NCBI GenBank assembly: GCA_949949005.1
Contig: CATLHM010000005.1
Location: 1-64,000 of the forward strand
From: an uncultured Lachnospiraceae bacterium
GTDB taxonomy: Bacteria; Bacillota; Clostridia; Lachnospirales; Lachnospiraceae
Reading direction: 5' to 3'
DNA length: 64,000 nt
Below are positions 1 to 64,000 of the stretch, one piece after another. The notes under the pieces were generated by a model. That model did not search any database, was not told where the DNA came from, and was given only the letters and a program-made list of their open reading frames with translations. Every line of letters starts with the position of its first letter. Within the stretch, counting starts at the first letter, position 1. A program made the translations under genes and the position numbers.

Positions 1-15
1 TGCGCTGTTCGTCAT
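1..15 (-). CDS. Start of an unidentified gene running off the window
   Basis: An ATG at 15..13 on the minus strand is preceded by a good ribosome binding site (GGAGG, complement of 24..28) with an 8-base spacer. Only five codons (M-T-N-S-A) lie in the window, so no function can be given. It starts about 100 bases past the point where the upstream VirD4 gene stops resembling its family. It may therefore be the first gene of an element inserted into virD4. The call rests only on the ribosome binding site and start codon. Confidence 0.35.
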
Positions 16-106
16 TGTAAATTCCTCCGTTTCTCGCTATAATAAAGCTGATTTCAGCTTGGGGAAAAGGTGGTCTTTTCAAAAACTCACACTTTTTCCG
101 TCCTCT

Positions 107-646
107 CTAAATATAACCCTTCGGGTCTGTGACAACATAACTGGCGTTCATCTGCATTAAATTCGGTTTCACATGGAAGCGGGTCTTGCCGCTGCCGGAG
201 CCGCCGATAATCAGCACATTCTTGTTGATGTTGTATTTTGGTATCTTATTCCTCCCAAGCATGATCCGCTCCGTCTGCGTCAGGAGGATATTGTCAGAGA
301 ATTGCGGGTCTATAAAAGGTTTTATATCTTCCTGCGTCCCCCATCTTGCACTGCCGTACTCCACGCCGTGGCGGTATTTCTTTGCATTTTTCCCTTTAAA
401 GTACACCACCGCCCGGACTGCCGCCGCGCCCGCAATGCCAATGAGCAGGTCGCGGGGGTGCAAGCCCGGAAGCGGGTTTTCTGTAATGGCTGTACCCAGC
501 CCGGAGACTGCCGCCATCGCCTTTGATACTGCGTCCGCCCCTACACTGAGACGGTAGCCCTCCGCGATCTTCGAGAAAAACCAGAACATCATTACATAGG
601 GCAGGTTTGGTACAACATACTTTTTGATGTCAATACTGCCTTTCAA
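107..646 (-). pseudogene. VirD4/TraG type IV coupling protein, truncated after the Walker A domain
   Basis: VirD4-family coupling proteins are hexameric membrane ATPases that hand the relaxase-DNA complex to the conjugation channel. Two N-terminal hydrophobic stretches are visible (about residues 14-30 and 67-83), then GSARWGT and the Walker A motif GGSGSGKTRF. The reading frame stops two codons after VVTDPKG, where family members normally run on for about 400 residues. The start is a TTG overlapping the stop of the PcfB gene (TTGA), with GGGAGGG upstream. The family-like sequence ends in a GGG at about 117-119; what follows is unrelated and leads to a new start codon at 15. The ICE either has a second virD4 or an element has disrupted this one. 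Confidence 0.85.
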
Positions 647-1113
647 TGCTCAATCCCTCCCTTCCCACGGTGCTTCTCCCTGTCCACGGACTGCCCCATG
701 ACAAGCTGTTTAAAATTGGAAAGCTGTTTTTTAATAGAGGGCTTCCCTTTCTGCCGGTTCAGCGTTTTCGCTGTGTATTCCGCAAAGGCGGCATTTAAAG
801 CGTCCGCATCACGGGCTTTGAAAAATACAAGGTATCTGCCCTGCGCCGGGTCTTTTTTCAGCGCAAAGTCCACACCATACTTTCTTGCAACCCGCTCGAA
901 GGATTTAATGTTCTTATCCGTGATCTCGATATTCTGTACGCCGTCCCCCTGCCCCACAAGGCTTTTTACGCTCTGTTTCCCATGCTGCGGCGCGTTTGCC
1001 TGCCTCTGGTACTGGCGTATCGCCCACCTTAAAAGGTCTGCGGTCAGCTTTCCGCCGCTTTTCCCTACCCGTATCACAAGTGCAACGGATTTGTCCCTGA
1101 CTTCATCCTGCAT
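643..1113 (-). CDS. PcfB family (DUF3801) conjugation accessory protein
   Basis: A soluble protein of 156 residues resembling the DUF3801/PcfB family found next to virD4 in Gram-positive conjugative elements. In pCF10, PcfB works with the coupling protein PcfC at relaxosome recruitment. The N-terminal part (ALVIRVGKSGGKLTADLLRW) and the basic C-terminal tail (KKQLSNFKQL...KHRGKGG) are typical of the family as I know it. A strong AAGGGAGG site precedes the ATG, and the stop overlaps the TTG start of the VirD4 gene, so the two are translationally coupled. The position between srtB and virD4 is the usual Tn1549-type order. Confidence 0.85.
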   Translation of the reverse strand: MQDEVRDKSVALVIRVGKSGGKLTADLLRWAIRQYQRQANAPQHGKQSVKSLVGQGDGVQNIEITDKNIKSFERVARKYGVDFALKKDPAQGRYLVFFKARDADALNAAFAEYTAKTLNRQKGKPSIKKQLSNFKQLVMGQSVDREKHRGKGGIEH

Positions 1114-1131
1114 CCGATAACCTCCCTTCTT

Positions 1132-1920
1132 TCAATTTTCTGTCAGCTTCCCATGCACCACATACCGGGCGTTTTCAAAGGAATAGGCGCAGGTGGAGAG
1201 CGTCACGATCTGGTCGCCCTCCCCCACCTGAACCGCCGAGGAAAAATCCGATTTTCCCTTTATACGCACAAGCCATGCTGCAAAATCCTCTCTGGAAGCA
1301 AAACGCAGGGTATAAGCGTCCGAATCTACCGAAGCCGTGTACCCTGCAAACAGTTCCAGCCGGTAGTCTTTTTCTTCCGTAACCAGATACACCACCGGAT
1401 GGGCCTCATAGTATTCCTGCCCTGCATAGGACACCAGGCAGGCAAACATCTTCCCGCTTGCCATGTTGTGCCCGTAGACAAGGGTATTCTCATCCGACAG
1501 GCTGCGCCGGTTTTCACAGTCCATGAACAGACAGCCGTTCCGGTTCTCACTCCCGTCCGCCAGATGGGACAGGTAATAGGAATTATCCCGCCCCTGCACC
1601 AGCGGGTAGCTTATCACAGTATCCGGGCAGTAAAGCCAGCCCACAAGGTCGGGGCTGGCTTCCTTCAAAGCAGCAAAATCAATATCAAGGATACGCGGCG
1701 CATCTTCCGGTTTACCCCCGTCCGGTGCCGGCGTTTCCGGCACGGCAGTTTCCTCCGGTTCTTTGCAGGGCACCACATACTGCGCCATTTCCCCGTATGC
1801 CCTTTCGCTCGCCGCATCCTGCCTGCATGTATCGTAAATCCGCAGTCCAAAAAAGGCGGCTGCACCTATACATGCCACCGCCAGTAATGCCGGAAAGAAC
1901 ACCGCAGGCGCCTTACGCAT
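1132..1920 (-). CDS. srtB: Class B sortase
   Basis: Membrane-anchored transpeptidase that attaches sorted surface proteins to the cell wall. There is one N-terminal transmembrane segment (AVFFPALLAVACIGAAAFF). The catalytic residues are visible: His in LVYGHNM, Cys in TLSTC and Arg in ENARYVVHGK. The start used is the ATG at 1920 (M-R-K-A-P-A), which overlaps the last codons of the adhesin gene (GATGCGTAA); longer in-frame starts lie deep in the adhesin gene. The overlap implies coupled translation, so this is probably the dedicated sortase for the VPKTG protein just upstream. It is about 263 residues, normal for class B. Confidence 0.92.
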   Translation of the reverse strand: MRKAPAVFFPALLAVACIGAAAFFGLRIYDTCRQDAASERAYGEMAQYVVPCKEPEETAVPETPAPDGGKPEDAPRILDIDFAALKEASPDLVGWLYCPDTVISYPLVQGRDNSYYLSHLADGSENRNGCLFMDCENRRSLSDENTLVYGHNMASGKMFACLVSYAGQEYYEAHPVVYLVTEEKDYRLELFAGYTASVDSDAYTLRFASREDFAAWLVRIKGKSDFSSAVQVGEGDQIVTLSTCAYSFENARYVVHGKLTEN

Positions 1921-4900
1921 CTTCACCGTCTTTCTTCCGGGCCTTATAGATTGCATAGCCGGCAGACGCGCCTCCAATAAGGAGCGCAAGGGTAGCAATC
2001 ACCGCCCATAAGCCGATGTTGGAATCGTCACCGGTCTTTGGTACATTTGCAGACCGGGAATCCTGCCCTGCTTTCTGGGACGTATTCCCGGCAGCTCCCG
2101 CCTTTTCCGAACCGCCTCCGGAAGAATCTTTCTTTGATGAATCCTTTCCCGATGCGTTCTCCCCGGAAGCATTTCCTCCCGCCGCTTCATTTTTATTGGA
2201 ATTATCCACGTTCACCGTCACGCTGCCCCCGGAATTATCCGGAAGCCCGTCAATCAGCCCTTTTATGTCATCCAGAAGGGTATCCGGCTTTTCCACATAA
2301 GTCCTTACGCGGTTGCTTGTGAGCGTCACATCATTTCCAGAAACACTGGCAACATTCTGTACGCTGCCCCCTTCCGCTTCTTTCAGGACCTGCACCAGAA
2401 AAGCCACTGTCCGGGATTCCCCGCCCGCAAGCGTGACCGTCCATGTAACAACCCCGTTCTCACAGGAGCCGCCATTTCCCGCAGACACAAAACTGCACCC
2501 TTCCGGTACTTCGTCCATGACCTGAAAAGTCCTTTCCTCCACCGCCGTATTTTTTACGGTGATCTGGTATTGCAGTTTCGTCCCGTTTCCCACCGTCTCC
2601 CCGTTCAAATCCTTTTTCCCATTCTCACTCTTTACGGATTTTAAAAGTTCCTCCAGCACATAATTGATGACCTGGTTGGTTCCGGCTGTTTTGGACTGCC
2701 CTGTCTCCCTGTCACTGACTGTGACGGCAGCGCTGTTGGCAAAGGCTTCGCCGGACAGTTCTGCGCCTGCTTTTACGCGGACTGTCACAAACCCTTCCGT
2801 ATCCGGCTCCATATCAAAACACCAGCGCACGTTATCGCCCTTGACAACGCTGTATACCCGTCCATCGTTGGAGGCGTCCACAAAAGACACACCTGCGGGA
2901 AGAATATCATTGACCTCCACGGTACGGACGGTATAGCTGTCATTCTTATAGGTAATCTTATAGGTTACAATATCACCGGCCGCCACATTCTCACCGTTTA
3001 TGTCCCTGCCGTCCGCATCCAGCACATATTTCGCGGGCACAAAATTTCTGGTGTGTCCATCCTTTTTCTCCCCGTTCTCCGCTTCCGTGCCGATGTGGGC
3101 TTCATCCATATCTACATAAGCCTGGTTTCCCACCGTCTTTCCGGTTGCGGATTCCAGAATTTTAACCTCCACGGATACCATCCCTTCCTCATGCGCCCCG
3201 GTTTCCATTGACCACTGAACCGTATGGGTATCCGCATCATACACACCGCCGTCACCTGCGGAAACAAAAGCAACATCCTCCGGAAGCCTGTCCGTAATCA
3301 CCGCTGTCTTTCCATAATCCGAAGGGTTCTTATAGGAAACGGTATAAATGATGTTCTCCCCGGTCTGCACCGGATAAGTATTGATGGACGGCTCCCCAAG
3401 TCTGGAAAACACATCTTTTTCAGGGGTCGGGATAACCGGCGTCTCTACCTCATTTGTCTCTTTCCGGGCAAAATCTACCGACACGGCGGCAAGGTTTTTC
3501 AGGATGGTGTCCTCCGCCCCTTTCAGTATCTTTACTTTCACCGATACGGTTTCCTGCGTATTCTCCTTTACATCTACTTTCCATGTGACTGTATGGGTTC
3601 CTGTCTCATAGCTGCCCTCATGGTCTGCCGAGACAAACTCCACATTTTCCGGGAGCGCATCCGTGACGGTAAACTCGCGCCCGTCATCGGCGGGGTTCTG
3701 GAAGGTGATCCGGTACTCCAGAATGTCCCCTGCCTGCTTTACAGTCTGTATACTGTTCCCCTCACTGTCCGCCCCTATATCGTGGCCGTCCACGCATAAG
3801 ACCGCCTTAAAGGGTTTATCCAGTACATAAACCGGCGTTGTATCATCCAATACGGAATCCGGGGAAACGGAGACCTTCTGCGTCCAGTCTACAAAAATCT
3901 CCGCCTGGTTATATATTTTGGTATATTCCGTGTCAAAAGCCGGCACACATGCGTCAAAGGAGACTGTCTTTTCCTCCCCCGCCGCCAGTGCCATCTTCCA
4001 GGTGATTTTCTTTCCGTCCACTGTGCCGCCGTCCGATACTGTTCCCTCCACTAAGGAAATCTCCGCAGGGACTTCATCCGTTACGGTAAATGCCTTTTCT
4101 TCCTCTGCCGGGTTCCGGAAGGTAACGGTATATGTGACCGTCTCCTCCCCGTTTATCACTTTGTTTGTAACGTCCGCCCCATCCTCATTCCATACGGATT
4201 TTACCGGGTCTTCCAGAATGGGGGAGCTTGTCACATCTGACAGGGGCACATCCTTTTCCGTACTGTCAGGGATTGCCTTAAAGCACACGGTTCCTGTATT
4301 TTTCAGCACTTCCCCCTGCGCCACGGCTTCCACCTTGCAGACAAAAGACACCTCACCTCTGCCGTAGGCGACCACTGTGCCTTTCCAGGCTACCGTATGG
4401 CTCTCCGCATCATACACGCCGCCGCTTCCGATAGAATTTTTGATTACTTCCATTCCCACAGGCACCCTGTCTATGATCTCCACCGCCCGCGCTGCACCGG
4501 TGGGGTTCTCAAAGCTGATGGTGTATGCCACCACATCGCCGTCCTTAATCACCGCCCGGTCAATCACCTGTCCGTCACTGTAATTGTGCAGGCAGGCGCT
4601 GTCCTCTATCCTTACTTCCTTATCCATAGACGGCTTCACATAGGACACGATAATCTTATGGTTCTGCGTCACATCGCTGAACGTGTAGGAAGAGGGGTAC
4701 TCTGTAATATCCACCTTCTTCCCGTCCACTGTGACCGTATCCAGCAGATACCCTTCGTCCGGCTCATAACGGACAATGCGGTCATGGTGGAATTTCACGC
4801 GGTCATCCACTTTAATATCGTCCTCGCCCTTTACCGTCTCATTCCCGTCCGCGTCACAAATGCCGATCCTGCCGTTTATGACCTGCGCCTCCACTGTCCG

Positions 4901-6685
4901 GTAAGGGGAAGCCGCTTTTACCTCGTTGCTTTCCACCGACATGCTGTTGAAATACACCTTGCAGCTATTGTAAAAATAATCGTCTTCCGCTGTCCCGTTT
5001 ACCGTGGTGTTGACAACAAGCGTGTACGTCTCCCCCTGATAAGCCATAGAGCCGGCCAGATAGGAAGGCGAAAAGACGTATTCCACCTTATGGCTGGCCT
5101 TATCGTAGGAGACCGTTCCTGCGTTCAGCCTGTTCCCCGCTGCATCCTCCAGCCATGCGGACACATAATCAACCTCTGCCGGAAGCTGATCCACAAACCG
5201 CAGGGCAGAATATTTGCTGACCGTCTCCACGCCCAGCGTATGCACTTTCTGGCTGATGCGGTAGGTAATTTCCTGCCCTTCCTCTGTTTCCTCCAGAAAT
5301 GTCACCCCGTTTTCCGTTTTAGAAGGGTTTTCCGGCCTGGGGATTGCAATGGACGCGGAACTCGGAGAAATCCAGTACCCCGTATGGGTGTTGCACCCCA
5401 GGTAAAAAGCATTTCCCGTGGCATACAGCGGTATGGATACACTGTTTTTGTAAAAGGTGGAGCCGCCCAGGTAATCAGTGAAGTTATTATTGCTGCCCCT
5501 GAAAGACGGTACGCCGCTGACCCCTGTAACCGCCACGTTGGTGGAATTTGCCGTGTACCCGGTGGTCGTGCCGCTTAAAGGGGAGGCATATTCGCCGGTA
5601 TTGAGGCTGTTGAACGTCATAAAGGAATTTCCGTCAAAGCGGATGGTCTCCTGTGTATCCACATAGAAATAGTCCACTTTCACCTGCGCCCTTGACGCGC
5701 TCTCATGGCCTATGAACCACCACCCGTTATAAAAACTGGTTTCACAGTAATAGAGCGCCGAGAGGGAGCCGAGTTCTGTAAAAGTCACCTTTGCCCCCAC
5801 TGCCTTATCATTATAGGTGCCGATATTCGCATAGGTGATCTGAACCACGCTGGAATTACTCAGGTTTGTGAAGCAGGCCGTGCTTGCCCCTGTGTCTGCG
5901 CCGCCGTAAGAGGCTTTCCCCCAGGAAGCGCCCGATGCACTGTACCTTGATGTGGTGTTCTGCCGCCTGATCTTCAGCCCGTTGCCCTCCGTAAACTGCC
6001 CCAGGTCAATCTTTGAAATTTCAAGCGCCCTGGGGACAGACGGGGAGGTATCAGGGTAATAAACCTCTGTTTCCTCCTGCAAAAGCGTCACATAAAACTG
6101 CTTCTTTATGGTGGAATCCGTCCCCTCCGCGCGGTAGGTCACTTCATAGGTGATGCGGTCTTTCAGGGAGCCGTAGGCAATACATACCCCCTGCCTGCCA
6201 TCCTCAATCAGCTTTATTTCCTCCGGTTCTCCGCTCACCCGGCTGACATGATCCACAAGGACATCCACCTCGTCACCGTCCGCCGTTGCCTGTATGCCGA
6301 AAACTTCCGGGGCTACGGACATGCCAATGCTCCCGTATTCCACAAACATCTCCACAGGGGATTTCAGGGAATCCACCTCTGCGCCGTCCTCATACCAGAC
6401 CACAACTGCGGGCGTTTCCGGTTCCGTCCCTGTTCCCCCTTCCGTACCGCCCTCCGGCGTCTCTCCCTGTCCTTCCCCGGAGCCGGTATCGTCCCATACC
6501 TCCGTCCCCGTTTCCTCATTTTCCGTACCGTCAGCGGGTAATGTATCCCCTGCCTCTGCTGTCCCTGTCCCCGCCGCATAAACGGCCATCCCACCGGCAG
6601 TGCCGGGGCTGATGAGCGTTGTTACTGCTACTGCTGCGGCAAGCAGGCGGGACAGGAATTTACTCCGTCTCTTTTTTCGTGCCAT
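1913..6685 (-). CDS. Giant cell-wall-anchored adhesin with DUF11/SpaA-type repeats
   Basis: Surface protein of 1590 residues carried by the ICE. The ATG at 6685 is chosen for its AGGAAAGGAG site. Order of parts: basic signal peptide ending near VYAAG; Glu/Thr/Gly-rich spacer (about 40-110); an Ig-like domain; a large beta-rich head (about 220-470) rich in Ser, Thr, Asn and Tyr; a fimbrial-like domain; then six related units of about 115-125 residues, each with a Y-x-(V/I)-x-(F/Y)-x-N-P core followed by (V/I)-x-D-x-(L/V)-P and V-x-N. A Gly/Ser/Lys-rich wall-spanning stretch leads to VPKTG, a hydrophobic helix and the tail KARKKDGEDA. The repeats resemble DUF11/DUF7507 stalk domains; some may form isopeptide bonds. 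Likely roles are mating-pair adhesion or host attachment (inference). Confidence 0.93.
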   Translation of the reverse strand: MARKKRRSKFLSRLLAAAVAVTTLISPGTAGGMAVYAAGTGTAEAGDTLPADGTENEETGTEVWDDTGSGEGQGETPEGGTEGGTGTEPETPAVVVWYEDGAEVDSLKSPVEMFVEYGSIGMSVAPEVFGIQATADGDEVDVLVDHVSRVSGEPEEIKLIEDGRQGVCIAYGSLKDRITYEVTYRAEGTDSTIKKQFYVTLLQEETEVYYPDTSPSVPRALEISKIDLGQFTEGNGLKIRRQNTTSRYSASGASWGKASYGGADTGASTACFTNLSNSSVVQITYANIGTYNDKAVGAKVTFTELGSLSALYYCETSFYNGWWFIGHESASRAQVKVDYFYVDTQETIRFDGNSFMTFNSLNTGEYASPLSGTTTGYTANSTNVAVTGVSGVPSFRGSNNNFTDYLGGSTFYKNSVSIPLYATGNAFYLGCNTHTGYWISPSSASIAIPRPENPSKTENGVTFLEETEEGQEITYRISQKVHTLGVETVSKYSALRFVDQLPAEVDYVSAWLEDAAGNRLNAGTVSYDKASHKVEYVFSPSYLAGSMAYQGETYTLVVNTTVNGTAEDDYFYNSCKVYFNSMSVESNEVKAASPYRTVEAQVINGRIGICDADGNETVKGEDDIKVDDRVKFHHDRIVRYEPDEGYLLDTVTVDGKKVDITEYPSSYTFSDVTQNHKIIVSYVKPSMDKEVRIEDSACLHNYSDGQVIDRAVIKDGDVVAYTISFENPTGAARAVEIIDRVPVGMEVIKNSIGSGGVYDAESHTVAWKGTVVAYGRGEVSFVCKVEAVAQGEVLKNTGTVCFKAIPDSTEKDVPLSDVTSSPILEDPVKSVWNEDGADVTNKVINGEETVTYTVTFRNPAEEEKAFTVTDEVPAEISLVEGTVSDGGTVDGKKITWKMALAAGEEKTVSFDACVPAFDTEYTKIYNQAEIFVDWTQKVSVSPDSVLDDTTPVYVLDKPFKAVLCVDGHDIGADSEGNSIQTVKQAGDILEYRITFQNPADDGREFTVTDALPENVEFVSADHEGSYETGTHTVTWKVDVKENTQETVSVKVKILKGAEDTILKNLAAVSVDFARKETNEVETPVIPTPEKDVFSRLGEPSINTYPVQTGENIIYTVSYKNPSDYGKTAVITDRLPEDVAFVSAGDGGVYDADTHTVQWSMETGAHEEGMVSVEVKILESATGKTVGNQAYVDMDEAHIGTEAENGEKKDGHTRNFVPAKYVLDADGRDINGENVAAGDIVTYKITYKNDSYTVRTVEVNDILPAGVSFVDASNDGRVYSVVKGDNVRWCFDMEPDTEGFVTVRVKAGAELSGEAFANSAAVTVSDRETGQSKTAGTNQVINYVLEELLKSVKSENGKKDLNGETVGNGTKLQYQITVKNTAVEERTFQVMDEVPEGCSFVSAGNGGSCENGVVTWTVTLAGGESRTVAFLVQVLKEAEGGSVQNVASVSGNDVTLTSNRVRTYVEKPDTLLDDIKGLIDGLPDNSGGSVTVNVDNSNKNEAAGGNASGENASGKDSSKKDSSGGGSEKAGAAGNTSQKAGQDSRSANVPKTGDDSNIGLWAVIATLALLIGGASAGYAIYKARKKDGEDA

Positions 6686-6800
6686 AACTTCTCCTTTCCT
6701 GAATGGCAAAAGCCGGTATCCTGTCTGAATACCGGCCCATCCTATATGCTTTCTTTTTCTGCACAGGCTGTTCCCACAGCTTCCGGTGCCCTTTATCCCG

Positions 6801-7262
6801 TCATACTGCTGCGCCCCGATCCTGTCCGCCCCACTTTGTCAGCACCACGGTTTCACCGTTCCCCAAAGTGTCCCACAGGCCGTAAACCTTATCCGCCACA
6901 TCATCCGGGTCGGCATAAGCCTCACTGCCCACCATCATAAACTCCCCCGGCCTTGCAAACAGTTCCTGAAACTCTTTCTGCTGCCCCGGTGTCAGGGAAT
7001 CAAAAAGGCACCCTTCCTCCGGTATGCCGCACAACAGGAATGTGCCGCTTACAAACCCTTTCCCGCCCGGCATACAGCGGTTCGGGGCAAGGCCGCCCGT
7101 ATCCTCCCGGCTGAGCAGCAGCACCCTCTGGGGCAGGAAACACCCCACCTGTGCCGTGCCCCCTAATACCGCCTCCACTGCTTCCAGCGTGTTGTCCGGC
7201 AGGGCGGCAGGCCGTGGCGCCTTCCCCGGCTCCACGATTAGAATGTCCATTTTCTGCTTCAT
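6801..7262 (-). CDS. DUF3846 domain protein of the ICE
   Basis: Protein of 153 residues starting MKQKMDILIVEPGK, the characteristic N-terminus of DUF3846 proteins found on Tn1549-like elements and phages. It is soluble, with no membrane segment. The middle reads like a small nucleotide- or protein-binding fold (FVSGTFLLCGIPEEG), and the C-terminal part contains an acidic stretch (SEAYADPDDVADKVYG). AGGAGG lies 9 bases before the ATG. It lies between repA and the adhesin gene on the same strand. The biochemical role of the family is not known to me. Confidence 0.8.
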   Translation of the reverse strand: MKQKMDILIVEPGKAPRPAALPDNTLEAVEAVLGGTAQVGCFLPQRVLLLSREDTGGLAPNRCMPGGKGFVSGTFLLCGIPEEGCLFDSLTPGQQKEFQELFARPGEFMMVGSEAYADPDDVADKVYGLWDTLGNGETVVLTKWGGQDRGAAV

Positions 7263-7358
7263 GTTCGTTGTCCTCCTTTAAACTTTTTGTCTATGTGCTG
7301 CCCGTAAAGGGCTTCACAGCAATAAAAATACCAGCGGAAAGAAAAAATCCCCAACGGC

Positions 7359-8312
7359 TTAACCGCCTCCGAAGCCTGCGGCCATATCGTGGTTCACAAG
7401 GCTTGCATAATACTGGCTGATGGTTACAGGCGCATTGAACAGGGCTGACAGGGTATATGCCCGGATATTGCCCACAAGCGTAGTGTTTTTATCCAGACAG
7501 TCCATGACATACTGTATATGCCCGCTGTCCAGCTTCAAAAAGCGGCTCTTTACGACCTCCGCACTCATATCCCCCTGGTTAATGCGTATGCTTTTCCGGT
7601 TACTGCAACAGGTCTCTGCCATCAGTTCCACAAAACCGTCCAGACGCTCCTTGTCGTATGGATGGTCAAGCAGGAGATAGTCATACTCAATATTTTCTTT
7701 TATCAACTGCCGGTAAGCCTCCATCTGATCTATCCCATCCATCCCATACCCCGCAGGAGAAACGTTATCCACAGGAAAGCCCCCGGCCTTTGCCGGATGG
7801 ATAGATGGATCAGTATCACTAAAATCAGTTTTATTTAAGTCAGTATTATTTGTTTGTGATTTTCGCATTTCCTGAATTGTGATTTTCACATCCCCTGATT
7901 TGTGATTTTCACAATTCTTGATTTGTGATTCCGGCTGCCCCGGCTTTATCCTGCAAATGAAGTTTTTAACGTATATGACGTTGGGTTTCCCAAGCCCGCG
8001 CCGGACACGCTCGATCAGCCCCACGCCTTTTGCGCTGTCCAGCTCATTCAGGAGCTTGTTCGCCTTCTGCTCCGCACATCCAAGCGTCTCCATCACATCG
8101 GCAATGGTGAAAATGATATAAACGCGCCCCTCCCCGTCAAGCCAGTTGTTCTTTACCGAAAGCCCCATACGGTCAAGCAGAAGCCCGTAAAGTACCTTCG
8201 CCTCCACCGACACCCCCTTAAAGAGCGGGTCTGTAAACAATATCTTCGGGATGCGGTAAAAGCTGTACTGCTCCGCTTCATTCCCATAGTAATAATCCAG
8301 TTGTAACGGCAT
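7359..8312 (-). CDS. RepA_N-type replication initiator protein
   Basis: Replication initiator-like protein of 317 residues. The N-terminal domain (about residues 10-110) has the RepA_N signature: YSFYRIPKILF, KGVSVEAKVLYGLLLDRMGLS and a winged-helix stretch IADVMETLGCAEQKANKLLNEL. The middle is variable and hydrophilic, and the C-terminal domain (from about 210) is helical and ends in a Gly-rich tail. Such proteins start replication of low-copy plasmids; on ICEs with parAB they are thought to support maintenance of the excised circle. The start follows AAGGAGG. No iterons or origin could be recognised nearby. The codon range 7780-7930 (Thr/Asn/Lys-rich linker) is markedly more AT-rich than the rest. 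Confidence 0.85.
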   Translation of the reverse strand: MPLQLDYYYGNEAEQYSFYRIPKILFTDPLFKGVSVEAKVLYGLLLDRMGLSVKNNWLDGEGRVYIIFTIADVMETLGCAEQKANKLLNELDSAKGVGLIERVRRGLGKPNVIYVKNFICRIKPGQPESQIKNCENHKSGDVKITIQEMRKSQTNNTDLNKTDFSDTDPSIHPAKAGGFPVDNVSPAGYGMDGIDQMEAYRQLIKENIEYDYLLLDHPYDKERLDGFVELMAETCCSNRKSIRINQGDMSAEVVKSRFLKLDSGHIQYVMDCLDKNTTLVGNIRAYTLSALFNAPVTISQYYASLVNHDMAAGFGGG

Positions 8313-8343
8313 CCTTACTGCCTCCTTCCCTTCATTGGAGCAA

Positions 8344-8380
8344 CAAAAAAAGCCCCGGCAGGGTTATAGTCGCCGGGGCA
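8344..8380 (-). terminator. Rho-independent terminator upstream of repA
   Basis: On the minus strand GCCCCGGC and GCCGGGGC form an 8-bp stem around a 12-base loop, followed by seven T residues. It is the second of two tandem terminators between parB and repA. Confidence 0.8.
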
Positions 8381-8399
8381 TGATCTGTCTGATAAACGC

Positions 8400-8441
8400 A
8401 AAAAAGCCGCCCGGTAACTGTCAGTCAGTCGCCGGACGGCT
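8400..8441 (-). terminator. Rho-independent terminator after parB
   Basis: On the minus strand GCCGTCCGGC pairs with GCCGGGCGGC-like sequence around a loop containing GACTGACTGACAG, followed by TTTTTT. It ends the parA-parB transcript, so repA is probably transcribed from its own promoter or by read-through. Confidence 0.8.
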
Positions 8442-8450
8442 TTGTGCGTT

Positions 8451-9350
8451 TTATGTATTCTGTGTTTTCCATGTTTCCAGAAGCGAAAAGATCACTTCCT
8501 CCATCTGCTTCGTAGTATAGGTCTGGGGGAAATACTGTTTCAGCCTGTCATTCTTTAATGTCACCTGCACAGGCGCGGGCCTCTCCTCCGTCAGGATGGC
8601 ATCCACCACGTTCCTGTCCAGTTTCCCCTCCTGGCTGTACTTTTTCAGGCGTTTCGCCTGTTCCAGCGAAGGAACGGCCTGTAATTCCCCCATAACTTCC
8701 ATAAGTTCCCCCTGCTGCTCCCGCGTCAGGTAGGACAGTTCCACGGCAGGGTTAAAGGGCAGCTTCTTATCGTCCACCATCTGGAGCAGTTCCGGGAGAA
8801 GCTCTGTCAGCCGGATAAAACGGTGGATGTTTCGGGCGCTGTCATTGGAATTTTCACTCAGCGCATCCACGCTGTACTTCTCGCCAAGTTGTCGAGAAGT
8901 GTCCTTTACGCCCTGATGCTTCAGTGCGTCCAGTTTCATTTTATACGCCCATGCCTTTTCGCTGGGAAACAGGTTTTCCCTCTGGATGTTGCTGTCCACC
9001 ATGATCAGTGTAGCTTCATCATCATCCAGTTCCCGCACGATTACCGGCATAGTGGCTTTCCCTGCCAGTTCCGAAGCGTGCCTGCGCCTGTGCCCGGCAA
9101 TCAGTTCATAGCCTCCCTCTGCGCGCGGCCTTACAATGCCGGGGACAATGACGCCGTATGTCTTTACGCTTTCCACCGTGTCCTGCATGGTTTCATCATC
9201 CAGCACCTTAAACGGGTGGCCTTTGAAGGGGAACAGTTCCGAAAGTGGGATTTCCTGCACGTTCCCATTCCCTCCCGGCTCCACGAGGTTTCCCCCAGAG
9301 AGCAATTCTTCATAAGTAGTCATCTGGATATTCTTTGCGCTGCTTTTCAT
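8451..9350 (-). CDS. parB: ParB family partition protein
   Basis: Centromere-binding partner of ParA, 299 residues. The ParB N-terminal domain shows IPLSELFPFKGHPFKV and the box GHRRRHASEL. The central helix-turn-helix region follows (about 130-210; NIQRENLFPSEKAWAYKMKLDAL, then RNIHRFIRLTELLPELL). The C-terminal third is a likely dimerisation domain. The ATG overlaps the parA stop by four bases (ATGA). A parS site was not identified by eye. In Tn1549-like elements this pair probably stabilises the circular intermediate. Confidence 0.92.
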   Translation of the reverse strand: MKSSAKNIQMTTYEELLSGGNLVEPGGNGNVQEIPLSELFPFKGHPFKVLDDETMQDTVESVKTYGVIVPGIVRPRAEGGYELIAGHRRRHASELAGKATMPVIVRELDDDEATLIMVDSNIQRENLFPSEKAWAYKMKLDALKHQGVKDTSRQLGEKYSVDALSENSNDSARNIHRFIRLTELLPELLQMVDDKKLPFNPAVELSYLTREQQGELMEVMGELQAVPSLEQAKRLKKYSQEGKLDRNVVDAILTEERPAPVQVTLKNDRLKQYFPQTYTTKQMEEVIFSLLETWKTQNT

Positions 9351-10129
9351 CCCTCCATCACCTCTTTCGTCAGTGCGGCATACGCGGCCGATACTTTACC
9401 TGCGGGGTCATGGAGATAGATGCTCTTTCCCTCCGCGCTGGTCTCCGCCGCCCGCACGGAAAGAGGGATAATGCTCTCAAATATCCGCAGTTTCCCGTCA
9501 TAATTCATGTGAAGGAGTTCCACAATATCCCTTGCATAGTTGGTTCGCATGTCCGCCATTGTGATAAGTATCCCCGATATGGAAAGGCGCGGGTTGATCT
9601 GCCTCCTTACTTTCGCAATCGTGCGGATAAGCTGCTCCAGCCCCTTTATGGACAGGTACTGTGCCTGGACGGGGATAATCACCTGATCCGCCGCCGCAAG
9701 CGCATTGATGGTCAGCATACCGAGCGAAGGCATACAGTCCAGAATAATCGCATCGTATTCCCCACGCACCGTGTTCAGGTACTGCCGCAGGATGGTCTCC
9801 CGGCTCATGGTATTGACCAGCGTAACCTCCATGCCGGAAAGCTCAATGTTCGCGGGGAGCAGGTCTACGCCCTCCGCATGGTGGAGAATCCCGCTTCCGG
9901 GCGGGAGTGGCTCGTCCATGATTATCCCGCCCAGGATAGTCGCAAGCGTGGTCTCCATCTGGTCGGGCTGCTGGTATCCCAGGCTGGCAGTCATGGAACC
10001 CTGCGAATCAACGTCCACAAGCAGGACGCGCCTGCCCTCACGGGCAAGGCCAACCCCGATACTGATAGAGCTTACCGTTTTGGCACAGCCCCCTTTCTGG
10101 TTACATAAACAGTAGATTGTCGCCCCCAT
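9347..10129 (-). CDS. parA: ParA family partition ATPase
   Basis: Deviant Walker ATPase of 260 residues that positions DNA with ParB. Walker A reads NQKGGCAKTVSS, so the usual V-G-K-T-T is changed to C-A-K-T-V while both signature lysines are kept. Walker A' is VLLVDVDSQGS and Walker B is AIILDCMPSLG. The ATG at 10129 is preferred over an in-frame GTG at 10135 because AAAGGCGG lies 7 bases upstream of the ATG. It follows the DUF5348 gene without a gap and is coupled to parB. Confidence 0.93.
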   Translation of the reverse strand: MGATIYCLCNQKGGCAKTVSSISIGVGLAREGRRVLLVDVDSQGSMTASLGYQQPDQMETTLATILGGIIMDEPLPPGSGILHHAEGVDLLPANIELSGMEVTLVNTMSRETILRQYLNTVRGEYDAIILDCMPSLGMLTINALAAADQVIIPVQAQYLSIKGLEQLIRTIAKVRRQINPRLSISGILITMADMRTNYARDIVELLHMNYDGKLRIFESIIPLSVRAAETSAEGKSIYLHDPAGKVSAAYAALTKEVMEG

Positions 10130-10131
10130 AC

Positions 10132-10578
10132 TCACACCGCCTTTCTCACCCGGACGGTCAGCCCGTCCAGACGTACATTCTTATGGCCTACCAGATAATA
10201 GTCCTTTCCGTCATGCTCCACACTTGTCCACACCCAATAGGGCACTTCCTGGTAATCGTCTTTCACCAGCGCCTCAATGCCGCTCCCACTGGTATAATAA
10301 TGACCGCCTTTTGTCTCATACCTTCCGCTCCGGTTCTTATGCAGGTGGCTTGTCTCCATAACCGGGCGGGAAAGATATGCAATCCTGCCTGTCACATCCG
10401 AAAGTTTCTCCATGATCTCCCGGAGTTCAGTCTGGAGGAAAAGCTGCTGCCCGTCCTCATAGTCAATAGACAGCCCGCTCAGATCATCGTAATCCTCATA
10501 AGTGGAAAGCCTCAGCAGGCTCCTGATACTTCCGTTCAGTTTCTGGGCTTCCTTTAATACCATGTTTAAATCTGCCAT
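10132..10578 (-). CDS. DUF5348 domain protein
   Basis: Small soluble protein of 148 residues. The N-terminal half is helical (LNMVLKEAQKLNGSIRSLLRLS). The C-terminal half is a beta-rich module (SGRYETKGGHYYTSGSGIEALV...WVWTSVEHDGKDYYLVG) that I recognise as DUF5348, a module common on clostridial ICEs. The start at 10578 is chosen because GGAAGGCGG sits just upstream and the previous gene ends two bases before. It lies directly before parA in the same operon. Function unknown; a role in DNA or partner binding during partition would be a guess. Confidence 0.72.
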   Translation of the reverse strand: MADLNMVLKEAQKLNGSIRSLLRLSTYEDYDDLSGLSIDYEDGQQLFLQTELREIMEKLSDVTGRIAYLSRPVMETSHLHKNRSGRYETKGGHYYTSGSGIEALVKDDYQEVPYWVWTSVEHDGKDYYLVGHKNVRLDGLTVRVRKAV

Positions 10579-10580
10579 AT

Positions 10581-10817
10581 TCACACCGCCTTCCCGCTGC
10601 ATATTTCGGTTTCTTTTACTACAGCCTCTTTCGGGTCAGACCATATCCGGCCTGTCCTCTCTACCACAAGTTTTCCATCCTGCAAGGTTACAGACACCCT
10701 ATCGCCAACGGCAAAGCCCATATCACGCAGCCACTTCCCCTGCATCATAATCATTGGAACCGTAAGGTCTTTACCGTTTCCCCTTGCCCTGTAAACTGTC
10801 ATTTCTCTTGATTTCAT
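10581..10817 (-). CDS. SymE-like / AbrB-fold small protein
   Basis: Protein of 78 residues with the core VPMIMMQGKWLRDMGFAVGD, then RVSVTLQDGKLVVE, which matches the SymE toxin / SpoVT-AbrB swapped-hairpin pattern. In enterobacteria SymE is an SOS-regulated toxin-like protein; on ICEs similar proteins head the par operon and could be transcription regulators. AGGAGG precedes the ATG. It is the first gene of the leftward operon, directly downstream of the repeat-rich end of the element. Toxin activity is not implied by the sequence alone. Confidence 0.7.
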   Translation of the reverse strand: MKSREMTVYRARGNGKDLTVPMIMMQGKWLRDMGFAVGDRVSVTLQDGKLVVERTGRIWSDPKEAVVKETEICSGKAV

Positions 10818-10850
10818 TCGTACCTCCTGTTAAAATGGTGCAATAAGAAA

Positions 10851-11088
10851 TAGGACTAAATCAGCCGCGCAGACACGATACTTGTCCGCATGAAAAGCTA
10901 ATTTAGTCCTACCTAAACTCAAAAATATTCAGTTATCACCCCTTTTAGGCACACTTTTTACAACACCACTCGGCTTTGTGGTATATTAGTGTCAAGTTGC
11001 TTGATTTTCGGTTTTCTGGTTAAAAACAGGCCCGTCCTTATCCAATTTTGCTGTTTGCACAGCAACTTTTTCATAGGACTAAATCAGC
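10851..11088. repeat. Three copies of a 15-bp motif at the ICE end
   Basis: TAGGACTAAATCAGC occurs at 10851-10865 and 11074-11088 in direct orientation. An inverted copy with one mismatch (GCTAATTTAGTCCTA) lies at 10897-10911. The stretch 10818-11142 has no convincing gene and holds these motifs plus the inverted repeat below. They may be recombinase, repressor or partition binding sites. Confidence 0.7.
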
Positions 11089-11138
11089 GGAAACCCTTGA
11101 TTTTACTGGCTCCTTGCTAACTTGACACTATATTACCA
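10979..11138. repeat. Imperfect inverted repeat at the ICE terminus
   Basis: GGTATATTAGTGTCAAGTT at 10979-10998 is repeated in inverse as AACTTGACACTATATTACC at 11119-11137, with a perfect core TAGTGTCAAGTT/AACTTGACACTA. The outer copy lies within 6-10 bases of the junction with the protease gene, as expected for an end-binding site of an integrase. Confidence 0.65.
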
Positions 11139-11142
11139 TACG

Positions 11143-11148
11143 CCCCCC
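11143..11148. other. Junction between ICE and subtilisin gene
   Basis: Protease similarity reads up to Pro-Asn-Arg-Glu-Trp-Gly and then turns into A-Y-G-N-I-V-S-S-stop, inside a run of six C (G on the coding strand). Related clostridial proteases continue past this motif with another 10-20 residues (family knowledge). The run is the likely crossover site of the element occupying the left of the window. Confidence 0.6.
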
Positions 11149-12470
11149 ACTCCCGATTAGGATAGCTGTTCCCCGGCACCCGGTTTGCCCCCCGGATCAG
11201 ATAATTTTTCAGCTCCCTGCTCTCTACCCTGAGCTGGTTTCTTCTGACCACTGCCCACTCCAGAAAAAGCGCGGAAGCTCCCGCCGTCAGGGCCACGGCC
11301 AGGCTGGATCCCGTCCGCGGGCCGAGAATCGTGTCGATATTGACCCCCGGCGCACAGATATCCGGCTTAAATCGCCCGGTACGCGAAAAGCCCCTGCCCG
11401 ACTCGACCCAGAAGCTTCCGTTTTCATCGTTATAGGTGGTGGTGGTGATCACCTCCCGGGTATTGGCAGGCTCCGTAAGCGTTGTGTAGGGTGAGGGGCG
11501 CAAAAAGTACGTATCCCCCTGTAGGAACTCCTTAAGAGGCAGCCAGATATGGAAGCAGTTCTCCATGCTTCCTCCCGTAATCGTCACCTGAATCGTCCAC
11601 ACCCCCGGCGTGGGCGTTATGAACCGGAAAAAGATCAGTTCCTCTCCGGATCCCTGCTCCACCAGCACATGGTCTACCTGCACGCGGGAACTCTCATATA
11701 TAAAATTAAATTCCCTTCTCCCCTGCTCCCTGAAGTCCACCCGGGGAGTGACCTCGCCTCCCGGCGTGCGGATCGCAATGGCATGCTTGGCCGGTACGCT
11801 TCCCCACAGCTCCGCAATGAAGCCCGCCTGGTTCCCATCCACCCTGATCTCCACATTGTCAACGGTCTCTGCCAGCCCTTCAATGGAAGTTCCCATATAA
11901 TGATGGGCGGCATTCCCCTCATTACCGCCGCACACGATCACTGCCCGGCTTCTCCTTGTGGCAATCTGATTCAAATAGCTGGCAAGCACGGACTGTCCCC
12001 CATGTCCCCCCATATTGGTGCCAAGGGCAAAGCAGATCACAAGGGGCCGTATCAGAGCGACGGCATAGCTTTCCAGATAACGCAGTGCCACCAGAATATC
12101 GCTCTCCGCAAAAGCGGGCGTATCCTGGGACACCAGATAATAATCCTTCAGATATGGCTTCGCCTGGCGGAGCTTTACCATTACAATATCCGCCTCCGGC
12201 GCCGCCCCCAGAAAGCGCCGCCCACCTCCCAGGGAACTTCCTGCCGCCACGCTGGCGAGGGTGGTTCCGTGTCCGTTTTCATCCACACTAGGTACGATCT
12301 CCAGCGGGTTTGGGCTCTGAAGCGCCAGATTAATCACTTCCTGCCGGTATTCCGTACCGTAAATAATCCCTGCCGGCGGCTGTCCGGTCTGTATGGTCTG
12401 ATCCCAGATTCCCAGAATACGGGTACTGCCGTCCTGCTTCCGGAATACCTCATCCTCATAACGTATCCCC
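11143..12470 (-). pseudogene. Subtilisin-like (S8) protease, C-terminal part
   Basis: This is the larger piece of an interrupted clostridial subtilisin (Csp-like S8 family). It starts at I-R-Y-E-D-E-V-F just after the crossover G-run and carries the catalytic His (DENGHGTTLAS) and Ser (GPRTGSSLAVALTAGASA; the serine loop reads T-G-S-S instead of G-T-S-M). The catalytic Asp is on the other piece at 16325-16646. Joining the two at the shared GGGG restores the frame F-L-D-T-G-I-R-Y-E and a protein of at least 548 residues. An open frame could start at a TTG at 12481, but without the Asp it cannot be an active protease. Confidence 0.85.
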
Positions 12471-12477
12471 TCTCCTG

Positions 12478-14160
12478 TCAAGGATCTGCAACAATCTCCT
12501 CCTTTCCTTCCAGCAGCTCACTTTTCCCGAAGGCAAAGACCACCTTTACCCTGTGCTGCGGGTAAACCTCTATCCCGTGAACCAGCGTCCTTACAGCCTC
12601 CACCGTCAGTTCTTCCTCCCCGCTGCCCCTCACCAGGGTACGCAGGAAATGGTTCTTCCTGGCTGTTCCGGAATCTATCTCCTGGAGCTTCCCCACAATA
12701 ACCCTGCTCCTTTCCCGGATGGAAGCAGCATTTCTATCATTTTCCTCTTTCGCCCTTCTAAATTTTTCTTCCCCTATATCCCCCATGCGGTACTGCAAGT
12801 ATTGCTCGCTCCCTAGCTGCCTGATCCCGTCAAGCTTCCTTTCAAGCATGGCGAGCCTGCTGTTCCACTCCGCTTTTAATTTTTCCGCCTCCCGGCCGTT
12901 CAGCTCCACAATATCCTTCGGGCCTATCCCGGACAGGGTAAATTCCTGCCGGAGTACCTCTTTTATGATGCCGGTAAGGGTGTTCAGGGTTATGCTTTTT
13001 ACCCCGCACTTAAGGCTGTCTATCCTTTCGGAATTGGGGCATTTATAGCTGTATGTCCTGACCCTGTCCTTTGAGCTGAACTGTTTCACCGCCGAAACCC
13101 TCCTCATCTTTGATCCACATTCCCCGCAGTAAAGAATGCCTGCAAAGATATCCTCTTCCACCGGGATATTCGTGGAGAATCCGTCTTTGTTGCAGTATAT
13201 GGACGATTTCTCAAATCTTCCTGCCGCCTCAAAAAAAGTGTCTTCGCTGACGATGGCTTCATGGGTGTGCTCCTTTACCGACCAGTCCCCGGAATCGATA
13301 TCGTGCCTCTTCCTCATCATATAATCCTTCCCACAAGTGCGCCCCTGTACGAGGCAGCCCATATAGACCGGGTTCGTCAGGATCATTTTGACCGTTGCCC
13401 TGGCCCACTGTTCCAGTCCCTTATCCCCATAGCAGTAAACCTGCCCCGTTCTATGGTACTGCTCCGGTCTGGCTACCTTATTATCATAAAGCCATACAAC
13501 GATCTCTTTCATGTTTTTCCCTGAAAGGTATAATTCAAACATTTTCCTCACAATATCCGCAGCGGCCTCTTCTATAACAAGGCATCTCTTATCCCCAATC
13601 CATTCCACCTTGTAACCGTAAGGCGCTATGCCCCCCGTATAGCTGCCCTGCTCCCATTTGGCTCTCCGGCTGGCCTTTACCTTCACCGCAATATCCCTTG
13701 CGTACATTTCATTGACAAGGTTTTTCAGATTGATACCCATGTCCTCATTCCGGCCGGATATACCCATGCTGTCAAAATTGTCGGTAACGGCGATAAAGCG
13801 TACCCCCATGAAGGGAAATATCTTCTCGATATAATTCCCCGTCTCGATATGGTTCCTGCCGAACCTTGACAGATCCTTTACCACGATACAGTCAATTTTC
13901 CCCGTCCGTACGTCTCGCATCATGCGCTCAAACCCGTCCCTCTCAAAATTAGTCCCCGTCTTCCCTATATCCGTATAGGTATCATACAATTCCATGTCCG
14001 CCTGCCGCCCGATAAAATCCCTGGCAATCTCCACCTGTGTCTCTATGGATTCATTTTTCCTTTCTCCGGCATCCACGGAAAGCCGGGCATAAATGCCCGT
14101 GGAGTAAACCTTTTCAGGCTGCTTTTCTGTTTCCTGCTTCTTTCTGCACGTCCTTGCCAT
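12478..14160 (-). CDS. Large serine recombinase, second of a pair
   Basis: Site-specific recombinase of 560 residues. The N-terminal resolvase domain has IYARLSVDAGE with the nucleophilic Ser and KDLSRFGRNHIE. It is followed by the recombinase domain (about 190-290; GGIAPYGYK, VKMILTNPVYMG), a zinc ribbon (CGECGSK...CPNSERIDSLKC) and a coiled-coil region with a DUF4368-like end. The ATG directly abuts the stop of the first recombinase. The stop is only about 10 bases before the crossover run, so the gene reaches the element end. Paired recombinases with distinct N-terminal domains probably act together in integration and excision. Confidence 0.93.
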   Translation of the reverse strand: MARTCRKKQETEKQPEKVYSTGIYARLSVDAGERKNESIETQVEIARDFIGRQADMELYDTYTDIGKTGTNFERDGFERMMRDVRTGKIDCIVVKDLSRFGRNHIETGNYIEKIFPFMGVRFIAVTDNFDSMGISGRNEDMGINLKNLVNEMYARDIAVKVKASRRAKWEQGSYTGGIAPYGYKVEWIGDKRCLVIEEAAADIVRKMFELYLSGKNMKEIVVWLYDNKVARPEQYHRTGQVYCYGDKGLEQWARATVKMILTNPVYMGCLVQGRTCGKDYMMRKRHDIDSGDWSVKEHTHEAIVSEDTFFEAAGRFEKSSIYCNKDGFSTNIPVEEDIFAGILYCGECGSKMRRVSAVKQFSSKDRVRTYSYKCPNSERIDSLKCGVKSITLNTLTGIIKEVLRQEFTLSGIGPKDIVELNGREAEKLKAEWNSRLAMLERKLDGIRQLGSEQYLQYRMGDIGEEKFRRAKEENDRNAASIRERSRVIVGKLQEIDSGTARKNHFLRTLVRGSGEEELTVEAVRTLVHGIEVYPQHRVKVVFAFGKSELLEGKEEIVADP

Positions 14161-15816
14161 TTATACCTCTGCCCTCTTCCCGCCTTCCCTTTTTGATGCT
14201 GTATAGTCCTGTAAAGCCAGCATCTTATGGAATTCCTCCTTCCCGCGCAGCTCCACATAGACCTTTTTACCCTCGAATACCTCGATCCGGCTGATAAAAC
14301 ACAGCAGGGTATCACGGTCAAGCTCTGTCAGCCTCATGGCTTCCTTAAGCCGCTCCAGCTTCACGCCGCAGGCCACCCCGTTTCGGAATAATTTCCTGAT
14401 CATCTCTTCCTGTCTCTGCAGGGCCCTTTCCGTCTCCTCATATTTCTTCTCATAAATGGCGCGAAAGTTCTTAAAGTCCGTCTCTGTAATCAGGCCGGTC
14501 TTTAAGTCCTCATGCAGCCCTGCCCCCAGTTCCTGATACTTCTCCTGTTCCCTGCATAGCCTTTCCATTTCCTTGTCAAATCGGGCGACCTCCTCATAAT
14601 CCACTTCCACCCCGCGGATATGCTCTAACTGGCTGCACATATCCAGGAACACGGACGTATGCGTCTGCAGCGTCTGAAAGACCACCGCCTTCAGCTCTTC
14701 CTCCGGAATGCTGTGCCTTGTGCAGCCCTGCCCCCGGTTCCTTGTGGGACAGATGAAATAAACCTTCGATACGCCCTTATAGCGGTTCACCCTGCGGTAC
14801 ATGGGCTCCTTGCAGTCCCCGCAGAATAAGAGCCCCGAAAAGAGATGGGCGCAGATCCCGTCCGCCTTTGCCCTGGTGTCCACCTTAAAGAGTTCCTGCA
14901 CGGTTTCAAAATCCTCACGGGAAATGATGGCCTCATGGGTTCCTTCCACGCGGGCCCACTCCTCCCTGGGCTTCGCCACCGACTTCTTTACCTTGTAGTT
15001 GACCTTCCCGCTTTTCCCCTGCACCATGACCCCGGTGTACATCTCGTTGGTCAGTATCCGTTTTACTGCCACCGCCGACCATTTCGCGGTGGTCCCCACC
15101 CGGAAGCTGGTGGAATATTTCTCCCCAAGGGATTTTTTATATTCCATGGGGGAGAGCACCCCAAGCCCATCAAGCCTTAGCGCGATGGCCTGTGTACTCA
15201 TACCCTCAAGCTTCCATGCAAATATGTTCCTGACCACCTGCGCCGCATAGGCATCCGGGCAAAGTTTGTTTTTATCTTCCGCCGATTTCCGGTAGCCATA
15301 CACCGCAAAGGCCCCTATGAACTTCCCCTGTTCCCTTTTGCTCTTCTGGCTGCTCCTTACCTTCTGGGAAATGTCCCGGCAGTAGGAATCATTGATGAAA
15401 TTCTTTACCGGCACCACAAGGGATTTCGTGCTGCTGTCCGCATTTCGGCTGTCAAAGTTGTCTGTCAGGGCAATAAAACGCACATGAAAAGCCGGGAAGG
15501 TCTTCTGGATCAACCGCCCGGCTTCAATATAGTCTCGTCCTAACCTGGACAAATCTTTTACAATCACACAGTTCACATTCCCCGCTTCAATGTCGGCCAT
15601 CATCCGTTTAAATTCGGGCCGGTCGAAATTGGCCCCGGAATACCCGTCATCCACGTAGATGTCAAACAGCTCCATGTCCTCCTGCTCCCTGACATAGGAA
15701 CGCGCCATCTCCCTCTGCGAGCTTATGCTGTTGCTTTCCGATTTCATGCCCCCATCCATATCTTCCCTCGACAGGCGAAGATAAATGGCAGCAGAATATA
15801 AAATATGTTCTCTCAT
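14161..15816 (-). CDS. Large serine recombinase, first of a pair
   Basis: Site-specific recombinase of 551 residues. The N-terminal catalytic domain shows IYLRLSREDMDGG with the catalytic Ser, then DDGYSGANFDRPEF and VKDLSRLGRDYIE. Next come the recombinase domain (FAVYGYRKS, VKRILTNEMYTGVMVQGK), a zinc ribbon (CGDCKEPMYRR...CPTRNRGQGC), a long coiled coil (about 400-490) and a C-terminal DUF4368-like segment (FISRIEVFEGKKVYVEL). It is the leading gene of the two-gene operon and follows the control region with palindromes. Neither recombinase shows loss of key residues, so the element could still move. Confidence 0.93.
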   Translation of the reverse strand: MREHILYSAAIYLRLSREDMDGGMKSESNSISSQREMARSYVREQEDMELFDIYVDDGYSGANFDRPEFKRMMADIEAGNVNCVIVKDLSRLGRDYIEAGRLIQKTFPAFHVRFIALTDNFDSRNADSSTKSLVVPVKNFINDSYCRDISQKVRSSQKSKREQGKFIGAFAVYGYRKSAEDKNKLCPDAYAAQVVRNIFAWKLEGMSTQAIALRLDGLGVLSPMEYKKSLGEKYSTSFRVGTTAKWSAVAVKRILTNEMYTGVMVQGKSGKVNYKVKKSVAKPREEWARVEGTHEAIISREDFETVQELFKVDTRAKADGICAHLFSGLLFCGDCKEPMYRRVNRYKGVSKVYFICPTRNRGQGCTRHSIPEEELKAVVFQTLQTHTSVFLDMCSQLEHIRGVEVDYEEVARFDKEMERLCREQEKYQELGAGLHEDLKTGLITETDFKNFRAIYEKKYEETERALQRQEEMIRKLFRNGVACGVKLERLKEAMRLTELDRDTLLCFISRIEVFEGKKVYVELRGKEEFHKMLALQDYTASKREGGKRAEV

Positions 15817-15995
15817 TCCACGTGTTTCCTAACCTTATTATTCCTTAAGTCCGCCTGCTCCCTCTTCTGTAATCCTTCCTTTGATAAAAATATGTCAGGC
15901 CATCCGGCATTGTAACAGTCCAGGCATTTCATTATATTTCATGCAAGGTATGTCCTATTCCCCTCTTGTGGGCTGGGAAAAAGCCCTTATATTTT

Positions 15996-16144
15996 TTAAA
16001 TCATTCCATAAAATCCCGTACTTACTCCAAGTAATTCCGCCATCTGTTCCTGAGTATAATGCAGGTCTCTTCTTTTTATCAGAAGCCGGTTACCTATTTT
16101 TTATATAGTTCTCGTTCTTCTTTTTGCTTTCTTTTGTCGTTCAT
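15996..16144 (-). pseudogene. XRE-family repressor fragment with a frameshift
   Basis: An ATG at 16144 with AAGGA upstream encodes MNDKRKQKEERELYKK and then stops. One base shift in a run of six A continues as GNRLLIKRRDLHYTQEQMAE, LLGVSTGFYGMI, stop. This is the start of a Cro/CI-type helix-turn-helix (Q-E-Q-M-A-E-L-L-G-V-S). Members on related elements have the same opening with one more A and run on for about 60 further residues. It was probably the element's repressor. Confidence 0.7.
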
Positions 16145-16167
16145 CCTGATTATTCCTTCTTCCCAAT

Positions 16168-16239
16168 TTATATAGTACAATCTATATAAAAAATTTAGAA
16201 GAAACTATTAATCAATGTATTTAATACCTATAGGTATTA
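16168..16239. promoter_or_regulatory. Two palindromes in the recombinase control region
   Basis: TTATATAG and CTATATAA (16168-16175 / 16182-16189) form an inverted repeat. TAATACCTATAGGTATTA (16222-16239) is a perfect 18-bp palindrome. They lie in an AT-rich stretch between the repressor start and the element end and are candidate operators or integrase sites. The rest of 15817-16324 outside the repressor remnant shows no gene. Confidence 0.55.
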
Positions 16240-16324
16240 TTTCAGTATTTATAAATAACTTACGGCTTCTATTACATAATTTCTTTCGTACTTATTAACT
16301 CCCCCGACAATATAATAACACGCT

Positions 16325-16646
16325 CCCCCGTATCCAAGAAACCAATCACAACTCCCCTGCCGGTCAAGTTGAGGCTCCCTCCCTGAACCTTGCTGATCCC
16401 GGAGTTGATCAGGGCGGTAGGGTCAAAGCTGTCCTGGAGTCCATAGAGAGCCGGTATGGACGGATAAGTAAACTCATTGATGGACATAGGGCCGATCGTC
16501 TCCCGGTTTAAATAGACGATCCTGATATCTCCCCCTACTGGCTGAATCGTCACGTCGTCCGGTTTAGCCGCCACCCCTGCCGGCAATATAATATCCGAAA
16601 TAATATCATAATAATCATTTGAAACCGCTCTTTCCCGATCTGTCAT
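16325..16646 (-). pseudogene. Subtilisin-like (S8) protease, N-terminal part
   Basis: About 107 codons of the interrupted protease. It has a short propeptide-like N-terminus (MTDRERAVSNDYYDIISDII) without an obvious signal peptide, then GRGVVIGFLDTG with the catalytic Asp at residue 105. After the crossover run it reads into element sequence (E-R-V-I-I-L-S-G-E-L) and stops at 16272. The His and Ser belong to the piece at 11143-12470. Related clostridial proteases process cortex-lytic enzymes or other substrates; the native role here is unknown and presumably lost. Confidence 0.85.
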
Positions 16647-16729
16647 TTTCCGCTTTTTGTAACAGTCTGCCTATCCTTATCCTGTTACTCTCCTTCTTAT
16701 CCCCGTTACTGTATCTATATGAGGGGTCA

Positions 16730-16757
16730 AAAAAAAGGTGCCTTCCGGCACCTTTTT
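16730..16757. terminator. Bidirectional terminator downstream of the ClpX-like gene
   Basis: A-run, GGTGCC, TTCC loop, GGCACC, T-run: a compact stem with A/T tracts on both sides. It separates the ClpX-like gene from the protease promoter region. Confidence 0.85.
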
Positions 16758-16805
16758 ACTTTATAGGAGGTATGAGCGCGCATCCAAAACAGGCCCGCTC
16801 CCTTT

Positions 16806-18398
16806 CTATTCCTTCGCTTCAATCGCCCGCAAATGATCCGGATTTTCTCCGCTGGTACTGCGTATGTCAATAATGGGGCCTCCCGTACCCTCAATGTACT
16901 CTCTGGTGATGATCACCCGTCCAATGTTATCGTCCTTGGGGATTTCATACATGATATCCAGCATAAATTCCTCGATGATGGCCCGCAGGGCTCTGGCGCC
17001 GGTATCCTTTTCCATGGCCTTCTCCGCTATAGCCTCCAAAGCGCCCTCGTCAAATTCCAGCTTCACCTCATCCAGCTCCAAAAGCTTCTGGTACTGCTTT
17101 AGGATGGCGTTCTTGGGCTCCTTCAAAATCTTCACCATCATGGCCTTGTCCAGCGCGGCCAGGGTGTAAATGATTGGAAGACGCCCGATAAACTCCGGTA
17201 TCATGCCAAACCTTCGCAGATCCTCCACCGTCACCTTGCTTAAGATGTCCTTTTCCTTGTCGAATTTATCCTTAAGCTCCGCGTTGAAACCAATAGAGGT
17301 CTGCTTTTTCAGCCGCTGTTTAATGATCTCCTCCAGATCCGGAAAAGCGCCGCCGCAGATAAAAAGGATATTCCTTGTATTGATGGTGGCAAGGGGAACC
17401 ATGGCATTCTTGCTGTTTGCCCCCACCGGCACCTCCACATCAGCCCCCTCTAAAAGCCGCAGCATCCCCTGCTGCACGCTCTCTCCGCTGACGTCCCGGC
17501 TGGTGGTATTTTTCTTTTTGGCGATCTTGTCAATCTCATCAATAAATACGATTCCCCGCTCCGCTTTCTCCGTATCGTTATCAGCCGCTGTCAGGAGCTT
17601 GGAGATCACGCTCTCGATATCGTCCCCGATATATCCGGCTTCTGTCAGGGAGGTGGCATCCGCAATGGCAAGGGGCACGTCCAAAAGCCTTGCAAGGGTC
17701 TTCACCAGATAAGTCTTTCCACAGCCGGTAGGGCCGATCATCAGCATGTTGGACTTTTCAATCTCAATATCATCCATAGTCCCGGTAGCTACCCGTTTAT
17801 AGTGGTTATACACCGCCACAGAGATCACTTTTTTCGCATGCTCCTGACCAATCACATAATCGTCCAGTTGGGCCTTGATCTTGTGAGGAGGAGGAATATT
17901 CCTGATATCCAGAACCGGCTCTTCCTCTTTTTTAGGCTTTTTCTTTTTCATGCGCTGCTTGTAGGGAATCCCCCCTTCCCCCTGCAGATCCGTGATATTC
18001 ACAAAGCGGATATTGGGGAATCCCTTGCCGCTTAAATTCTTGTTGATATCCTCCATCAGGGCCGGGTTGCTTAACATCCCCTGATAGTCAAACTGGCTCA
18101 CCGTGTCCATGGTCTTATGCATACAGTCGTTGCACACGGTGATATTGTTGGGAAGCTTGAACATCTTCCCCGCCTTGCTCTCCGGCCTGCGGCACATAAA
18201 GCACACGTCCTCGTACTCGCTCTCTTTTTTGTTATCCCCGCCTGGCTGTTTTGAGGCTTCTTCCTTTAAAGCTCCCTCTTTGGAAGCTCCTTCTTTAGAA
18301 CCTCCTTCCTTGGAGCCCCTATCCTGGGAGTTTTCTTCCATTAAAGTAAAACCCGTCTGTTCCTGATGGTTTTTATCCTTCTCATCAAAATCTGACAT
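16806..18398 (-). CDS. ClpX-like AAA+ unfoldase, divergent paralogue
   Basis: Protein of 530 residues, about 100 longer than typical ClpX. A Lys/Glu/Gly/Ser-rich repeat leader (about 27-53, repeats of GSKEG type) precedes a zinc-binding domain with Cys66, 69, 89 and 92. The AAA+ core follows: Walker A GPTGCGKT (222-229), pore loop GYIG (255-258), Walker B IVFIDEID (283-290) and GGAFPDLEEII. Standard ClpX has a GGRKH pore-2 loop before NILFICGGAF; here the same place reads VGANSKNAMVPLATINTR, so the RKH motif is missing. SIGF is present near 373 as a possible ClpP loop. No clpP neighbour lies in the window. Substrate range probably differs from housekeeping ClpX. Confidence 0.87.
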   Translation of the reverse strand: MSDFDEKDKNHQEQTGFTLMEENSQDRGSKEGGSKEGASKEGALKEEASKQPGGDNKKESEYEDVCFMCRRPESKAGKMFKLPNNITVCNDCMHKTMDTVSQFDYQGMLSNPALMEDINKNLSGKGFPNIRFVNITDLQGEGGIPYKQRMKKKKPKKEEEPVLDIRNIPPPHKIKAQLDDYVIGQEHAKKVISVAVYNHYKRVATGTMDDIEIEKSNMLMIGPTGCGKTYLVKTLARLLDVPLAIADATSLTEAGYIGDDIESVISKLLTAADNDTEKAERGIVFIDEIDKIAKKKNTTSRDVSGESVQQGMLRLLEGADVEVPVGANSKNAMVPLATINTRNILFICGGAFPDLEEIIKQRLKKQTSIGFNAELKDKFDKEKDILSKVTVEDLRRFGMIPEFIGRLPIIYTLAALDKAMMVKILKEPKNAILKQYQKLLELDEVKLEFDEGALEAIAEKAMEKDTGARALRAIIEEFMLDIMYEIPKDDNIGRVIITREYIEGTGGPIIDIRSTSGENPDHLRAIEAKE

Positions 18399-18484
18399 TT
18401 TATATTTCTGCTCCTTTCAAACTGCGGGAAATGCCCGCCCTGCACAGGCTTTGGCATTTTCCCACCATCCCGCTGTCCCTCTTT

Positions 18485-19861
18485 CTATACAATCCTTCTC
18501 ACCGAAAGGATTTCCTTATAAGTAGCGGTGGTAATCTTAATCCCCGACCGCTGGGTGCTGGCATGGACGATTTGTCCGTTGCCGATATAAATCCCCACAT
18601 GTCCCGCATAACAGATCACATCTCCGGGCTGGGCCTCAGAATAGGAAACCCCTGTCCCCGTACTTCTGATGGAATAGGAGGTTCTGGGAACACTGTAGCC
18701 AAAGTCCTGGAACACTCTCCACACAAAACCGGAGCAGTCCGCCCCCTGGGTGAGGCTGGTTCCTCCCGGCACATAGGGATTCCCGATAAACTGACAGGCA
18801 TAATTTGCGATCTGCTGCCCCTTCCCGCCGGAACCGGAATAGCTGGATGCAGAAGCATATCCTGATGAGGAGGAACCGCTCCCTGAATCTGACGAGCTCC
18901 CTGACCCGGAAGAGGAATCCGAACCATCCGAGCCGGAATCACCGGAGCCGTTTTCTGCAGCTTCTCTCTGCGCCGCCTCCATCTCCGCCTGCCTTTGCAG
19001 CGCCAGCTCCTGGGCCTTTCGCGCTTCTTCCTCCAGCCGCTTGGCCTCCTCAATCTGGGACTGCTTGTTGGCCGCTTCCGATTCTAGTTTCCGGATCTCT
19101 TCATTCTGCTTCTTGATATTGGCCTTGTAAACCGCCGCCTCCTGTCTCGCCTTGGAGAGCTGCACCTCATAATTGTCATATTGGGTCTGTTTTTCGCTTA
19201 AAATGATCTCCAGGCTTTCCTTTTCCTCTTCAAGCTCATGCTGCTGGGCCTCAAGCTCGGACTTTTCTTCCTCAAGCTTTGCCTTTAATTCCTCCACGGC
19301 GGCTCTGGCTTCCTGGTACTGTTGCAGCATATTCCGGTCGTACTCATAAAGCCTTTCCACGTATTCCACTTTGTTGATAATATCCCCAAAGCTCTTTCCG
19401 CTTAAAAGGATTTCCAGATAGGTGGAATCCCCCTTTTCATACATAAATTTGATCCGAAGCTTCATGGCCTCATACTGCTCCTGCTCCACGGCCATTGCCT
19501 CTTCACATTCCCGGGTCGTCTTTTCGATCTGCTGCTCTTTCTCGTCAATTTCCTCTTCTATCATCTCCACACTGGCGATGGTCTCCACCAGTGCGGCGTC
19601 AATCTCATCAATCTCCTCCGCCACCTCGTTTGCATCGGACGCAATCGCGTCCGCCCGCCCAGCGGCATTATTATAATTTTGCTGCTCCTTCTTTCGTCTT
19701 TCGTCGGCCTCTCTTTTTTTCCTCTCCAACTCCTGCTTTTCTTTTTCCAGATCGGAAACGGAAGAAGCCGCCGCAGGCACTGCTGCCCCAGCCATCACTG
19801 CCAACGACAAAAGGACTGCCAGGAACCTGATTCGTCTTTTGCTCTTATGCACCTGCCCCAC
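18485..19861 (-). CDS. Secreted NlpC/P60 peptidoglycan endopeptidase with coiled-coil domain
   Basis: Cell-wall hydrolase of 458 residues with CwlO/PcsB-like layout. A signal peptide (residues about 10-33, ending AAAS) is followed by a long coiled coil (35-290) containing the FMYEKGDSTYLEILLSGKSF motif of PcsB-type N-terminal domains. A Gly/Ser/Asp linker (about 295-345) then leads to an NlpC/P60 domain with catalytic Cys376 (GADCSGF), His421 (AGHVGIYIG) and a third polar residue at His433. The start is GTG with GGGGGAAGG upstream; a second GTG three codons later is possible. Such enzymes are usually autoinhibited by the coiled coil and activated by FtsEX; no FtsEX genes are in view. Confidence 0.92.
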   Translation of the reverse strand: MGQVHKSKRRIRFLAVLLSLAVMAGAAVPAAASSVSDLEKEKQELERKKREADERRKKEQQNYNNAAGRADAIASDANEVAEEIDEIDAALVETIASVEMIEEEIDEKEQQIEKTTRECEEAMAVEQEQYEAMKLRIKFMYEKGDSTYLEILLSGKSFGDIINKVEYVERLYEYDRNMLQQYQEARAAVEELKAKLEEEKSELEAQQHELEEEKESLEIILSEKQTQYDNYEVQLSKARQEAAVYKANIKKQNEEIRKLESEAANKQSQIEEAKRLEEEARKAQELALQRQAEMEAAQREAAENGSGDSGSDGSDSSSGSGSSSDSGSGSSSSGYASASSYSGSGGKGQQIANYACQFIGNPYVPGGTSLTQGADCSGFVWRVFQDFGYSVPRTSYSIRSTGTGVSYSEAQPGDVICYAGHVGIYIGNGQIVHASTQRSGIKITTATYKEILSVRRIV

Positions 19862-19918
19862 ACACCTTCCCCCAAATAATCCTGTCTTTTCTCTTGTTCA
19901 TGAGAATCCGCCTCTTTG

Positions 19919-20974
19919 TCACTCAGCCTGTGGACTTACCACCGTTGCCTTTTCGGCAAGGAATTCCCCCACCTTCATCAGCAGTAAAAACTCCTGATAG
20001 GCCTTCTCGTCCTCCACGCTTCGTCCGCCAAGGCTTTCCGTAAGCTCATCCTCAGTGACAACGATCTTTTCCTTGTCCGCAATGGCGGAAACCATGATAT
20101 AGCTCTTTGCCATCTCCTTGGCCTGCTGAATAAGGGTTTCCTCATAATCCTCTGCGGCTCCGCCATAGGCTCTTGCCACATAATCTCCAATCTCCAAATT
20201 GCTATAGTCGGCATAGGCGGTGGCATTGCTCACCAGCATAGCGTTTAAACGGTTCACGATCCCTGACGGCGGCTCCTCAAAAACACTTTTCTCTATCATA
20301 GCCATCAACGCCGCATCGATCTTTTCTTCCTCATAATCGGCCTGGGCCTGATCCAGAAGCCCCTCATAAAGGTAATTGCGGTAATCCTCCACCGTCTCGC
20401 AGCCCGCCAGGTTAAGCCCGGCCACATACTCGTCCGTGAGCTCGGTCTCTATGGGCTCCTTGATGGCATTCAGGGTGACGGTAAACACCACAGCCACACC
20501 GGAAAGATCCGGATTACCCTTATAAGGATCCGGGAAATTCAGATTCAGATCCCTGGTCTCCCCGATCTCCATCCCGATGATCCCGTCCTCAAATCCCGGG
20601 ATAAAGGAACCGGAGCCAATGGCAAGATCATACCCCTGGGCGGTGCCTCCGTCAAAGGCAACACCGTCCCTCTTTCCCTCATAATCAATATTCACCACGT
20701 CCCCTGACTGCACGCTCCGTCCCGTCACCTCTTCATAGGCGGGATTGCTCATCATAAGGTAGGTAATATACCAGTCCAGATATTCATCCGTAATCTCCGG
20801 CTGCTCCACTTCCACTTCCAGCTCGTCGTAATTGCCCAGAATCACGTAATCCTTTGCCTTAAAATCGGAAAGATATACCATCTCCTCCTCAGACTTCCCG
20901 CACGCCGTGAAAACCCCTGCTATCGCCAAGGCGGCAAACACCGCCGGAAATTTCTTTTTTATCGAAAAATTCAT
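19919..20974 (-). CDS. FKBP-type peptidyl-prolyl isomerase lipoprotein, trigger-factor-like
   Basis: Exported folding factor. The ATG at 20974 follows AAGGAGAG; the N-terminus (MNFSIKKKFPAVFAALAIAGVF) is a lipoprotein signal with a candidate lipidated Cys in FTACGKS (the -3 residue is Phe, which is unusual). The FKBP domain (about 95-180) shows GDVVNIDYEGKRDGVAFDGG, then GSGSFIPGFEDGIIGMEIGE and FPDPY. The C-terminal part is helical like trigger factor. It probably helps fold secreted proteins at the membrane. It lies head-to-head with the small membrane protein gene at 21179. Confidence 0.88.
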   Translation of the reverse strand: MNFSIKKKFPAVFAALAIAGVFTACGKSEEEMVYLSDFKAKDYVILGNYDELEVEVEQPEITDEYLDWYITYLMMSNPAYEEVTGRSVQSGDVVNIDYEGKRDGVAFDGGTAQGYDLAIGSGSFIPGFEDGIIGMEIGETRDLNLNFPDPYKGNPDLSGVAVVFTVTLNAIKEPIETELTDEYVAGLNLAGCETVEDYRNYLYEGLLDQAQADYEEEKIDAALMAMIEKSVFEEPPSGIVNRLNAMLVSNATAYADYSNLEIGDYVARAYGGAAEDYEETLIQQAKEMAKSYIMVSAIADKEKIVVTEDELTESLGGRSVEDEKAYQEFLLLMKVGEFLAEKATVVSPQAE

Positions 20975-21178
20975 ACTACTTTCTCTCCTTTTGCTGTCAA
21001 TCAAAAGACACCTCTCTTTTTATATCACAAAAACGCCTGAAACGAAAGTCTTTGTCCCTTTTTTTATAAATAATTCATGATTGAAAAGCCCTTGCCTATT
21101 TCTCCCGGAAATGCTAAAATATGTTTTATCGTTGCCGGATTCGTTACAAATTCCACACCGGTACCAAGGAGGGCTTCC

Positions 21179-21655
21179 ATGAAGACTGCATCTATCGTTT
21201 TACTGGTTATTCTTGCGATTTTGATCATTGCGCTTGTGGCACTGTATTTCCTGGGGAGAAAGGCGCAGAGGAAGCAGGCCCAGCAGCAGGAACAGATCAA
21301 TGCCATGAAGCAGACCGTTTCCATGCTGATCATAGATAAGAAACGAATGAAGATCAAGGATTCCGGTCTTCCCCAGATGGTCATCGACCAGACGCCCAAG
21401 CTGCTGCGTTCTTCCAAAATGCCTATTGTCAAGGCAAAAGTCGGCCCGCAGATCATGTCCCTGGTCTGTGAGGAGCGGATCTTTGATTCCGTCCCTGTAA
21501 AAAAAGAAGTAAAAGCGGTGGTAAGCGGTATCTATATCACAGATGTAAAGGGGCTTCACGGAAAATCCGTTCCCGTTCCTGCCAAGAAAAAGGGCTTCTT
21601 CAAGCGTGCCCTTGAGCGAGCGCAGGAGAAAGCCGGGGCAAAGCCAGTCAAATAG
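21179..21655 (+). CDS. Small membrane-anchored protein of unknown function
   Basis: Protein of 158 residues. The start at 21179 is chosen for the AAGGAGG site. One N-terminal transmembrane helix (ASIVLLVILAILIIALVALYFLG) is followed by a basic coiled stretch (RKAQRKQAQQQEQINAMKQ). The cytoplasmic domain has the pattern SMLIIDKKRMKIKDSGLPQM, VGPQIMSLVCEERIFDSVPVKKEVKAVVSGIYI and a lysine-rich tail. Similar proteins occur widely in Lachnospiraceae as far as I recall, without known function. It is one of the few plus-strand genes here and ends at a bidirectional terminator. Confidence 0.8.
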   Translation: MKTASIVLLVILAILIIALVALYFLGRKAQRKQAQQQEQINAMKQTVSMLIIDKKRMKIKDSGLPQMVIDQTPKLLRSSKMPIVKAKVGPQIMSLVCEERIFDSVPVKKEVKAVVSGIYITDVKGLHGKSVPVPAKKKGFFKRALERAQEKAGAKPVK

Positions 21656-21672
21656 AATGGCTGTACATCCAC

Positions 21673-21689
21673 TGCCGCGTTTTGCGGCA
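21673..21689. repeat. Short palindromic repeat module (TGCCGC-GTTTT-GCGGCA)
   Basis: Stem-loop TGCCGCGTTTTGCGGCA just after the stop codon at 21655. A close variant lies at 28337-28355 between the two-component genes. Probably one module of the dispersed repeat family noted at 28337, 32057, 38386 and 62374. Confidence 0.5.
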
Positions 21690-21722
21690 GGCAAATAAGG
21701 GAATGTGGTTTCCTAATATGAC

Positions 21723-21747
21723 AAAAAACGGGCTTAGCCCGTTTTTT
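21723..21747. terminator. Bidirectional terminator between convergent genes
   Basis: AAAAAACGGGC, TTA, GCCCGTTTTTTT: a stem with A and T tracts on both sides, ending both the plus-strand gene and the DUF1934 gene. Confidence 0.88.
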
Positions 21748-22190
21748 TATGCCAGCCGGATCCCCTCTTTTCTCGGACGGAGCTCCATCTCGATTTTACA
21801 GTCCGCCAGATACTGGTAATTGGCTTCCAGCGTATACTCCACCTGCACCCGGATTTGATTTTCCTTTTCCTCCACCGATATGGATTCCGTATCCACCCCG
21901 ATCAGGATGTTTCCGTAGGGAGTCAGATAACTGGTGATATTCTTTTTGTTTTCCTCAAAAATCATCCGCACATTGACCAGCCCTTTCTTAAAGACCTCCA
22001 CATAGGAATCCTGAAAGCGGATAATATTTCGGGTGGTATCCGTGTAGCCCTCTGTCATTTCATCGTAAACTATGTAGTGGCTGCCGTTTTTCTGATAGTA
22101 ATTTGCCGGTGTTATGGTCTCGATCTCCCCGGCGTCCTCGCTTTGCTCCATCTGAAGTCCCTTCAGGGACAAAAGCACCTCTTTTGTCAT
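21747..22190 (-). CDS. DUF1934 (YwiB-like) beta-barrel protein
   Basis: Soluble protein of 147 residues with the DUF1934 pattern: an opening strand (VLLSLKGLQM), D/E-rich turn, then GSHYIVYDEMTEG, DTTRNIIRFQDSYVEVFKKG, a central pattern of the type F-E-E-N-K-K-N-I-T-S-Y-L-T-P-Y-G and a C-terminal VEYTLEANYQYLADCKIEMEL. The fold is calycin-like by family knowledge; function unknown. The ATG at 22190 has AAGGG upstream, and a TTG four codons earlier is less likely. It follows murI with a 77-base gap. Confidence 0.85.
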   Translation of the reverse strand: MTKEVLLSLKGLQMEQSEDAGEIETITPANYYQKNGSHYIVYDEMTEGYTDTTRNIIRFQDSYVEVFKKGLVNVRMIFEENKKNITSYLTPYGNILIGVDTESISVEEKENQIRVQVEYTLEANYQYLADCKIEMELRPRKEGIRLA

Positions 22191-22267
22191 AAATCCCTTC
22201 AACCTCCCTGCCGCGGACAGATCCGGCGGCTGATTCCCATAGCAGCCCGGCCATGCCTGGCCTGTGG

Positions 22268-23092
22268 CTAATACTCTTCTATATTGACTGTCTTGGCGGA
22301 CAAAATTCCATACTTTATGATGGAATTTGCAAACCGCTTGAACTTCTCCGCAGCATCGCTGACAAAAAACCGATACCTGTCCTGGCCAAGACCGGGGTTT
22401 TCATTGTTCTCCAGCTCCTGCTCCTGGAGCAGTATTTTCAGCTCCCGTGCCGTCTCATAGGCCGGATTCACAAGCCTGACCTGCTCTCCCATGATTTTCC
22501 CTACCGTGGCGCGGATCAGGGGGTAATGGGTGCAGCCCAGGATCAGGGTATCGATGCCTGTATCGATCAGCTCTTCCAGATACCGCCTGGCAATCTCATC
22601 CGTCACCGGATCCTGCCAGAGTCCTTCCTCCACAAGAGGTACAAACAGGGGACATGCCTTCCCTGTCACCCGCACCCTGGGGCTGATTTCTTTTATGTAC
22701 CTGGAATAAATTCCGCTGCCGATGGTCCCTTCCGTGCCAATAACGCCGATATGCCCGTTCGCGGTAGCCTCCACCGCAGTCTTCGCCCCCGGCTTCACCA
22801 CCCCGATCATGGGGATGTCCGTTTCCTTTTCGATCTCGTCCAGCGCATAGGCGCTGACCGTATTGCAGGCCACAACAATGGCCTTCACCTGCTGTGTCTG
22901 CAAAAAACGCACAATCTGCCGGGAGTATTTGGTGATTGTCTCTTTTGACTTACTCCCGTAAGGCAGTCTGGCGGTGTCCCCAAAATATATGATCTTCTCA
23001 TTGGGCGTCTGGCGCATGATCTCCCTTGCCACCGTAAGCCCTCCTATGCCGGAATCAAAAACCCCCACCGGCGCAGTCCTGTCCTTCATCAT
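22268..23092 (-). CDS. murI: Glutamate racemase
   Basis: Cofactor-independent racemase making D-glutamate for peptidoglycan. Key parts: VFDSGIGGLTV with the conserved Asp, VVACNTVSA with the first catalytic Cys, and LGCTHYPL with the second Cys and His. Length is about 274 residues, normal for the family. The first of two adjacent ATGs (23092) is taken, with AGAGG about 10 bases upstream. The 5' end overlaps the 3' end of the small gene at 23055-23450 by about 38 bases, so the two are probably co-transcribed. Confidence 0.95.
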   Translation of the reverse strand: MMKDRTAPVGVFDSGIGGLTVAREIMRQTPNEKIIYFGDTARLPYGSKSKETITKYSRQIVRFLQTQQVKAIVVACNTVSAYALDEIEKETDIPMIGVVKPGAKTAVEATANGHIGVIGTEGTIGSGIYSRYIKEISPRVRVTGKACPLFVPLVEEGLWQDPVTDEIARRYLEELIDTGIDTLILGCTHYPLIRATVGKIMGEQVRLVNPAYETARELKILLQEQELENNENPGLGQDRYRFFVSDAAEKFKRFANSIIKYGILSAKTVNIEEY

Positions 23093-23450
23093 CCAATCTC
23101 TTTTCCTCTGCCGCATTTTCCTTTATTTGACATATATATTCCGCAAGCCGGCTTTTTATACGGATTTCTCCGCTTTGCCAGCCCTCTCCCCCAAAATTCC
23201 AGGGGTTCTCCCGCTGCGTAAAAACGGCCCTGGCATCTGAGCTCTGCGCCGTCTCCTGCCCAAAAGCCTCCTGCCCGCGGGTCTTATCCCGGCGCGCCTG
23301 CCCCCCGCCCGCTTCGTATGCTTCGTATGCCTCCTCCTGGCATGTTTCCTCTTCATAGGCTTCCACACCCGGGCAAAGATCAGGGTAGACAAACCCCCAC
23401 CACCCCAGGGTTCCCACAAATAAAAAAACTGCTTCGCATATTTTTCTCAT
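23055..23450 (-). CDS. Small membrane-associated hypothetical protein before murI
   Basis: Protein of 131 residues. The N-terminal hydrophobic segment (KICEAVFLFVGTLGWWGFVYPDLC) is followed by a Glu/Ala-rich stretch with YEAYEAG repeats and a basic C-terminus (GEIRIKSRLAEYICQIKENAAEE). The W-G-F-x-Y-P-(D/E)-L motif after the hydrophobic segment resembles a small conserved Lachnospiraceae protein found near cell-wall genes (recollection, not checked). Function unknown. Confidence 0.6.
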   Translation of the reverse strand: MRKICEAVFLFVGTLGWWGFVYPDLCPGVEAYEEETCQEEAYEAYEAGGGQARRDKTRGQEAFGQETAQSSDARAVFTQRENPWNFGGEGWQSGEIRIKSRLAEYICQIKENAAEEKRLDDEGQDCAGGGF

Positions 23451-23493
23451 ATACTCTCATCCTTTACTGATTTCTGATAAGAGTATTTCCGTT

Positions 23494-24192
23494 TCAGCGC
23501 CTTCTATTCAGCCTTTCTTCATTCTCCAGCCGGATCTGCCGAATGATCGATCTCTCCTGATTGTCAATATGAAGCCGTGCCGCCTCCGCTGCGCGTTTCT
23601 TGTCCCGGCTGACGATGGCCTCATAGATTTCCCTGTGCTCGGCGATGAGATTATCATGCCTGCTCTCTTCTTTTATATAGACGAAGCGGAAACGGTACAT
23701 CTGCTCCGAAAGATTATTGACCAGCTGCTGCAGGCGCTTGTTGCCGGTAGCCTCCACGATAATGTCGTGAAGCGCCACATCCGCGCTGGCAATCACGGAA
23801 GCGTCCCCCTCCCGGACCGCCCTCTCAAATACCGCGCAGGCCTCTAAGAGCCTGTTTGTATCCTCCTGGGTGATCCTGTCACAGGCAAGCTCCACGCTGA
23901 GCGCATCCAGCGCCCGCCTTACCTCCAGCACATCCTTGAGACTTTTTTCCGTAATCCCTGCCACCTCGGCTCCCCGCCTTGGTATCATAATGACAAGCCC
24001 TTCCAGCTCCAGCTTGCGGATGGCCTCCCGGATCGGCGTCCTGCTGACTCCCAGCCGGTTGGCCAAGTGTACCTCCATCAAACGCTCCCCCGGCTTTAGC
24101 TGCCCGGTGAGGATGGCCTTTCGCAATGTATTGAATACCACATCCCGAAGCGGTAAAAACTCATCCATCTCTACCTGTAACTGTCCATCCAT
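23494..24192 (-). CDS. GntR family transcription regulator, FadR/FCD subfamily
   Basis: DNA-binding regulator of 232 residues. The winged helix (about 12-75) reads LRDVVFNTLRKAILTGQLKPGERLMEVHLANRLGVSRTPIREAIRKLELEGLV. The C-terminal FCD domain (about 85-215) has metal-ligand-like Asp/His positions (ADVALHDIIVEATGN; AEHREIYEAI). It is preceded by AAGGAGGAG. It follows ispE by about 80 bases on the same strand, an arrangement common in Clostridia; the ligand is unknown. The palindrome at 25350-25369 ahead of ispE could be its operator. Confidence 0.92.
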   Translation of the reverse strand: MDGQLQVEMDEFLPLRDVVFNTLRKAILTGQLKPGERLMEVHLANRLGVSRTPIREAIRKLELEGLVIMIPRRGAEVAGITEKSLKDVLEVRRALDALSVELACDRITQEDTNRLLEACAVFERAVREGDASVIASADVALHDIIVEATGNKRLQQLVNNLSEQMYRFRFVYIKEESRHDNLIAEHREIYEAIVSRDKKRAAEAARLHIDNQERSIIRQIRLENEERLNRRR

Positions 24193-24274
24193 CTTACGTG
24201 GTCTCCTCCTTCCCCTATTTTAATTTCCATCCTATATTGTTATCGTTATTTAAGACATCTGCAATGGCATCCTG

Positions 24275-25228
24275 TCATGCTCCGGCTGCCTTCTCAGGAT
24301 TATAAAATCCTGTCACAAATACCTGTCCGGCCAGCCCCGCTCCTTCAATTTCCTTTGCAGCGCCTGCCGCCCTCTCTTTATCCGCAAACAAACCGAACAC
24401 CGTAGGCCCGCTGCCGCTCATCAGGGCGTTTTCGGCTCCCCGCTCCAGCATTTTCTTTTTGATCTGATCGATCACCGGATAGGCCCTGACGGTAACCGTC
24501 TCCAGCACATTCCCCATCCTGCCGGTGATCCCTGCAAGGCTTCCTCCGCGGATGGCCTGGGTCATCCCGTCAATATCCGGATGCTCTTTCAGTGTGTCTG
24601 CATGGAGATTTTCATACACAAATTTAGTGGAGACATCAATATCCGGCTTGGCTATCACCAGATGGCAGTCCGGCGGTGGGGGAAGCGCTGTAAGCCTCTC
24701 CCCGATCCCCTCTGCCAGCGCCGTTCCTCCCATAAGGCAGTAGGGAATATCGGCCCCAAGCCTGACACCGATCCGCTGCATATCCTGAAGGCTCATTCCA
24801 AGCCCGAAGAGCTCATTCAGCCCGTGAAACACCGCCGCCGCATCTGTGCTGCCCCCGGCCATCCCTGCCGCAATGGGGATCTGCTTCTTAAGCGCGATCT
24901 CCACGCCTGGTTTATGGCAGCCTGGGCTTTTTGCCTCTGCGGCCTGCCTGCCGGAAGCCTGTGCGCCGGATGCCTGTGCCTCCAGTCCGTATTCCTCAAA
25001 AATGGCCGCTGCCGCTTTATAAATCAGGTTGTCCTTCCCGACAGGCAGCTCCTCTTTGTCCGTTTTCAAAAAAATCCCCGGCTCCTCTGTCTTCTTGAAG
25101 GTCAGAAGATCCCAGATATTCACCGTCTGCATGACCATTTTCACTTCATGATACCCGTCCGGACGGCGCCTGAGCACGTCCAATCCCAGATTGATCTTAG
25201 CGTAAGCCTTTCTACTGATGCAGTCCAT
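24275..25228 (-). CDS. ispE: 4-(cytidine 5'-diphospho)-2-C-methyl-D-erythritol kinase
   Basis: GHMP kinase of the MEP isoprenoid pathway; phosphorylates CDP-methylerythritol. Conserved parts: KAYAKINLGLDV, RPDGYHEV, the ATP loop PIAAGMAGGSTDAAA and the C-terminal MSGSGPTVFGLF. The ATG at 25228 follows AAAGGAAAAAAG. Odd point: between the first domain and the ATP loop there is an Ala/Gly/Ser-rich insertion of about 25 residues (EAQASGAQASGRQAAEAKS) that ordinary IspE proteins lack. It probably sits in a surface loop. Confidence 0.93.
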   Translation of the reverse strand: MDCISRKAYAKINLGLDVLRRRPDGYHEVKMVMQTVNIWDLLTFKKTEEPGIFLKTDKEELPVGKDNLIYKAAAAIFEEYGLEAQASGAQASGRQAAEAKSPGCHKPGVEIALKKQIPIAAGMAGGSTDAAAVFHGLNELFGLGMSLQDMQRIGVRLGADIPYCLMGGTALAEGIGERLTALPPPPDCHLVIAKPDIDVSTKFVYENLHADTLKEHPDIDGMTQAIRGGSLAGITGRMGNVLETVTVRAYPVIDQIKKKMLERGAENALMSGSGPTVFGLFADKERAAGAAKEIEGAGLAGQVFVTGFYNPEKAAGA

Positions 25229-25330
25229 CTTTTTTCCTTTCTCTTCTGCGATGTGCCTCGAGGGAACCATTATAGGAAGTGGCCAGTTGATCTGTCAGCC
25301 CCTGTAACGTTTCCTGTCAGACAGTGTTCT

Positions 25331-25369
25331 GTATACATTATACATTAGATTGTATTTAATTATATACAA
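25331..25369. promoter_or_regulatory. Promoter/operator region ahead of ispE
   Basis: On the minus strand a perfect TATAAT lies at 25343..25338. TTGTATTTAATTATATACAA (25350-25369) is an imperfect palindrome with arms TTGTAT/ATACAA. It may bind the GntR regulator encoded downstream of ispE. A clear -35 box was not found. Confidence 0.45.
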
Positions 25370-25386
25370 AGAAAAGGAGTTCGTCA

Positions 25387-25467
25387 ATGTTTATGGCGTC
25401 CTCCAAACGCAAAAAACTCTTGCGCTTCCTCACAAAGTATGTTATGGTAAATATGTTATCAAAATAA
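25387..25467 (+). CDS. Possible 26-residue small protein
   Basis: A short frame with AAAAGGAG 7 bases before the ATG. It starts M-F-M-A-S-S-K-R-K-K-L-L-R-F-L and continues with a hydrophobic stretch ending V-N-M-L-S-K: a basic, amphipathic peptide. The frame is divergent from ispE and upstream of the Rpn-type gene. It could be a leader peptide or a small membrane-active peptide. The rest of 25468-25718 shows no gene. Confidence 0.4.
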   Translation: MFMASSKRKKLLRFLTKYVMVNMLSK

Positions 25468-25718
25468 CATTCAACACATCAGATTTTTCTAAAGCTTCGC
25501 GATGTGTTCCTTTTTCTTTCTATGTTCCTCCCAGGAGCATAAAAAGAAAATCTTGAGTTCCGGCTTTTCGCCACTCATTCAATGCAGTGAACACGTGCCT
25601 GGAAGGCACAGCATAATGCGGCAGGCGAAAGGACTTTCTCCTGTCGGCAAACGTCATTGGGAGGCTCCCCGGCAATCCGGCGGATTCCTTATGGCCTACA
25701 CAAACAGGAGGAAAACGA

Positions 25719-26780
25719 ATGAAAGAAAACCAAAAAAGCAGACCAGAAAACACACAGACAGCGGCAGGACACACAGGCCACAAACGCGACATCAATTCCA
25801 AGTCAGTCCTGGGAAACCCCATCCTCTACGCCCAGTTTCTGAGGGACAACACCGACATCCCCTGCCTGAAAAATGTGCAACCCGAAGATATCGAGGACGT
25901 ATCGGAACGCTACAGGCCCTATCTTGGGACGGAATTTGAATCGGATACGGTGAAAAGGGTCTGGATTCATGAAGCTGACGCCGCAGGCACAGGCAGCCCC
26001 CTGCAGGAGCCCCTCTTCCTGATCTCCCTGACGGAGCACAAGAGCCAGGTAGACTACGACGTTTCCATGCAGCTCCTCAAATATATGCTGTGCATCTGGC
26101 TGGATTACGGCAGAGAAAGGAAGGCCCAGAAGCCGGGTGCCTCAGCCCGGAAAGGCTTCCGCTATCCCGCCATCATCCCCATCGTATATTACGAGGGGAA
26201 AGCGGCATGGACGGCGGAGCGCAGGTTCCTCGCCAGGATCTCCGGCGGGGAGGCGTTCCGGAAATGGATCCCTGACTTTACCTATGAGGTGGTCCGTCTC
26301 CATGATTACAGCAATGAAGAGCTGCTCTCGCGGGGCGATGAGATGTCGCTGATCATGCTTTTTAACAAGATACAGGATGTCATTGACCTGTCAGAGTTCC
26401 TTAAGCTCCCCAGGGAGCGTCTGGATGAGATTGTAAAGGAGACGCCGGAAGCGGTCATAGACATCATTGTATCCGCAATGGAAAGCCTGTGTGGAAAGAT
26501 CGACGCCACGGAGGAAGAGACCCGGAAATGTGTGGACAAAGTAAAGGAGCGCAGAATGGGATATTTATGGGAAAACATGGAAAAAATGAGCATACAGGAA
26601 GAGAGGCGTAATACGGCCAAAGCGAAGGCGGATGCCCTGGAGGATAAAATCAGATTAATTATCAAATACAGTAAAAGGTTTCAACTCTCTAAAGAGCAGG
26701 CCGTTTCAGAGATCATGTCAGAATGCGGCATGGACAGGGAAACGGCACTGCAAAAGGCGGATACTTACTGGGAGGCATAG
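25719..26780 (+). CDS. Rpn-family (YhgA-like) PD-(D/E)XK nuclease
   Basis: Protein of 353 residues of the recombination-promoting nuclease / transposase_31 family. The core (about 40-230) shows PILYAQFLRDN, GTEFESDTVKRVWIHEAD, LFLISLTEHKSQVDYDVSMQLLKYMLCIWLDY (the E-x-K centre with following Gln) and YPAIIPIVYYEGKAAWTAERRF. The C-terminal part is helical. Family members cut DNA and promote RecA-independent recombination, and they expand in copy number in Clostridia. This copy is a lone plus-strand gene converging on the two-component operon. Confidence 0.85.
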   Translation: MKENQKSRPENTQTAAGHTGHKRDINSKSVLGNPILYAQFLRDNTDIPCLKNVQPEDIEDVSERYRPYLGTEFESDTVKRVWIHEADAAGTGSPLQEPLFLISLTEHKSQVDYDVSMQLLKYMLCIWLDYGRERKAQKPGASARKGFRYPAIIPIVYYEGKAAWTAERRFLARISGGEAFRKWIPDFTYEVVRLHDYSNEELLSRGDEMSLIMLFNKIQDVIDLSEFLKLPRERLDEIVKETPEAVIDIIVSAMESLCGKIDATEEETRKCVDKVKERRMGYLWENMEKMSIQEERRNTAKAKADALEDKIRLIIKYSKRFQLSKEQAVSEIMSECGMDRETALQKADTYWEA

Positions 26781-26799
26781 AGGGCCCTATCATGCAAAA

Positions 26800-28326
26800 T
26801 TACTCCCCCTCTGACCCGCTGCTCACCCTCCTGCGATAACTCCCCGGTGTCTCCTGGTAAATTTTCTGGAAAGCGGCGTTAAAGATCCTCACCTCCCCAA
26901 AGCCTACCTTTTCGGCGATCTCATAGGTTTTCATGTCCGTTGAGATCAGCAGCGGAAGGGCGTGTCTGACCCGAATGCGGTTGACATAATCCTTGAAGTT
27001 CTCCCCTGTGCTTTTCTTGAAAAAGCTGCTGAAATAATAGGGGTTCATGTGGATTTCCTCTGCCAGCACATTCAGGGAGAGGTTTTCCATGTAATGCTTT
27101 TCAATATATTCTTTTGCCCTTAAAATATCCTTTTTATCCTGACTTACGGCGGCTGCCCTGATCACGCCCAGATACTGCTCCAGCTCCCGCTCAAAAAAGT
27201 CCTCCATCTCTCCGAAGCTCATGCATTCCCGGTTCTTCTCAAGGAGCTCTTTCATCTCAGGGCTGCGCCCCGGCAGGCCCACGGCAATGCACTTTTCTTC
27301 CATGAAACGGACTGCCGTACAAAAATAAAAGCAGGCGTCCTCCTTCTTTCCCTCCGAGAGACGGCAGACCAGGGTTCCATACTGCCTACAGGTCTCCTTC
27401 ACCAGTGTCTCGTTCTGAGCCGCCACCGCCTCGAAAAGCCTTTGCCTGGTCTGGGTTAGAAGCTCAGAATTTCCCCTTCCCGAAAACACCTGCTCATGCA
27501 GACCGATCACGGGCAGCGGGAGTCTGTCCGCAAAAAACAGATAGCCGCCCCGCTCCCGGCATCTTTGGAACATTTCCGGAATCCCGCTCATAGTTCCCAC
27601 TTCATCCCCAAGCACAAAAAAGATCCTGCGCCCTGTGGTTTCCAGCGATTTTTCCCACATATCCTCCAGAATTTCCTTTACCTCCTCCCGGGAAAGGCCT
27701 TTAAACACCATTGCGATCCTTTCGTTTTTTAAAAAAGCAATCCCCTGCCCGGTCTCATTCAAATATTCCTCCAGGAAGCTGAAAATGGAAAAGTGAATGA
27801 GCTTTTTCATCTGCCCGTTTTCCTCTTTTTTGTACATAATATCCGCATAGACGGGAACATAACGGGTGTTTTCCTCCTCCATGAGGAAGCCGTAATCGAT
27901 ACCGCCCTCCATGGCGGCTTCCTCCGGGGCAGCCTTGCCCGCCCCATCTTCCCTGCGCAGGGCAGGAATGCTTTTTTCCACCGCCGCAAGAAGCTCCTCC
28001 CGGATTACAGGCTTAAGCAGATATGCTCTCGCCCCGTATTCCAGCGCCGCCTTGGCATACTCAAAATCCTGAAAACCGCTGACAAAAATAATGGAAATCC
28101 GACTTCCCATGGCGCGGCACTCCTTTAAGATCTCCACCCCGGTCATTCCCGGCATGGAAATATCAAGAAGGGCGATCTCCGGCTTCTTGCTCACAATGGC
28201 CTCTAACGCCCGCTTTCCGTCCTCGTACTCCCCTATAATCTCTATTCCAAGCCGCTCCCAGTCCAGGAGTTTGCGGATTCCTCTGGTAATCACAGGCTCG
28301 TCATCCGCCAAAATCATTCGTATCAT
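26800..28326 (-). CDS. YesN-type response regulator with AraC DNA-binding domain
   Basis: Response regulator of 508 residues. The receiver domain (1-120) starts MIRMILADDEPVITRGI with phosphoacceptor Asp in EIALLDISMPGMTG and Lys in AYLLKPV. A long middle region follows. The C-terminal AraC-type double helix-turn-helix (about 410-500) shows LSLNVLAEEIHMNPYYFSSFFKKSTGE and YEIAEKVGFGEVRIFNAAFQKIY. The ATG at 28326 is preferred because GGAGG lies just before it. It pairs with the YesM-type kinase upstream and probably switches on the adjacent ABC transporter operon. Confidence 0.92.
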   Translation of the reverse strand: MIRMILADDEPVITRGIRKLLDWERLGIEIIGEYEDGKRALEAIVSKKPEIALLDISMPGMTGVEILKECRAMGSRISIIFVSGFQDFEYAKAALEYGARAYLLKPVIREELLAAVEKSIPALRREDGAGKAAPEEAAMEGGIDYGFLMEEENTRYVPVYADIMYKKEENGQMKKLIHFSIFSFLEEYLNETGQGIAFLKNERIAMVFKGLSREEVKEILEDMWEKSLETTGRRIFFVLGDEVGTMSGIPEMFQRCRERGGYLFFADRLPLPVIGLHEQVFSGRGNSELLTQTRQRLFEAVAAQNETLVKETCRQYGTLVCRLSEGKKEDACFYFCTAVRFMEEKCIAVGLPGRSPEMKELLEKNRECMSFGEMEDFFERELEQYLGVIRAAAVSQDKKDILRAKEYIEKHYMENLSLNVLAEEIHMNPYYFSSFFKKSTGENFKDYVNRIRVRHALPLLISTDMKTYEIAEKVGFGEVRIFNAAFQKIYQETPGSYRRRVSSGSEGE

Positions 28327-28336
28327 ATTAACCTCC

Positions 28337-28462
28337 ATGCCGCGTTTTTTGCAGCAACGCGATACGAAATCCGCGTAGGCGGTTTCGCATCTGCGTTCCA
28401 ATTTGGGCCGCTTGCGGCACAAATTGCTGGTTGAAAATAAGCCATCAGGCTTATTTTCAACC
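28337..28462. repeat. Cluster of stem-loops between the kinase and regulator genes
   Basis: Four stem-loops in a row: TGCCGC-GTTTTTT-GCAGCA (28337-28355); a longer imperfect stem around TACGAAATCCGC / GCGGTTTCG (28362-28398); CAATTTGGGCCGC-TT-GCGGCACAAATTG-like (28399-28426); and a perfect 15-bp stem GGTTGAAAATAAGCC (28429-28443 with 28448-28462). They may slow or partly stop transcription into the regulator gene, or be copies of a mobile palindromic repeat. Confidence 0.7.
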
Positions 28463-30282
28463 TAACCTCCATGCGCCTCCTGTGGCAGGGGCAGCAATAT
28501 CCTTACCATGGTTCCCACTGCCGCCGTGCTGGTGAGCCGTATCCCGTACCTTTCCCCATAGAGGAAACGGATACGGTCATGTACATTTTTCAGTCCGATG
28601 CTCTGCCAGTTATATTCGTTCTTGATTCCCGGGTCGTCGCTCTCAAAAAGCGCCAGGATCCGCTCCATTGCCGCCCCGTCCATGCCTACCCCGTTGTCCA
28701 TAACCGAAATCTCAAAGAAATCCCGGTTCACGGCTGCCTCAATCATGATACAGCCCTTGCCCTTTTTGGGCTTAATGCCGTGTACATAGGCGTTTTCCAC
28801 AATAGGCTGCAAAATCAGCTTGGGCACCAGGATCCCCGCCGTCTTTGGCGCTTTCACGCCAAGCTGCACCTTCCCATCTATCCTACAGTTCAAAAGATAC
28901 ACGTATTTGCGCACGATGGCAATCTCTTTTTCCAGCGGAACCATATCCTGCATGGGGCCGATCAGATAATGAATCTGCTCCGAAAGAGCCTCAATCATCT
29001 CCGGCACCTGCTCCCTGCCCTGCTCATCCAAGGCGCTCATACGGATAATCTCCAGCGTGTTATAAAGGAAGTGGGGATAAATCTGGGATTTCAGCGCCGT
29101 CAGCTCCGCTTCATTCTGCTTGATCTGAGCCACATAGGACTGATTGATGTAGGTTTTCAGGGCGCTGCTCATCTGATTGAACCGCCCGGAGAGAATGCCG
29201 ATCTCGTCCCCTGAGCGGATGGGCAGTTCTATGTCAAAGTTTCCGGTCTCCACCTGGGCCATCTGCTCCATCATCTCATGCATGGGCCTGGTAAGCCTCC
29301 TGGAAAAATACACAGAACCCACCAGGAGCGCTGCAACGGACACCGCAACAAAAAGGTACATCATTTTCTGCATAGTGCGGATCGCTCCGAATGCCGTTCG
29401 GCTGTCCATGGACACTACCACAGAAAGGCCGTACCCATTGCTGCCTGTGCGAACCATAAACCGATCCTCTGCCTCCTCAAGGCTTTTTAACTCCCGGTTC
29501 AGATTTGTGCCGATCCGCTCCTCCTGGTTGCTGTAAAAACAGTCTCCCGCCTCATTGACCACATAAAACAGCTCATTTCCGTGAAAGGCCACGCTGCGGA
29601 AAATCCTCTCCATCCTTTTTAAATCCACATCGATAAAGATTGTCCCCACATAAGGGGTATTCCCCACCGGCCCCCTTAAATCAAAGTAGTTTCGCGCAAC
29701 GGTAAAAACCTCATCCGGCTTCCCATAGAAATAGGAGGTCGTATGCGGCGGTATGAGGATCAGGCTTTTCCCGGCCCTGTCAAAGGAATCATATCCCACC
29801 GCCTGCTCGAACAATTCCGGATCCCGGAAAAACGTATTGTACACACTGTAGTGAAAGGAAAGCTTTTCCTCCTGCTGGCCGCTGGCAATCACGTGGACGC
29901 CCCGGATATGGGAATCCACGCTCTGGATATACTGCAAAAACCGCATCATATCCTGCTCCCGCTCCTCTGCCAGGCTCTCCGGCTCATACCCTTCCCCGTA
30001 AATAATCTGACGGAAATTGTCAAAGGAAAGGTAACTGCCCTTTGCGCCATAATCGTCCAGGTTGTAATAATAAGGCATTTTGGATACGGTATTGTAGGAG
30101 TCCAGCATGGATTCCATGCTGAAGGCCACATAGCCGGACGCCTGCTCGTACTGCGCCCGCAGGGCCTGGGAATAGTCCCGGATCATTTTGTTTGCAATAA
30201 AGGTTGCCAGGATTGCCATAGGCAAAAGCCCCAACAATATGATTGTCAGGGCAAATTTCTGATAAAGATTAAAGCTTTTCAA
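28462..30282 (-). CDS. YesM-type sensor histidine kinase
   Basis: Membrane sensor of 606 residues. TM1 (about 10-30), an extracellular sensing domain (30-300), TM2 (about 305-325) and a HAMP region (PMHEMMEQMAQVETGNFDIELP) are followed by the His_kinase domain with SQIYPHFLYNTLEIIRM (phosphoacceptor His near 415). The ATPase domain shows PIVENAYVHGIKPKKGKG and DNGVGMDG. The start is a TTG with GAGGAGG upstream, 15 bases after the permease stop, so kinase and transporter are co-transcribed. It probably senses an extracellular sugar, directly or through the binding protein. Confidence 0.93.
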   Translation of the reverse strand: MKSFNLYQKFALTIILLGLLPMAILATFIANKMIRDYSQALRAQYEQASGYVAFSMESMLDSYNTVSKMPYYYNLDDYGAKGSYLSFDNFRQIIYGEGYEPESLAEEREQDMMRFLQYIQSVDSHIRGVHVIASGQQEEKLSFHYSVYNTFFRDPELFEQAVGYDSFDRAGKSLILIPPHTTSYFYGKPDEVFTVARNYFDLRGPVGNTPYVGTIFIDVDLKRMERIFRSVAFHGNELFYVVNEAGDCFYSNQEERIGTNLNRELKSLEEAEDRFMVRTGSNGYGLSVVVSMDSRTAFGAIRTMQKMMYLFVAVSVAALLVGSVYFSRRLTRPMHEMMEQMAQVETGNFDIELPIRSGDEIGILSGRFNQMSSALKTYINQSYVAQIKQNEAELTALKSQIYPHFLYNTLEIIRMSALDEQGREQVPEMIEALSEQIHYLIGPMQDMVPLEKEIAIVRKYVYLLNCRIDGKVQLGVKAPKTAGILVPKLILQPIVENAYVHGIKPKKGKGCIMIEAAVNRDFFEISVMDNGVGMDGAAMERILALFESDDPGIKNEYNWQSIGLKNVHDRIRFLYGERYGIRLTSTAAVGTMVRILLPLPQEAHGG

Positions 30283-30297
30283 GGCGGCTTCCTCCTC

Positions 30298-31134
30298 TTA
30301 TCCCTTGGCAGCTCCCGCGGTAATTCCTTTTACGAAATACTTCTGGAACATACAGAAGATGATCAGAGCCGGCACGATGGAAATGATGGTTCCTGCAAAT
30401 ACAATATCCCATCTTGCCGTATACTGTCCCACAAACCCGGCGATTTCCACTGTAATAGTCTTGGCAATCCCGCTGGGAAGCACCAGATAAGGCATCAGAT
30501 AATCGTTCCAGATACCCAGTCCATTTAATATTACCATAGAACCCGTACAGGGGCCAAGCAAAGGAAAGGTCACTTTCCAGAAAGTCTGAAAAGGGGTGCA
30601 GCCATCAATCATAGCCGCCTCCTCGATCTCCAGAGGAATTCCCTTCAAAAAGCTGCAGTAGAGCAGGGTTCCAAAGGCAATGGAGCCTGAAATATAGCAC
30701 ACAATAGGCCCTGCCATATTGCCGAAAAGATGCATCAGCTTCATTTCACGAAACAGCGGAAACATGTACAGATGAAAAGGAATCATCATTCCCGCCAGGA
30801 AATAAGTGTAGATCAGGGAGGTGGTACGGCTTTTCCTGCGCTCAATGCCGTAGGCTGCCATGGGTACGATGCACACGATCAAAAGCTCCGACACGATAGT
30901 CAGAAACAGGGAATGAAGAATCGCGGTGGTGAAATCCGACTGCTCAAACAGATCCTTAAAATTCTGCACATACAGAGAAGTGGGTACGCCTATGGGATTT
31001 TTCAGAATATCGCCGTTGCTCTTAAATGCGGACATCAGGGCGAACAATACCGGGTAAATAAACAGGAAAGCGAGAAGAACGGTCACTGCAAACAGGACAT
31101 AATTGCTGGGCTTTGGTTTTTTCACTGCTGTCAT
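30298..31134 (-). CDS. CUT1 sugar ABC transporter permease (MalG-like)
   Basis: Inner-membrane subunit of 278 residues with six predicted transmembrane segments. It carries the EAA loop EIEEAAMIDGCTPFQTFWKV that docks the ATPase. The ATG shares one base with the stop of the first permease (TAATG), so the two are coupled. The ATPase gene (MsmX-like) is not in the operon, as is usual for CUT1 systems that share one ATPase. Confidence 0.93.
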   Translation of the reverse strand: MTAVKKPKPSNYVLFAVTVLLAFLFIYPVLFALMSAFKSNGDILKNPIGVPTSLYVQNFKDLFEQSDFTTAILHSLFLTIVSELLIVCIVPMAAYGIERRKSRTTSLIYTYFLAGMMIPFHLYMFPLFREMKLMHLFGNMAGPIVCYISGSIAFGTLLYCSFLKGIPLEIEEAAMIDGCTPFQTFWKVTFPLLGPCTGSMVILNGLGIWNDYLMPYLVLPSGIAKTITVEIAGFVGQYTARWDIVFAGTIISIVPALIIFCMFQKYFVKGITAGAAKG

Positions 31135-32030
31135 TACATCTGCACCTCCCTGCTCCTTAAGAATTTCTGCTGGATTGTATTAAGTATTATAATGATAAAC
31201 AAAAGCATGATGCCCACTGCCGTGCCGAAGCCCTGACGGCCTTCGTTAAAGCCCACTTTATAGAGCAAATACACCAGCGTCTCCGAGGTAAACCCAGGCC
31301 CGCCATCGGTCATCACATTGATCTGGTCGAACACTTTCAGGCCGTTGATCAGGGACAAGGTAAGGTTGATAGTAAACGCTCCCGAAATCAGCGGAAGGGT
31401 GATGGCCTTAAACCGCTGAAAAGGACTTGCCCCGTCGATCTGTGCCGCCTCGATCAGGTCTGTGGACACGCTCTGCAGGGAAGCAAGGTAAATGATCATG
31501 TAATAGCCTGCCCCTTTCCAGATCAGCACCACGCCGATCATAAGCAGAGTAAGGGCGCTGTTTCCCAGCCAGTCCTGCTTCCATCCATCCAACCCAAGAT
31601 TTCCGAGAATCGCGTTAAACGTGCCGAAATTATAATTGTACATAATTTTCCAGATAAAACCGGACACAATACCGCTGATTAGCACAGGAATGTAAAAGGC
31701 GCTCCTGAAAAAGTTCTTTCCCCAGCGCACATTGTCCACAATAAGCGCAAGCCCCAGGGCTATGCTGTTCTCAAAAATCGAGATAAAGACCGTGAGGATC
31801 ACCGTATTTTTCAGAGCATTGCCAAACCGCGCGCTGGTAAATATCTCCTTATAGTTGGCCAGGCCGATAAACTTCACATTGGGGCTGATGCCGTCCCATG
31901 AGGTAAAGCTGTAATACACGCTGGACACCGTAGGAACAATGATAAACAGGGTAAAGAAGATAAACGCCGGAGCAATAAAAGCAAACGCGGTTTTGTCAAA
32001 TTTTTTTCCGGATGAATTGTTTTGATTCAT
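31134..32030 (-). CDS. CUT1 sugar ABC transporter permease (MalF/UgpA-like)
   Basis: Permease of 298 residues with six transmembrane segments, beginning with a basic cytoplasmic tail (SSGKKFDKTAFAFIAPAFIFF). The EAA motif reads LIEAAQIDGASPFQRFKAI. AAGGAG precedes the start. It forms the channel heterodimer with the next gene and takes substrate from the lipoprotein encoded upstream. The 200-base spacer before it holds several stem-loops that could keep the binding-protein transcript more abundant than the permease part. Confidence 0.93.
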   Translation of the reverse strand: MNQNNSSGKKFDKTAFAFIAPAFIFFTLFIIVPTVSSVYYSFTSWDGISPNVKFIGLANYKEIFTSARFGNALKNTVILTVFISIFENSIALGLALIVDNVRWGKNFFRSAFYIPVLISGIVSGFIWKIMYNYNFGTFNAILGNLGLDGWKQDWLGNSALTLLMIGVVLIWKGAGYYMIIYLASLQSVSTDLIEAAQIDGASPFQRFKAITLPLISGAFTINLTLSLINGLKVFDQINVMTDGGPGFTSETLVYLLYKVGFNEGRQGFGTAVGIMLLFIIIILNTIQQKFLRSREVQM

Positions 32031-32056
32031 AGCGGGCTCCTTTCTTTTTTTATATT

Positions 32057-32202
32057 GAGCGGTCAGTCTTTTTGACCGCCATTAATCGAGTAGGGAAGAT
32101 TTTCTCCCTACTCGCCGCGCGGGGCGCGTGTTGCCTCGGCAACTATTTTCCTTACGCGCCCCTGCGCATAAAAATCCCGGCACTGTTTTACAGCCCGGGA
32201 TT
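32057..32202. repeat. Palindromic repeat cluster between binding protein and permease genes
   Basis: Stem-loops in order: GCGGTCA/TGACCGC (32059-32080, also at 38418); CGAGTAGGGA/TCCCTACTCG (32087-32114); a G+C-rich stem; TTGCC/GGCAA (32131-32142); CCTTACGCGCCCCTGCGCAT (32150-32169, recurs near 62420); and AAATCCCGG/CCGGGATTT (about 32172-32202), which looks like an attenuating terminator. Confidence 0.75.
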
Positions 32203-32247
32203 TCTGTCTGCACACGCCGTGGGCCTGCTGCCTGAGTGTGCCGCTGC

Positions 32248-33714
32248 CTATTCGATTCCCACGCCTGTCACAGGGTTAAAGCTCTCGCTGCTTACCTGCC
32301 AGGTCTTGTTCAGCTCTTCACAGGCAGAGTCGATGTCCCTTGTCCCCTGGAGCACCTCGATCAGGGTCTTGTAGGTAAAGTTTCTGAAATCGGGAGGAAG
32401 TTCATTCTCCCCTACCCGTCCGTTCCACATGGGAGCCAGATCGTCTGCCGAAGCGTTGGCGTCAATGACCTCCTGGAACACATCCAGAACGTCCAGACCG
32501 GGATCTGCCACTGTGGAGGGAATTGCGCTCAGAGTCTCACAGTAAGTCTTATAATTTTCAGGCGCATAGAAGAAACGGATAAACTCCTCTGCCGCCGCCT
32601 TCTTGTTGGGATCCTTGGCAGACTCTGCGGAAATAGCCAGGCCGCCTGCTCCGCCGCCGCCCACCAGACGCGTTTTTCCGTCCGGGCTGGGAATCGCAAA
32701 CCATCCCATCTCAAATTCCGGATCCGCCTGGGCGATCTGGGAGAACATGTGAGTGCCGGAGTACATCATAGCCGCCATATCGTTCACCAGGAAGGTAGTA
32801 ATCTGTGCATCCGGCGTAGACACCCAGCCCTCCTGAGCATACTGCATGATGGTTTGAAGTTCTTCAAAGGTGGCCTTAAAGGTCTCGTCGGAGAAGTCCT
32901 TGGTTCCCTCATAGCAGTGCTTGATGAAATCTGCGTCCTTGCTCAGCACCTGGTCATTGTAGGCCTTGTGGAACCAGAAGCCCATATGCCAGATGTCCTG
33001 ACCGCCCACCACAAGGGGAGCCATATCTCCCTTGTCCTTGATGTTCTGGCAAAGGGTGATAAATTCATCATAGGTGGCAGGCTCCGTCCAGCCGTTCTCG
33101 TCAAAATAAGTCTTGTTATAGATGATGCCGTTGGTGTTTTCCCCTCCAAAGGGAGCCGTATAAACTTTTCCGTCAAACTCTGTCGTGGTTCTGAAAAGTG
33201 CAACAATGTCATCCGGCAGGGGCTCTAACTTCCCGGCCCGCACATACATTGCCGTGTCTCTCATCTCCATCACATCCGGGAATTCTCCCACACTGTCCTT
33301 GGTTTTGATAAACTCGCTGTAAGCGCCGCCGTTGCCGGGCTCTATGGTAACCGTAATGTCCGGATAGGTCTCGTTAAATTTCTCTACAATTTCGTTCATG
33401 GAAGCCTTGGCTCCCTCGTCACCGTCCGCAAAAATATAGGTCAGCTCCGTGGGCTCTGTGACGATAGCGTCTCCTGCGCCTTTCGCCTCTTCACCTGCGT
33501 CCGTCTGGGCATCCGCCGCCTGATCCGCCTGGGCGCTGTCGTCAGCGCCGGCCTCGTCCCCGGACTGCGCATCCGCATTCTCCGCCTCGCTTCCTGCCGC
33601 CGCATCCGCTGCGCCCTGATCGGATGTGCTGCCACTGTCGCTGCCGCCGCATCCTGCTAATACTATCGCTGCCATGGAAGCTGACAGCAAAACTGCCAAA
33701 AATTTCTTTTTCAT
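32248..33714 (-). CDS. Sugar-binding lipoprotein of an ABC transporter (family 1 SBP)
   Basis: Extracellular solute-binding lipoprotein of 488 residues. The signal peptide ends in the lipobox VLAGCGGSD. An Asp/Ala/Glu/Gln-rich linker (about 25-85) lifts the domain off the membrane. The binding domain has the family 1 pattern (ELTYIFADGDE, IVEKFNETYPDITVTIEPGNG, AAEEFIRFFYAPENYKTYCE). GGAAGGAG precedes the ATG. As the first gene of the SBP-permease-permease-kinase-regulator operon it sets the substrate; the neighbouring GH43/GH88/GH28 enzymes suggest uronic-acid- or xylose-containing oligosaccharides (inference). Confidence 0.93.
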   Translation of the reverse strand: MKKKFLAVLLSASMAAIVLAGCGGSDSGSTSDQGAADAAAGSEAENADAQSGDEAGADDSAQADQAADAQTDAGEEAKGAGDAIVTEPTELTYIFADGDEGAKASMNEIVEKFNETYPDITVTIEPGNGGAYSEFIKTKDSVGEFPDVMEMRDTAMYVRAGKLEPLPDDIVALFRTTTEFDGKVYTAPFGGENTNGIIYNKTYFDENGWTEPATYDEFITLCQNIKDKGDMAPLVVGGQDIWHMGFWFHKAYNDQVLSKDADFIKHCYEGTKDFSDETFKATFEELQTIMQYAQEGWVSTPDAQITTFLVNDMAAMMYSGTHMFSQIAQADPEFEMGWFAIPSPDGKTRLVGGGGAGGLAISAESAKDPNKKAAAEEFIRFFYAPENYKTYCETLSAIPSTVADPGLDVLDVFQEVIDANASADDLAPMWNGRVGENELPPDFRNFTYKTLIEVLQGTRDIDSACEELNKTWQVSSESFNPVTGVGIE

Positions 33715-33816
33715 ATGATGCTCCTTCCTGATCTGTATCCGGCTCCGGGCTCTGTTTCTGTGCCTGCATTTGCTTCTATTTCTGCTCCTGCATTTTCCGC
33801 CGGGTTTATTTGTATC

Positions 33817-33850
33817 GGAAACGTCATAAATTTTTCCTTATAGCGTTTCC
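33817..33850. promoter_or_regulatory. Operator-like inverted repeat upstream of the binding-protein gene
   Basis: GGAAACGTCATAA on one arm and GGAAACGCTATAA on the other (11 of 13 match) are arranged as an inverted repeat about 100 bases ahead of the ATG. It could be the site of the YesN-type or a LacI-type regulator, or a leader stem-loop. Confidence 0.5.
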
Positions 33851-33907
33851 TGTAGTTCGGTTGGCCTTCCGTTCCTGTTACGTGTACTATATCAGTTTTC
33901 AGCAAAG

Positions 33908-33947
33908 AAAAAAATGCACTTTTTATAGAGCAAAGTGCATTTTTTTA
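33908..33947 (-). terminator. Terminator after the AAA_14 ATPase gene
   Basis: AAAAAAATGCACTTT, loop, AAAGTGCATTTTTTT: an 11-bp stem flanked by A and T tracts, between the ATPase gene and the ABC operon. Confidence 0.8.
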
Positions 33948-33992
33948 ATCTTTTTATGGAAGCTATACAATTTATCCCGTCTGCCTGTTATT

Positions 33993-35318
33993 CTATTCTT
34001 GCATATACCATTTCAACTTCCACAAAAGATACAGTGGAAGGCTGTAAGTGAATGTTTCCTCCGTCACATTATAGCCCACATTTTTCAGGGAGAACCTGAA
34101 ACCCAAAGGCGGCCTGTACTTTTTACAAAATTGCACATAACTTTTCGCCCTGGTGCTGATTGCTGCTTTTGCTTCCACCGGGATAACCCGGTCTTCATCC
34201 TCAAACAAAAAATCCAGTTCCGCCGTATTACCAGACCGCCAGAAATAGGGGCGTTTTCCCTGTGCCAACAATTCATTCAATACATAGTTTTCCGTGAGCG
34301 CGCCCCTAAAATTCCTATAAATTTCCGGTTCTTCCAGAATTGTCTTGTACGATAATCCTGATTTTTTCCGAAGCAGGCCTATATCCGACATATAGACCTT
34401 AAAAAACGTGGCATCTGCATAAAAAGACAATGGAAGTTCTGGGTTTGCCACCATTTCCAGCCGGTAGACAAGCCCGGCATCCGTCAGCCATTCCAAAGCA
34501 TCTTCCAGCTCATTGGAACGCTTCCCTTCCTTCACATGGGAAAAAACGAACTTATTATTATCTTTCGCCAACTGCTTAGGCACTGAATCCCAAATCCACC
34601 CCAGCTTAGGGATGTCTGTCTTCGGGGCATGTTTTGCGAAATCGCTTCCATAATCTTCCAATATCGTGTCCTGCAATTTGGATACTTCATTAAAATCATG
34701 GGTATCCGCCCACTTCTTCACCACTTCCGGCATACCGCCTACAATGTAATAATATTTCAGGCTTTTCTCCAACGGAACGCTGTAAAGCTCCGGGATCTCT
34801 CTTTCCTTTTCAAGCTGCATCGCCCCTTCATATAATGCCTGACCACCATCCGCACATAAAAACTCCTCAAATGTCATAGGATACATCTGCAGCCGGTCCA
34901 CCTTCCCCACCGGAAAAGAAATCCCATCCCTTTTTACCGAAACGCCCAAAAGTGACCCTGCGCACACAACAGGAAGTTCCCTCATGGTCTCACAGAAATA
35001 TTTTAAAGAAGTAACAGCATTAGGACATGCCTGTATTTCATCAAAAATAATCAGCGTTTTCCCCGGAATGATTTCTTTGCCCCGTATCACGCTTCCAAGC
35101 TCCCGCAAGATACGCACCGGGTTAAGATCATAATCGAATACCGACTTTAGCCCTCTGTTTCCTTCAAAAGAAAAATACGCCGTATCTTCAAAATATCTGT
35201 TTCCAAACTCTTTCAGGATATAAGTCTTTCCACACTGCCTCACACCGGTGAGCAACAGCGGTTTCCGGTCAGGAGAATCCTTCCAGGCTGTCAGCTGCTT
35301 CATAATATTTCTTTCCAT
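33993..35318 (-). CDS. AAA_14 / DUF4143 ATPase
   Basis: Protein of 441 residues. The N-terminal ATPase has Walker A LLLTGVRQCGKTYIL, Walker B KTLIIFDEIQACP and sensor VVCAGSLLG. The C-terminal DUF4143 domain (about 215-400) has the restriction-enzyme-like pattern NYVLNELLAQGKRPYFWRSGNTAELDFLFEDEDRVIPVEAKA (E-x-L-D-F ... V-E-A-K). The family is abundant in anaerobes and its role is unclear; defence or stress functions have been suggested. It sits alone between the ABC operon and the glycosidase cluster with its own terminator. Confidence 0.88.
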   Translation of the reverse strand: MERNIMKQLTAWKDSPDRKPLLLTGVRQCGKTYILKEFGNRYFEDTAYFSFEGNRGLKSVFDYDLNPVRILRELGSVIRGKEIIPGKTLIIFDEIQACPNAVTSLKYFCETMRELPVVCAGSLLGVSVKRDGISFPVGKVDRLQMYPMTFEEFLCADGGQALYEGAMQLEKEREIPELYSVPLEKSLKYYYIVGGMPEVVKKWADTHDFNEVSKLQDTILEDYGSDFAKHAPKTDIPKLGWIWDSVPKQLAKDNNKFVFSHVKEGKRSNELEDALEWLTDAGLVYRLEMVANPELPLSFYADATFFKVYMSDIGLLRKKSGLSYKTILEEPEIYRNFRGALTENYVLNELLAQGKRPYFWRSGNTAELDFLFEDEDRVIPVEAKAAISTRAKSYVQFCKKYRPPLGFRFSLKNVGYNVTEETFTYSLPLYLLWKLKWYMQE

Positions 35319-35479
35319 ATATCCTCCATTTCCATGGCTGTGCTATGGTTCGGTCTGCCAAATCTCATATATGTCAGAATATATCTTACCATAAAATCAT
35401 ATCACCTTTTGCGCTGCCTCTCAAGAGGAATGTAATTTTTCATAGGAACTTTTGCGTATTATTTGCGTTTTTTATAGGA

Positions 35480-37156
35480 TTATACGCATTTCACCTCAAA
35501 CCAGTCAAAATCCGCATACCTTCCAAACCCCGTCATATCCTGACAGCAGATACCGATCATGGCCCCGGTAAACCAGCCCTCGTCGCAGGCTTCATCCGAC
35601 AAAAAGCTGGCGTTTATAAGGGGGCCGATCTCCTGCCAGTCCTTTTCCGAATAGCCGTAGTAAAACCGGGTCATAGCATTTCGGGTTTCCATTTTCAGAT
35701 AGAGGGCTTCCTTCTCCCTGACGGGAATATAGTCTGTGAGATACTCGTATTTCTTGTTTTCCGCTTTCAGCAGAGTGATACACTTGCCCACATCCTCGTC
35801 CCGGGATATGTGGAGATAAAGATAATTGTCGCAGTCATAGAGGAAAATCAGCCCCGCCATCTGCTTGAAGACTTCCGGCTCAAACTCCACACAGGCCGAG
35901 GCCTCCATGCAGTACTCCCGCATCCTCCTTGCGATCAGCGTCTGGGAAAACCGGGAGGACAGGCCGCTGCGCCCGTACATCCGAAGCCATCCCGGCCGGG
36001 CGCTCAGGGACAGATAATGCTCATCCATGGGAATCCGCAGAGACTGGTAGTCCAGGGAAAGGGCTTTTCCCTCAAACTCATCCCGCACCAGAAAAGAGGC
36101 GGCCGTTTTCCCGCAGGAAGCCTCTTTCCGGCAAAGAACCTGTTCCGAAACCTCCTTTGGCACAGGCACTTCATTTTGGGGTGTTGTGCCCCCGGCCTCC
36201 AACATCGGCCAGCCGTCCTCCCTCCACAAAATCTTCTGGATGGCGGTCTCCCTTCCCATCATGTAGCGGCGGCTGTTCGGAAACCTTCCGGCATCCGCCG
36301 GATTACGGTCTGCAAGGGCCCGCCCGCACAGGTGTACCATGTACCACTCTCCTCCCGGAGTTTCCACCAGATCCCCATGCCCGCTTTTCTGCAAAAGTAT
36401 ATCTTCATGGTGCCTGCTGGTAAGGATGGAAAAGGCCTCGTTTTCCTCCCTCTGCTCTCCTTGATTTTCTTTAAACATCTCATAAGGCCCCCAGATGTCC
36501 CGGGAGCGAAGGACGGACTGTCCATGGCCCTCCCCGGTTCCGGTGTCCGCCGCGAACAGGTAGTACCATCCCTGACGCTTATAAATGTGCGGCCCCTCCA
36601 GGAAGATTTTTTCTCCCCGGTAAATATCCTTCACCGGCCCGGTCATGGCTTTTTTCTCCGGGTCATACTCCTGGAGCACCAGCCGCCCGGCGTACTTCTT
36701 CGGGACTCTGTGGTCCGTCACCATGCTGACCATGTACTTGCGCCCGTCCTCATCATGAAAAAGGGAGGGGTCAAAACCGAAGTTATTCAGAGCCACCGAC
36801 TCCGACCAGGGGCCATGGATGTTGTCTGACGTCACCAGATAATTTTCCGTGTCGTACATATTGCAGTAAAAAGACCTGACCACCGTATATACAAGATAAA
36901 AGGTTCCCTGATCGTAGGTAAGGCAGGGAGCCCAGATGCCCTGGGAAGCCCCAACGCCCCGCAAGTCAAGCTGGGAAAGCCTGCTTAAGGGATATTCGAT
37001 CTGCTCCCAGTTTTTCAGATCCCGGGAATGGTGCAGGCGCACCCCCGGCCACCATTCAAAGGTGGAGGTGGCAATATAATAATCCTCCCCCACACGGATG
37101 ATGGAGGGGTCGGGGTGAAAGCCCCGGAGGATAGGATTTTGGATGGTTGTTTTCAT
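35480..37156 (-). CDS. GH43 family beta-xylosidase / arabinofuranosidase, cytoplasmic
   Basis: Glycosidase of 558 residues. The five-bladed propeller (1-320) shows the catalytic triad: Asp in GFHPDPS (base), Asp in FGFDPSLFHDEDG (pKa modulator) and Glu in FLEGPHIYK (acid). The C-terminal beta-sandwich (about 350-555; LSLSARPGWLRMYGR, ARRMREYCMEASACVEFEP) is typical of GH43 xylosidases. There is no signal peptide, so it works on imported oligosaccharides. Last gene of the GH28-GH88-GH43 operon, 22 bases after GH88. Activity could be beta-xylosidase, alpha-L-arabinofuranosidase or both. Confidence 0.92.
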   Translation of the reverse strand: MKTTIQNPILRGFHPDPSIIRVGEDYYIATSTFEWWPGVRLHHSRDLKNWEQIEYPLSRLSQLDLRGVGASQGIWAPCLTYDQGTFYLVYTVVRSFYCNMYDTENYLVTSDNIHGPWSESVALNNFGFDPSLFHDEDGRKYMVSMVTDHRVPKKYAGRLVLQEYDPEKKAMTGPVKDIYRGEKIFLEGPHIYKRQGWYYLFAADTGTGEGHGQSVLRSRDIWGPYEMFKENQGEQREENEAFSILTSRHHEDILLQKSGHGDLVETPGGEWYMVHLCGRALADRNPADAGRFPNSRRYMMGRETAIQKILWREDGWPMLEAGGTTPQNEVPVPKEVSEQVLCRKEASCGKTAASFLVRDEFEGKALSLDYQSLRIPMDEHYLSLSARPGWLRMYGRSGLSSRFSQTLIARRMREYCMEASACVEFEPEVFKQMAGLIFLYDCDNYLYLHISRDEDVGKCITLLKAENKKYEYLTDYIPVREKEALYLKMETRNAMTRFYYGYSEKDWQEIGPLINASFLSDEACDEGWFTGAMIGICCQDMTGFGRYADFDWFEVKCV

Positions 37157-37178
37157 AAGTTTCTTCTCCTGTCTGCAT

Positions 37179-38330
37179 CTACCAAAGCAGCTTGCCGATT
37201 CCGGCCAGCTTATACAGTCCCTCTATAAAGTAATAATCCGCATAGACCATGGTAAAATGGTGCTCCGGGCTGTGGTAGGCCCCGGTGCAGTTTTGGACGA
37301 TGGCATCGCAGTTTTCTGTCCAGTCCGCCCTGTTTTCCGCAATGGCACGGAGAATTTTTGCGGCGGCGTTCTCGTATTTTTCCTTTTCAGGGTCAGATAC
37401 ATGCCGGGCCACCTCCAAAAGGCCGCAGGCGATCACGCAGGCGGCGCAGGAATCTTCCCAGGCAGGCTCCGGGGGCTGTCTGAAATCCACCGGAATAATG
37501 CCGCTCTCCGGCAGGTTTGCGATGCAGTAGTCGGCCACCTTCCTGGCCGCTTCCAGATATTCCTTTTTCCCCGTATGGGTATAGCTGTTGGCAAAGCCGT
37601 ACACCGCCCAGCCCTGGCCTCTGGTCCAGGACGAGCCTTCCCCATAGCCCTGGCCGCCGTAGCTTTTGACCATCCTTCCGCTTTCCGGGTCAAACTCCAC
37701 GATATGACACACGGAGCCATCCGGACGGAGGAAATTTGCAAGAACCGTATCCGCGTGCATCATGGCGATATGGCGGAATCTTGGATCCCCGCTCTCCTCC
37801 GAGGCCCAGTACAGCAAGGAAAGGTTCAAAAGACAGTCGATAATGGCCCATCCCCTGGTGTCATTGTCCCCGTTCTGATTCCAGGCCCGGATAAATTTTC
37901 CCACAGGGTTAAATCTCCCCGCCAGGAGATTTGCCGCGTGCATGCCGATCCTTCTGCCCTCCTCATTTCCGGTGATCCGATAGTCCGCCACCGCCGTGGG
38001 CAGGTACATAAAGCCCACGTCATGATGCAGTCCATAGTACTGGTCAAAGCATTTTTCCAGCTTCCTTTCGGAAATCCTGGCGATCTCCCGATACCTTTCC
38101 TCCCCGGTATCCTGATACAGAAGCCACATAATACCGCCCCAGAAGCCGTTGGTCCACCAGTTTAGCCCGTCGTCCGGCCCCCATCCACCACTCTCGTCCG
38201 AACGGTCGTCATAGCTTCCGTCCGCCCCGGTGGTGTAGGGGATTTTGTCCCGGTTCTTTTCACTCACCCACTGCATTTTTTCCCTGACTTTTTCAAGGGC
38301 TTCGCCTACCCATTCCTGATTGCTGTTCAT
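37179..38330 (-). CDS. GH88 unsaturated glucuronyl hydrolase
   Basis: Alpha/alpha barrel enzyme of 383 residues that hydrates and splits 4,5-unsaturated uronic acids from the non-reducing end of oligosaccharides made by lyases. Typical GH88 segments: NWWTNGFWGGIMWLLYQDTG, LHHDVGFMYLP and DNDTRGWAIIDCLLNLSLLYWA (the two key Asp), then GSSWTRGQGWAVYGFA. No signal peptide. Its presence means the imported sugars include lyase products of polyuronides, such as pectin or glycosaminoglycans. Confidence 0.9.
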   Translation of the reverse strand: MNSNQEWVGEALEKVREKMQWVSEKNRDKIPYTTGADGSYDDRSDESGGWGPDDGLNWWTNGFWGGIMWLLYQDTGEERYREIARISERKLEKCFDQYYGLHHDVGFMYLPTAVADYRITGNEEGRRIGMHAANLLAGRFNPVGKFIRAWNQNGDNDTRGWAIIDCLLNLSLLYWASEESGDPRFRHIAMMHADTVLANFLRPDGSVCHIVEFDPESGRMVKSYGGQGYGEGSSWTRGQGWAVYGFANSYTHTGKKEYLEAARKVADYCIANLPESGIIPVDFRQPPEPAWEDSCAACVIACGLLEVARHVSDPEKEKYENAAAKILRAIAENRADWTENCDAIVQNCTGAYHSPEHHFTMVYADYYFIEGLYKLAGIGKLLW

Positions 38331-38385
38331 TGTTCTTTTTCCTTTCTTTCTATTATTGCTCCGTTATATATTCATGGCATATTTC

Positions 38386-38440
38386 CTTATGGGGCTGCGC
38401 GCATCGTTTCGTACCGAGCGGTCAGCCTTTTTGACCGCCA
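38386..38440. repeat. Copy of the dispersed palindromic repeat
   Basis: GAGCGGTCAG...TTTTTGACCGCC at 38416-38439 differs by one base from the copy at 32057-32080. ATTTCCTTATGGGGCTGCGC at 38381-38400 resembles the second module near 32147 and 62416. It overlaps the 3' end of the GH28 gene. Confidence 0.7.
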
Positions 38441-39789
38441 GTATAAATCTCCTGCCGATATATCCTGCAATTTTCAACAAAATATGGTTCTCTCTCATCC
38501 GCCTCCTCTGATGAAAAGACCACCTCCGACAAAATAAGTCCATCCACATTGCGGATGTCCATAAACGCCGCCCGACTCCAATCCGGATAGTAGTTTTCGG
38601 AGGACGTCTTTTTAGGATACAGGCGCCGGTCCAAAACCTCGGGATACTCTGAGGGAATTTCTTCCTTTTTGACTCCTCCCACACTGTGATAGCCAAGGCC
38701 GCTGATCGTGAGATTTCGGATAGGATGCTGCCTGTTGGCATCGACCCGGATGCCGTTAAAGCGGGGCTCCCCCATAATGTCATTTTCAAAACGGTAATGA
38801 GTCTTTTTCATTTCCTTTGAGTCCGTGGCAGTTATATGGCAAAACCGGATATTTTCCATTCTGCCGATCTCCGGTATCCCGTCAAGTTCCAGGGAACTGC
38901 CATAGTCCTCCGGCCGGAATCTGTTGTTGAGCAGAACAAAAACAGGTCTGGTCACATCCCGCATGACGATATTTTCCACGGAAATATCCGAGATGCTTCC
39001 CCCTTCCGTACATTCTATCTTGATTCCCTCCCGCCACACTCTCTCCATAGTGCAGTTACTGATGACTACATTGTAAATGTCGCCCAGAGACTTGAGCCCG
39101 ATACGGATGGCCGCACAGACAGAGGAAAACGTGCAGTTGCTGATATGAATATCCCTGACAGGGTAAGCCTTACTGCTGGACTGCAGACAAAGATTGTCAT
39201 CCGTCCCTACAATACTACAGCCGTCCACGAACACATGGGAACAGCCGTCAAAATCCAGTCCGTCCCCATTGTAGTTCCTGTCATTGAAAATCTGCACGTC
39301 CCTCACCCATATGGACTCCGAATCCAGAAAGGCCGCCGTCCAGGATGCCGCCTGAAAGAGCCTGACCTGCTCCACACGGATTCTCCTGCACCGCAGAAAG
39401 CGCAGAAGCATGGGCCTGTAGCTGTCCCCCTGATTGGGAAAGGCTCCGGCATTGCCATTGATCTCCCCCATTCCCGTAATTCGGATATTCTCCTGATCCT
39501 GAGCATAAAGAAAGCACCTGTCTAATTCCTCCTCGTTGCGGTATCGGTTGTGGTGGGTATCCCTCCCATAATCCCGGATATCCGGGCTGGCCAGCAAAAC
39601 CGCTCCCGCTTCAAGCTCCAGGGTCACATTGGTTTTGAGGTAAAGCGTCCCGCATACGAATACCCCTTTGGGAAAAACCACCGTTCCTCCGCCCGCCTCG
39701 TGACAGAGCTCTACCATTCCCTGGATAACTTCTGTGTTCAATGTCCTCCCGTCGCCCACTGCTCCTCTGTCAATTATGTTTATTCTCAT
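38422..39789 (-). CDS. GH28 family polygalacturonase-like enzyme, cytoplasmic
   Basis: Right-handed beta-helix protein of 455 residues. N-terminal IDRGAVGDGRTLNTEVIQ, GGGTVVFPKGVFVCGTLYLKTNVTLELEAGAVL and the catalytic region NYNGDGLDFDGC...GTDDNLCLQSSSK (the N-x-D and D-D aspartates) match GH28. The later CAAIRIGLKSLGDIYNV replaces the usual G-H-G and R-I-K region. No signal peptide. It probably removes galacturonate or a related uronate from short oligomers. First gene of the operon, divergent from the AraC regulator gene. Confidence 0.9.
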   Translation of the reverse strand: MRINIIDRGAVGDGRTLNTEVIQGMVELCHEAGGGTVVFPKGVFVCGTLYLKTNVTLELEAGAVLLASPDIRDYGRDTHHNRYRNEEELDRCFLYAQDQENIRITGMGEINGNAGAFPNQGDSYRPMLLRFLRCRRIRVEQVRLFQAASWTAAFLDSESIWVRDVQIFNDRNYNGDGLDFDGCSHVFVDGCSIVGTDDNLCLQSSSKAYPVRDIHISNCTFSSVCAAIRIGLKSLGDIYNVVISNCTMERVWREGIKIECTEGGSISDISVENIVMRDVTRPVFVLLNNRFRPEDYGSSLELDGIPEIGRMENIRFCHITATDSKEMKKTHYRFENDIMGEPRFNGIRVDANRQHPIRNLTISGLGYHSVGGVKKEEIPSEYPEVLDRRLYPKKTSSENYYPDWSRAAFMDIRNVDGLILSEVVFSSEEADEREPYFVENCRIYRQEIYTGGQKG

Positions 39790-39858
39790 TTGCTGCTCTC
39801 CCTTTGTCTCGTTTCGAGAAAATCAACATCCGCATATCTTTTATCTCATCTTAAAGCA

Positions 39859-39887
39859 TTGACGCGCGGGCAGCAATGTCCTACAAT
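39859..39887 (+). promoter_or_regulatory. Promoter of the AraC-type regulator gene
   Basis: TTGACG (39859-39864) and TACAAT (39882-39887) with a 17-bp spacer, about 40 bases before the ATG at 39931. It lies in the divergent intergenic region with GH28. Confidence 0.7.
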
Positions 39888-39930
39888 ATGTTTAACTGAC
39901 TTATTCTGCTTTTTTATGTAAGGAGTAACT

Positions 39931-40746
39931 ATGCTATTTGCCAACAGCTGTGGCCACGATTCCCACCATCCCCGCCCCTGCGACATTGAGCACCGCGCAG
40001 GTGTGCCCGATTATCTCATCCTGCTGGTCAAAAAGAAAGCCTGGGCGGTCATAGACGGCAGGCGCAGACAGATTGCCCCCAATGCCCTGATCTGCTTTCC
40101 TCCCCACACCTACATCCATTACGGCTGCGATGAACCCGGCTACAATGACGACTGGATCCACTTTTTCCCGGACGAAAAAGAAAAGGGCTTCCCGGAATCT
40201 CTCGGGCTTCCCTTTAATCAGATCACTTATCCCTGTGATTTTCACAGGCTTTCGGAATATGTGCGGCTTCTCTCTGACAGCTATCACAGCCCCTTGGCCT
40301 ACAGGGAACAAATCGTGGACTCCTTCCTGCATATCTTTCTCTACTCCCTGAAGGAAGAACTGGAAAGGGATCCCGCAGGCTCGGACGCCCGGAAATACTA
40401 TCGGGATTTTTCCGCCCTGCGCACCCAGATTTACAATGACCCCGCCGCCTCCTTTCAGATTCCGGAGCTGGCAGATGCATTGTGCCTTAGCCTGTCCTAT
40501 TTCCAGCATCTGTACAAACAGTTTTTCCACTGCTCCTGCAGCCAGGACATCATAAACGCCCGGCTCTTACTCTCCAGGTATTACCTCACAAACAGCGATA
40601 TGAGCATCCGGAGCCTAGCGGATTTTTGCGGCTACGAAAACGAGCTTCACTTTATGCGGCAGTTTAAAAAGTTTGTGGGGATGACGCCCTCCCAGTACCG
40701 GCTGGCAAATAAGGGGCAGGGGAAAAGGGGCGTTACTCCAATTTAA
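39931..40746 (+). CDS. AraC family transcription regulator
   Basis: Regulator of 271 residues. The N-terminal cupin-like sensing domain (1-150; DYLILLVKKKAWAVIDGRRR, ALICFPPHTYIHYGC) is followed by the AraC double helix-turn-helix (about 170-262; IPELADALCLSLSYFQHLYKQFF, SIRSLADFCGYENELHFMRQFKKFVGMTPSQYR). TAAGGAG precedes the ATG. Divergent from GH28 and just upstream of the sialidase-like gene, it probably controls both in response to a sugar. Confidence 0.93.
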   Translation: MLFANSCGHDSHHPRPCDIEHRAGVPDYLILLVKKKAWAVIDGRRRQIAPNALICFPPHTYIHYGCDEPGYNDDWIHFFPDEKEKGFPESLGLPFNQITYPCDFHRLSEYVRLLSDSYHSPLAYREQIVDSFLHIFLYSLKEELERDPAGSDARKYYRDFSALRTQIYNDPAASFQIPELADALCLSLSYFQHLYKQFFHCSCSQDIINARLLLSRYYLTNSDMSIRSLADFCGYENELHFMRQFKKFVGMTPSQYRLANKGQGKRGVTPI

Positions 40747-40919
40747 GCCCCAGACACTGTGCCCTTTTCCGAAAGCTGTCATACTGTCTCTGGGTAATGA
40801 AATCCTCCTGATTGCCGTTCAAAGCACTCTTGCCGTAAAATCCATTTTTTTATTGCTATTTCCAATTATTCCGGTAATAATAGATATATAGTCCCAGGAA
40901 AGGAGTATCACACAAGCCC

Positions 40920-42086
40920 ATGAGAGAATACATAGAATTAAACACCCTGCCAGAGGACGGCAGACTCTGTCATAATAACCTGCTTGGCACCGTAGAAGCC
41001 CTGATTCCCAACCAGTTTGCCAGCGTCCATGCCGCAGATCTGCTGGAGCTGCCGGACGGCGATCTGCTTGCCTGCTGGTTTGCGGGGAGCGACGAGGGGA
41101 ATGCGGATATTTCCATTGTGGTTTCCAGACTGAAAGCCGGAGAAAGCACCTGGAGCGCAGGCGTGGTTGTCTCCGACGATCCCACCCGTTCGGAGCAAAA
41201 CCCCTCCCTGTTTCTTACTCCCCAGGGGGAAATCTGGCTGATGTACACTGCCCAGGTTTCCCGTGCGCCGGAGCACAACCCTCATTTTAACCTGCAATAT
41301 ACGGCGGAAATCCGCCGGAAAATCTCCCGGGACAACGGCTATACCTGGGGGCCTACGCAGACCATATTTTCCCGCCCCGGCTCTTTCTGCCGCCAGAAAA
41401 TCCAGGTTCTTTCCAATGGAAGATGGGTCTTTGGCAACTGGATCTGCTTTCCGGACGAGACCAGATGCGGAAGCGATATTACGGTGATACAGATTTCCGA
41501 CGATCAGGGCAAAACCTGGCGGGAGGTGGAAATGCCAGGCAGTGCGGGCCGGGTTCATGCCAATCTCATAGAGACTGCCCCCGGAGAGCTCACCGCCCTT
41601 TTGCGCAGCCGGTTTGCGGATAATATTTATATTTCCTACAGCAGGGATTACGGCGATAGCTGGACAGAACCCACGCGCACCTGCCTTCCCAACAACAACT
41701 CTTCCATCTCCGCCATCCGGTTAAAGAGCGACGCTATTGCATTAATCTACAACGCCCTGCGTTTTAACGACGATACTTCAAAGACGGTTTGGCCCCACCA
41801 GCGCTGCCCCGTCACATTTGCCATCTCCGAGGACAACGGCAAAACCTGGCCCTATAAGCGCATCATCGAAATGGGCGAAGGCTTTGTGGGGGAATACAAC
41901 GACATCAACAACAGAAGGTATGAGTATCCTGTGATGATGCAGGGGCAGGATGGAAAAATCCACGCTGCCTACAGTTGGGGCGACAGGCGCTGCGTAAAGT
42001 ATGTCTGCGTGGACGAAGGGTGGATCCGCGGTGAAAAGATGCTGCCAGGAGCGGAGGGAGACCCTTCCATACCGTGCCAGCGATAA
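40920..42086 (+). CDS. BNR-repeat (sialidase-like) glycosidase, cytoplasmic
   Basis: Six-bladed propeller protein of 388 residues with four Asp boxes: SRDNGYTWG, SDDQGKTWR, SRDYGDSWT and SEDNGKTWP. The opening PNQFASVHAADLLELPDGDLLACWFAGSDEG matches the BNR_2 sialidase-like family. The typical sialidase Arg triad is not obvious, and the context (GH28, GH88, GH43) argues for a plant-polysaccharide or uronic-acid sugar instead of sialic acid. No signal peptide. The ribosome site AGGAAAGGAG lies 14 bases from the ATG, longer than usual, with no better start. Confidence 0.82.
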   Translation: MREYIELNTLPEDGRLCHNNLLGTVEALIPNQFASVHAADLLELPDGDLLACWFAGSDEGNADISIVVSRLKAGESTWSAGVVVSDDPTRSEQNPSLFLTPQGEIWLMYTAQVSRAPEHNPHFNLQYTAEIRRKISRDNGYTWGPTQTIFSRPGSFCRQKIQVLSNGRWVFGNWICFPDETRCGSDITVIQISDDQGKTWREVEMPGSAGRVHANLIETAPGELTALLRSRFADNIYISYSRDYGDSWTEPTRTCLPNNNSSISAIRLKSDAIALIYNALRFNDDTSKTVWPHQRCPVTFAISEDNGKTWPYKRIIEMGEGFVGEYNDINNRRYEYPVMMQGQDGKIHAAYSWGDRRCVKYVCVDEGWIRGEKMLPGAEGDPSIPCQR

Positions 42087-42110
42087 ACATCAACGCCTGC
42101 CAGGCATCCT

Positions 42111-42149
42111 TACGTAAAAAGACGAGCAAAAGCTCGTTTTTTTACGTGT
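42111..42149. terminator. Bidirectional terminator
   Basis: ACGAGC-AAAA-GCTCGT stem flanked by ACGTAAAAA and TTTTTTTACGT, between the convergent sialidase-like and transglutaminase-like genes. Confidence 0.88.
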
Positions 42150-44853
42150 TGTCTCTTTTCTCTATCATCCCGGCAATAGCCAGAAGCAGCCCCACGCTTC
42201 CCACGTTGTAGCCGCTGCTGGCGTACCTTCCCATCCTCTTTGGGCTCACCAGCAAGACCAGGGGCAGCTTGTCCGGATCCGTGTACATTCTCCTTGCAAG
42301 CTGCTCCGGAAGGGTCTCAAAATCGTCATAATAAATCTGTGCTCCGAGAAGCTCTGAAGCCTTTGCCAATGTAGGATGCTTTAAGGCTTCCTTTCCCCTA
42401 ACCACCCAGACCATAGTAAGGCCCCTCTCTGCTACTTCCTGCCGCCTCTCCAACAGTTCGTTCAGCAAATGCTCCGTAGGCTCCGTCCCTTCCTCCAAAA
42501 AGGCCAGCAGCGTATAATGTCCCTCCAGCGCCTGTTCATCCGATATCGGTATGCCATCCTCATTTTCCAGGGTAAAGCTCTCCAGCGCCAGCTCTTCCAG
42601 CATTTGCGAAAGGCTGGGCCTTCGAAAATACAGGGGCATTGTAAGTTCCGGTATGCCGTCCTTACCCGGCAAAAAATCCCCAGGGTACACGTCCCGGCTG
42701 GCTGTGAGCTGATTTCCGTCAGGGAGTCTGACCGTGGTGACCAGCCGGTAGATTCCCTCAGACAAGTGCAGCACCAAGGCCCCCTCCTGAAATTCTGCCC
42801 CGGTAAAATCCAGGGTTTCATACTCCGGAAAGTAGTTTTCCCCTTCCCCGGTTTCCGGCCCTCTTGCCAGCCTGCCGATGGTCCAGGAAGCATAATATTC
42901 CGGCTTATCCTGGCTTGTGAGTCTCAGGAAAACCTCTCTCCCGTCCTCCCCCTCCACGTACCGAAATTTGCTTCCTGCATAATACTGGGCTTTCCCTGTG
43001 GCCGGATGGAGTCTGGCAGGAATCCCAAGGGTTCGGCAGATTGCCACAAACAGCGTCTTTTTCGCCAGCAAAGAGCCGCGCCTGATTGCCATCACTCCCA
43101 CGGGAGAGGTTACCCTCGAGGAATAACCTCTGCTCCCTCCCTCCGTCTCCTCGCCTCCGATTTCTCTCTGGATCCACTCCCAAATCCGTCCCGGCTCCCG
43201 GGCAAAGACTTTTTTCTGTTCCTCCGACAGCCTTCCGGCCAAAAAGGAACGGTAAGGAGTAAGCTCCTCATATCCGATTCTCGGGTTCCATACGTACCGC
43301 AAAAACAGCTCCTCCGGCTCCCGGGCCTGTGCTAAATATTCCCTGTAGGAGAACTCCCGGATCTGGCGGCCCCAGGTAAAGTGCTCCTCCAAAATCTCCT
43401 CCTGGATATCGCAATAGTCCTTTTGGGCCAGCAGGGCCAAAAAGTCCAGCGCATCCTTCTCCGGATGCTTTCTGCAAAAACGATAGATCACATAGAAATT
43501 GCCCCGGGAGAGCCTTAAGACCTCCCTTAGAAATTCAGCTTCTTTCTCTGCCAAAGCGCTCAGAGGCCCATTTACCAGCTCCTGGGCGAATTGGTCGGCC
43601 TGCATACGATACTGGGCCAGCTTTCCACTCCGCTGACTGTCCGATTTTTGCTTTCGGTTTTTGCCCCTTTCCTTCTGCTCTTTTGAGAGCTTCACCGGAT
43701 GCATGGGAAAATCCCGGGGAGATTTCCAGTCAAGGCAATGCCACTGCTCTTCTTGGTTTTCCAGATCCTGATGCCAAAATTCCCGGGAAAGAACCACTTC
43801 CACCCTTTCCGTCCTGCCATTTTCCACCGTCAGCTCACAACCTGTGTTTCCCTTCGCTGCCTGAATCCGAATGCTCCCCAGGCCCAGGGTCAGGCTCACC
43901 CTTCCCTTCTCATCCGTAAAAAGCCGGGCAATCTCTTTATATTCCGCCATATTCAGGAGAGCAAAGGACACCCTTGCTCCCTTAACCGGCTTTCCCCCTT
44001 CATCTTTGACCAAAATAGTCAATCTACTGACTCTGGCATAAGAATCCGTAACATTCAAAAGAAAGGCAGCGCCGTCCCGCTCCGTTATCTCCGGCTTTTC
44101 CTGATCTATTCCAAAATAGCCGGAAAACACCCGGGCATGAACCAGCATGGCTCTCGAGGATGCGTTGGTAAACCATCCCTTGTCCAGAACCTCCTCCGGC
44201 TCGCAGGCCCCCAAAAAGTGCCAGCTCCCCTCCACCCAGGCCTCCACCCAGGCATGATTATCATCACAGTGGGCCCACTTGGGAGCATAGACCTGCCGGG
44301 CGGCAATCCCCACACTGCGCAGAGCCGTTACCAGAAAAACCGACTCCTCCCCGCACCGCCCGCTTCCGCTTGCACACACCGCTTTCGGGCTTAACGTACG
44401 CTGGTCGGAAACCGCATAGGATGCCTGGCAGGCGCACCAGTAGTTGACCTTCTTCACCGCCTCCTCCAGAGAACAGCCCTTAACCATAGGCTCCAACGCC
44501 TCATAAAACCAGCCTCTGCAGTCTGCCAGCGCCTCATTATTCACCCGGTGGCAGAGCACATAATTCAAAAATAATTCCTCCGAAAGCTCCCCTGTCCATG
44601 CATACTCTTTTCTGAGCCAAAGCCCATGCCTCACATAAGCATAGAACAACCCGGGCTCATAATCCGCCGCGTCACACAGGGGCATGGTTCCATACAAAAA
44701 TTCCATGAGAACCTTCTCATCCCCTTTAAGCCCCTCCACCATCTCCGAAATTTCCCGGGCCCTTTCCCCCAGAAGAGGCAGCGTCTTTTCATATTGATCT
44801 GACGCATAACAAGCCAATCTCTCCGACAGAGCATCTCCCTTTTTTATATTCAT
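42142..44853 (-). CDS. Large protein with tandem transglutaminase-like domains
   Basis: Protein of 903 residues. The ATG at 44853 follows GGAGG. An N-terminal helical region leads to a transglutaminase-like domain (about 110-230) with Cys in SGRCGEESVFL, His in DDNHAWVEAWVEG and an Asp/Glu region after it. A beta-sandwich (about 270-370) follows, then a helical middle and a second transglutaminase-like domain (about 560-680) in which the Cys place reads RRGSLLAKKTLFVAICRTLGIPARLH, so the nucleophile is Ser and the domain is probably inactive. The C-terminus (about 780-880) looks like a thioredoxin/peroxiredoxin-fold module (YTLLAFLEEGTEPTEHLL). No signal peptide; role unknown. Confidence 0.83.
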   Translation of the reverse strand: MNIKKGDALSERLACYASDQYEKTLPLLGERAREISEMVEGLKGDEKVLMEFLYGTMPLCDAADYEPGLFYAYVRHGLWLRKEYAWTGELSEELFLNYVLCHRVNNEALADCRGWFYEALEPMVKGCSLEEAVKKVNYWCACQASYAVSDQRTLSPKAVCASGSGRCGEESVFLVTALRSVGIAARQVYAPKWAHCDDNHAWVEAWVEGSWHFLGACEPEEVLDKGWFTNASSRAMLVHARVFSGYFGIDQEKPEITERDGAAFLLNVTDSYARVSRLTILVKDEGGKPVKGARVSFALLNMAEYKEIARLFTDEKGRVSLTLGLGSIRIQAAKGNTGCELTVENGRTERVEVVLSREFWHQDLENQEEQWHCLDWKSPRDFPMHPVKLSKEQKERGKNRKQKSDSQRSGKLAQYRMQADQFAQELVNGPLSALAEKEAEFLREVLRLSRGNFYVIYRFCRKHPEKDALDFLALLAQKDYCDIQEEILEEHFTWGRQIREFSYREYLAQAREPEELFLRYVWNPRIGYEELTPYRSFLAGRLSEEQKKVFAREPGRIWEWIQREIGGEETEGGSRGYSSRVTSPVGVMAIRRGSLLAKKTLFVAICRTLGIPARLHPATGKAQYYAGSKFRYVEGEDGREVFLRLTSQDKPEYYASWTIGRLARGPETGEGENYFPEYETLDFTGAEFQEGALVLHLSEGIYRLVTTVRLPDGNQLTASRDVYPGDFLPGKDGIPELTMPLYFRRPSLSQMLEELALESFTLENEDGIPISDEQALEGHYTLLAFLEEGTEPTEHLLNELLERRQEVAERGLTMVWVVRGKEALKHPTLAKASELLGAQIYYDDFETLPEQLARRMYTDPDKLPLVLLVSPKRMGRYASSGYNVGSVGLLLAIAGMIEKRDNT

Positions 44854-44877
44854 GCCATTCCTCCATTTCTGAATTGC

Positions 44878-44925
44878 ATTTATAGAAAACGCCAAAAACA
44901 AAAATTTTTGTCGTTTTCTATAAAT
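44878..44925. promoter_or_regulatory. Long inverted repeat at the transglutaminase-like gene promoter
   Basis: Perfect 14-bp arms ATTTATAGAAAACG / CGTTTTCTATAAAT, extended inward by CAAAAA/TTTTTG after one mismatch. It lies 25 bases before the ATG at 44853. It could be an operator or a leader stem-loop. The remaining stretch to 45077 shows no gene. Confidence 0.6.
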
Positions 44926-45077
44926 CCCAGCAGGCAGCGTACCATAAAAATTCTTTCTTCACAGCATCTGATTTAAAGATAAAGCCCCCTCTTTCACCTG
45001 TCAAGGAGCAAAAAAAGCCGGCCGTTACATCTTTTCCTCATTTCGATACATTTTCTCCTCCAAATCACATTCTCCGC

Positions 45078-45105
45078 TAATCTTTCAGAAGTAATTTGCC
45101 GATAA
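45078..45105 (+). promoter_or_regulatory. Sigma-D (flagellar) type promoter
   Basis: TAATCTTT, 12 bases, GCCGATAA: the -10 is a perfect match to the motility sigma factor consensus and the -35 (TAAA in the consensus) is off by one base and one position of spacing. It lies about 50 bases before the ATG at 45156. Confidence 0.6.
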
Positions 45106-45155
45106 AGATAATAGTAAAATGTAAATCTATCAAGTTAGCCAAGGAGGGTATAATT

Positions 45156-45752
45156 ATGAGCGTAAATGGAGTTACAGGAGCCGGCAGTACCTATAGCACA
45201 TATTCTGCCGCCCCGAAGAGCACGGAAGCCAAAACAGAATCTAAGGAAACCGCTGCCAAGTCTGAGGGAGCAGTGTACGAGCCTTCAAAGGAAGCCAATA
45301 CCGCTTCCACCAAAAAATATAAACCTGACACCCAGATGATCGCCAAGCTGAAAGCAGATGCGGATGCCAGAACCTCACAGATGAGAAGCCTTGTAGAGCG
45401 GATGATGACCAAACAGGGCCAGACCTACGGCAAGGCAAACGATATCTGGAGCTTCTTAGCCAGCGGTAATTTCACCGTGGATCCTGCTACCAAACTGCAG
45501 GCACAGGCCGACATCGCGGAGGACGGCTACTGGGGCGTTTCCCAGACCTCCCAGAGAATTTTGGATTTCGCTACGGCTCTAACCGGAGGCGATCCCAGCA
45601 AGATCGACGAGATGCGCGAGGCTTTTGAGAAGGGTTATAAGCTTGCGGAGAAGAAGTGGGGCGGCAATCTTCCCGATATTTCCCGTCAGACCTATGACGC
45701 TGTTTTGGATGGTTTCGACAAAATGGCCAAGGAGGCCGGTATCGTAGAATAA
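45156..45752 (+). CDS. Hypothetical protein, probably in the motility regulon
   Basis: Protein of 198 residues; AAGGAGG precedes the ATG at 45156. The N-terminal 70 residues are Ser/Thr/Ala/Glu-rich and look disordered (VNGVTGAGSTYSTYSAAPKS). The C-terminal domain (about 80-198) is helical with DGYWGVSQTSQRILDFATAL, GGDPSKIDEMREAFEKGY and AEKKWGGNLPDISRQTYDAV. I recognise the G-Y-W-G-V-x-Q-T-S...A-L-(S/T)-G-G-D-P pattern from uncharacterised proteins of flagellated clostridia but know of no function. The flagellar-type promoter supports a motility link. Confidence 0.8.
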   Translation: MSVNGVTGAGSTYSTYSAAPKSTEAKTESKETAAKSEGAVYEPSKEANTASTKKYKPDTQMIAKLKADADARTSQMRSLVERMMTKQGQTYGKANDIWSFLASGNFTVDPATKLQAQADIAEDGYWGVSQTSQRILDFATALTGGDPSKIDEMREAFEKGYKLAEKKWGGNLPDISRQTYDAVLDGFDKMAKEAGIVE

Positions 45753-45785
45753 TGGTTGTAAATAAATTTGCAGACCGGACATATC

Positions 45786-45817
45786 AGACGCTTCGCTTTT
45801 GCGGGGCGTCTTTTTTA
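45786..45817. terminator. Terminator between the hypothetical gene and the GH18 gene
   Basis: AGACGC, loop CTTCGCTTTTGCGG-like, GCGTCTTTTTT. It sits between converging genes; on the plus strand it has a clear T-run. Confidence 0.75.
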
Positions 45818-45844
45818 CTCTCACTCCTGATTTTGTAAACTCTA

Positions 45845-47533
45845 TTATTTGTCATAGCCCTCCTGTGCAAGCTGCGCAAGGATTGCCGCTGTCTCTGCCC
45901 GCGATACAAGCCCTTTCGATTGGGGGTATTCCCATCCAGGTTCCTGAGTCTCTTTCAAAGCTCCCTCACCCAAAATCCCCTCACCCACAGCCCATTCTAT
46001 TACTTTTTCAGCCCGGATAACAGCGCCGCCAACCTCCCTTTCCTTATCTGGTACGTTGGCATCCCTGTATCTTGCATACTGCAACAGTATAGCTAACAAT
46101 TGTCCATCCGAAACCGGCTCATTAGGCTGAAAGTTACCATTCGTCCCAGCCTTGATGATCCCATTGGCCACTGCCCAGGAAGCAGCCATAGAAAAACTGT
46201 CCGAATCTCTCACATCTGGAAAAGAAAAAAGCTCAGTACCAGGTGATCTCTCCATCCGGTATAGTGCATTAACCAGTGTCCCACGGTCCAACGGTGCAGC
46301 AGGTGCAAAATTATCTACAGAAATACCAATGATCCATTCCCGATCCGTTACATAGTCTATCGCATCCGCATACCTATTGTCCACAGCTACATCCAAATAC
46401 ACGCCTCCCGAAAATTCTAAATCTTTCAGAGCATTAGCAGCGCTCTCCACCAATCGTCCTTCCCGATCCTGGCTCGTCTCCCAAAAACCTACGCCTGCCA
46501 GTCCCAGCTTTCTGGCCAAGGCTGCTTTGGATGCTATGGAATCAGTATCTTCATATGAGATAAAGATACCATTCCCATACAGATAAGGCGTCTTTTTATA
46601 ACGATATTGCACGTAACTCTCGTCCTCAAAATAGTTAGTCATCATATCGCAGGTAACGGAATCTCCATCCTCATATTTCGCATTCAATCCATTATCACTT
46701 TCTTGCACCCCAAAATAGCGGTATCCATAAAGTGGTATCCCCAAAATAAGCTTTTCTCCCGGAACCTCCGCCTCCAGATAGGCTTCTATAATACTGCGGA
46801 CTTTATCCATTGGAGCATTCAGCCCTGTCCGGCTCTCCCATGTCCCCCAGAAATCATACGCCATCACAAAAATATAGTCCACGGTCTGTGCCACTGCCAC
46901 TGGTTCTATTTGGTTCAAAAACTGCTTATTGGGAGCCCCTGTCGCAGTGAGAAATAGGGGTTTCCCCTCTTCTTCCTGGAGGATATCCAACACACTTCTG
47001 ATTTCCTGTAGCAATTTGGTATAATTCTCCTTATCCTCTGCCCTGTGTATGACATCATCACGGCCTCCGAGCACTGGATATTCCCAATTGATATCGAGCC
47101 CATCCAGTTCCTCCTTCCTGACCAAATCCAGACAACTTTGAGCAAATATTTCCCTGCTCCCATCGTTCAGTGCTGCATCAGAAAAGAAGGCAGAATATGT
47201 TGGGCCACCCACGCTGAGCAGGATTTTCAGCTCTGGATTCTCTCCGCGCAGCCTTCGCAGCTCCTCCAGCTTCTCCCTGTCCTTCGCCGGATTGGCAAGC
47301 ACAACCTTTCCGGTATCCGGATCGATCCGTCCAAACGCGTACAGTACATGGGTGAGATACTCATCAGGAAGATCACTGGGCTCCATGCGTTCAAATCCTC
47401 CATAATAATAGCCCGCCACCACACTTTGATGTTTTACAGAGGCTGAACTACCTCTATTGTCCACTGTACAGACTATAACCACTAATGACAATACGATACA
47501 CAGCAGCAGGAACGAAGCATGGGCATTCCTCAT
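45845..47533 (-). CDS. GH18-like glycosidase with C-terminal SLH domains
   Basis: Secreted protein of 562 residues. A signal anchor (8-24) precedes the GH18 barrel (about 38-370) with SVVAGYYYGGFE, ILLSVGG and the active-site stretch LDGLDINWEYP. The family motif D-x-x-D-x-D-x-E reads D144-x-x-D147-x-N149-x-E151: the acid Glu is kept but the third Asp is Asn. Three SLH motifs (about 385-562; YADAIDYVTDREWIIGIS, FPDVRDSDSFSMAASWAVANGI, SRAETAAILAQLA) tie it to the cell wall. Last gene of the exopolysaccharide operon. It could trim a GlcNAc-containing polymer or simply bind it. Confidence 0.9.
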   Translation of the reverse strand: MRNAHASFLLLCIVLSLVVIVCTVDNRGSSASVKHQSVVAGYYYGGFERMEPSDLPDEYLTHVLYAFGRIDPDTGKVVLANPAKDREKLEELRRLRGENPELKILLSVGGPTYSAFFSDAALNDGSREIFAQSCLDLVRKEELDGLDINWEYPVLGGRDDVIHRAEDKENYTKLLQEIRSVLDILQEEEGKPLFLTATGAPNKQFLNQIEPVAVAQTVDYIFVMAYDFWGTWESRTGLNAPMDKVRSIIEAYLEAEVPGEKLILGIPLYGYRYFGVQESDNGLNAKYEDGDSVTCDMMTNYFEDESYVQYRYKKTPYLYGNGIFISYEDTDSIASKAALARKLGLAGVGFWETSQDREGRLVESAANALKDLEFSGGVYLDVAVDNRYADAIDYVTDREWIIGISVDNFAPAAPLDRGTLVNALYRMERSPGTELFSFPDVRDSDSFSMAASWAVANGIIKAGTNGNFQPNEPVSDGQLLAILLQYARYRDANVPDKEREVGGAVIRAEKVIEWAVGEGILGEGALKETQEPGWEYPQSKGLVSRAETAAILAQLAQEGYDK

Positions 47534-47558
47534 ATGATACTCCTTTCTGTGAAATCTG

Positions 47559-48371
47559 CTACTCGTTCCACCCCAAAATTATCTGCTCCCTGTCCATCAT
47601 TTTCTGATAAGTCTGTTCCACCAACGCATCTACCTCCTCCCGGATTTCCATAACAGTATCCTGATACATTTTCCACAGGCATCTGGGATTTGCCTTTCTC
47701 TCCCCTACTCTTGCATCACGACTTACCATGGCAATATAATAGTTGATACTGGATCGTGCCATAGGAGTCCCTTCCGGCGTGGCAAAAACCGGCCCATACA
47801 AAATTCCCTCCCGATTCACATATTCCAGCAGTTCCGCCCGCAATCCCTCTGGCAGATGCAAAGACCTTTTTGTTCGGGAATTATGGCTCTCCAGCTCTAC
47901 TTCTCCCTGCTGTAACGCTTCTACCGTTAATTGCGGCAATTCCTGGATCCGCATTCCGGCTCCCCCAAGGGTCTTAATCAACAGATATGACTTTTCCCGC
48001 CCTGTGTTCTTTGCCGCGGACAAAAGGCGCCAATATTCCGCACGGCTAAGCTCTGGCTGAGCGCCTCTACCTTCCCGATAAAACCCGCCCATCTGCCATT
48101 CCCTCCGCCCAAGATAGCGCACAAAGCTATTCCACACAGATATCCGGGCATCCGCCGTCGCATGGGAGAGTCCCTGCTTCTCAAAAGACTCTTTCCACAT
48201 ATAGCCAACCTCCAGATTAATTCTCTTGTCCTTTGGGAGATAATCATACAGCCCTGTCAATATCCGCCGATAGCTCTGTATAGACGCTCCGCTTCTGCCC
48301 TGGCCTTTTAAATACTCCAGAAAATCCTCTATCTTTTCTTTTGTGAGATATTCCTTTACGGATGCCTCCAT
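47559..48371 (-). CDS. Tyrosine recombinase with unusual active site
   Basis: Integrase-like protein of 270 residues. The N-terminal SAM-like domain (1-100) is followed by the catalytic domain: first Arg in GGAGMRIQEL (R141), then RTKRSLHLP and the second Arg box NPRCLWKMYQ (R230), where the usual H-x-L-R-H pattern is lacking. The candidate nucleophile Tyr is Y255 in VEQTYQKMM. Related N-P-R-C-L proteins are frequent in Lachnospiraceae (recollection). It lies inside the polysaccharide operon, 38 bases after the GGDEF-EAL gene and 25 bases before GH18, which is unusual for an integrase and suggests a switch function. Confidence 0.8.
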   Translation of the reverse strand: MEASVKEYLTKEKIEDFLEYLKGQGRSGASIQSYRRILTGLYDYLPKDKRINLEVGYMWKESFEKQGLSHATADARISVWNSFVRYLGRREWQMGGFYREGRGAQPELSRAEYWRLLSAAKNTGREKSYLLIKTLGGAGMRIQELPQLTVEALQQGEVELESHNSRTKRSLHLPEGLRAELLEYVNREGILYGPVFATPEGTPMARSSINYYIAMVSRDARVGERKANPRCLWKMYQDTVMEIREEVDALVEQTYQKMMDREQIILGWNE

Positions 48372-48408
48372 ACTACCTGATCCTCTCCTAAATCCTTTTC
48401 ATCCATTC

Positions 48409-50241
48409 TTACTTTTTGAAGGAAGGGGCCAACTCATCATTTCCACTCTCAGAAAGCAGATACCTACGGGCCTCCCATTCGGGAACGGGTTTGAAAAATC
48501 GAAAGCCCTGCAGGATATCGCAAGAATGCTCCCGTAAAAAACATTCCTGCCCATCATTCTCTACTCCCTTCGCCAGTGCAATGATATCCAGTTCCCGGCA
48601 AATCTGTAGAAGAGCCCGCAAAACGCTTTCCCCTTCTGTTGTTCCAATACTCTCAATCAATTTCTTGTCCAGCTTCAATATATCTGGCAAACAGCTCTGA
48701 AGCTCCATAAAGGAAGTAACCCCATTATCGGTCAATGCAATTTTTATCCCGTTCTGTCTGAGCCTCCTGATATTTTGACTAACCGGCTGTACATACTCAC
48801 CATAACCCTGTACCACCTCAAAAATAAGCCGTTTCCTGTCAAAGCTGTACCTTTCGATAATCTCCATGCAGCGCCTGGGAAAATCCCATCCCGAAAAGGT
48901 TTCCTGGGAAAAATTACAGAATAAAATAAACTCCTTCTTTCCCGCAATTTCCAGGTTCTCCAAAAAAGCGCAGGCATCTTCCAATGCATGATAGTCCATC
49001 TGCATTGTCAGATGTTCCCGCTCCATTAATGGCACAAACTCTTCCGGCACAAGCAGCCCCCTTTCCGGATGGTTCCAACGCGAAAGAGCCTCCCCTCCTA
49101 TCACTTTGCCCGTTGTACTCTTTACGCAAAACTGGATATAGATCTGAAACTCCCGCATGTCCAGTCCCCGCCTTAAATCTGCCTGCAATTTTCTCTCTTC
49201 CCAAAGAGCCTGCATTAGCTCCCCAGTGTAAAACCGGATATTCTCTTCCTGGCCGTATGCCGCCAGGGCGCATTGCTCCGTATCTGAAATCATTTCATAC
49301 AGATCATAATCTGTATGCCTAAGACGATAGACCCCCGCCGAAATCCGCCGCACACTTTCTGGAAAACTTTCTCCAGGAAAATCCCGGATACTGTCCAGAA
49401 GCAGATTCAGCCATTTTTCAAGCTCTTCCTCATTTGTGGATAAACGAAAAAGAATGAACCCGCCATCTGCAATACGTGCCAAAATATCTGTGTCTGCTGT
49501 CTGATTTTGAAGCTTTCCTGCCACATGGCGCAGAAAAACATTCGTGGCATTTCTGCCGCCAAAACGATCCATCCGCATCGTATCCATATATAAGTAAATC
49601 AGACTGTACAGTATCTTGTTTTTATCGTTGATAAACTGACCATAATATCTCTCCAGATATTCCTGATTGCCGATACCAGTGATTTCGTCCGTTTCCCTAC
49701 TCTTTTCCAGTCTCTGCAGACGACGGCGATAATACCTGACCAGACAGACAATTGCCACTACAAGTGCTATCATAACCATCATCATCCCTAAACAGGAAAA
49801 TCTCATGGAGCGCCGATCAATGGCAGGCTCCTTTGCTACTGTTTCCAGAAGAATACACATCCTGGTTTCCTGTGAAATCTGAGACACATAGTTTTCCAGT
49901 TCCTCTTTCAGAGACTCCGGCGCCACCTCTGTCAGAAGAAGCCTCCAACACCCGGCTCCCTCCCCCTCAAGATCCAGAGCAATAACCTCCTGCCCTTCCT
50001 CATGCCGAAAGCTCTCTCCCTCTTTGCACCCGGAAATCACATCGACCTGTCGATTGTTTGCCAGCCCCTTTCTCTTATCTGTACTCCCCGGCTGATAATA
50101 CCGAATATCATAGCCTGTCTCGGCTCCAAACCGATCCATCAGCTCCGGAATCAATCCCTGATAGGTTCCTGTCTGCTCATCAAAGTATTCTACCGGATAT
50201 GCGTCAGGATTTCCTGCAATGTAAATAACATTGTCCTCCAT
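48409..50241 (-). CDS. Membrane GGDEF-EAL protein with both active sites degenerate
   Basis: Protein of 610 residues. N-terminal periplasmic-binding-like domain (1-140; AGNPDAYPVEYFDEQTGTYQG), one transmembrane helix (148-169), GGDEF domain (about 180-340) and EAL domain (about 345-600). The GGDEF signature reads A-D-G-G-F (258-262), so cyclase activity is not expected. In the EAL domain E-A-L (384-386) and Asn443 remain, but the D-D-F-G place reads T-D-N-G (504-507), A-E-G-V-E reads A-K-G-V-E (557-561), and the E-x-x-E pair ends in Gln478. It is likely a c-di-GMP receptor. No signal peptide precedes the sensor domain. The ATG follows AGGAGG, directly after the GT2 stop. Confidence 0.88.
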   Translation of the reverse strand: MEDNVIYIAGNPDAYPVEYFDEQTGTYQGLIPELMDRFGAETGYDIRYYQPGSTDKRKGLANNRQVDVISGCKEGESFRHEEGQEVIALDLEGEGAGCWRLLLTEVAPESLKEELENYVSQISQETRMCILLETVAKEPAIDRRSMRFSCLGMMMVMIALVVAIVCLVRYYRRRLQRLEKSRETDEITGIGNQEYLERYYGQFINDKNKILYSLIYLYMDTMRMDRFGGRNATNVFLRHVAGKLQNQTADTDILARIADGGFILFRLSTNEEELEKWLNLLLDSIRDFPGESFPESVRRISAGVYRLRHTDYDLYEMISDTEQCALAAYGQEENIRFYTGELMQALWEERKLQADLRRGLDMREFQIYIQFCVKSTTGKVIGGEALSRWNHPERGLLVPEEFVPLMEREHLTMQMDYHALEDACAFLENLEIAGKKEFILFCNFSQETFSGWDFPRRCMEIIERYSFDRKRLIFEVVQGYGEYVQPVSQNIRRLRQNGIKIALTDNGVTSFMELQSCLPDILKLDKKLIESIGTTEGESVLRALLQICRELDIIALAKGVENDGQECFLREHSCDILQGFRFFKPVPEWEARRYLLSESGNDELAPSFKK

Positions 50242-50252
50242 ACTTTTTCCTC

Positions 50253-51668
50253 CTACCGGAAATTAATTTTTTTCCGTTCAATCTGCCCCCACTCCCTCTT
50301 TTTCTTTTTATAGCCAATCAGGGCTGTCATCCTCACCCATGCCAGCACAAAACGCATACAGGAAACCTCCAGGGCGCAGAGTAAAACAGCCTTCAGGGCA
50401 TCCATAAAGGACAGCCGTAAATCAATCGTGTGGATGCGGGCAAAAAAAGCCGTCAGAGACAGAATGGTAGAAAATAAAATATAAATCCCCAGATAAATAA
50501 CCCAAAACGGAAAATTCAGGAATTCGATCAGGGCAGCCACGCCGATGGTAAGCACTCCAAATACTTCAATATAAGGGGATGCCAGTTCATATAGAAGAAA
50601 ATAAAGATAGGAAATGAAGCTCACCATACCATATTTGGGATTTCCCAAAATGTTCCTGTGCCTGGTAAGGCTCTGAAACAGCCCTATATGCCAGCGCCGC
50701 CTTTGCGTAATCAGGTCACTGAGCTTCTCCGGCGCCTGGGTCCAGCAAATGGCATCGGGAGCATATCGGATCCGATAGGCAAGGCCGTTCTCCCGGCAAA
50801 AAACGTGAAGCTTAAGCACCAGCTCCATGTCCTCCCCTACCGTATCAAAGTCATAACCACCAGCATTGATGACAGCACTTTTCTTGAATAGTCCGAAGGC
50901 TCCGGAAATTATGATGCCTCCGTTAAATTTGTCAAAAAGGATACGGGCAGCAAGAAAAGAGCGGTCATATTCCAGTACCTGCATACAAGGCAAAATGTGA
51001 GATGGCATCCGGTAACTGATGACATGTCCATCCACAATTTCCGCTCCATTACAGGGACGCACCGCACCCCCAACTGCTATCACGTTTCCGTCCTCCATCA
51101 CCGGCCTCACCAGCTTCTCCAGGGAATCTCGCTGGAGTACGGAATCTGCATCCAGTCCCATAAAATATGGATACCGGGAAGCATTCACTCCCATGTTCAA
51201 GGCATCTGCCTTTCCTCCGTTTTTCTTGCAGATCAAGGTAATAGGAACCTTATAAGTCTGGCTCTCATAAACCGCCTCTGCTGGCTGGCATCGCAGTTGT
51301 CCCCGGATTGGACGGTTGATCCGGTGCATACGAAAAGCATCTATCAGTATCTGAGCCGTATCATCGGTGGAACCATCGTCCACCACAATAATCTCATACA
51401 GCCGGTAATCCAGTAAAAGCAGGGAACGCACGGTAGCCTTAATCGTAACACTTTCGTTGTGGGCAGGTACCACCACTGAAACCGGTACATAGTAATTACC
51501 AGGCAATTCATTTTTCAGTTTGTTTCGTTTCCGGGCGCTGAAAAGTTCGGATGAACCTACCGCCACCGATAAAAACAGGAAGCTGGCATAACCCAGCATA
51601 TAGATTACAAAGAAAATCCCCACAGCATTATAAAAGGCCTGGATTAAATCCCGCAGCCCTTCACTCAT
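50253..51668 (-). CDS. Processive GT2 polysaccharide synthase (BcsA/PgaC-like)
   Basis: Membrane glycosyltransferase of 471 residues. One N-terminal TM (about 15-38), then the GT-A domain with VVDDGS (95-100), DAD (173-175), G-E-D (278-280) and Q-R-R-R-W (322-326), the signature of processive synthases such as those for cellulose or poly-GlcNAc. Four C-terminal TM helices form the channel. There is no PilZ domain, so c-di-GMP control would have to come from another protein, such as the GGDEF-EAL gene next door. The ATG overlaps the stop of the HEAT-repeat gene (ATGA). The product cannot be told from sequence alone. Confidence 0.92.
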   Translation of the reverse strand: MSEGLRDLIQAFYNAVGIFFVIYMLGYASFLFLSVAVGSSELFSARKRNKLKNELPGNYYVPVSVVVPAHNESVTIKATVRSLLLLDYRLYEIIVVDDGSTDDTAQILIDAFRMHRINRPIRGQLRCQPAEAVYESQTYKVPITLICKKNGGKADALNMGVNASRYPYFMGLDADSVLQRDSLEKLVRPVMEDGNVIAVGGAVRPCNGAEIVDGHVISYRMPSHILPCMQVLEYDRSFLAARILFDKFNGGIIISGAFGLFKKSAVINAGGYDFDTVGEDMELVLKLHVFCRENGLAYRIRYAPDAICWTQAPEKLSDLITQRRRWHIGLFQSLTRHRNILGNPKYGMVSFISYLYFLLYELASPYIEVFGVLTIGVAALIEFLNFPFWVIYLGIYILFSTILSLTAFFARIHTIDLRLSFMDALKAVLLCALEVSCMRFVLAWVRMTALIGYKKKKREWGQIERKKINFR

Positions 51669-52819
51669 ACCGCCACCCCCTTAAGCCCGCTGATTGGAAG
51701 CTTCTCCCGCTGTGTCTCTGCCCCGTGCTCTTTTTCTTCCTGCGCAATCCGCCGGCTATCCAGGCGATACATCATCATCTCCCGGGCGTAACGATCCCTT
51801 CCGCCGACCACTTCTATCAACTCCAAATAATCCAGATCCTGTGCTTCCAGACTGACTGCGGCGTTTGATCTTATGTACCAGTTAGAGCTGTGCAACGCCT
51901 CCATAAGCACCGCAGCCACATCCTCCCCTTTATAAAGGGCAAGCCCCGAGGCACTGATGGCGGCATATTCCCAGTTTGCCGGATCCTTATCAGCAGCAAA
52001 AGCCAACAAAATTTCCTTGGCGGGGGCATAAAAATATTTGCCAAAATACCGGATTGCCGCCAGCCGCAGCTCCTTATCAGCATCTTCGTTGTTCATGATC
52101 CCAAACATCTGTGGAATATATTTTCCTGTCCGGAATCGTATGTAATTCAGTATAGCCAGACGGGTCCCCACCGAAAACCTCTCAAAGCTTTCCCACAAAA
52201 GCTCTGTCAGCCTTTCATGATCCCCCGTATAAGAAAGAAGGTTTTCTGTCAGAATTTTGTCATGAAAAAAGCCCGCCCGTTGATCCTGAATCTCCACTGC
52301 CTCCACCAGTACCTCCGGTCTGCCGAAGGCGCACAAAGCCTGTAGTGTATTCACCCGGCAGTAAAGGCTTTCTTTTTCCATATAATTCAGCAGAATGTCC
52401 TGTATGGAACTCTCCGGCTTCTCCTCATCCCTTGCATTTTGCCGGAACAAAAAGTAAGCAAAATAAGCTGCCTGAATGTCCTCACGGTTACCGTAATGCT
52501 CCGCCAGCCGAAAGAGTACCGGCCGAATCTGCCGTCTATACCGTAGCAGCCTCTGTTCATCCCCTGTCTCCTTGGATAATTCCAACGCCCGTTCAAGAGC
52601 CACAAGGTTATTGATATTGGAAAGCCGACGATACAGACTGTTCAATTCCCTCTCATCAGGAACCCTATTCTCCTTTGCAATTTCCCTGCAAAAGTATTCC
52701 GTTTTCTTCTCCAGACGCCCATCATGACTGTTTTGGGCCGCATTGTATACGATATTAAAAAGTAACATACACAGACACACAATTCCATAACCATACAGAA
52801 TCATCTCACTTCCAGACAA
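51665..52819 (-). CDS. Membrane-anchored HEAT-repeat protein
   Basis: Protein of 384 residues. One N-terminal TM (SEMILYGYGIVCLCMLLFNIVY) places the rest in the cytoplasm. Helical HEAT-like repeats run from about 70 to 350 (LVALERALELSKETGDE, YCRVNTLQALCAFGRPEVL, WYIRSNAAVSLEAQDL). Translational coupling to the GT2 synthase suggests the two act as one complex, with this protein as scaffold or regulator. Similar pairs occur in other Firmicute exopolysaccharide loci, as far as I recall. Confidence 0.82.
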   Translation of the reverse strand: MSGSEMILYGYGIVCLCMLLFNIVYNAAQNSHDGRLEKKTEYFCREIAKENRVPDERELNSLYRRLSNINNLVALERALELSKETGDEQRLLRYRRQIRPVLFRLAEHYGNREDIQAAYFAYFLFRQNARDEEKPESSIQDILLNYMEKESLYCRVNTLQALCAFGRPEVLVEAVEIQDQRAGFFHDKILTENLLSYTGDHERLTELLWESFERFSVGTRLAILNYIRFRTGKYIPQMFGIMNNEDADKELRLAAIRYFGKYFYAPAKEILLAFAADKDPANWEYAAISASGLALYKGEDVAAVLMEALHSSNWYIRSNAAVSLEAQDLDYLELIEVVGGRDRYAREMMMYRLDSRRIAQEEKEHGAETQREKLPISGLKGVAV

Positions 52820-52840
52820 TATACTAACCTCCTTACGTCA

Positions 52841-55120
52841 CTATTTCAGAGAAGTCCAATAGTCCTTTAGCATATAATAGGAACTCTTTAGCCTTTCATG
52901 GCTGGTCACATGCTTCCCCCATCCCTTCAGCGGCAGAGCCGTCATACGGATGCGGTACCGGGTGTCCTCTGCACTGCCAATCCCCACATACATCTCATCA
53001 ATCTGCAAATTTTCAATTCCATAACACCCATAATAATCGTCATGGATCATCATCTCTGACGGATTCGAAAAATTCAGCAGTTGCCATGGGATTCGTATCT
53101 CTATATAGTCCCCGGAAAAAATAAAGTCTGCCAGGGAGTCAAAATCTTCCGCCTCTGGATTGGCATTTCCATAGCGAAGTTTACCGGTCTCATAGGAGAT
53201 GCCCGTAGGAATATCCTTCACCTTAGGCAGTAGGGATTTTAGCTTTAACGGCATATGAATCCTTTTGAACAGCGGGCTGTCTGCCTCCGGCGTATTCTCT
53301 TTATAATAAGGATTGATTGCATAGTATTCCTCGTGATAGATAGACATCAGCACTTCATATCTCTCCTGCACCAACAAGCGGCTATCGTTCTTTCCATGGA
53401 TTACCATCAAAAAGTCCGCAGCATTTTCAAACGCTATATCCTCATTCTCCGCATAGGTACTCCCCACCTTCGGGTTCGTATCGATCGGAATATAAAGGGT
53501 ATCTGTGACCTGGTCAAACCCTTCTTTATAAACCAGGAAATAAACACATTTCTCATCATACTTCATGGATATAGTCATATCACCATTTTGTACGACAAGA
53601 TCTTCCTCTTCCCATTCCGACAGATTCCCATCCACATAACACACACTCTTTTCCCTGCCGGGATCAAATGTCATGATCCCGAAAAATTGCTCATTGGTCT
53701 GATAATCGCTCCAATAGGGAGTTTTAGACATATCCACAGCATACATAGTATTCCATGTACGCTTGAACCACTCATCCTGCCAGGAAAAAAGACAGGAACC
53801 GGCACACCCTGAAGCCATAATATCCTCATAACACTCTATCAATCCCTTCCCCTGCTCCTGCTCCGTCACATGTCCCTGATTTCGTCCCGTGTTGACGTCC
53901 TGCTGTGCCATTCCTCTTCCGGTAGTGATCCCGTACTCGGTAATGACCACCGGGATGGTATGATAACGGTTCAATGCCTTCAGGTAAGCATAATAAGTAT
54001 TGAGCCGTCCCCTCCCATCATAGTAATCCTCTTTCCGGAGATAATCCTCAATTCGCGGAGCCTTCAGCAGGGAGGTTCTGTATTCCAGCAATTCCTTATG
54101 CATGCGCCCATAGTGTTCGAGTATCTCCTCCTGGGGGTGCTGCTCGCCTTCCCGCATGATATTAATGTAATCCGGAAAATAGGGATAAATATGATAGGAG
54201 GCAAACATCCCGGAAAAGTAGGTTTCATCATTACTCAGAATATGCTCCACATCTACGCAATTCACCTTTGACCGGGTATCAGACACCAACAGCGGATAGG
54301 CGAACGGATCTGTGGTAGGCCAGTTGGAGAAAGCCACCATCCTCTGCTGCCCGTAACGCTCTGTCTCGTATTCGATCAGCTTATCCCCCACCATAGCAAG
54401 CATAGTCTCAAAGGGCGAAGCATTTTCAGCAGTAAAAAGATACCTGCCGGTATAGCCGGCTTTATTCTCATTTATTTGGTTTGTATATTCTACCAGAGTG
54501 TTCTCCCATTCCACCCCGGGAAGATAGCCGATCACCCACCGTGACACATCATGGCGATAAGTGCCACTGCCCTCCCCCTGATAGCCAAGCTTAAGAGATG
54601 CCTTACCATGGATCACATCCACCACAGTACGGCAATCCTCCAAAAAGGTGTCCAGAAAGGCGCCGTCGAAGGCGCTGTTGTGAGAATTCGCTACATAATC
54701 ATTGACCCATACCCCATGCAGAAGATAAAGAGGCTCCTCTCCTTCCTTTTCCCGCTGCGAGTTATACTCAAAAAAAGCGTCATAAAAGTCCTGATGGTGG
54801 ATAGTATAGATGCGGATGGTATTGGCCCCTAGATCCTGGATGTAGCCAAACCAACGCTTGTATGTTTTTTTATCAATAGCAAAATCCACCGCCCATTCTC
54901 CCGGATAACCGCTTCCTAAGTCCACACCGCGTATCTCAAAAGGTGCAAACTTCCCGTCTTCCCCCCGTTTTAAGATCTCTTTCCCCTGGGTCGTCATAAA
55001 ATAATCCAATTTTTCCCGGTGTTGCGGCAGGTAAATTCCCAGGCGGTAATAAGCCTGATATCCGGTAAACAGTACAAGTACTGTAATGCTTACTAAAATG
55101 ATAAATTTTTTCAAAGTCAT
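52841..55120 (-). CDS. Membrane-anchored TIM-barrel glycoside hydrolase
   Basis: Extracellular protein of 759 residues held by an N-terminal TM (KFIILVSITVLVLFTGYQA). The barrel (about 60-480) begins FEIRGVDLGSGYPGEWAVD and has LGANTIRIYTIHHQDFYDAFFEYN. The acid Glu is probably in GYLPGVEWENTLVEYTN and the nucleophile Glu in PVVITEYGITTGRG, as in clan GH-A (GH2/GH5-like). A beta-rich C-terminal part (about 500-750) starts VCYVDGNLSEWEEEDLVVQNGDMTISMKYDEKCVYF and looks like a carbohydrate-binding or DOMON-like module. It could trim or release the polymer made by the GT2 synthase, as BcsZ does for cellulose. Confidence 0.85.
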   Translation of the reverse strand: MTLKKFIILVSITVLVLFTGYQAYYRLGIYLPQHREKLDYFMTTQGKEILKRGEDGKFAPFEIRGVDLGSGYPGEWAVDFAIDKKTYKRWFGYIQDLGANTIRIYTIHHQDFYDAFFEYNSQREKEGEEPLYLLHGVWVNDYVANSHNSAFDGAFLDTFLEDCRTVVDVIHGKASLKLGYQGEGSGTYRHDVSRWVIGYLPGVEWENTLVEYTNQINENKAGYTGRYLFTAENASPFETMLAMVGDKLIEYETERYGQQRMVAFSNWPTTDPFAYPLLVSDTRSKVNCVDVEHILSNDETYFSGMFASYHIYPYFPDYINIMREGEQHPQEEILEHYGRMHKELLEYRTSLLKAPRIEDYLRKEDYYDGRGRLNTYYAYLKALNRYHTIPVVITEYGITTGRGMAQQDVNTGRNQGHVTEQEQGKGLIECYEDIMASGCAGSCLFSWQDEWFKRTWNTMYAVDMSKTPYWSDYQTNEQFFGIMTFDPGREKSVCYVDGNLSEWEEEDLVVQNGDMTISMKYDEKCVYFLVYKEGFDQVTDTLYIPIDTNPKVGSTYAENEDIAFENAADFLMVIHGKNDSRLLVQERYEVLMSIYHEEYYAINPYYKENTPEADSPLFKRIHMPLKLKSLLPKVKDIPTGISYETGKLRYGNANPEAEDFDSLADFIFSGDYIEIRIPWQLLNFSNPSEMMIHDDYYGCYGIENLQIDEMYVGIGSAEDTRYRIRMTALPLKGWGKHVTSHERLKSSYYMLKDYWTSLK

Positions 55121-55143
55121 TCACCTCTCCGCTTTGTCCGTGG

Positions 55144-56622
55144 TCAGTTGTTATATACCTTATTCCGGGAGGGATGTGCCACTGCCCTCAAAGCATCTAT
55201 ATTTTTGTCCATCCATGCCCCACGTTCCCTTAGCCATGTCTTGAGCTGTTCTACCGCTTCTTCATGGCTATGGAGATTCCGGCTCTCAGGCTGCAAAGGT
55301 TCATAATCCGTAAAAGCATACCTCCACCGCTCATTATTTCGTTCAACTGCTGGTCCCAGCCATTGCATCGTTTCGTCAATATACCGTTCCATCCATGTAT
55401 CGCTAAAGTAGGTGCTTCGTACCTCATGGTAGCGGGATATGATCCTTTCTACAAACTCCTCGTCCTTAACCAGCATAAAAAAGAAGGGTTTCTCTCCTAC
55501 GAACATACCTTCGGCGCCAAACGCATCCTCCACAAAATTATCACAGGAGTTGTTAAAATCCCAGACACACATTTTGAATTTACCGCCTACTTCTTTATAG
55601 TAGTATGTGGAAAACCGCCCCGCATCTACGTTGTGGGTAAACTCATTGATCAGATAATAGTCTACAAAATTGTCCATATCAATCCAGTTCTGGTATCCAT
55701 AATCCTCTTTGTCATAATCAAAAGAATAAAGGCTCTTTTCAAACCGGGCAAAGTCGCCTTCAATCTCCTTTGCCAGCTCCGGCGTCAAATTATTTTTGCC
55801 AGGATAGCGGATCGCCACATCCTCCAGCGAAATGTTCATGCGCTCCACAAAGCTGTAAATATTCCTGGTAGTCTCAATCTCCTCCTCTGTCGGCCGGTCA
55901 ATCCGAAGAAGATATCCTGTCATATTTTCTCCCTTATAGCTTTCCTCTAAATTCAGGCGTCCCGCTTCCCCGTCCGTAATCGTCTCAACCATCAGGTACA
56001 GCCCCCGGTACTCCCCATTTAAAAAAAGCTCACAGTAACGGACATTGGGCGCATACTCCATCATTTCCCCGGAGATGTTGTACCACATATAATTGCGCAC
56101 CAGGGATTTATCCAGATAAGGGCCATTCAATGCCCACTCATGATGGGCATCCATCCCCATCACCTCAATCTCATTGTTCCCGCCGGAATCATCCACAAAG
56201 TCCATTAAATAGGGCGACTTTTCGAACCTGCGTGAGGTGTTTCCCCGAATACGAAACAGGCTTCGGGTTGTAAAATCCGCAGTGTCGGTAAGATGGTTAT
56301 TACCTTCTTTATTGTCAATTACAGACACAGAAACGTTTATCATACTGGTATTTTCCGCAGTCTTGGTATAGATAGATGTGTTGAAACGATCTGCGTATCC
56401 GGTTATTGCTCCCGGAATTTCCTGCCCTTCCGTATCAATTACCACCAGCGGCAGATGCGAACAGAATACATTCTTTCCATGATCTTCACAGGGAGTATAG
56501 CCCGGTTCCTCCAGATGCTGGTGATAACGGCCGTGGCTTTCTTCTGCGCTGGCTTTTGGAAGAAAATGCAGACTCAATAACATAAGCGCAGCCATCGCTA
56601 TGCCAAAAATCCTGAATTTCAA
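55144..56622 (-). CDS. Secreted CotH kinase family protein
   Basis: Protein of 492 residues with a signal peptide ending near ASAEES. CotH kinases are atypical protein kinases that phosphorylate secreted or coat proteins. Family segments: SLFRIRGNTSRRFEKSPYLMDF (ATP-binding Arg/Lys region), WALNGPYLDKSLVRNYMWYNISGEM, FLNGEYRGLYLMVETI and the metal-binding KFKMCVWDFNNSCDN. It is coupled to the DUF4956 and VTC-domain genes, a three-gene set that recurs in many bacteria. The target here may be the neighbouring surface glycosidase or SLH protein (inference). Confidence 0.9.
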   Translation of the reverse strand: MKFRIFGIAMAALMLLSLHFLPKASAEESHGRYHQHLEEPGYTPCEDHGKNVFCSHLPLVVIDTEGQEIPGAITGYADRFNTSIYTKTAENTSMINVSVSVIDNKEGNNHLTDTADFTTRSLFRIRGNTSRRFEKSPYLMDFVDDSGGNNEIEVMGMDAHHEWALNGPYLDKSLVRNYMWYNISGEMMEYAPNVRYCELFLNGEYRGLYLMVETITDGEAGRLNLEESYKGENMTGYLLRIDRPTEEEIETTRNIYSFVERMNISLEDVAIRYPGKNNLTPELAKEIEGDFARFEKSLYSFDYDKEDYGYQNWIDMDNFVDYYLINEFTHNVDAGRFSTYYYKEVGGKFKMCVWDFNNSCDNFVEDAFGAEGMFVGEKPFFFMLVKDEEFVERIISRYHEVRSTYFSDTWMERYIDETMQWLGPAVERNNERWRYAFTDYEPLQPESRNLHSHEEAVEQLKTWLRERGAWMDKNIDALRAVAHPSRNKVYNN

Positions 56623-56643
56623 GTTATCCTCTCCTTTGCCTCA

Positions 56644-57327
56644 TCAGCCGCTGACGTCATCACTTTGTGTGACAATATTAAAATACTCGATGCTTCCCAG
56701 CGCATATACCGCATCCGTAATGCTCAAGACATTCTTTTTATCCTTCTCCAGTGCCGTTTTACTCAGCTCATAGATAAACTCTGCTGAGGTTTCCGTCGTA
56801 TTTTTCACGCGCATCACAGCCTTACGTTTAAACCTCTGAAATATCAGGGCTTCCAATGGCTCCTCATTCGTGCGGGAGGTGCGCAGAATCAGCAGAATCC
56901 TGTTGTCGTTTTTTACCCGTCCCAAAAGTAATAGCAAAAGGAAAAGAACGGCGCTGCCTAACCCCGCCGTTTCATAGTCCCCTGCGCCACAGCAGATTCC
57001 CGCCACAATTGTCCAGAATATGTAGACGGCATCGCGGGAATCCTTGATGGCTGTCCGAAAACGCACAATCGACAGAGCTCCCACCATTCCCAAAGACAAC
57101 GCCAGATTATTCCCGATCACAATCATCACTGTGGTGGTCATAATCGTCAACGCTGCCAACGAGATATTAAACTTTTTGCTGTAAATCCCACCTGTGTGGG
57201 ATAGCCAGTAGGATAAATAAATAAAACAGGCGATGACCGCTCCCGCCGCCAGCCTGATCAGGATCATCTCTATACTAAGATCCCCTGTACCGGATACATC
57301 CAATAGTTTTATCAACGTCTCTTTCAT
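56644..57327 (-). CDS. DUF4956 membrane protein
   Basis: Integral membrane protein of 227 residues with four TM helices (about 25-43, 53-72, 75-90, 108-130) and a cytoplasmic C-terminal domain. The loop GMVGALSIVRFRTAIKDSRDAVYIFWTIVAGICCGAG is the DUF4956 hallmark. It lies between VTC-domain and CotH genes with gaps of 13 and 21 bases. Function is unknown; the fixed partnership with VTC and CotH proteins suggests a phosphate- or nucleotide-linked modification system. Confidence 0.88.
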   Translation of the reverse strand: MKETLIKLLDVSGTGDLSIEMILIRLAAGAVIACFIYLSYWLSHTGGIYSKKFNISLAALTIMTTTVMIVIGNNLALSLGMVGALSIVRFRTAIKDSRDAVYIFWTIVAGICCGAGDYETAGLGSAVLFLLLLLLGRVKNDNRILLILRTSRTNEEPLEALIFQRFKRKAVMRVKNTTETSAEFIYELSKTALEKDKKNVLSITDAVYALGSIEYFNIVTQSDDVSG

Positions 57328-57340
57328 ATTCTGCCTCCTG

Positions 57341-58027
57341 TTATTGCATAATCATGCCTCTTGCCAGACAATACTTGCTGACGGAAAGCTCCGGGCAGTC
57401 TGCTCTGCTCACGGCTGATTTAATATAGTCCAAAAGGAATCCGTTATATTTAATCTCAAGCACCATATAAAACGGATCCATTACCGGTTTCTGCGATAAT
57501 CTGGGAGAAAAAATATCAAAGCAGGATTCTGTCGCAATAATTTTGCTGTCAAACGTAATCCTGATCCGGTTCTCTTTTGCAACATAAGCCTGACGGCGAT
57601 ATTCCACCACTGCTCTTGGCACATAACACATCTTCTTCATAAGACAGTAACATTCCCATGCAAAAGGATCCTTATAATTCTTCAAAGCCGTATAATCTCC
57701 CCGGATCATCTGCTGGGCGTCCAAACGCTCCATACGCAGAGAACGCTTCTTCTGATAGGGACCTTCCTTTTGCTTTATCTCCAGCATAGCAAAATCCTCT
57801 GTAGGGTCATAACACCGAAGACGGATTTTTTTCCGCTTTTCCACCCCGTCAATCTTATCGTAAAAATCGCTATCTTCCAGAGTATCAAAATACAGGGAAC
57901 GGATGGAATACCCGCCAGAGCCGTTATGTTCATCTGAATGCATGATTTCTCTTAAGTATCCGCTAAGTCTTGCTCCCTGCGGAAGTGTGAGCAGGTATTT
58001 CTTCTCCTGCCGGATCACCTCATTCAC
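57341..58027 (-). CDS. VTC-domain polyphosphate-polymerase-like protein
   Basis: Tunnel-fold (TTM superfamily) protein of 228 residues. Basic and acidic tunnel residues show in IRQEKKYLLTLP, RKKIRLRCYD, AMLEIKQKEG, KKRSLRMER and VLEIKYNGFLLDYI. The start is taken as the GTG at 58027 because AGGAGGG (complement of 58036-58042) lies 8 bases upstream; in-frame ATGs further upstream have no such site and fall in or near the palindrome. In yeast the VTC domain makes polyphosphate; bacterial members near CotH genes are untested as far as I know. First gene of the nine-gene operon; its transcript would start inside the adjoining switch region. Confidence 0.88.
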   Translation of the reverse strand: MNEVIRQEKKYLLTLPQGARLSGYLREIMHSDEHNGSGGYSIRSLYFDTLEDSDFYDKIDGVEKRKKIRLRCYDPTEDFAMLEIKQKEGPYQKKRSLRMERLDAQQMIRGDYTALKNYKDPFAWECYCLMKKMCYVPRAVVEYRRQAYVAKENRIRITFDSKIIATESCFDIFSPRLSQKPVMDPFYMVLEIKYNGFLLDYIKSAVSRADCPELSVSKYCLARGMIMQ

Positions 58028-58070
58028 TACCGCTTCCCTCCTATTTTGGTTTCGTTTCCAGAAATCAACC

Positions 58071-58100
58071 ATTTTTAAAAATGTATACATTTTTAAAAAT
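58071..58100. promoter_or_regulatory. 30-bp perfect palindrome, left site of putative invertible promoter
   Basis: The whole of 58071-58100 is a perfect palindrome centred on GTATAC, with core AAATGTATACATTT and A/T tracts outside. The same 14-bp core lies at 58211-58228. It is placed 29 bases ahead of the operon's ribosome site. Confidence 0.8.
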
Positions 58101-58219
58101 TTAAAATGTGCAAAAATTTTTATTTTCTCACCAAAGCAAAAACTAAATCCATGAAAAAAGTATTGCAGGTCACTAAATGTTGTGCTATAATTTTCCCTTA
58201 GAATTGTTCCAGAAATGTA
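58086..58219. other. Putative invertible promoter segment (phase switch)
   Basis: About 134 bp between the centres of two palindromes with a shared AAATGTATACATTT core. It contains the extended -10 promoter at 58163-58191, which now points away from the operon. A recombination between the palindrome centres would place TATAAT at 58114-58119 on the minus strand, with transcription starting near 58107 and a leader of about 80 bases to the GTG at 58027. Recombinase genes lie on both sides (58235-58852 serine, 47559-48371 tyrosine). Inversion itself is inferred. Confidence 0.6.
58163..58191 (+). promoter_or_regulatory. Strong extended -10 promoter inside the putative invertible segment
   Basis: TTGCAG (58163-58168), 17 bases, TATAAT (58186-58191), with TG one base upstream of the -10 (TGCTATAAT). 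Transcription would begin near 58198 and run into the resolvase gene from its 3' side, antisense to it, and away from the polysaccharide operon. Confidence 0.72.
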
Positions 58220-58228
58220 TACATTTCT
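58211..58228. promoter_or_regulatory. 18-bp perfect palindrome, right site of putative invertible promoter
   Basis: AGAAATGTATACATTTCT. It starts 6 bases beyond the resolvase stop. On the minus strand it overlaps a weaker possible promoter (TTGACG at 58244..58239, 16 bases, TATACA), so an operator role is the alternative reading. Confidence 0.78.
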
Positions 58229-58234
58229 GTTACT

Positions 58235-58897
<663 letters not shown>

Positions 58898-59006
58898 TCA
58901 TCCGTGGGTCAGTTTATTATAAATCAAGTCGAAAGAATTTTCTTCCTGCCCGCGCACCGACAATGCGCCACTTTGATGGCATGTTTCCTCAGCATCTGCG
59001 TGCGCA

Positions 59007-59039
59007 TAAAAAAAAGACCCCATCTATGAAGTCTCTTTT
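59007..59039 (-). terminator. Terminator after the GT2-GtrA gene
   Basis: On the minus strand AAAAGAGAC, loop, GGGGTCTTTTTTTT. It lies in the 276-base gap between the glycosyltransferase gene and the resolvase gene; nothing else was recognised in that gap. Confidence 0.6.
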
Positions 59040-59128
59040 CAATCACAGCAAATTTCCCCAACTGTACAGACCCTGTGTTGTATCGTGAACGACAAAAATT
59101 TTAACATAAAAGACCCTGTTGTAAAAAA

Positions 59129-60211
59129 CTATAAACGCCTCCTGTCCGCATAAACAAACTCCCGCTGGATAAAAAAGCTCAGGAAAAATAGCAGCACATC
59201 CACCGGTATTTTGACCACTACCTCCGCGCCGCCGAATAGTGGATAGAGCTTTCCCACCAGAAAAGCGCTCAGCGACATCTGCACCGCTGCAAGCAAAATA
59301 TATTTGGGAAGGGTGGAGCCCACGCTCTTCCCGCTCTGAAACACCACCTTCAGATTCAGCGAATAATTATAAAAAGCGGAGAGTATCCTTGCAAATAGGG
59401 TTGCCAACGTGATATAGCTCACTCTCACCCACTGCATATCCCGCATGAGGAAACAAAACAGGGAAAATAACACCAGATCCACCACGCTCGAAGACAGGGA
59501 GGAAAACAAAAATTTCCCAAATATCATATAAATCTTCACCGAATCCCTGATGGGATTAAAATGGCTGGTTCGGTTTTCTTCTATATATATGGTACGGATG
59601 GGAACCTCCACGATCGGTATTTTCCATCTCTTTGTCTCAAGCAGCATATTGGTTTCAAATTCAAACCGCTCCCCCTTCACCATGAGCAGCCGCTCCATAA
59701 AAGAAACCGAAATCCCCCGTAATCCCGTCTGCGTATCGGACACGGTGATGCCCGTGAGATATTTCATCACTACCCTGGTGCATTTGTTGCCGAACTCAGA
59801 CCTGGCCGGCACATCCTTTCCCTCAAAGCACCGGCACCCCAGAACCAAGGCCTGGGGATTGGCAAGCAGAGCGTCCACACAGGCCAAAATACACTCCGGA
59901 GAATGTTGACCGTCTGAGTCAGCCGTTATCACGCCAACCGCCTCCTTAAATTCCTGGAGACAATAATTGAAGGCCGTCTTAAGTGCCCGTCCTTTTCCCT
60001 GATTGATAGCGTGACGCAGCACCTTACATCCATAACCGCTCTGGGCCTGCTCAAAAAAGCGGGCATAAGCCTCCCCGCTTCCGTCGTCCACCAACACAAT
60101 ATTCTGAAAGCCCGCCTCCTTCAGCTCCTTTAGCAGTTTGAGAAGCTTTTCATCCGGCTCGTAAGATGGAATGATGATGGGTACCTCCCATCTTCTTTTC
60201 TCCTGTTCCAT
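59129..60211 (-). CDS. GT2 glycosyltransferase fused to a GtrA-like membrane domain
   Basis: Protein of 360 residues. N-terminal dolichyl-phosphate-mannose-synthase-like GT2 domain (1-225; IIIPSYEPDEKL, VLVDDGSG, ITADSDGQHSPE, SDTQTGLRGISVSFM). The C-terminal GtrA domain (about 230-355) has four TM helices (FLFSSLSSSVVDLVLFSLFCFL; FARILSAFYNYSLNLKVVF). Such proteins make polyprenyl-phosphate sugars and help flip them for wall or teichoic-acid decoration. The GT-C-like protein encoded 15 bases upstream is the probable acceptor-side transferase. Confidence 0.92.
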   Translation of the reverse strand: MEQEKRRWEVPIIIPSYEPDEKLLKLLKELKEAGFQNIVLVDDGSGEAYARFFEQAQSGYGCKVLRHAINQGKGRALKTAFNYCLQEFKEAVGVITADSDGQHSPECILACVDALLANPQALVLGCRCFEGKDVPARSEFGNKCTRVVMKYLTGITVSDTQTGLRGISVSFMERLLMVKGERFEFETNMLLETKRWKIPIVEVPIRTIYIEENRTSHFNPIRDSVKIYMIFGKFLFSSLSSSVVDLVLFSLFCFLMRDMQWVRVSYITLATLFARILSAFYNYSLNLKVVFQSGKSVGSTLPKYILLAAVQMSLSAFLVGKLYPLFGGAEVVVKIPVDVLLFFLSFFIQREFVYADRRRL

Positions 60212-60226
60212 AAGACCGTGCCTTTC

Positions 60227-62371
60227 TTAGTTCGCCTTTCTCAGGAAGATTTCTTCCCCTGTCTTCTGTACCTGGTACAAACATCCATACGAAAATTCTT
60301 CTTTGTCCATAAATGGCTGGAACAATTCCTTCCCGTCCTTTGGCCCTTCCCCTGACAGCCTGTCCACATACAAAAATCCTGCATGGGCCTGCTCAAGGGC
60401 ATTTATAATCGTCTGGGAATCCGCCGTGGCAACATCTATGTTGGCATACATCACCGATACCGGCGAGGCGGCGAACCCCACATAAGTATTCCGCACCCAG
60501 CTCACGTCAGAGATATCCCGAAGATAGAGAACCCGTCCCCCAAAGCCTTTTCCTACGCTTACCACGGCTCCTGCGCTCTCTGGCGTTCCCTTCTCCTTCT
60601 CTGATGCGGCTTCGCTGCCCACAGCCTCCGCCCCTTGCACCGTTGCAAGAAAATCCCTGGCCCTGTCGTCGATGATCTCCTCCCGCTCCTTAAGGATTTC
60701 CTCCACCTCTCCCCGATATCCATACAAGGCACGGTAGGCCGCCCCGTAATCTGTGGTCAGGAGCACAAATACCAGACAGGCCAGAGCCCCTGCTTCTGCA
60801 CTGATCCGGGCCTCTGCTTCCACCGCAGCCTTGGCTACAGGCCCTGCCTCCGCTTCCATCGCCGCCTTTGCTCCAAGCCCGGCTCCTCCCTCTGCCTTCC
60901 CTGCGGCTCTCCCCATGGCAAAAAACGCCAGCAGATACAATCCGCCTATGGCAAAGGGGGCTCCGTATCTTTCAATGGAGGAAACCATGCCAAAGGGCTC
61001 CAGATATTGAGTCTCCACCGCAAAAATAGTCAAATGGCTGATCAGGTTTATACTGTAAAACACCACTCCCGTCACCGCCAGAAAGCCGCCCAGATACGCT
61101 GCCTTCTTTCCTTCCAGCACCCGCAGTCTCCAAAGCGCCCACACGAATAAAAGCAGCAGCAAAAACAGCCCCATGGGACTCAAATCAATCCCAGGCGTCT
61201 TGCCCCTGTGCAATGGCCACACCAGAAAGGCCTCCACAAAAGCCTTCACCATCTGGCTCTGATAGGCCGGAATGTTCATTCCCCCCGTAGCCATCTGAAT
61301 GGCTGTCCCCGTAAGCTTGGCCACTCTGCGATTCCAAAGGCAAAACCCCAGCCAGGACAGCTCTGTCAGCACGGGGAGCACAGTGACCATGAAAAGGGGC
61401 CTCAAAGAGCCTTTCTTCCCTCTGCCACGCCGCAGAAACAGGAAATGATATCCATAATCAAACAACAGTCCGAAGGCCACCCACAGAAATCCCGTATTTT
61501 TGCACAGAACCAGTACCATGAGAAACAGGGCCTGCCTTCCATAATAAAAAAGTCTGCCATGTCCCTCCCGGTCTGCCACCGACACCAGAAACGCCCCGTA
61601 GACCAGGGCCATGGTCAAATCCGCACAGCACCCGTCGCACCAGAACGCCTCCGCCACAGCAGGGAAAAGCCAGAGCGCAGCCCCGCCCGCCGCCATCTGC
61701 AAGGGCAGCAGCCAAACCTTATATTTTTCCCCCGAATGCTGCAAAGCATTTTGGGAAAGGTACCGTGAATCCTTTCCCCTGCCATCCTGTGCTCCCCGAC
61801 CTGTATCTAATATTTTCAGCAGGGGAAACAAGAAAGACAGATTGAAAAAGTAATACCCTGCAAACATCAGCCCTTCCCGGAACTCTCCCGGCGAGAAATG
61901 GAGAAACCACCACTTCATAAGCTGCGTCCCGGGAGGGTAGTCCCCGAACTCCGCCGCCACATTGGTATACTTCCCGGCAAAGCCGTCCAGGTAAAAAATC
62001 GCCTTGGCGTCGGTGGCCCAGAAATTGTAGTCATCCCACCAGCTCACCACCTTGCCGCCCACACAGATCGTCATAACCACTGTCATGACCAATGCGGTCA
62101 ACGACGCCGGACTTGCCAGCTCCCGCCCTACAAAGCAAAGCAGCTCTTTTCTTTTTTCCCTGGACATTCTCAGCAAAAAGACTCCCCACAGCACAACCCA
62201 CCCAGCCGCAATACCATCTGAAAGGGAGAGAGCACGAAAAAAAGAGAGCAGATAGAGCCCCAGGACAAGAAGCGAGCTCCCCACCGGAACCGCCTCCACA
62301 AAGCGGATTCTGCATTTCCATGCGATACCCAATATAAGTAGTAAAAAAGCAACGATCTGCAAAATAAACAT
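60227..62371 (-). CDS. Large GT-C-like membrane glycosyltransferase
   Basis: Membrane protein of 714 residues with about 12 TM helices. The first large loop has SWWDDYNFWATDAKAIFYLDG and AAEFGDYPPGTQLMKW, like the acidic donor-binding loop of GT-C (ArnT/PMT-type) enzymes that use polyprenyl-phosphate sugars. A low-complexity Ala/Glu/Lys stretch (about 495-535; repeats of AKAAMEAEA type) interrupts the later TM region. The C-terminal part (about 560-714) is soluble. The ribosome site GGGAG is supplied by a copy of the dispersed palindromic repeat. Together with the GT2-GtrA protein it probably glycosylates a wall polymer; substrate unknown. Confidence 0.82.
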   Translation of the reverse strand: MFILQIVAFLLLILGIAWKCRIRFVEAVPVGSSLLVLGLYLLSFFRALSLSDGIAAGWVVLWGVFLLRMSREKRKELLCFVGRELASPASLTALVMTVVMTICVGGKVVSWWDDYNFWATDAKAIFYLDGFAGKYTNVAAEFGDYPPGTQLMKWWFLHFSPGEFREGLMFAGYYFFNLSFLFPLLKILDTGRGAQDGRGKDSRYLSQNALQHSGEKYKVWLLPLQMAAGGAALWLFPAVAEAFWCDGCCADLTMALVYGAFLVSVADREGHGRLFYYGRQALFLMVLVLCKNTGFLWVAFGLLFDYGYHFLFLRRGRGKKGSLRPLFMVTVLPVLTELSWLGFCLWNRRVAKLTGTAIQMATGGMNIPAYQSQMVKAFVEAFLVWPLHRGKTPGIDLSPMGLFLLLLLFVWALWRLRVLEGKKAAYLGGFLAVTGVVFYSINLISHLTIFAVETQYLEPFGMVSSIERYGAPFAIGGLYLLAFFAMGRAAGKAEGGAGLGAKAAMEAEAGPVAKAAVEAEARISAEAGALACLVFVLLTTDYGAAYRALYGYRGEVEEILKEREEIIDDRARDFLATVQGAEAVGSEAASEKEKGTPESAGAVVSVGKGFGGRVLYLRDISDVSWVRNTYVGFAASPVSVMYANIDVATADSQTIINALEQAHAGFLYVDRLSGEGPKDGKELFQPFMDKEEFSYGCLYQVQKTGEEIFLRKAN

Positions 62372-62373
62372 AA

Positions 62374-62470
62374 ATTCTCCCTACTCGCGCGCGATGAGCA
62401 GATTACGCAACAAATTTCCTTATGCGCCCCTGCGCATACCAAAAAGATGTGCGGCTTGCCGCACATCCCT
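62374..62470. repeat. Dispersed palindromic repeat and terminator-like stem
   Basis: TTCTCCCTACTCGC (62374-62388) and TTTCCTTATGCGCCCCTGCG (62415-62434) match, in the same order, the modules at 32102-32114 and 32147-32166. They are followed by GATGTGCGGC-TT-GCCGCACATC (62446-62467), a perfect 10-bp stem. The cluster separates hpf from the GT-C-like gene. Confidence 0.75.
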
Positions 62471-62525
62471 TCGGCTGTTTTGATTCAATAATCCCTCCTG
62501 CCTGGCAGGATTTCGTCCTGATCTA

Positions 62526-63053
62526 TCAATATTCCGGCTCGATCAGTCCGTAAGTATTTCCCTTGCGCTTGTAAACCACGTTGATCTGCTCTGTCTCCGC
62601 ATTGCAGAACACATAGAAATTATGTCCCAAAAGCTCCATCTGGATACAGGCGTCCTCGGGATACATGGGCTTAATGTCAAACTTCTTGCTGCGGATGATC
62701 TTAACGTCCTCATCCTCCATATATTCCTTCTCGATAAACTCCTGCTTGAAAAAACCTGCCGACTGCTTCTGGTCAACCAGCTTATTTTTGTATTTCTTAA
62801 GCTGTCTCTCTATAATCTCCTCCACCAGGTCGATTGACACATACATATCATTGCTGACCTGCTCAGAACGGATGATACTTCCCTTGACAGGAATGGTAAC
62901 CTCGATCTTCTGTCTCTCTTTCTCCACGCTTAAGGTTACATGTACCTCCGTCTCCTCCGTAAAATACCTCTCAAGCTTTCCGATCTTGTCCTCCACGGCG
63001 CTGCGCAGTCCGGGGGTAACCTCAATATTCTTACCTGATATAATATATTTCAT
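62526..63053 (-). CDS. hpf: Ribosome hibernation promoting factor, long form
   Basis: Protein of 175 residues that binds the 30S subunit and pairs ribosomes into 100S particles in stationary phase. The N-terminal domain (1-100) shows MKYIISGKNIEVTPGLRSAVEDKIGKLERYF and IEVTIPVKGSIIRSEQVSNDMYVSIDLV. The C-terminal dimerisation domain (about 120-175) shows IIRSKKFDIKPMYPEDACIQMELLGHNFYVFCNAETEQINVVYKRKGNTYGLIEP. The third ATG (63053) is preferred because AAAGG lies too close to the first two. It has its own promoter. Confidence 0.95.
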   Translation of the reverse strand: MKYIISGKNIEVTPGLRSAVEDKIGKLERYFTEETEVHVTLSVEKERQKIEVTIPVKGSIIRSEQVSNDMYVSIDLVEEIIERQLKKYKNKLVDQKQSAGFFKQEFIEKEYMEDEDVKIIRSKKFDIKPMYPEDACIQMELLGHNFYVFCNAETEQINVVYKRKGNTYGLIEPEY

Positions 63054-63087
63054 ACTCATCATCCTTTCTTTGGATTATTGTGGAAAT

Positions 63088-63117
63088 ATTATACCACAGC
63101 TTGTATCCATTATGCAA
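63088..63117 (-). promoter_or_regulatory. Promoter of hpf
   Basis: On the minus strand TTGCAT (63117..63112), 18 bases, TATAAT (63093..63088). The start point would be near 63081, giving a leader of about 30 bases. Nothing else was recognised in 63118-63253. Confidence 0.65.
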
Positions 63118-63253
63118 CAATTCCTGTTTTTCCTTTTTAAAACCTTAATTTTCGGACACTTTTCCACAAAAGAACTGAGCCTCCTGTTAACAAGATGATA
63201 GACCAAAACAACTTTCCCCGCATTTTTTATGGGATGCAGATAAGCCCCTTCCA

Positions 63254-64000
63254 TCACCCGGTATAATACTGCGCCTGGGCCTGCCAGAGCTCATGATACT
63301 TGCCATTCTCCTGGGCCAGCAATTCCTCATGGCTCCCCTGCTGAATCACCTGTCCCTTGTGAAATACCGTGATCTCATCGCAGAACTTGCAGGAGGAAAG
63401 GCGGTGGCTGATATAGATGGCGGTCTTATCCCCTACAATATCATTAAACTTGCTGTAAATCTCCGCCTCCGCCACCGGATCCAGAGCCGCCGTTGGCTCA
63501 TCCAGGATGATAAAGGGGGCGTCCCTATAGAGCGCTCTCGCAATGGCAATCTTCTGGGCCTCCCCGCCGGAGACCTCCACCCCGTCCTTCAAAAAATCCT
63601 TATAAAGCATGGTATCCAGACCCTGGGGCATGGCAAGAAGCCTCTCCCCAAAGCCTGCGTCAGTAAGGGCCCGCGCCGCCCTGTCCCTGTCGTAGCGCGC
63701 CGCTCCCGCCACATTTGCCCCAAGTGGCTGGGCGATCAACTGGAAATCCTGGAACACCACCGCAAACACGTCCATATAGTCCCGGTAATCATACTTGCGG
63801 ATATCAATGCCGTTTAACAAAATCTGCCCCTCCTGGGGATCATAGAGCCTGCACAGCAGCTTGATAAAGGTGGTCTTGCCGCTGCCGTTCTCCCCCACCA
63901 CCGCCATTTTCCGGCCGATCTTAAATTTCATGTTCACATGGCGAAGGGCCCATCTCTCCATCCCCGGATAGCGGAAGGACACGTCCACAAACTCCACCTC
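63254..64000 (-). CDS. ABC exporter, C-terminal nucleotide-binding domain (partial)
   Basis: The 3' part of an ABC gene that continues past the right edge. The visible 248 residues are a full ATPase domain: MEFVDVSFRYPGMERWALRHV, Walker A VGENGSGKTTF, Q-loop VVFQDFQLI, signature VSGGEAQKIAIARAL, Walker B FIILDEPTAALD and H-loop YISHRLSSCKFCDEI. This order and the tail (ELLAQENGKYHELWQAQAQYY) fit type IV exporters with a fused membrane domain (MsbA/BmrA-like). The signature has Glu-Ala after G-G (normally Q-R/Q). The membrane domain should lie upstream, outside the window. Confidence 0.88.
   Translation of the reverse strand, partial: EVEFVDVSFRYPGMERWALRHVNMKFKIGRKMAVVGENGSGKTTFIKLLCRLYDPQEGQILLNGIDIRKYDYRDYMDVFAVVFQDFQLIAQPLGANVAGAARYDRDRAARALTDAGFGERLLAMPQGLDTMLYKDFLKDGVEVSGGEAQKIAIARALYRDAPFIILDEPTAALDPVAEAEIYSKFNDIVGDKTAIYISHRLSSCKFCDEITVFHKGQVIQQGSHEELLAQENGKYHELWQAQAQYYTG

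Follow-up and report, generated by a model that had tools for sequence, protein, structure and literature searches.

Can the short stretch of DNA ahead of a nine-gene operon in an uncultured Lachnospiraceae bacterium flip, and so turn the operon on and off? The window, the whole stretch of 64,000 nucleotides analyzed here, carries two palindromes on either side of a promoter, with a small serine recombinase gene alongside. The initial annotation had seen in this layout an ON/OFF inversion switch. We conclude, at a probability of roughly nine in ten, that the locus is an invertible-promoter cassette deposited in its OFF state; it is known in that one orientation only, from one assembly. We infer that the segment flips here, that the adjacent recombinase is its enzyme, and that operon expression would alternate between ON and OFF. 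Promoters that invert and have their invertase alongside are already known. The features that make this one a variant, as far as sequence can tell, are the AANGT-NN-ACNTT site family, the compact and phased layout, and an overlap without polarity.

Two palindromes enclose a promoter that faces away from the operon

Both palindromes are perfect (Table 1), the left one of 30 nt and the right one of 20 nt; the annotation had recognized both as such and had placed the right one at 58211-58228, one base short at each end. As it had claimed, they share sequence: the 14-mer AAATGTATACATTT occurs at 58079-58092 and 58213-58226, with 134 bp from start to start. An 18-nt tandem repeat accounts for part of the 30-nt palindrome. 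The 64-kb window contains only three perfect palindromes with arms of at least 8, and these are two of them. Among 4,000 dinucleotide shuffles of 58030-58234, 201 contained a palindrome with arms of at least 7, and a single one contained two palindromes with arms of at least 9. Beyond its two sites, the 14-mer was absent from the source assembly (3.0 Mb, 59% complete).

The third perfect palindrome, TAATACCTATAGGTATTA at 16222-16239, lies between a large serine recombinase gene and an ORF resembling an S8-type peptidase. That recombinase (551 aa, minus strand) stands beside a short 124-aa ORF within 14161-16646, which we take to resemble the start of such a peptidase; this stretch is possibly an element inserted in a peptidase gene.

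Table 1. Features of the window locus and the evidence for each
Feature	Position	Strand	Evidence
Extended -10 promoter, TTGCAG-N17-TATAAT with TGC; OFF orientation, facing away from the operon	58163..58191	+	Scoring, shuffles
Predicted invertible segment	58086..58219		134 bp between palindrome centers; homologous segments inverted in relatives
Predicted crossover site 1, recombinase-proximal, CAGAAATGTATACATTTCTG, center AT	58210..58229		Perfect palindrome
Predicted crossover site 2, operon-proximal, ATTTTTAAAAATGTATACATTTTTAAAAAT, center AT	58071..58100		Perfect palindrome
VTC-domain protein, first operon gene, GTG start, RBS 58037-58042	57341..58027	-	Pfam VTC, 2.2e-41
Remaining eight operon genes	45845..57327	-	Gene calls and Pfam
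Small serine recombinase, likely invertase	58235..58852	-	Pfam Resolvase, 7.6e-29; Sin 2r0q, 8e-28

Between the palindromes, the extended -10 promoter of the annotation was found on the plus strand, with TTGCAG at 58163-58168, a 17-nt spacer ending in TGC, and TATAAT at 58186-58191. By our own promoter scoring, 1 of 2,000 segment shuffles scored as high, and the window is called OFF at 12.2 versus 9.2 on the other strand. As deposited, the promoter is directed toward where the recombinase gene ends, with the operon behind it. Flipping the 134-bp segment had been predicted to aim it at the GTG start at 58027 with a leader of about 80 bases; a computed flip between the palindrome centers agrees, bringing the -10 to 58114-58119 on the minus strand and giving an operon leader of about 80 nt. 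The inverted repeats around a promoter, with a gene suitably placed beside them, by which invertons are recognized are present at the window.

Perfect short palindromes around a promoter are also a usual operator layout, and the right palindrome lies directly downstream of the plus-strand promoter. The annotation had offered as its alternative a pair of operators for a conventional repressor; on this reading the segment would never flip. The gene content speaks against this, since we could see no sense gene for the promoter as deposited, which reads into the recombinase gene in antisense, and the neighboring gene encodes a recombinase rather than a repressor.

The operon and its tyrosine-recombinase-like gene

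Nine co-directional genes with gaps below 40 nt run from 58027 to 45845, the operon as first described. The VTC gene starts at GTG 58027 behind AGGAGG at 58037-58042, and in a homologue (L186) an ATG aligns with this start. The products of the operon are VTC, DUF4956 and CotH proteins, a 759-aa protein for which no Pfam match was found, a HEAT protein, a GT2 glycosyltransferase, a GGDEF-EAL protein, a tyrosine-recombinase-like protein, and a GH18 protein with SLH. We infer a function in surface polysaccharide. A VTC-DUF4956-CotH operon is also present in a relative of the same genus (VTC 62%), with no recombinase in the 5 kb ahead of it.

The annotation had placed a tyrosine recombinase gene in the operon. 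Its product (47559-48371) does have the N-terminal SAM-like domain, but the catalytic match is partial, covering positions 3-115 of 172 of the Phage_integrase model with a score below the cut-off; it is therefore probably not an active recombinase, and it may have another role. That this gene flips the segment is scarcely credible, even though it is situated inside the controlled operon and tyrosine recombinases are linked to the group 139 invertons of Clostridia in the available text of PMC11892184. Known models match it only N-terminally and over the initial two thirds of the catalytic domain. Cassettes at other loci come with the serine recombinase and stand before other genes, and at the window no active tyrosine recombinase was linked to the repeats, the adjacent enzyme being a serine recombinase.

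A small serine recombinase adjoins the right palindrome

The recombinase comprises 205 aa from an ATG at 58852 with AGGAGG ahead of it, in an ORF that reaches back to TTG 58894. Its stop codon (low end 58235) lies 5 bases from the right palindrome; the adjacency stands as annotated, with a gap one base shorter than the 6 given. Among solved structures the nearest by sequence is the Sin resolvase (2r0q), then gamma-delta (3.6e-19) and, further down, the DNA invertase 4m6f (5.3e-15). The protein is full length with its catalytic motifs kept, RVS and SIDRLGRN aligning with Sin. It thus shows what is expected of a small serine invertase, namely a Resolvase domain in which the catalytic Arg-Ser and SIDRLGRN are present. 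It is likely the enzyme that acts on the window segment.

The kinship with Sin allows another reading, in which the enzyme would be a resolvase of the plasmid or transposon type, and the palindromes would belong to a res site at which dimers or cointegrates are resolved. Relatives of 51 to 56% identity do reside on plasmids of Enterococcus, Planococcus and Staphylococcus (among the matches listed, 25 of 490 records). The substrates of resolvases are res sites in direct orientation, accompanied by accessory sites. The sites of the family are inverted instead; at the window, the AT overlap itself does not separate direct from inverted. Across the family, the promoter between the sites keeps a conserved position, the segment has been found inverted, and homologues stand before unrelated genes. 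We regard a resolvase function as extremely improbable.

On the recombinase tree, the window enzyme shares a fork (support 90/88) with enzymes from Flintibacter muris and from Oscillospiraceae-type genomes, and the enzyme of one other locus (L102) is 86% identical to it. The host belongs to the Lachnospiraceae, and transfer between families is therefore likely on this tree. The idea that cassette-bearing recombinases form one clade was not supported, with 30 changes on the tree versus 41.8 when shuffled; the test is rough, as L014 and L089 were labeled as having no cassette although each has a site pair on rescan.

Paired sites recur downstream of related recombinases

The family was recognized only after the downstream DNA of relatives had been read: the exact window motif was absent near 29 homologue loci, and the DNA after the recombinase stop holds paired inverted sites with the core AANGT-NN-ACNTT. 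Homologues of the recombinase (E up to 1e-50) were present in 137 of 392 genomes drawn from the order, and a scan of species genomes gave at least 581 relatives, of which the best 80 were taken. This led to 133 prepared loci (the window plus 24, 28 and 80), of which two end at the stop codon and 131 were scored; some scored loci are copies of one genome from two collections. Our first site caller was biased to GT centers and was replaced by a matrix with the two central bases masked. It was trained on 160 mostly GT-centered sites and left the center unscored when finding sites. To set the threshold, the best score was taken for each 200 nt of distal DNA from 116 loci, and the 95th percentile of these scores was used.

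With this matrix, site 1 was found in 102 of the 131 loci (window included) and both sites in 87; both window sites exceed the threshold. The centers of partner sites are reverse complements in 85 of these 87, the relation that a 2-bp overlap requires, and the two discordant loci (L088 and L108) were judged poor calls. The concordant centers are GT/AC in 77 loci, AT/AT, as at the window, in 5, CT/AG in 2 and AC/GT in 1. The caller missed pairs at a greater distance from the stop, as well as those into which the reading frame extends, and a rescan of the 44 loci without one or both sites found a pair elsewhere in 5, ends too short in 9, and none in 30 (one of them, L148, masked by N). Centers were concordant in those five rescan pairs too, so that dyad sites with a central 2 bp matching between partners, as expected of an invertase, characterize the family.

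At one locus (L014, G051:C1), the recombinase frame continues through site 1 into the segment, and a pair is present with a spacing of 136; the end of this protein would, from its reading frame, change with segment orientation.

Independently of the recombinase, 385 genomes were searched for the site patterns. The AT-centered pattern, with 100 to 130 bases between, occurred as 56 pairs (the window's included) in 30 genomes, with 1 genome in the reversed-pattern control; the GT-centered pattern occurred in 17 genomes, with 2 in the control. For the other 55 AT pairs, 54 stretches were fetched. A homologous recombinase was present in 22, with the pair beginning -20 to 120 nt from its stop in 19 of them, and absent in 32; some pairs may therefore be flipped in trans, or be repeats or chance, and those of two genomes (G402 and G285) look like repeats or chance.

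Homologous segments occur in both orientations

Segments were compared in the 80 of 123 loci that passed a GT-biased filter. In 18 locus pairs the segments were alike to 80% or more, with matching orientation in 11 pairs and opposite orientation in 7; these are not mutually independent, and several of the 11 are identical copies. The loci L064/L137, L066/L144 and L067/L162 are identical pairs. One GT-centered case is L125 versus L138, in which recombinase and downstream DNA are 95% identical and the segment is 46% identical directly and 98% inverted. Inverting L125 at the site center raised its match to L138 over the whole region from 252 to 318 of 321, with an optimum that spans 4 bp either side of the center. 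Inversion likewise raised the match from 235 to 273 of 300 (L158 versus L162), from 241 to 275 of 300 (L161 versus L162) and from 215 to 245 of 311 (L137 versus L146); same-orientation controls (L158/L161 and L131/L134) gained nothing.

AT-centered segments, the class of the window, behave in the same way. Between L246 and L250, from two genomes of one genus, the recombinase is 95% and the downstream DNA 97% identical, the segment is 67% identical directly and 97% inverted, and the half-sites have changed places, as they should. When L249 is compared with L247 and L252, its segment is inverted (98 to 99% identical in that orientation) between flanks that are 98 to 100% identical. No homologous recombinase was found in the fetched stretches of these three loci, and their pairs may, to judge from those stretches, be flipped in trans. 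A further AT-centered pair, L277/L278, has one orientation.

Breakpoints of the inverted homologous segments map to the site cores, and both orientations occur at homologous loci, AT centers included, which supports the inversion layout that the annotation had proposed. It had suggested comparing related assemblies for both orientations; homologous loci supplied them, but the window's own site pair occurs in only 1 of 37 genomes of the genus, its own. The two-operator reading does not account for homologous segments in opposite orientations, with breakpoints in the same cores; moreover, 77 of the 87 two-site loci have GT/AC centers, which are not palindromic, with the sites in inverted polarity. 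We consider operators highly improbable.

Promoter state and site spacing

By our promoter score, 56 of the 85 loci are OFF, 17 ON and 12 unclear; among 43 representatives below 90% identity, the counts are 25, 10 and 8. Measured to the segment's inner end, the end of the -10 lies 31 to 35 nt away in 27 of the 35 clear representatives; in 4 the distance is 22 to 23 nt, as in the window. In these 35, agreement between the halves of site 1 was 7.4 of 9 in OFF loci versus 5.8 of 9 in ON loci, and in OFF loci the promoter-proximal arm of site 1 resembles the outer arm, a likeness that could, on sequence, bias the switch. Contigs end within 200 nt after the recombinase stop in 10 of 132 loci (9 distinct, as L068 and L167 are one sequence), within the next 1,100 nt in 8, and on the 5' side of the recombinase in 3 of 132. 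This excess fits mixed orientations breaking assemblies, and does not prove it.

The spacing between sites in the 85 of 131 loci with a pair is mostly about 115, 126, 137 or 147 bp. Representatives cluster at 115.2, 126.0, 136.9, 146.3, 158 and 166.5 bp, with one at 203. The best period in the dereplicated set is 10.5 bp (R 0.80, n = 42), which was reached in 0 of 5,000 trials of two nulls and in 62 of 5,000 when whole clusters were shifted (P ≈ 0.012), the latter a weaker statement; for 19 AT-centered loci the best period is nearer 10. The two sites presumably must face each other across a short loop. At 134 bp, the window spacing is about 3 bp short of the 136.9 cluster and is common to one other locus, L132, which is scored ON.

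This departure from the main helical cluster, and the OFF state being the only one seen at the window, would suit a real family member that is locked or dead here, its recombinase inactive or its spacing unfavorable, with the promoter fixed OFF. The recombinase is full length with its catalytic motifs kept, however, and both sites and the promoter look intact; we think a locked cassette unlikely, and favor a working switch.

A proposed mechanism for the switch

Serine recombinases work by cutting and rotation. We propose that the recombinase would bind each palindrome as a dimer, bring the two together across the short loop, cut at the central dinucleotide AT, and rejoin the ends after rotation, thereby flipping the 134-bp segment. 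The hybrid sites after inversion would read CAGAAATGTA and TACATTTTTAAAAAT. In the OFF state, as deposited, the promoter faces the end of the recombinase gene and has the VTC-CotH-GT2 operon at its back; in the ON state, the flipped promoter would drive the nine genes through a leader of about 80 nt.

The unusual point, in the sites as sequenced, is the self-complementary 2-bp overlap. Because AT is self-complementary, the overlap alone cannot tell inversion from excision, and AT centers would also permit excision. In the class to which the window belongs, the self-complementary overlap and perfect dyads would together make a site without polarity, and a short, helically phased loop, rather than an enhancer, may impose inversion over excision. 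The OFF promoter may transcribe the recombinase gene in antisense. Such transcription could hold flipping down and account for the surplus of OFF loci. The wider picture, a portable flip-promoter family that moves among Clostridia and places surface, polysaccharide and anti-phage genes under phase control, with a window class of sites without polarity, inversion imposed by the loop, and antisense damping, is tentative, and we would put its chances somewhat below even.

Comparison with known systems

Mpi is a single master enzyme for at least thirteen scattered regions. The likeness to it is that a serine recombinase flips promoter regions of surface-polysaccharide loci, as the available text of PMC5903667 has it for the Mpi-controlled invertible promoters of Bacteroides fragilis. 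In contrast to Mpi, the family described here mostly has its site pair directly downstream of its own recombinase (102 of 131 loci have site 1 no more than about 80 nt away), occurs in Clostridia and has the site AANGT-NN-ACNTT. Some pairs without a nearby enzyme exist.

Hin and Gin act on inverted sites under a 2-bp overlap identity rule. The segment switched by Hin is about 1 kb long and includes the hin gene, and the reaction needs Fis and an enhancer. The family shares with them a small serine recombinase (matching 4m6f, as above), inverted sites and the overlap rule, but its recombinase gene lies outside a segment of about 110 to 170 bp (42 of 43 representatives). Membership in the Hin or Mpi groups was rejected, as the mechanism is common and the site and layout differ. 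Sin and the Tn3 family provide the nearest solved structures by sequence (2r0q, gamma-delta), but unlike the sites of these resolvases, those here stand in inverted orientation on either side of a promoter, and relatives show the inversion itself.

The group 139 invertons and the RecV system of Clostridioides difficile are likewise short invertible segments in Clostridia (PMC11892184, PMC5903667), but in the available text of these sources they are linked to tyrosine recombinases; the words "serine" and "resolvase" are absent from the main text of PMC11892184 in its available form. The annotation had known of no description of this switch, and we too found none of this recombinase-site family in titles and the openings of abstracts; it may be among unnamed groups in supplements.

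The cassette precedes unrelated genes

The first gene downstream of each cassette was called by a rough rule, under which the few calls far from site 2 are doubtful. Of 85 such genes, 74 were scanned (cut at 420 aa), 11 having been dropped as copies or too short; some near-copies stayed. Pfam matches comprised BspA-type LRR (5), Eco57I methylase (5), DEAD (4), ResIII helicase (4), SNF2 (3) and zinc ribbons (5), with one sugar transferase, one glycosyl transferase, and VTC in the window only. PADLOC, with no curated cut-off applied, called type II methyltransferases 8 times and type IIG 6 times. The recombinase genes of L109 and L114 are 98% identical in DNA and their next genes are different. 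By its gene neighborhoods the cassette is modular, copies preceding methyltransferase, helicase, surface-protein and glycosyltransferase genes.

Helicase or DNA-methyltransferase genes follow the cassette in L158, L161, L162, L125, L138, L109, L124 and L131. Judged by their domains, these genes look like anti-phage systems, and defense may therefore be phase-variable in these Clostridia. In Lachnospiraceae and Oscillospiraceae, the promoter switch, which brings its enzyme with it, is reused before unrelated genes, and the AANGT-NN-ACNTT rule lets further switches be found from sequence alone. Because of its short, helically stepped spacings and overlaps without polarity, the family is also a compact model in which to study how inversion comes to be chosen over excision by a small serine recombinase.

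The window's own site pair was absent from the viral contigs searched. The cassette itself is also present on three viral-classed IMG/VR contigs (L177, L178 and L181), and the sites of L177 are AT-centered.
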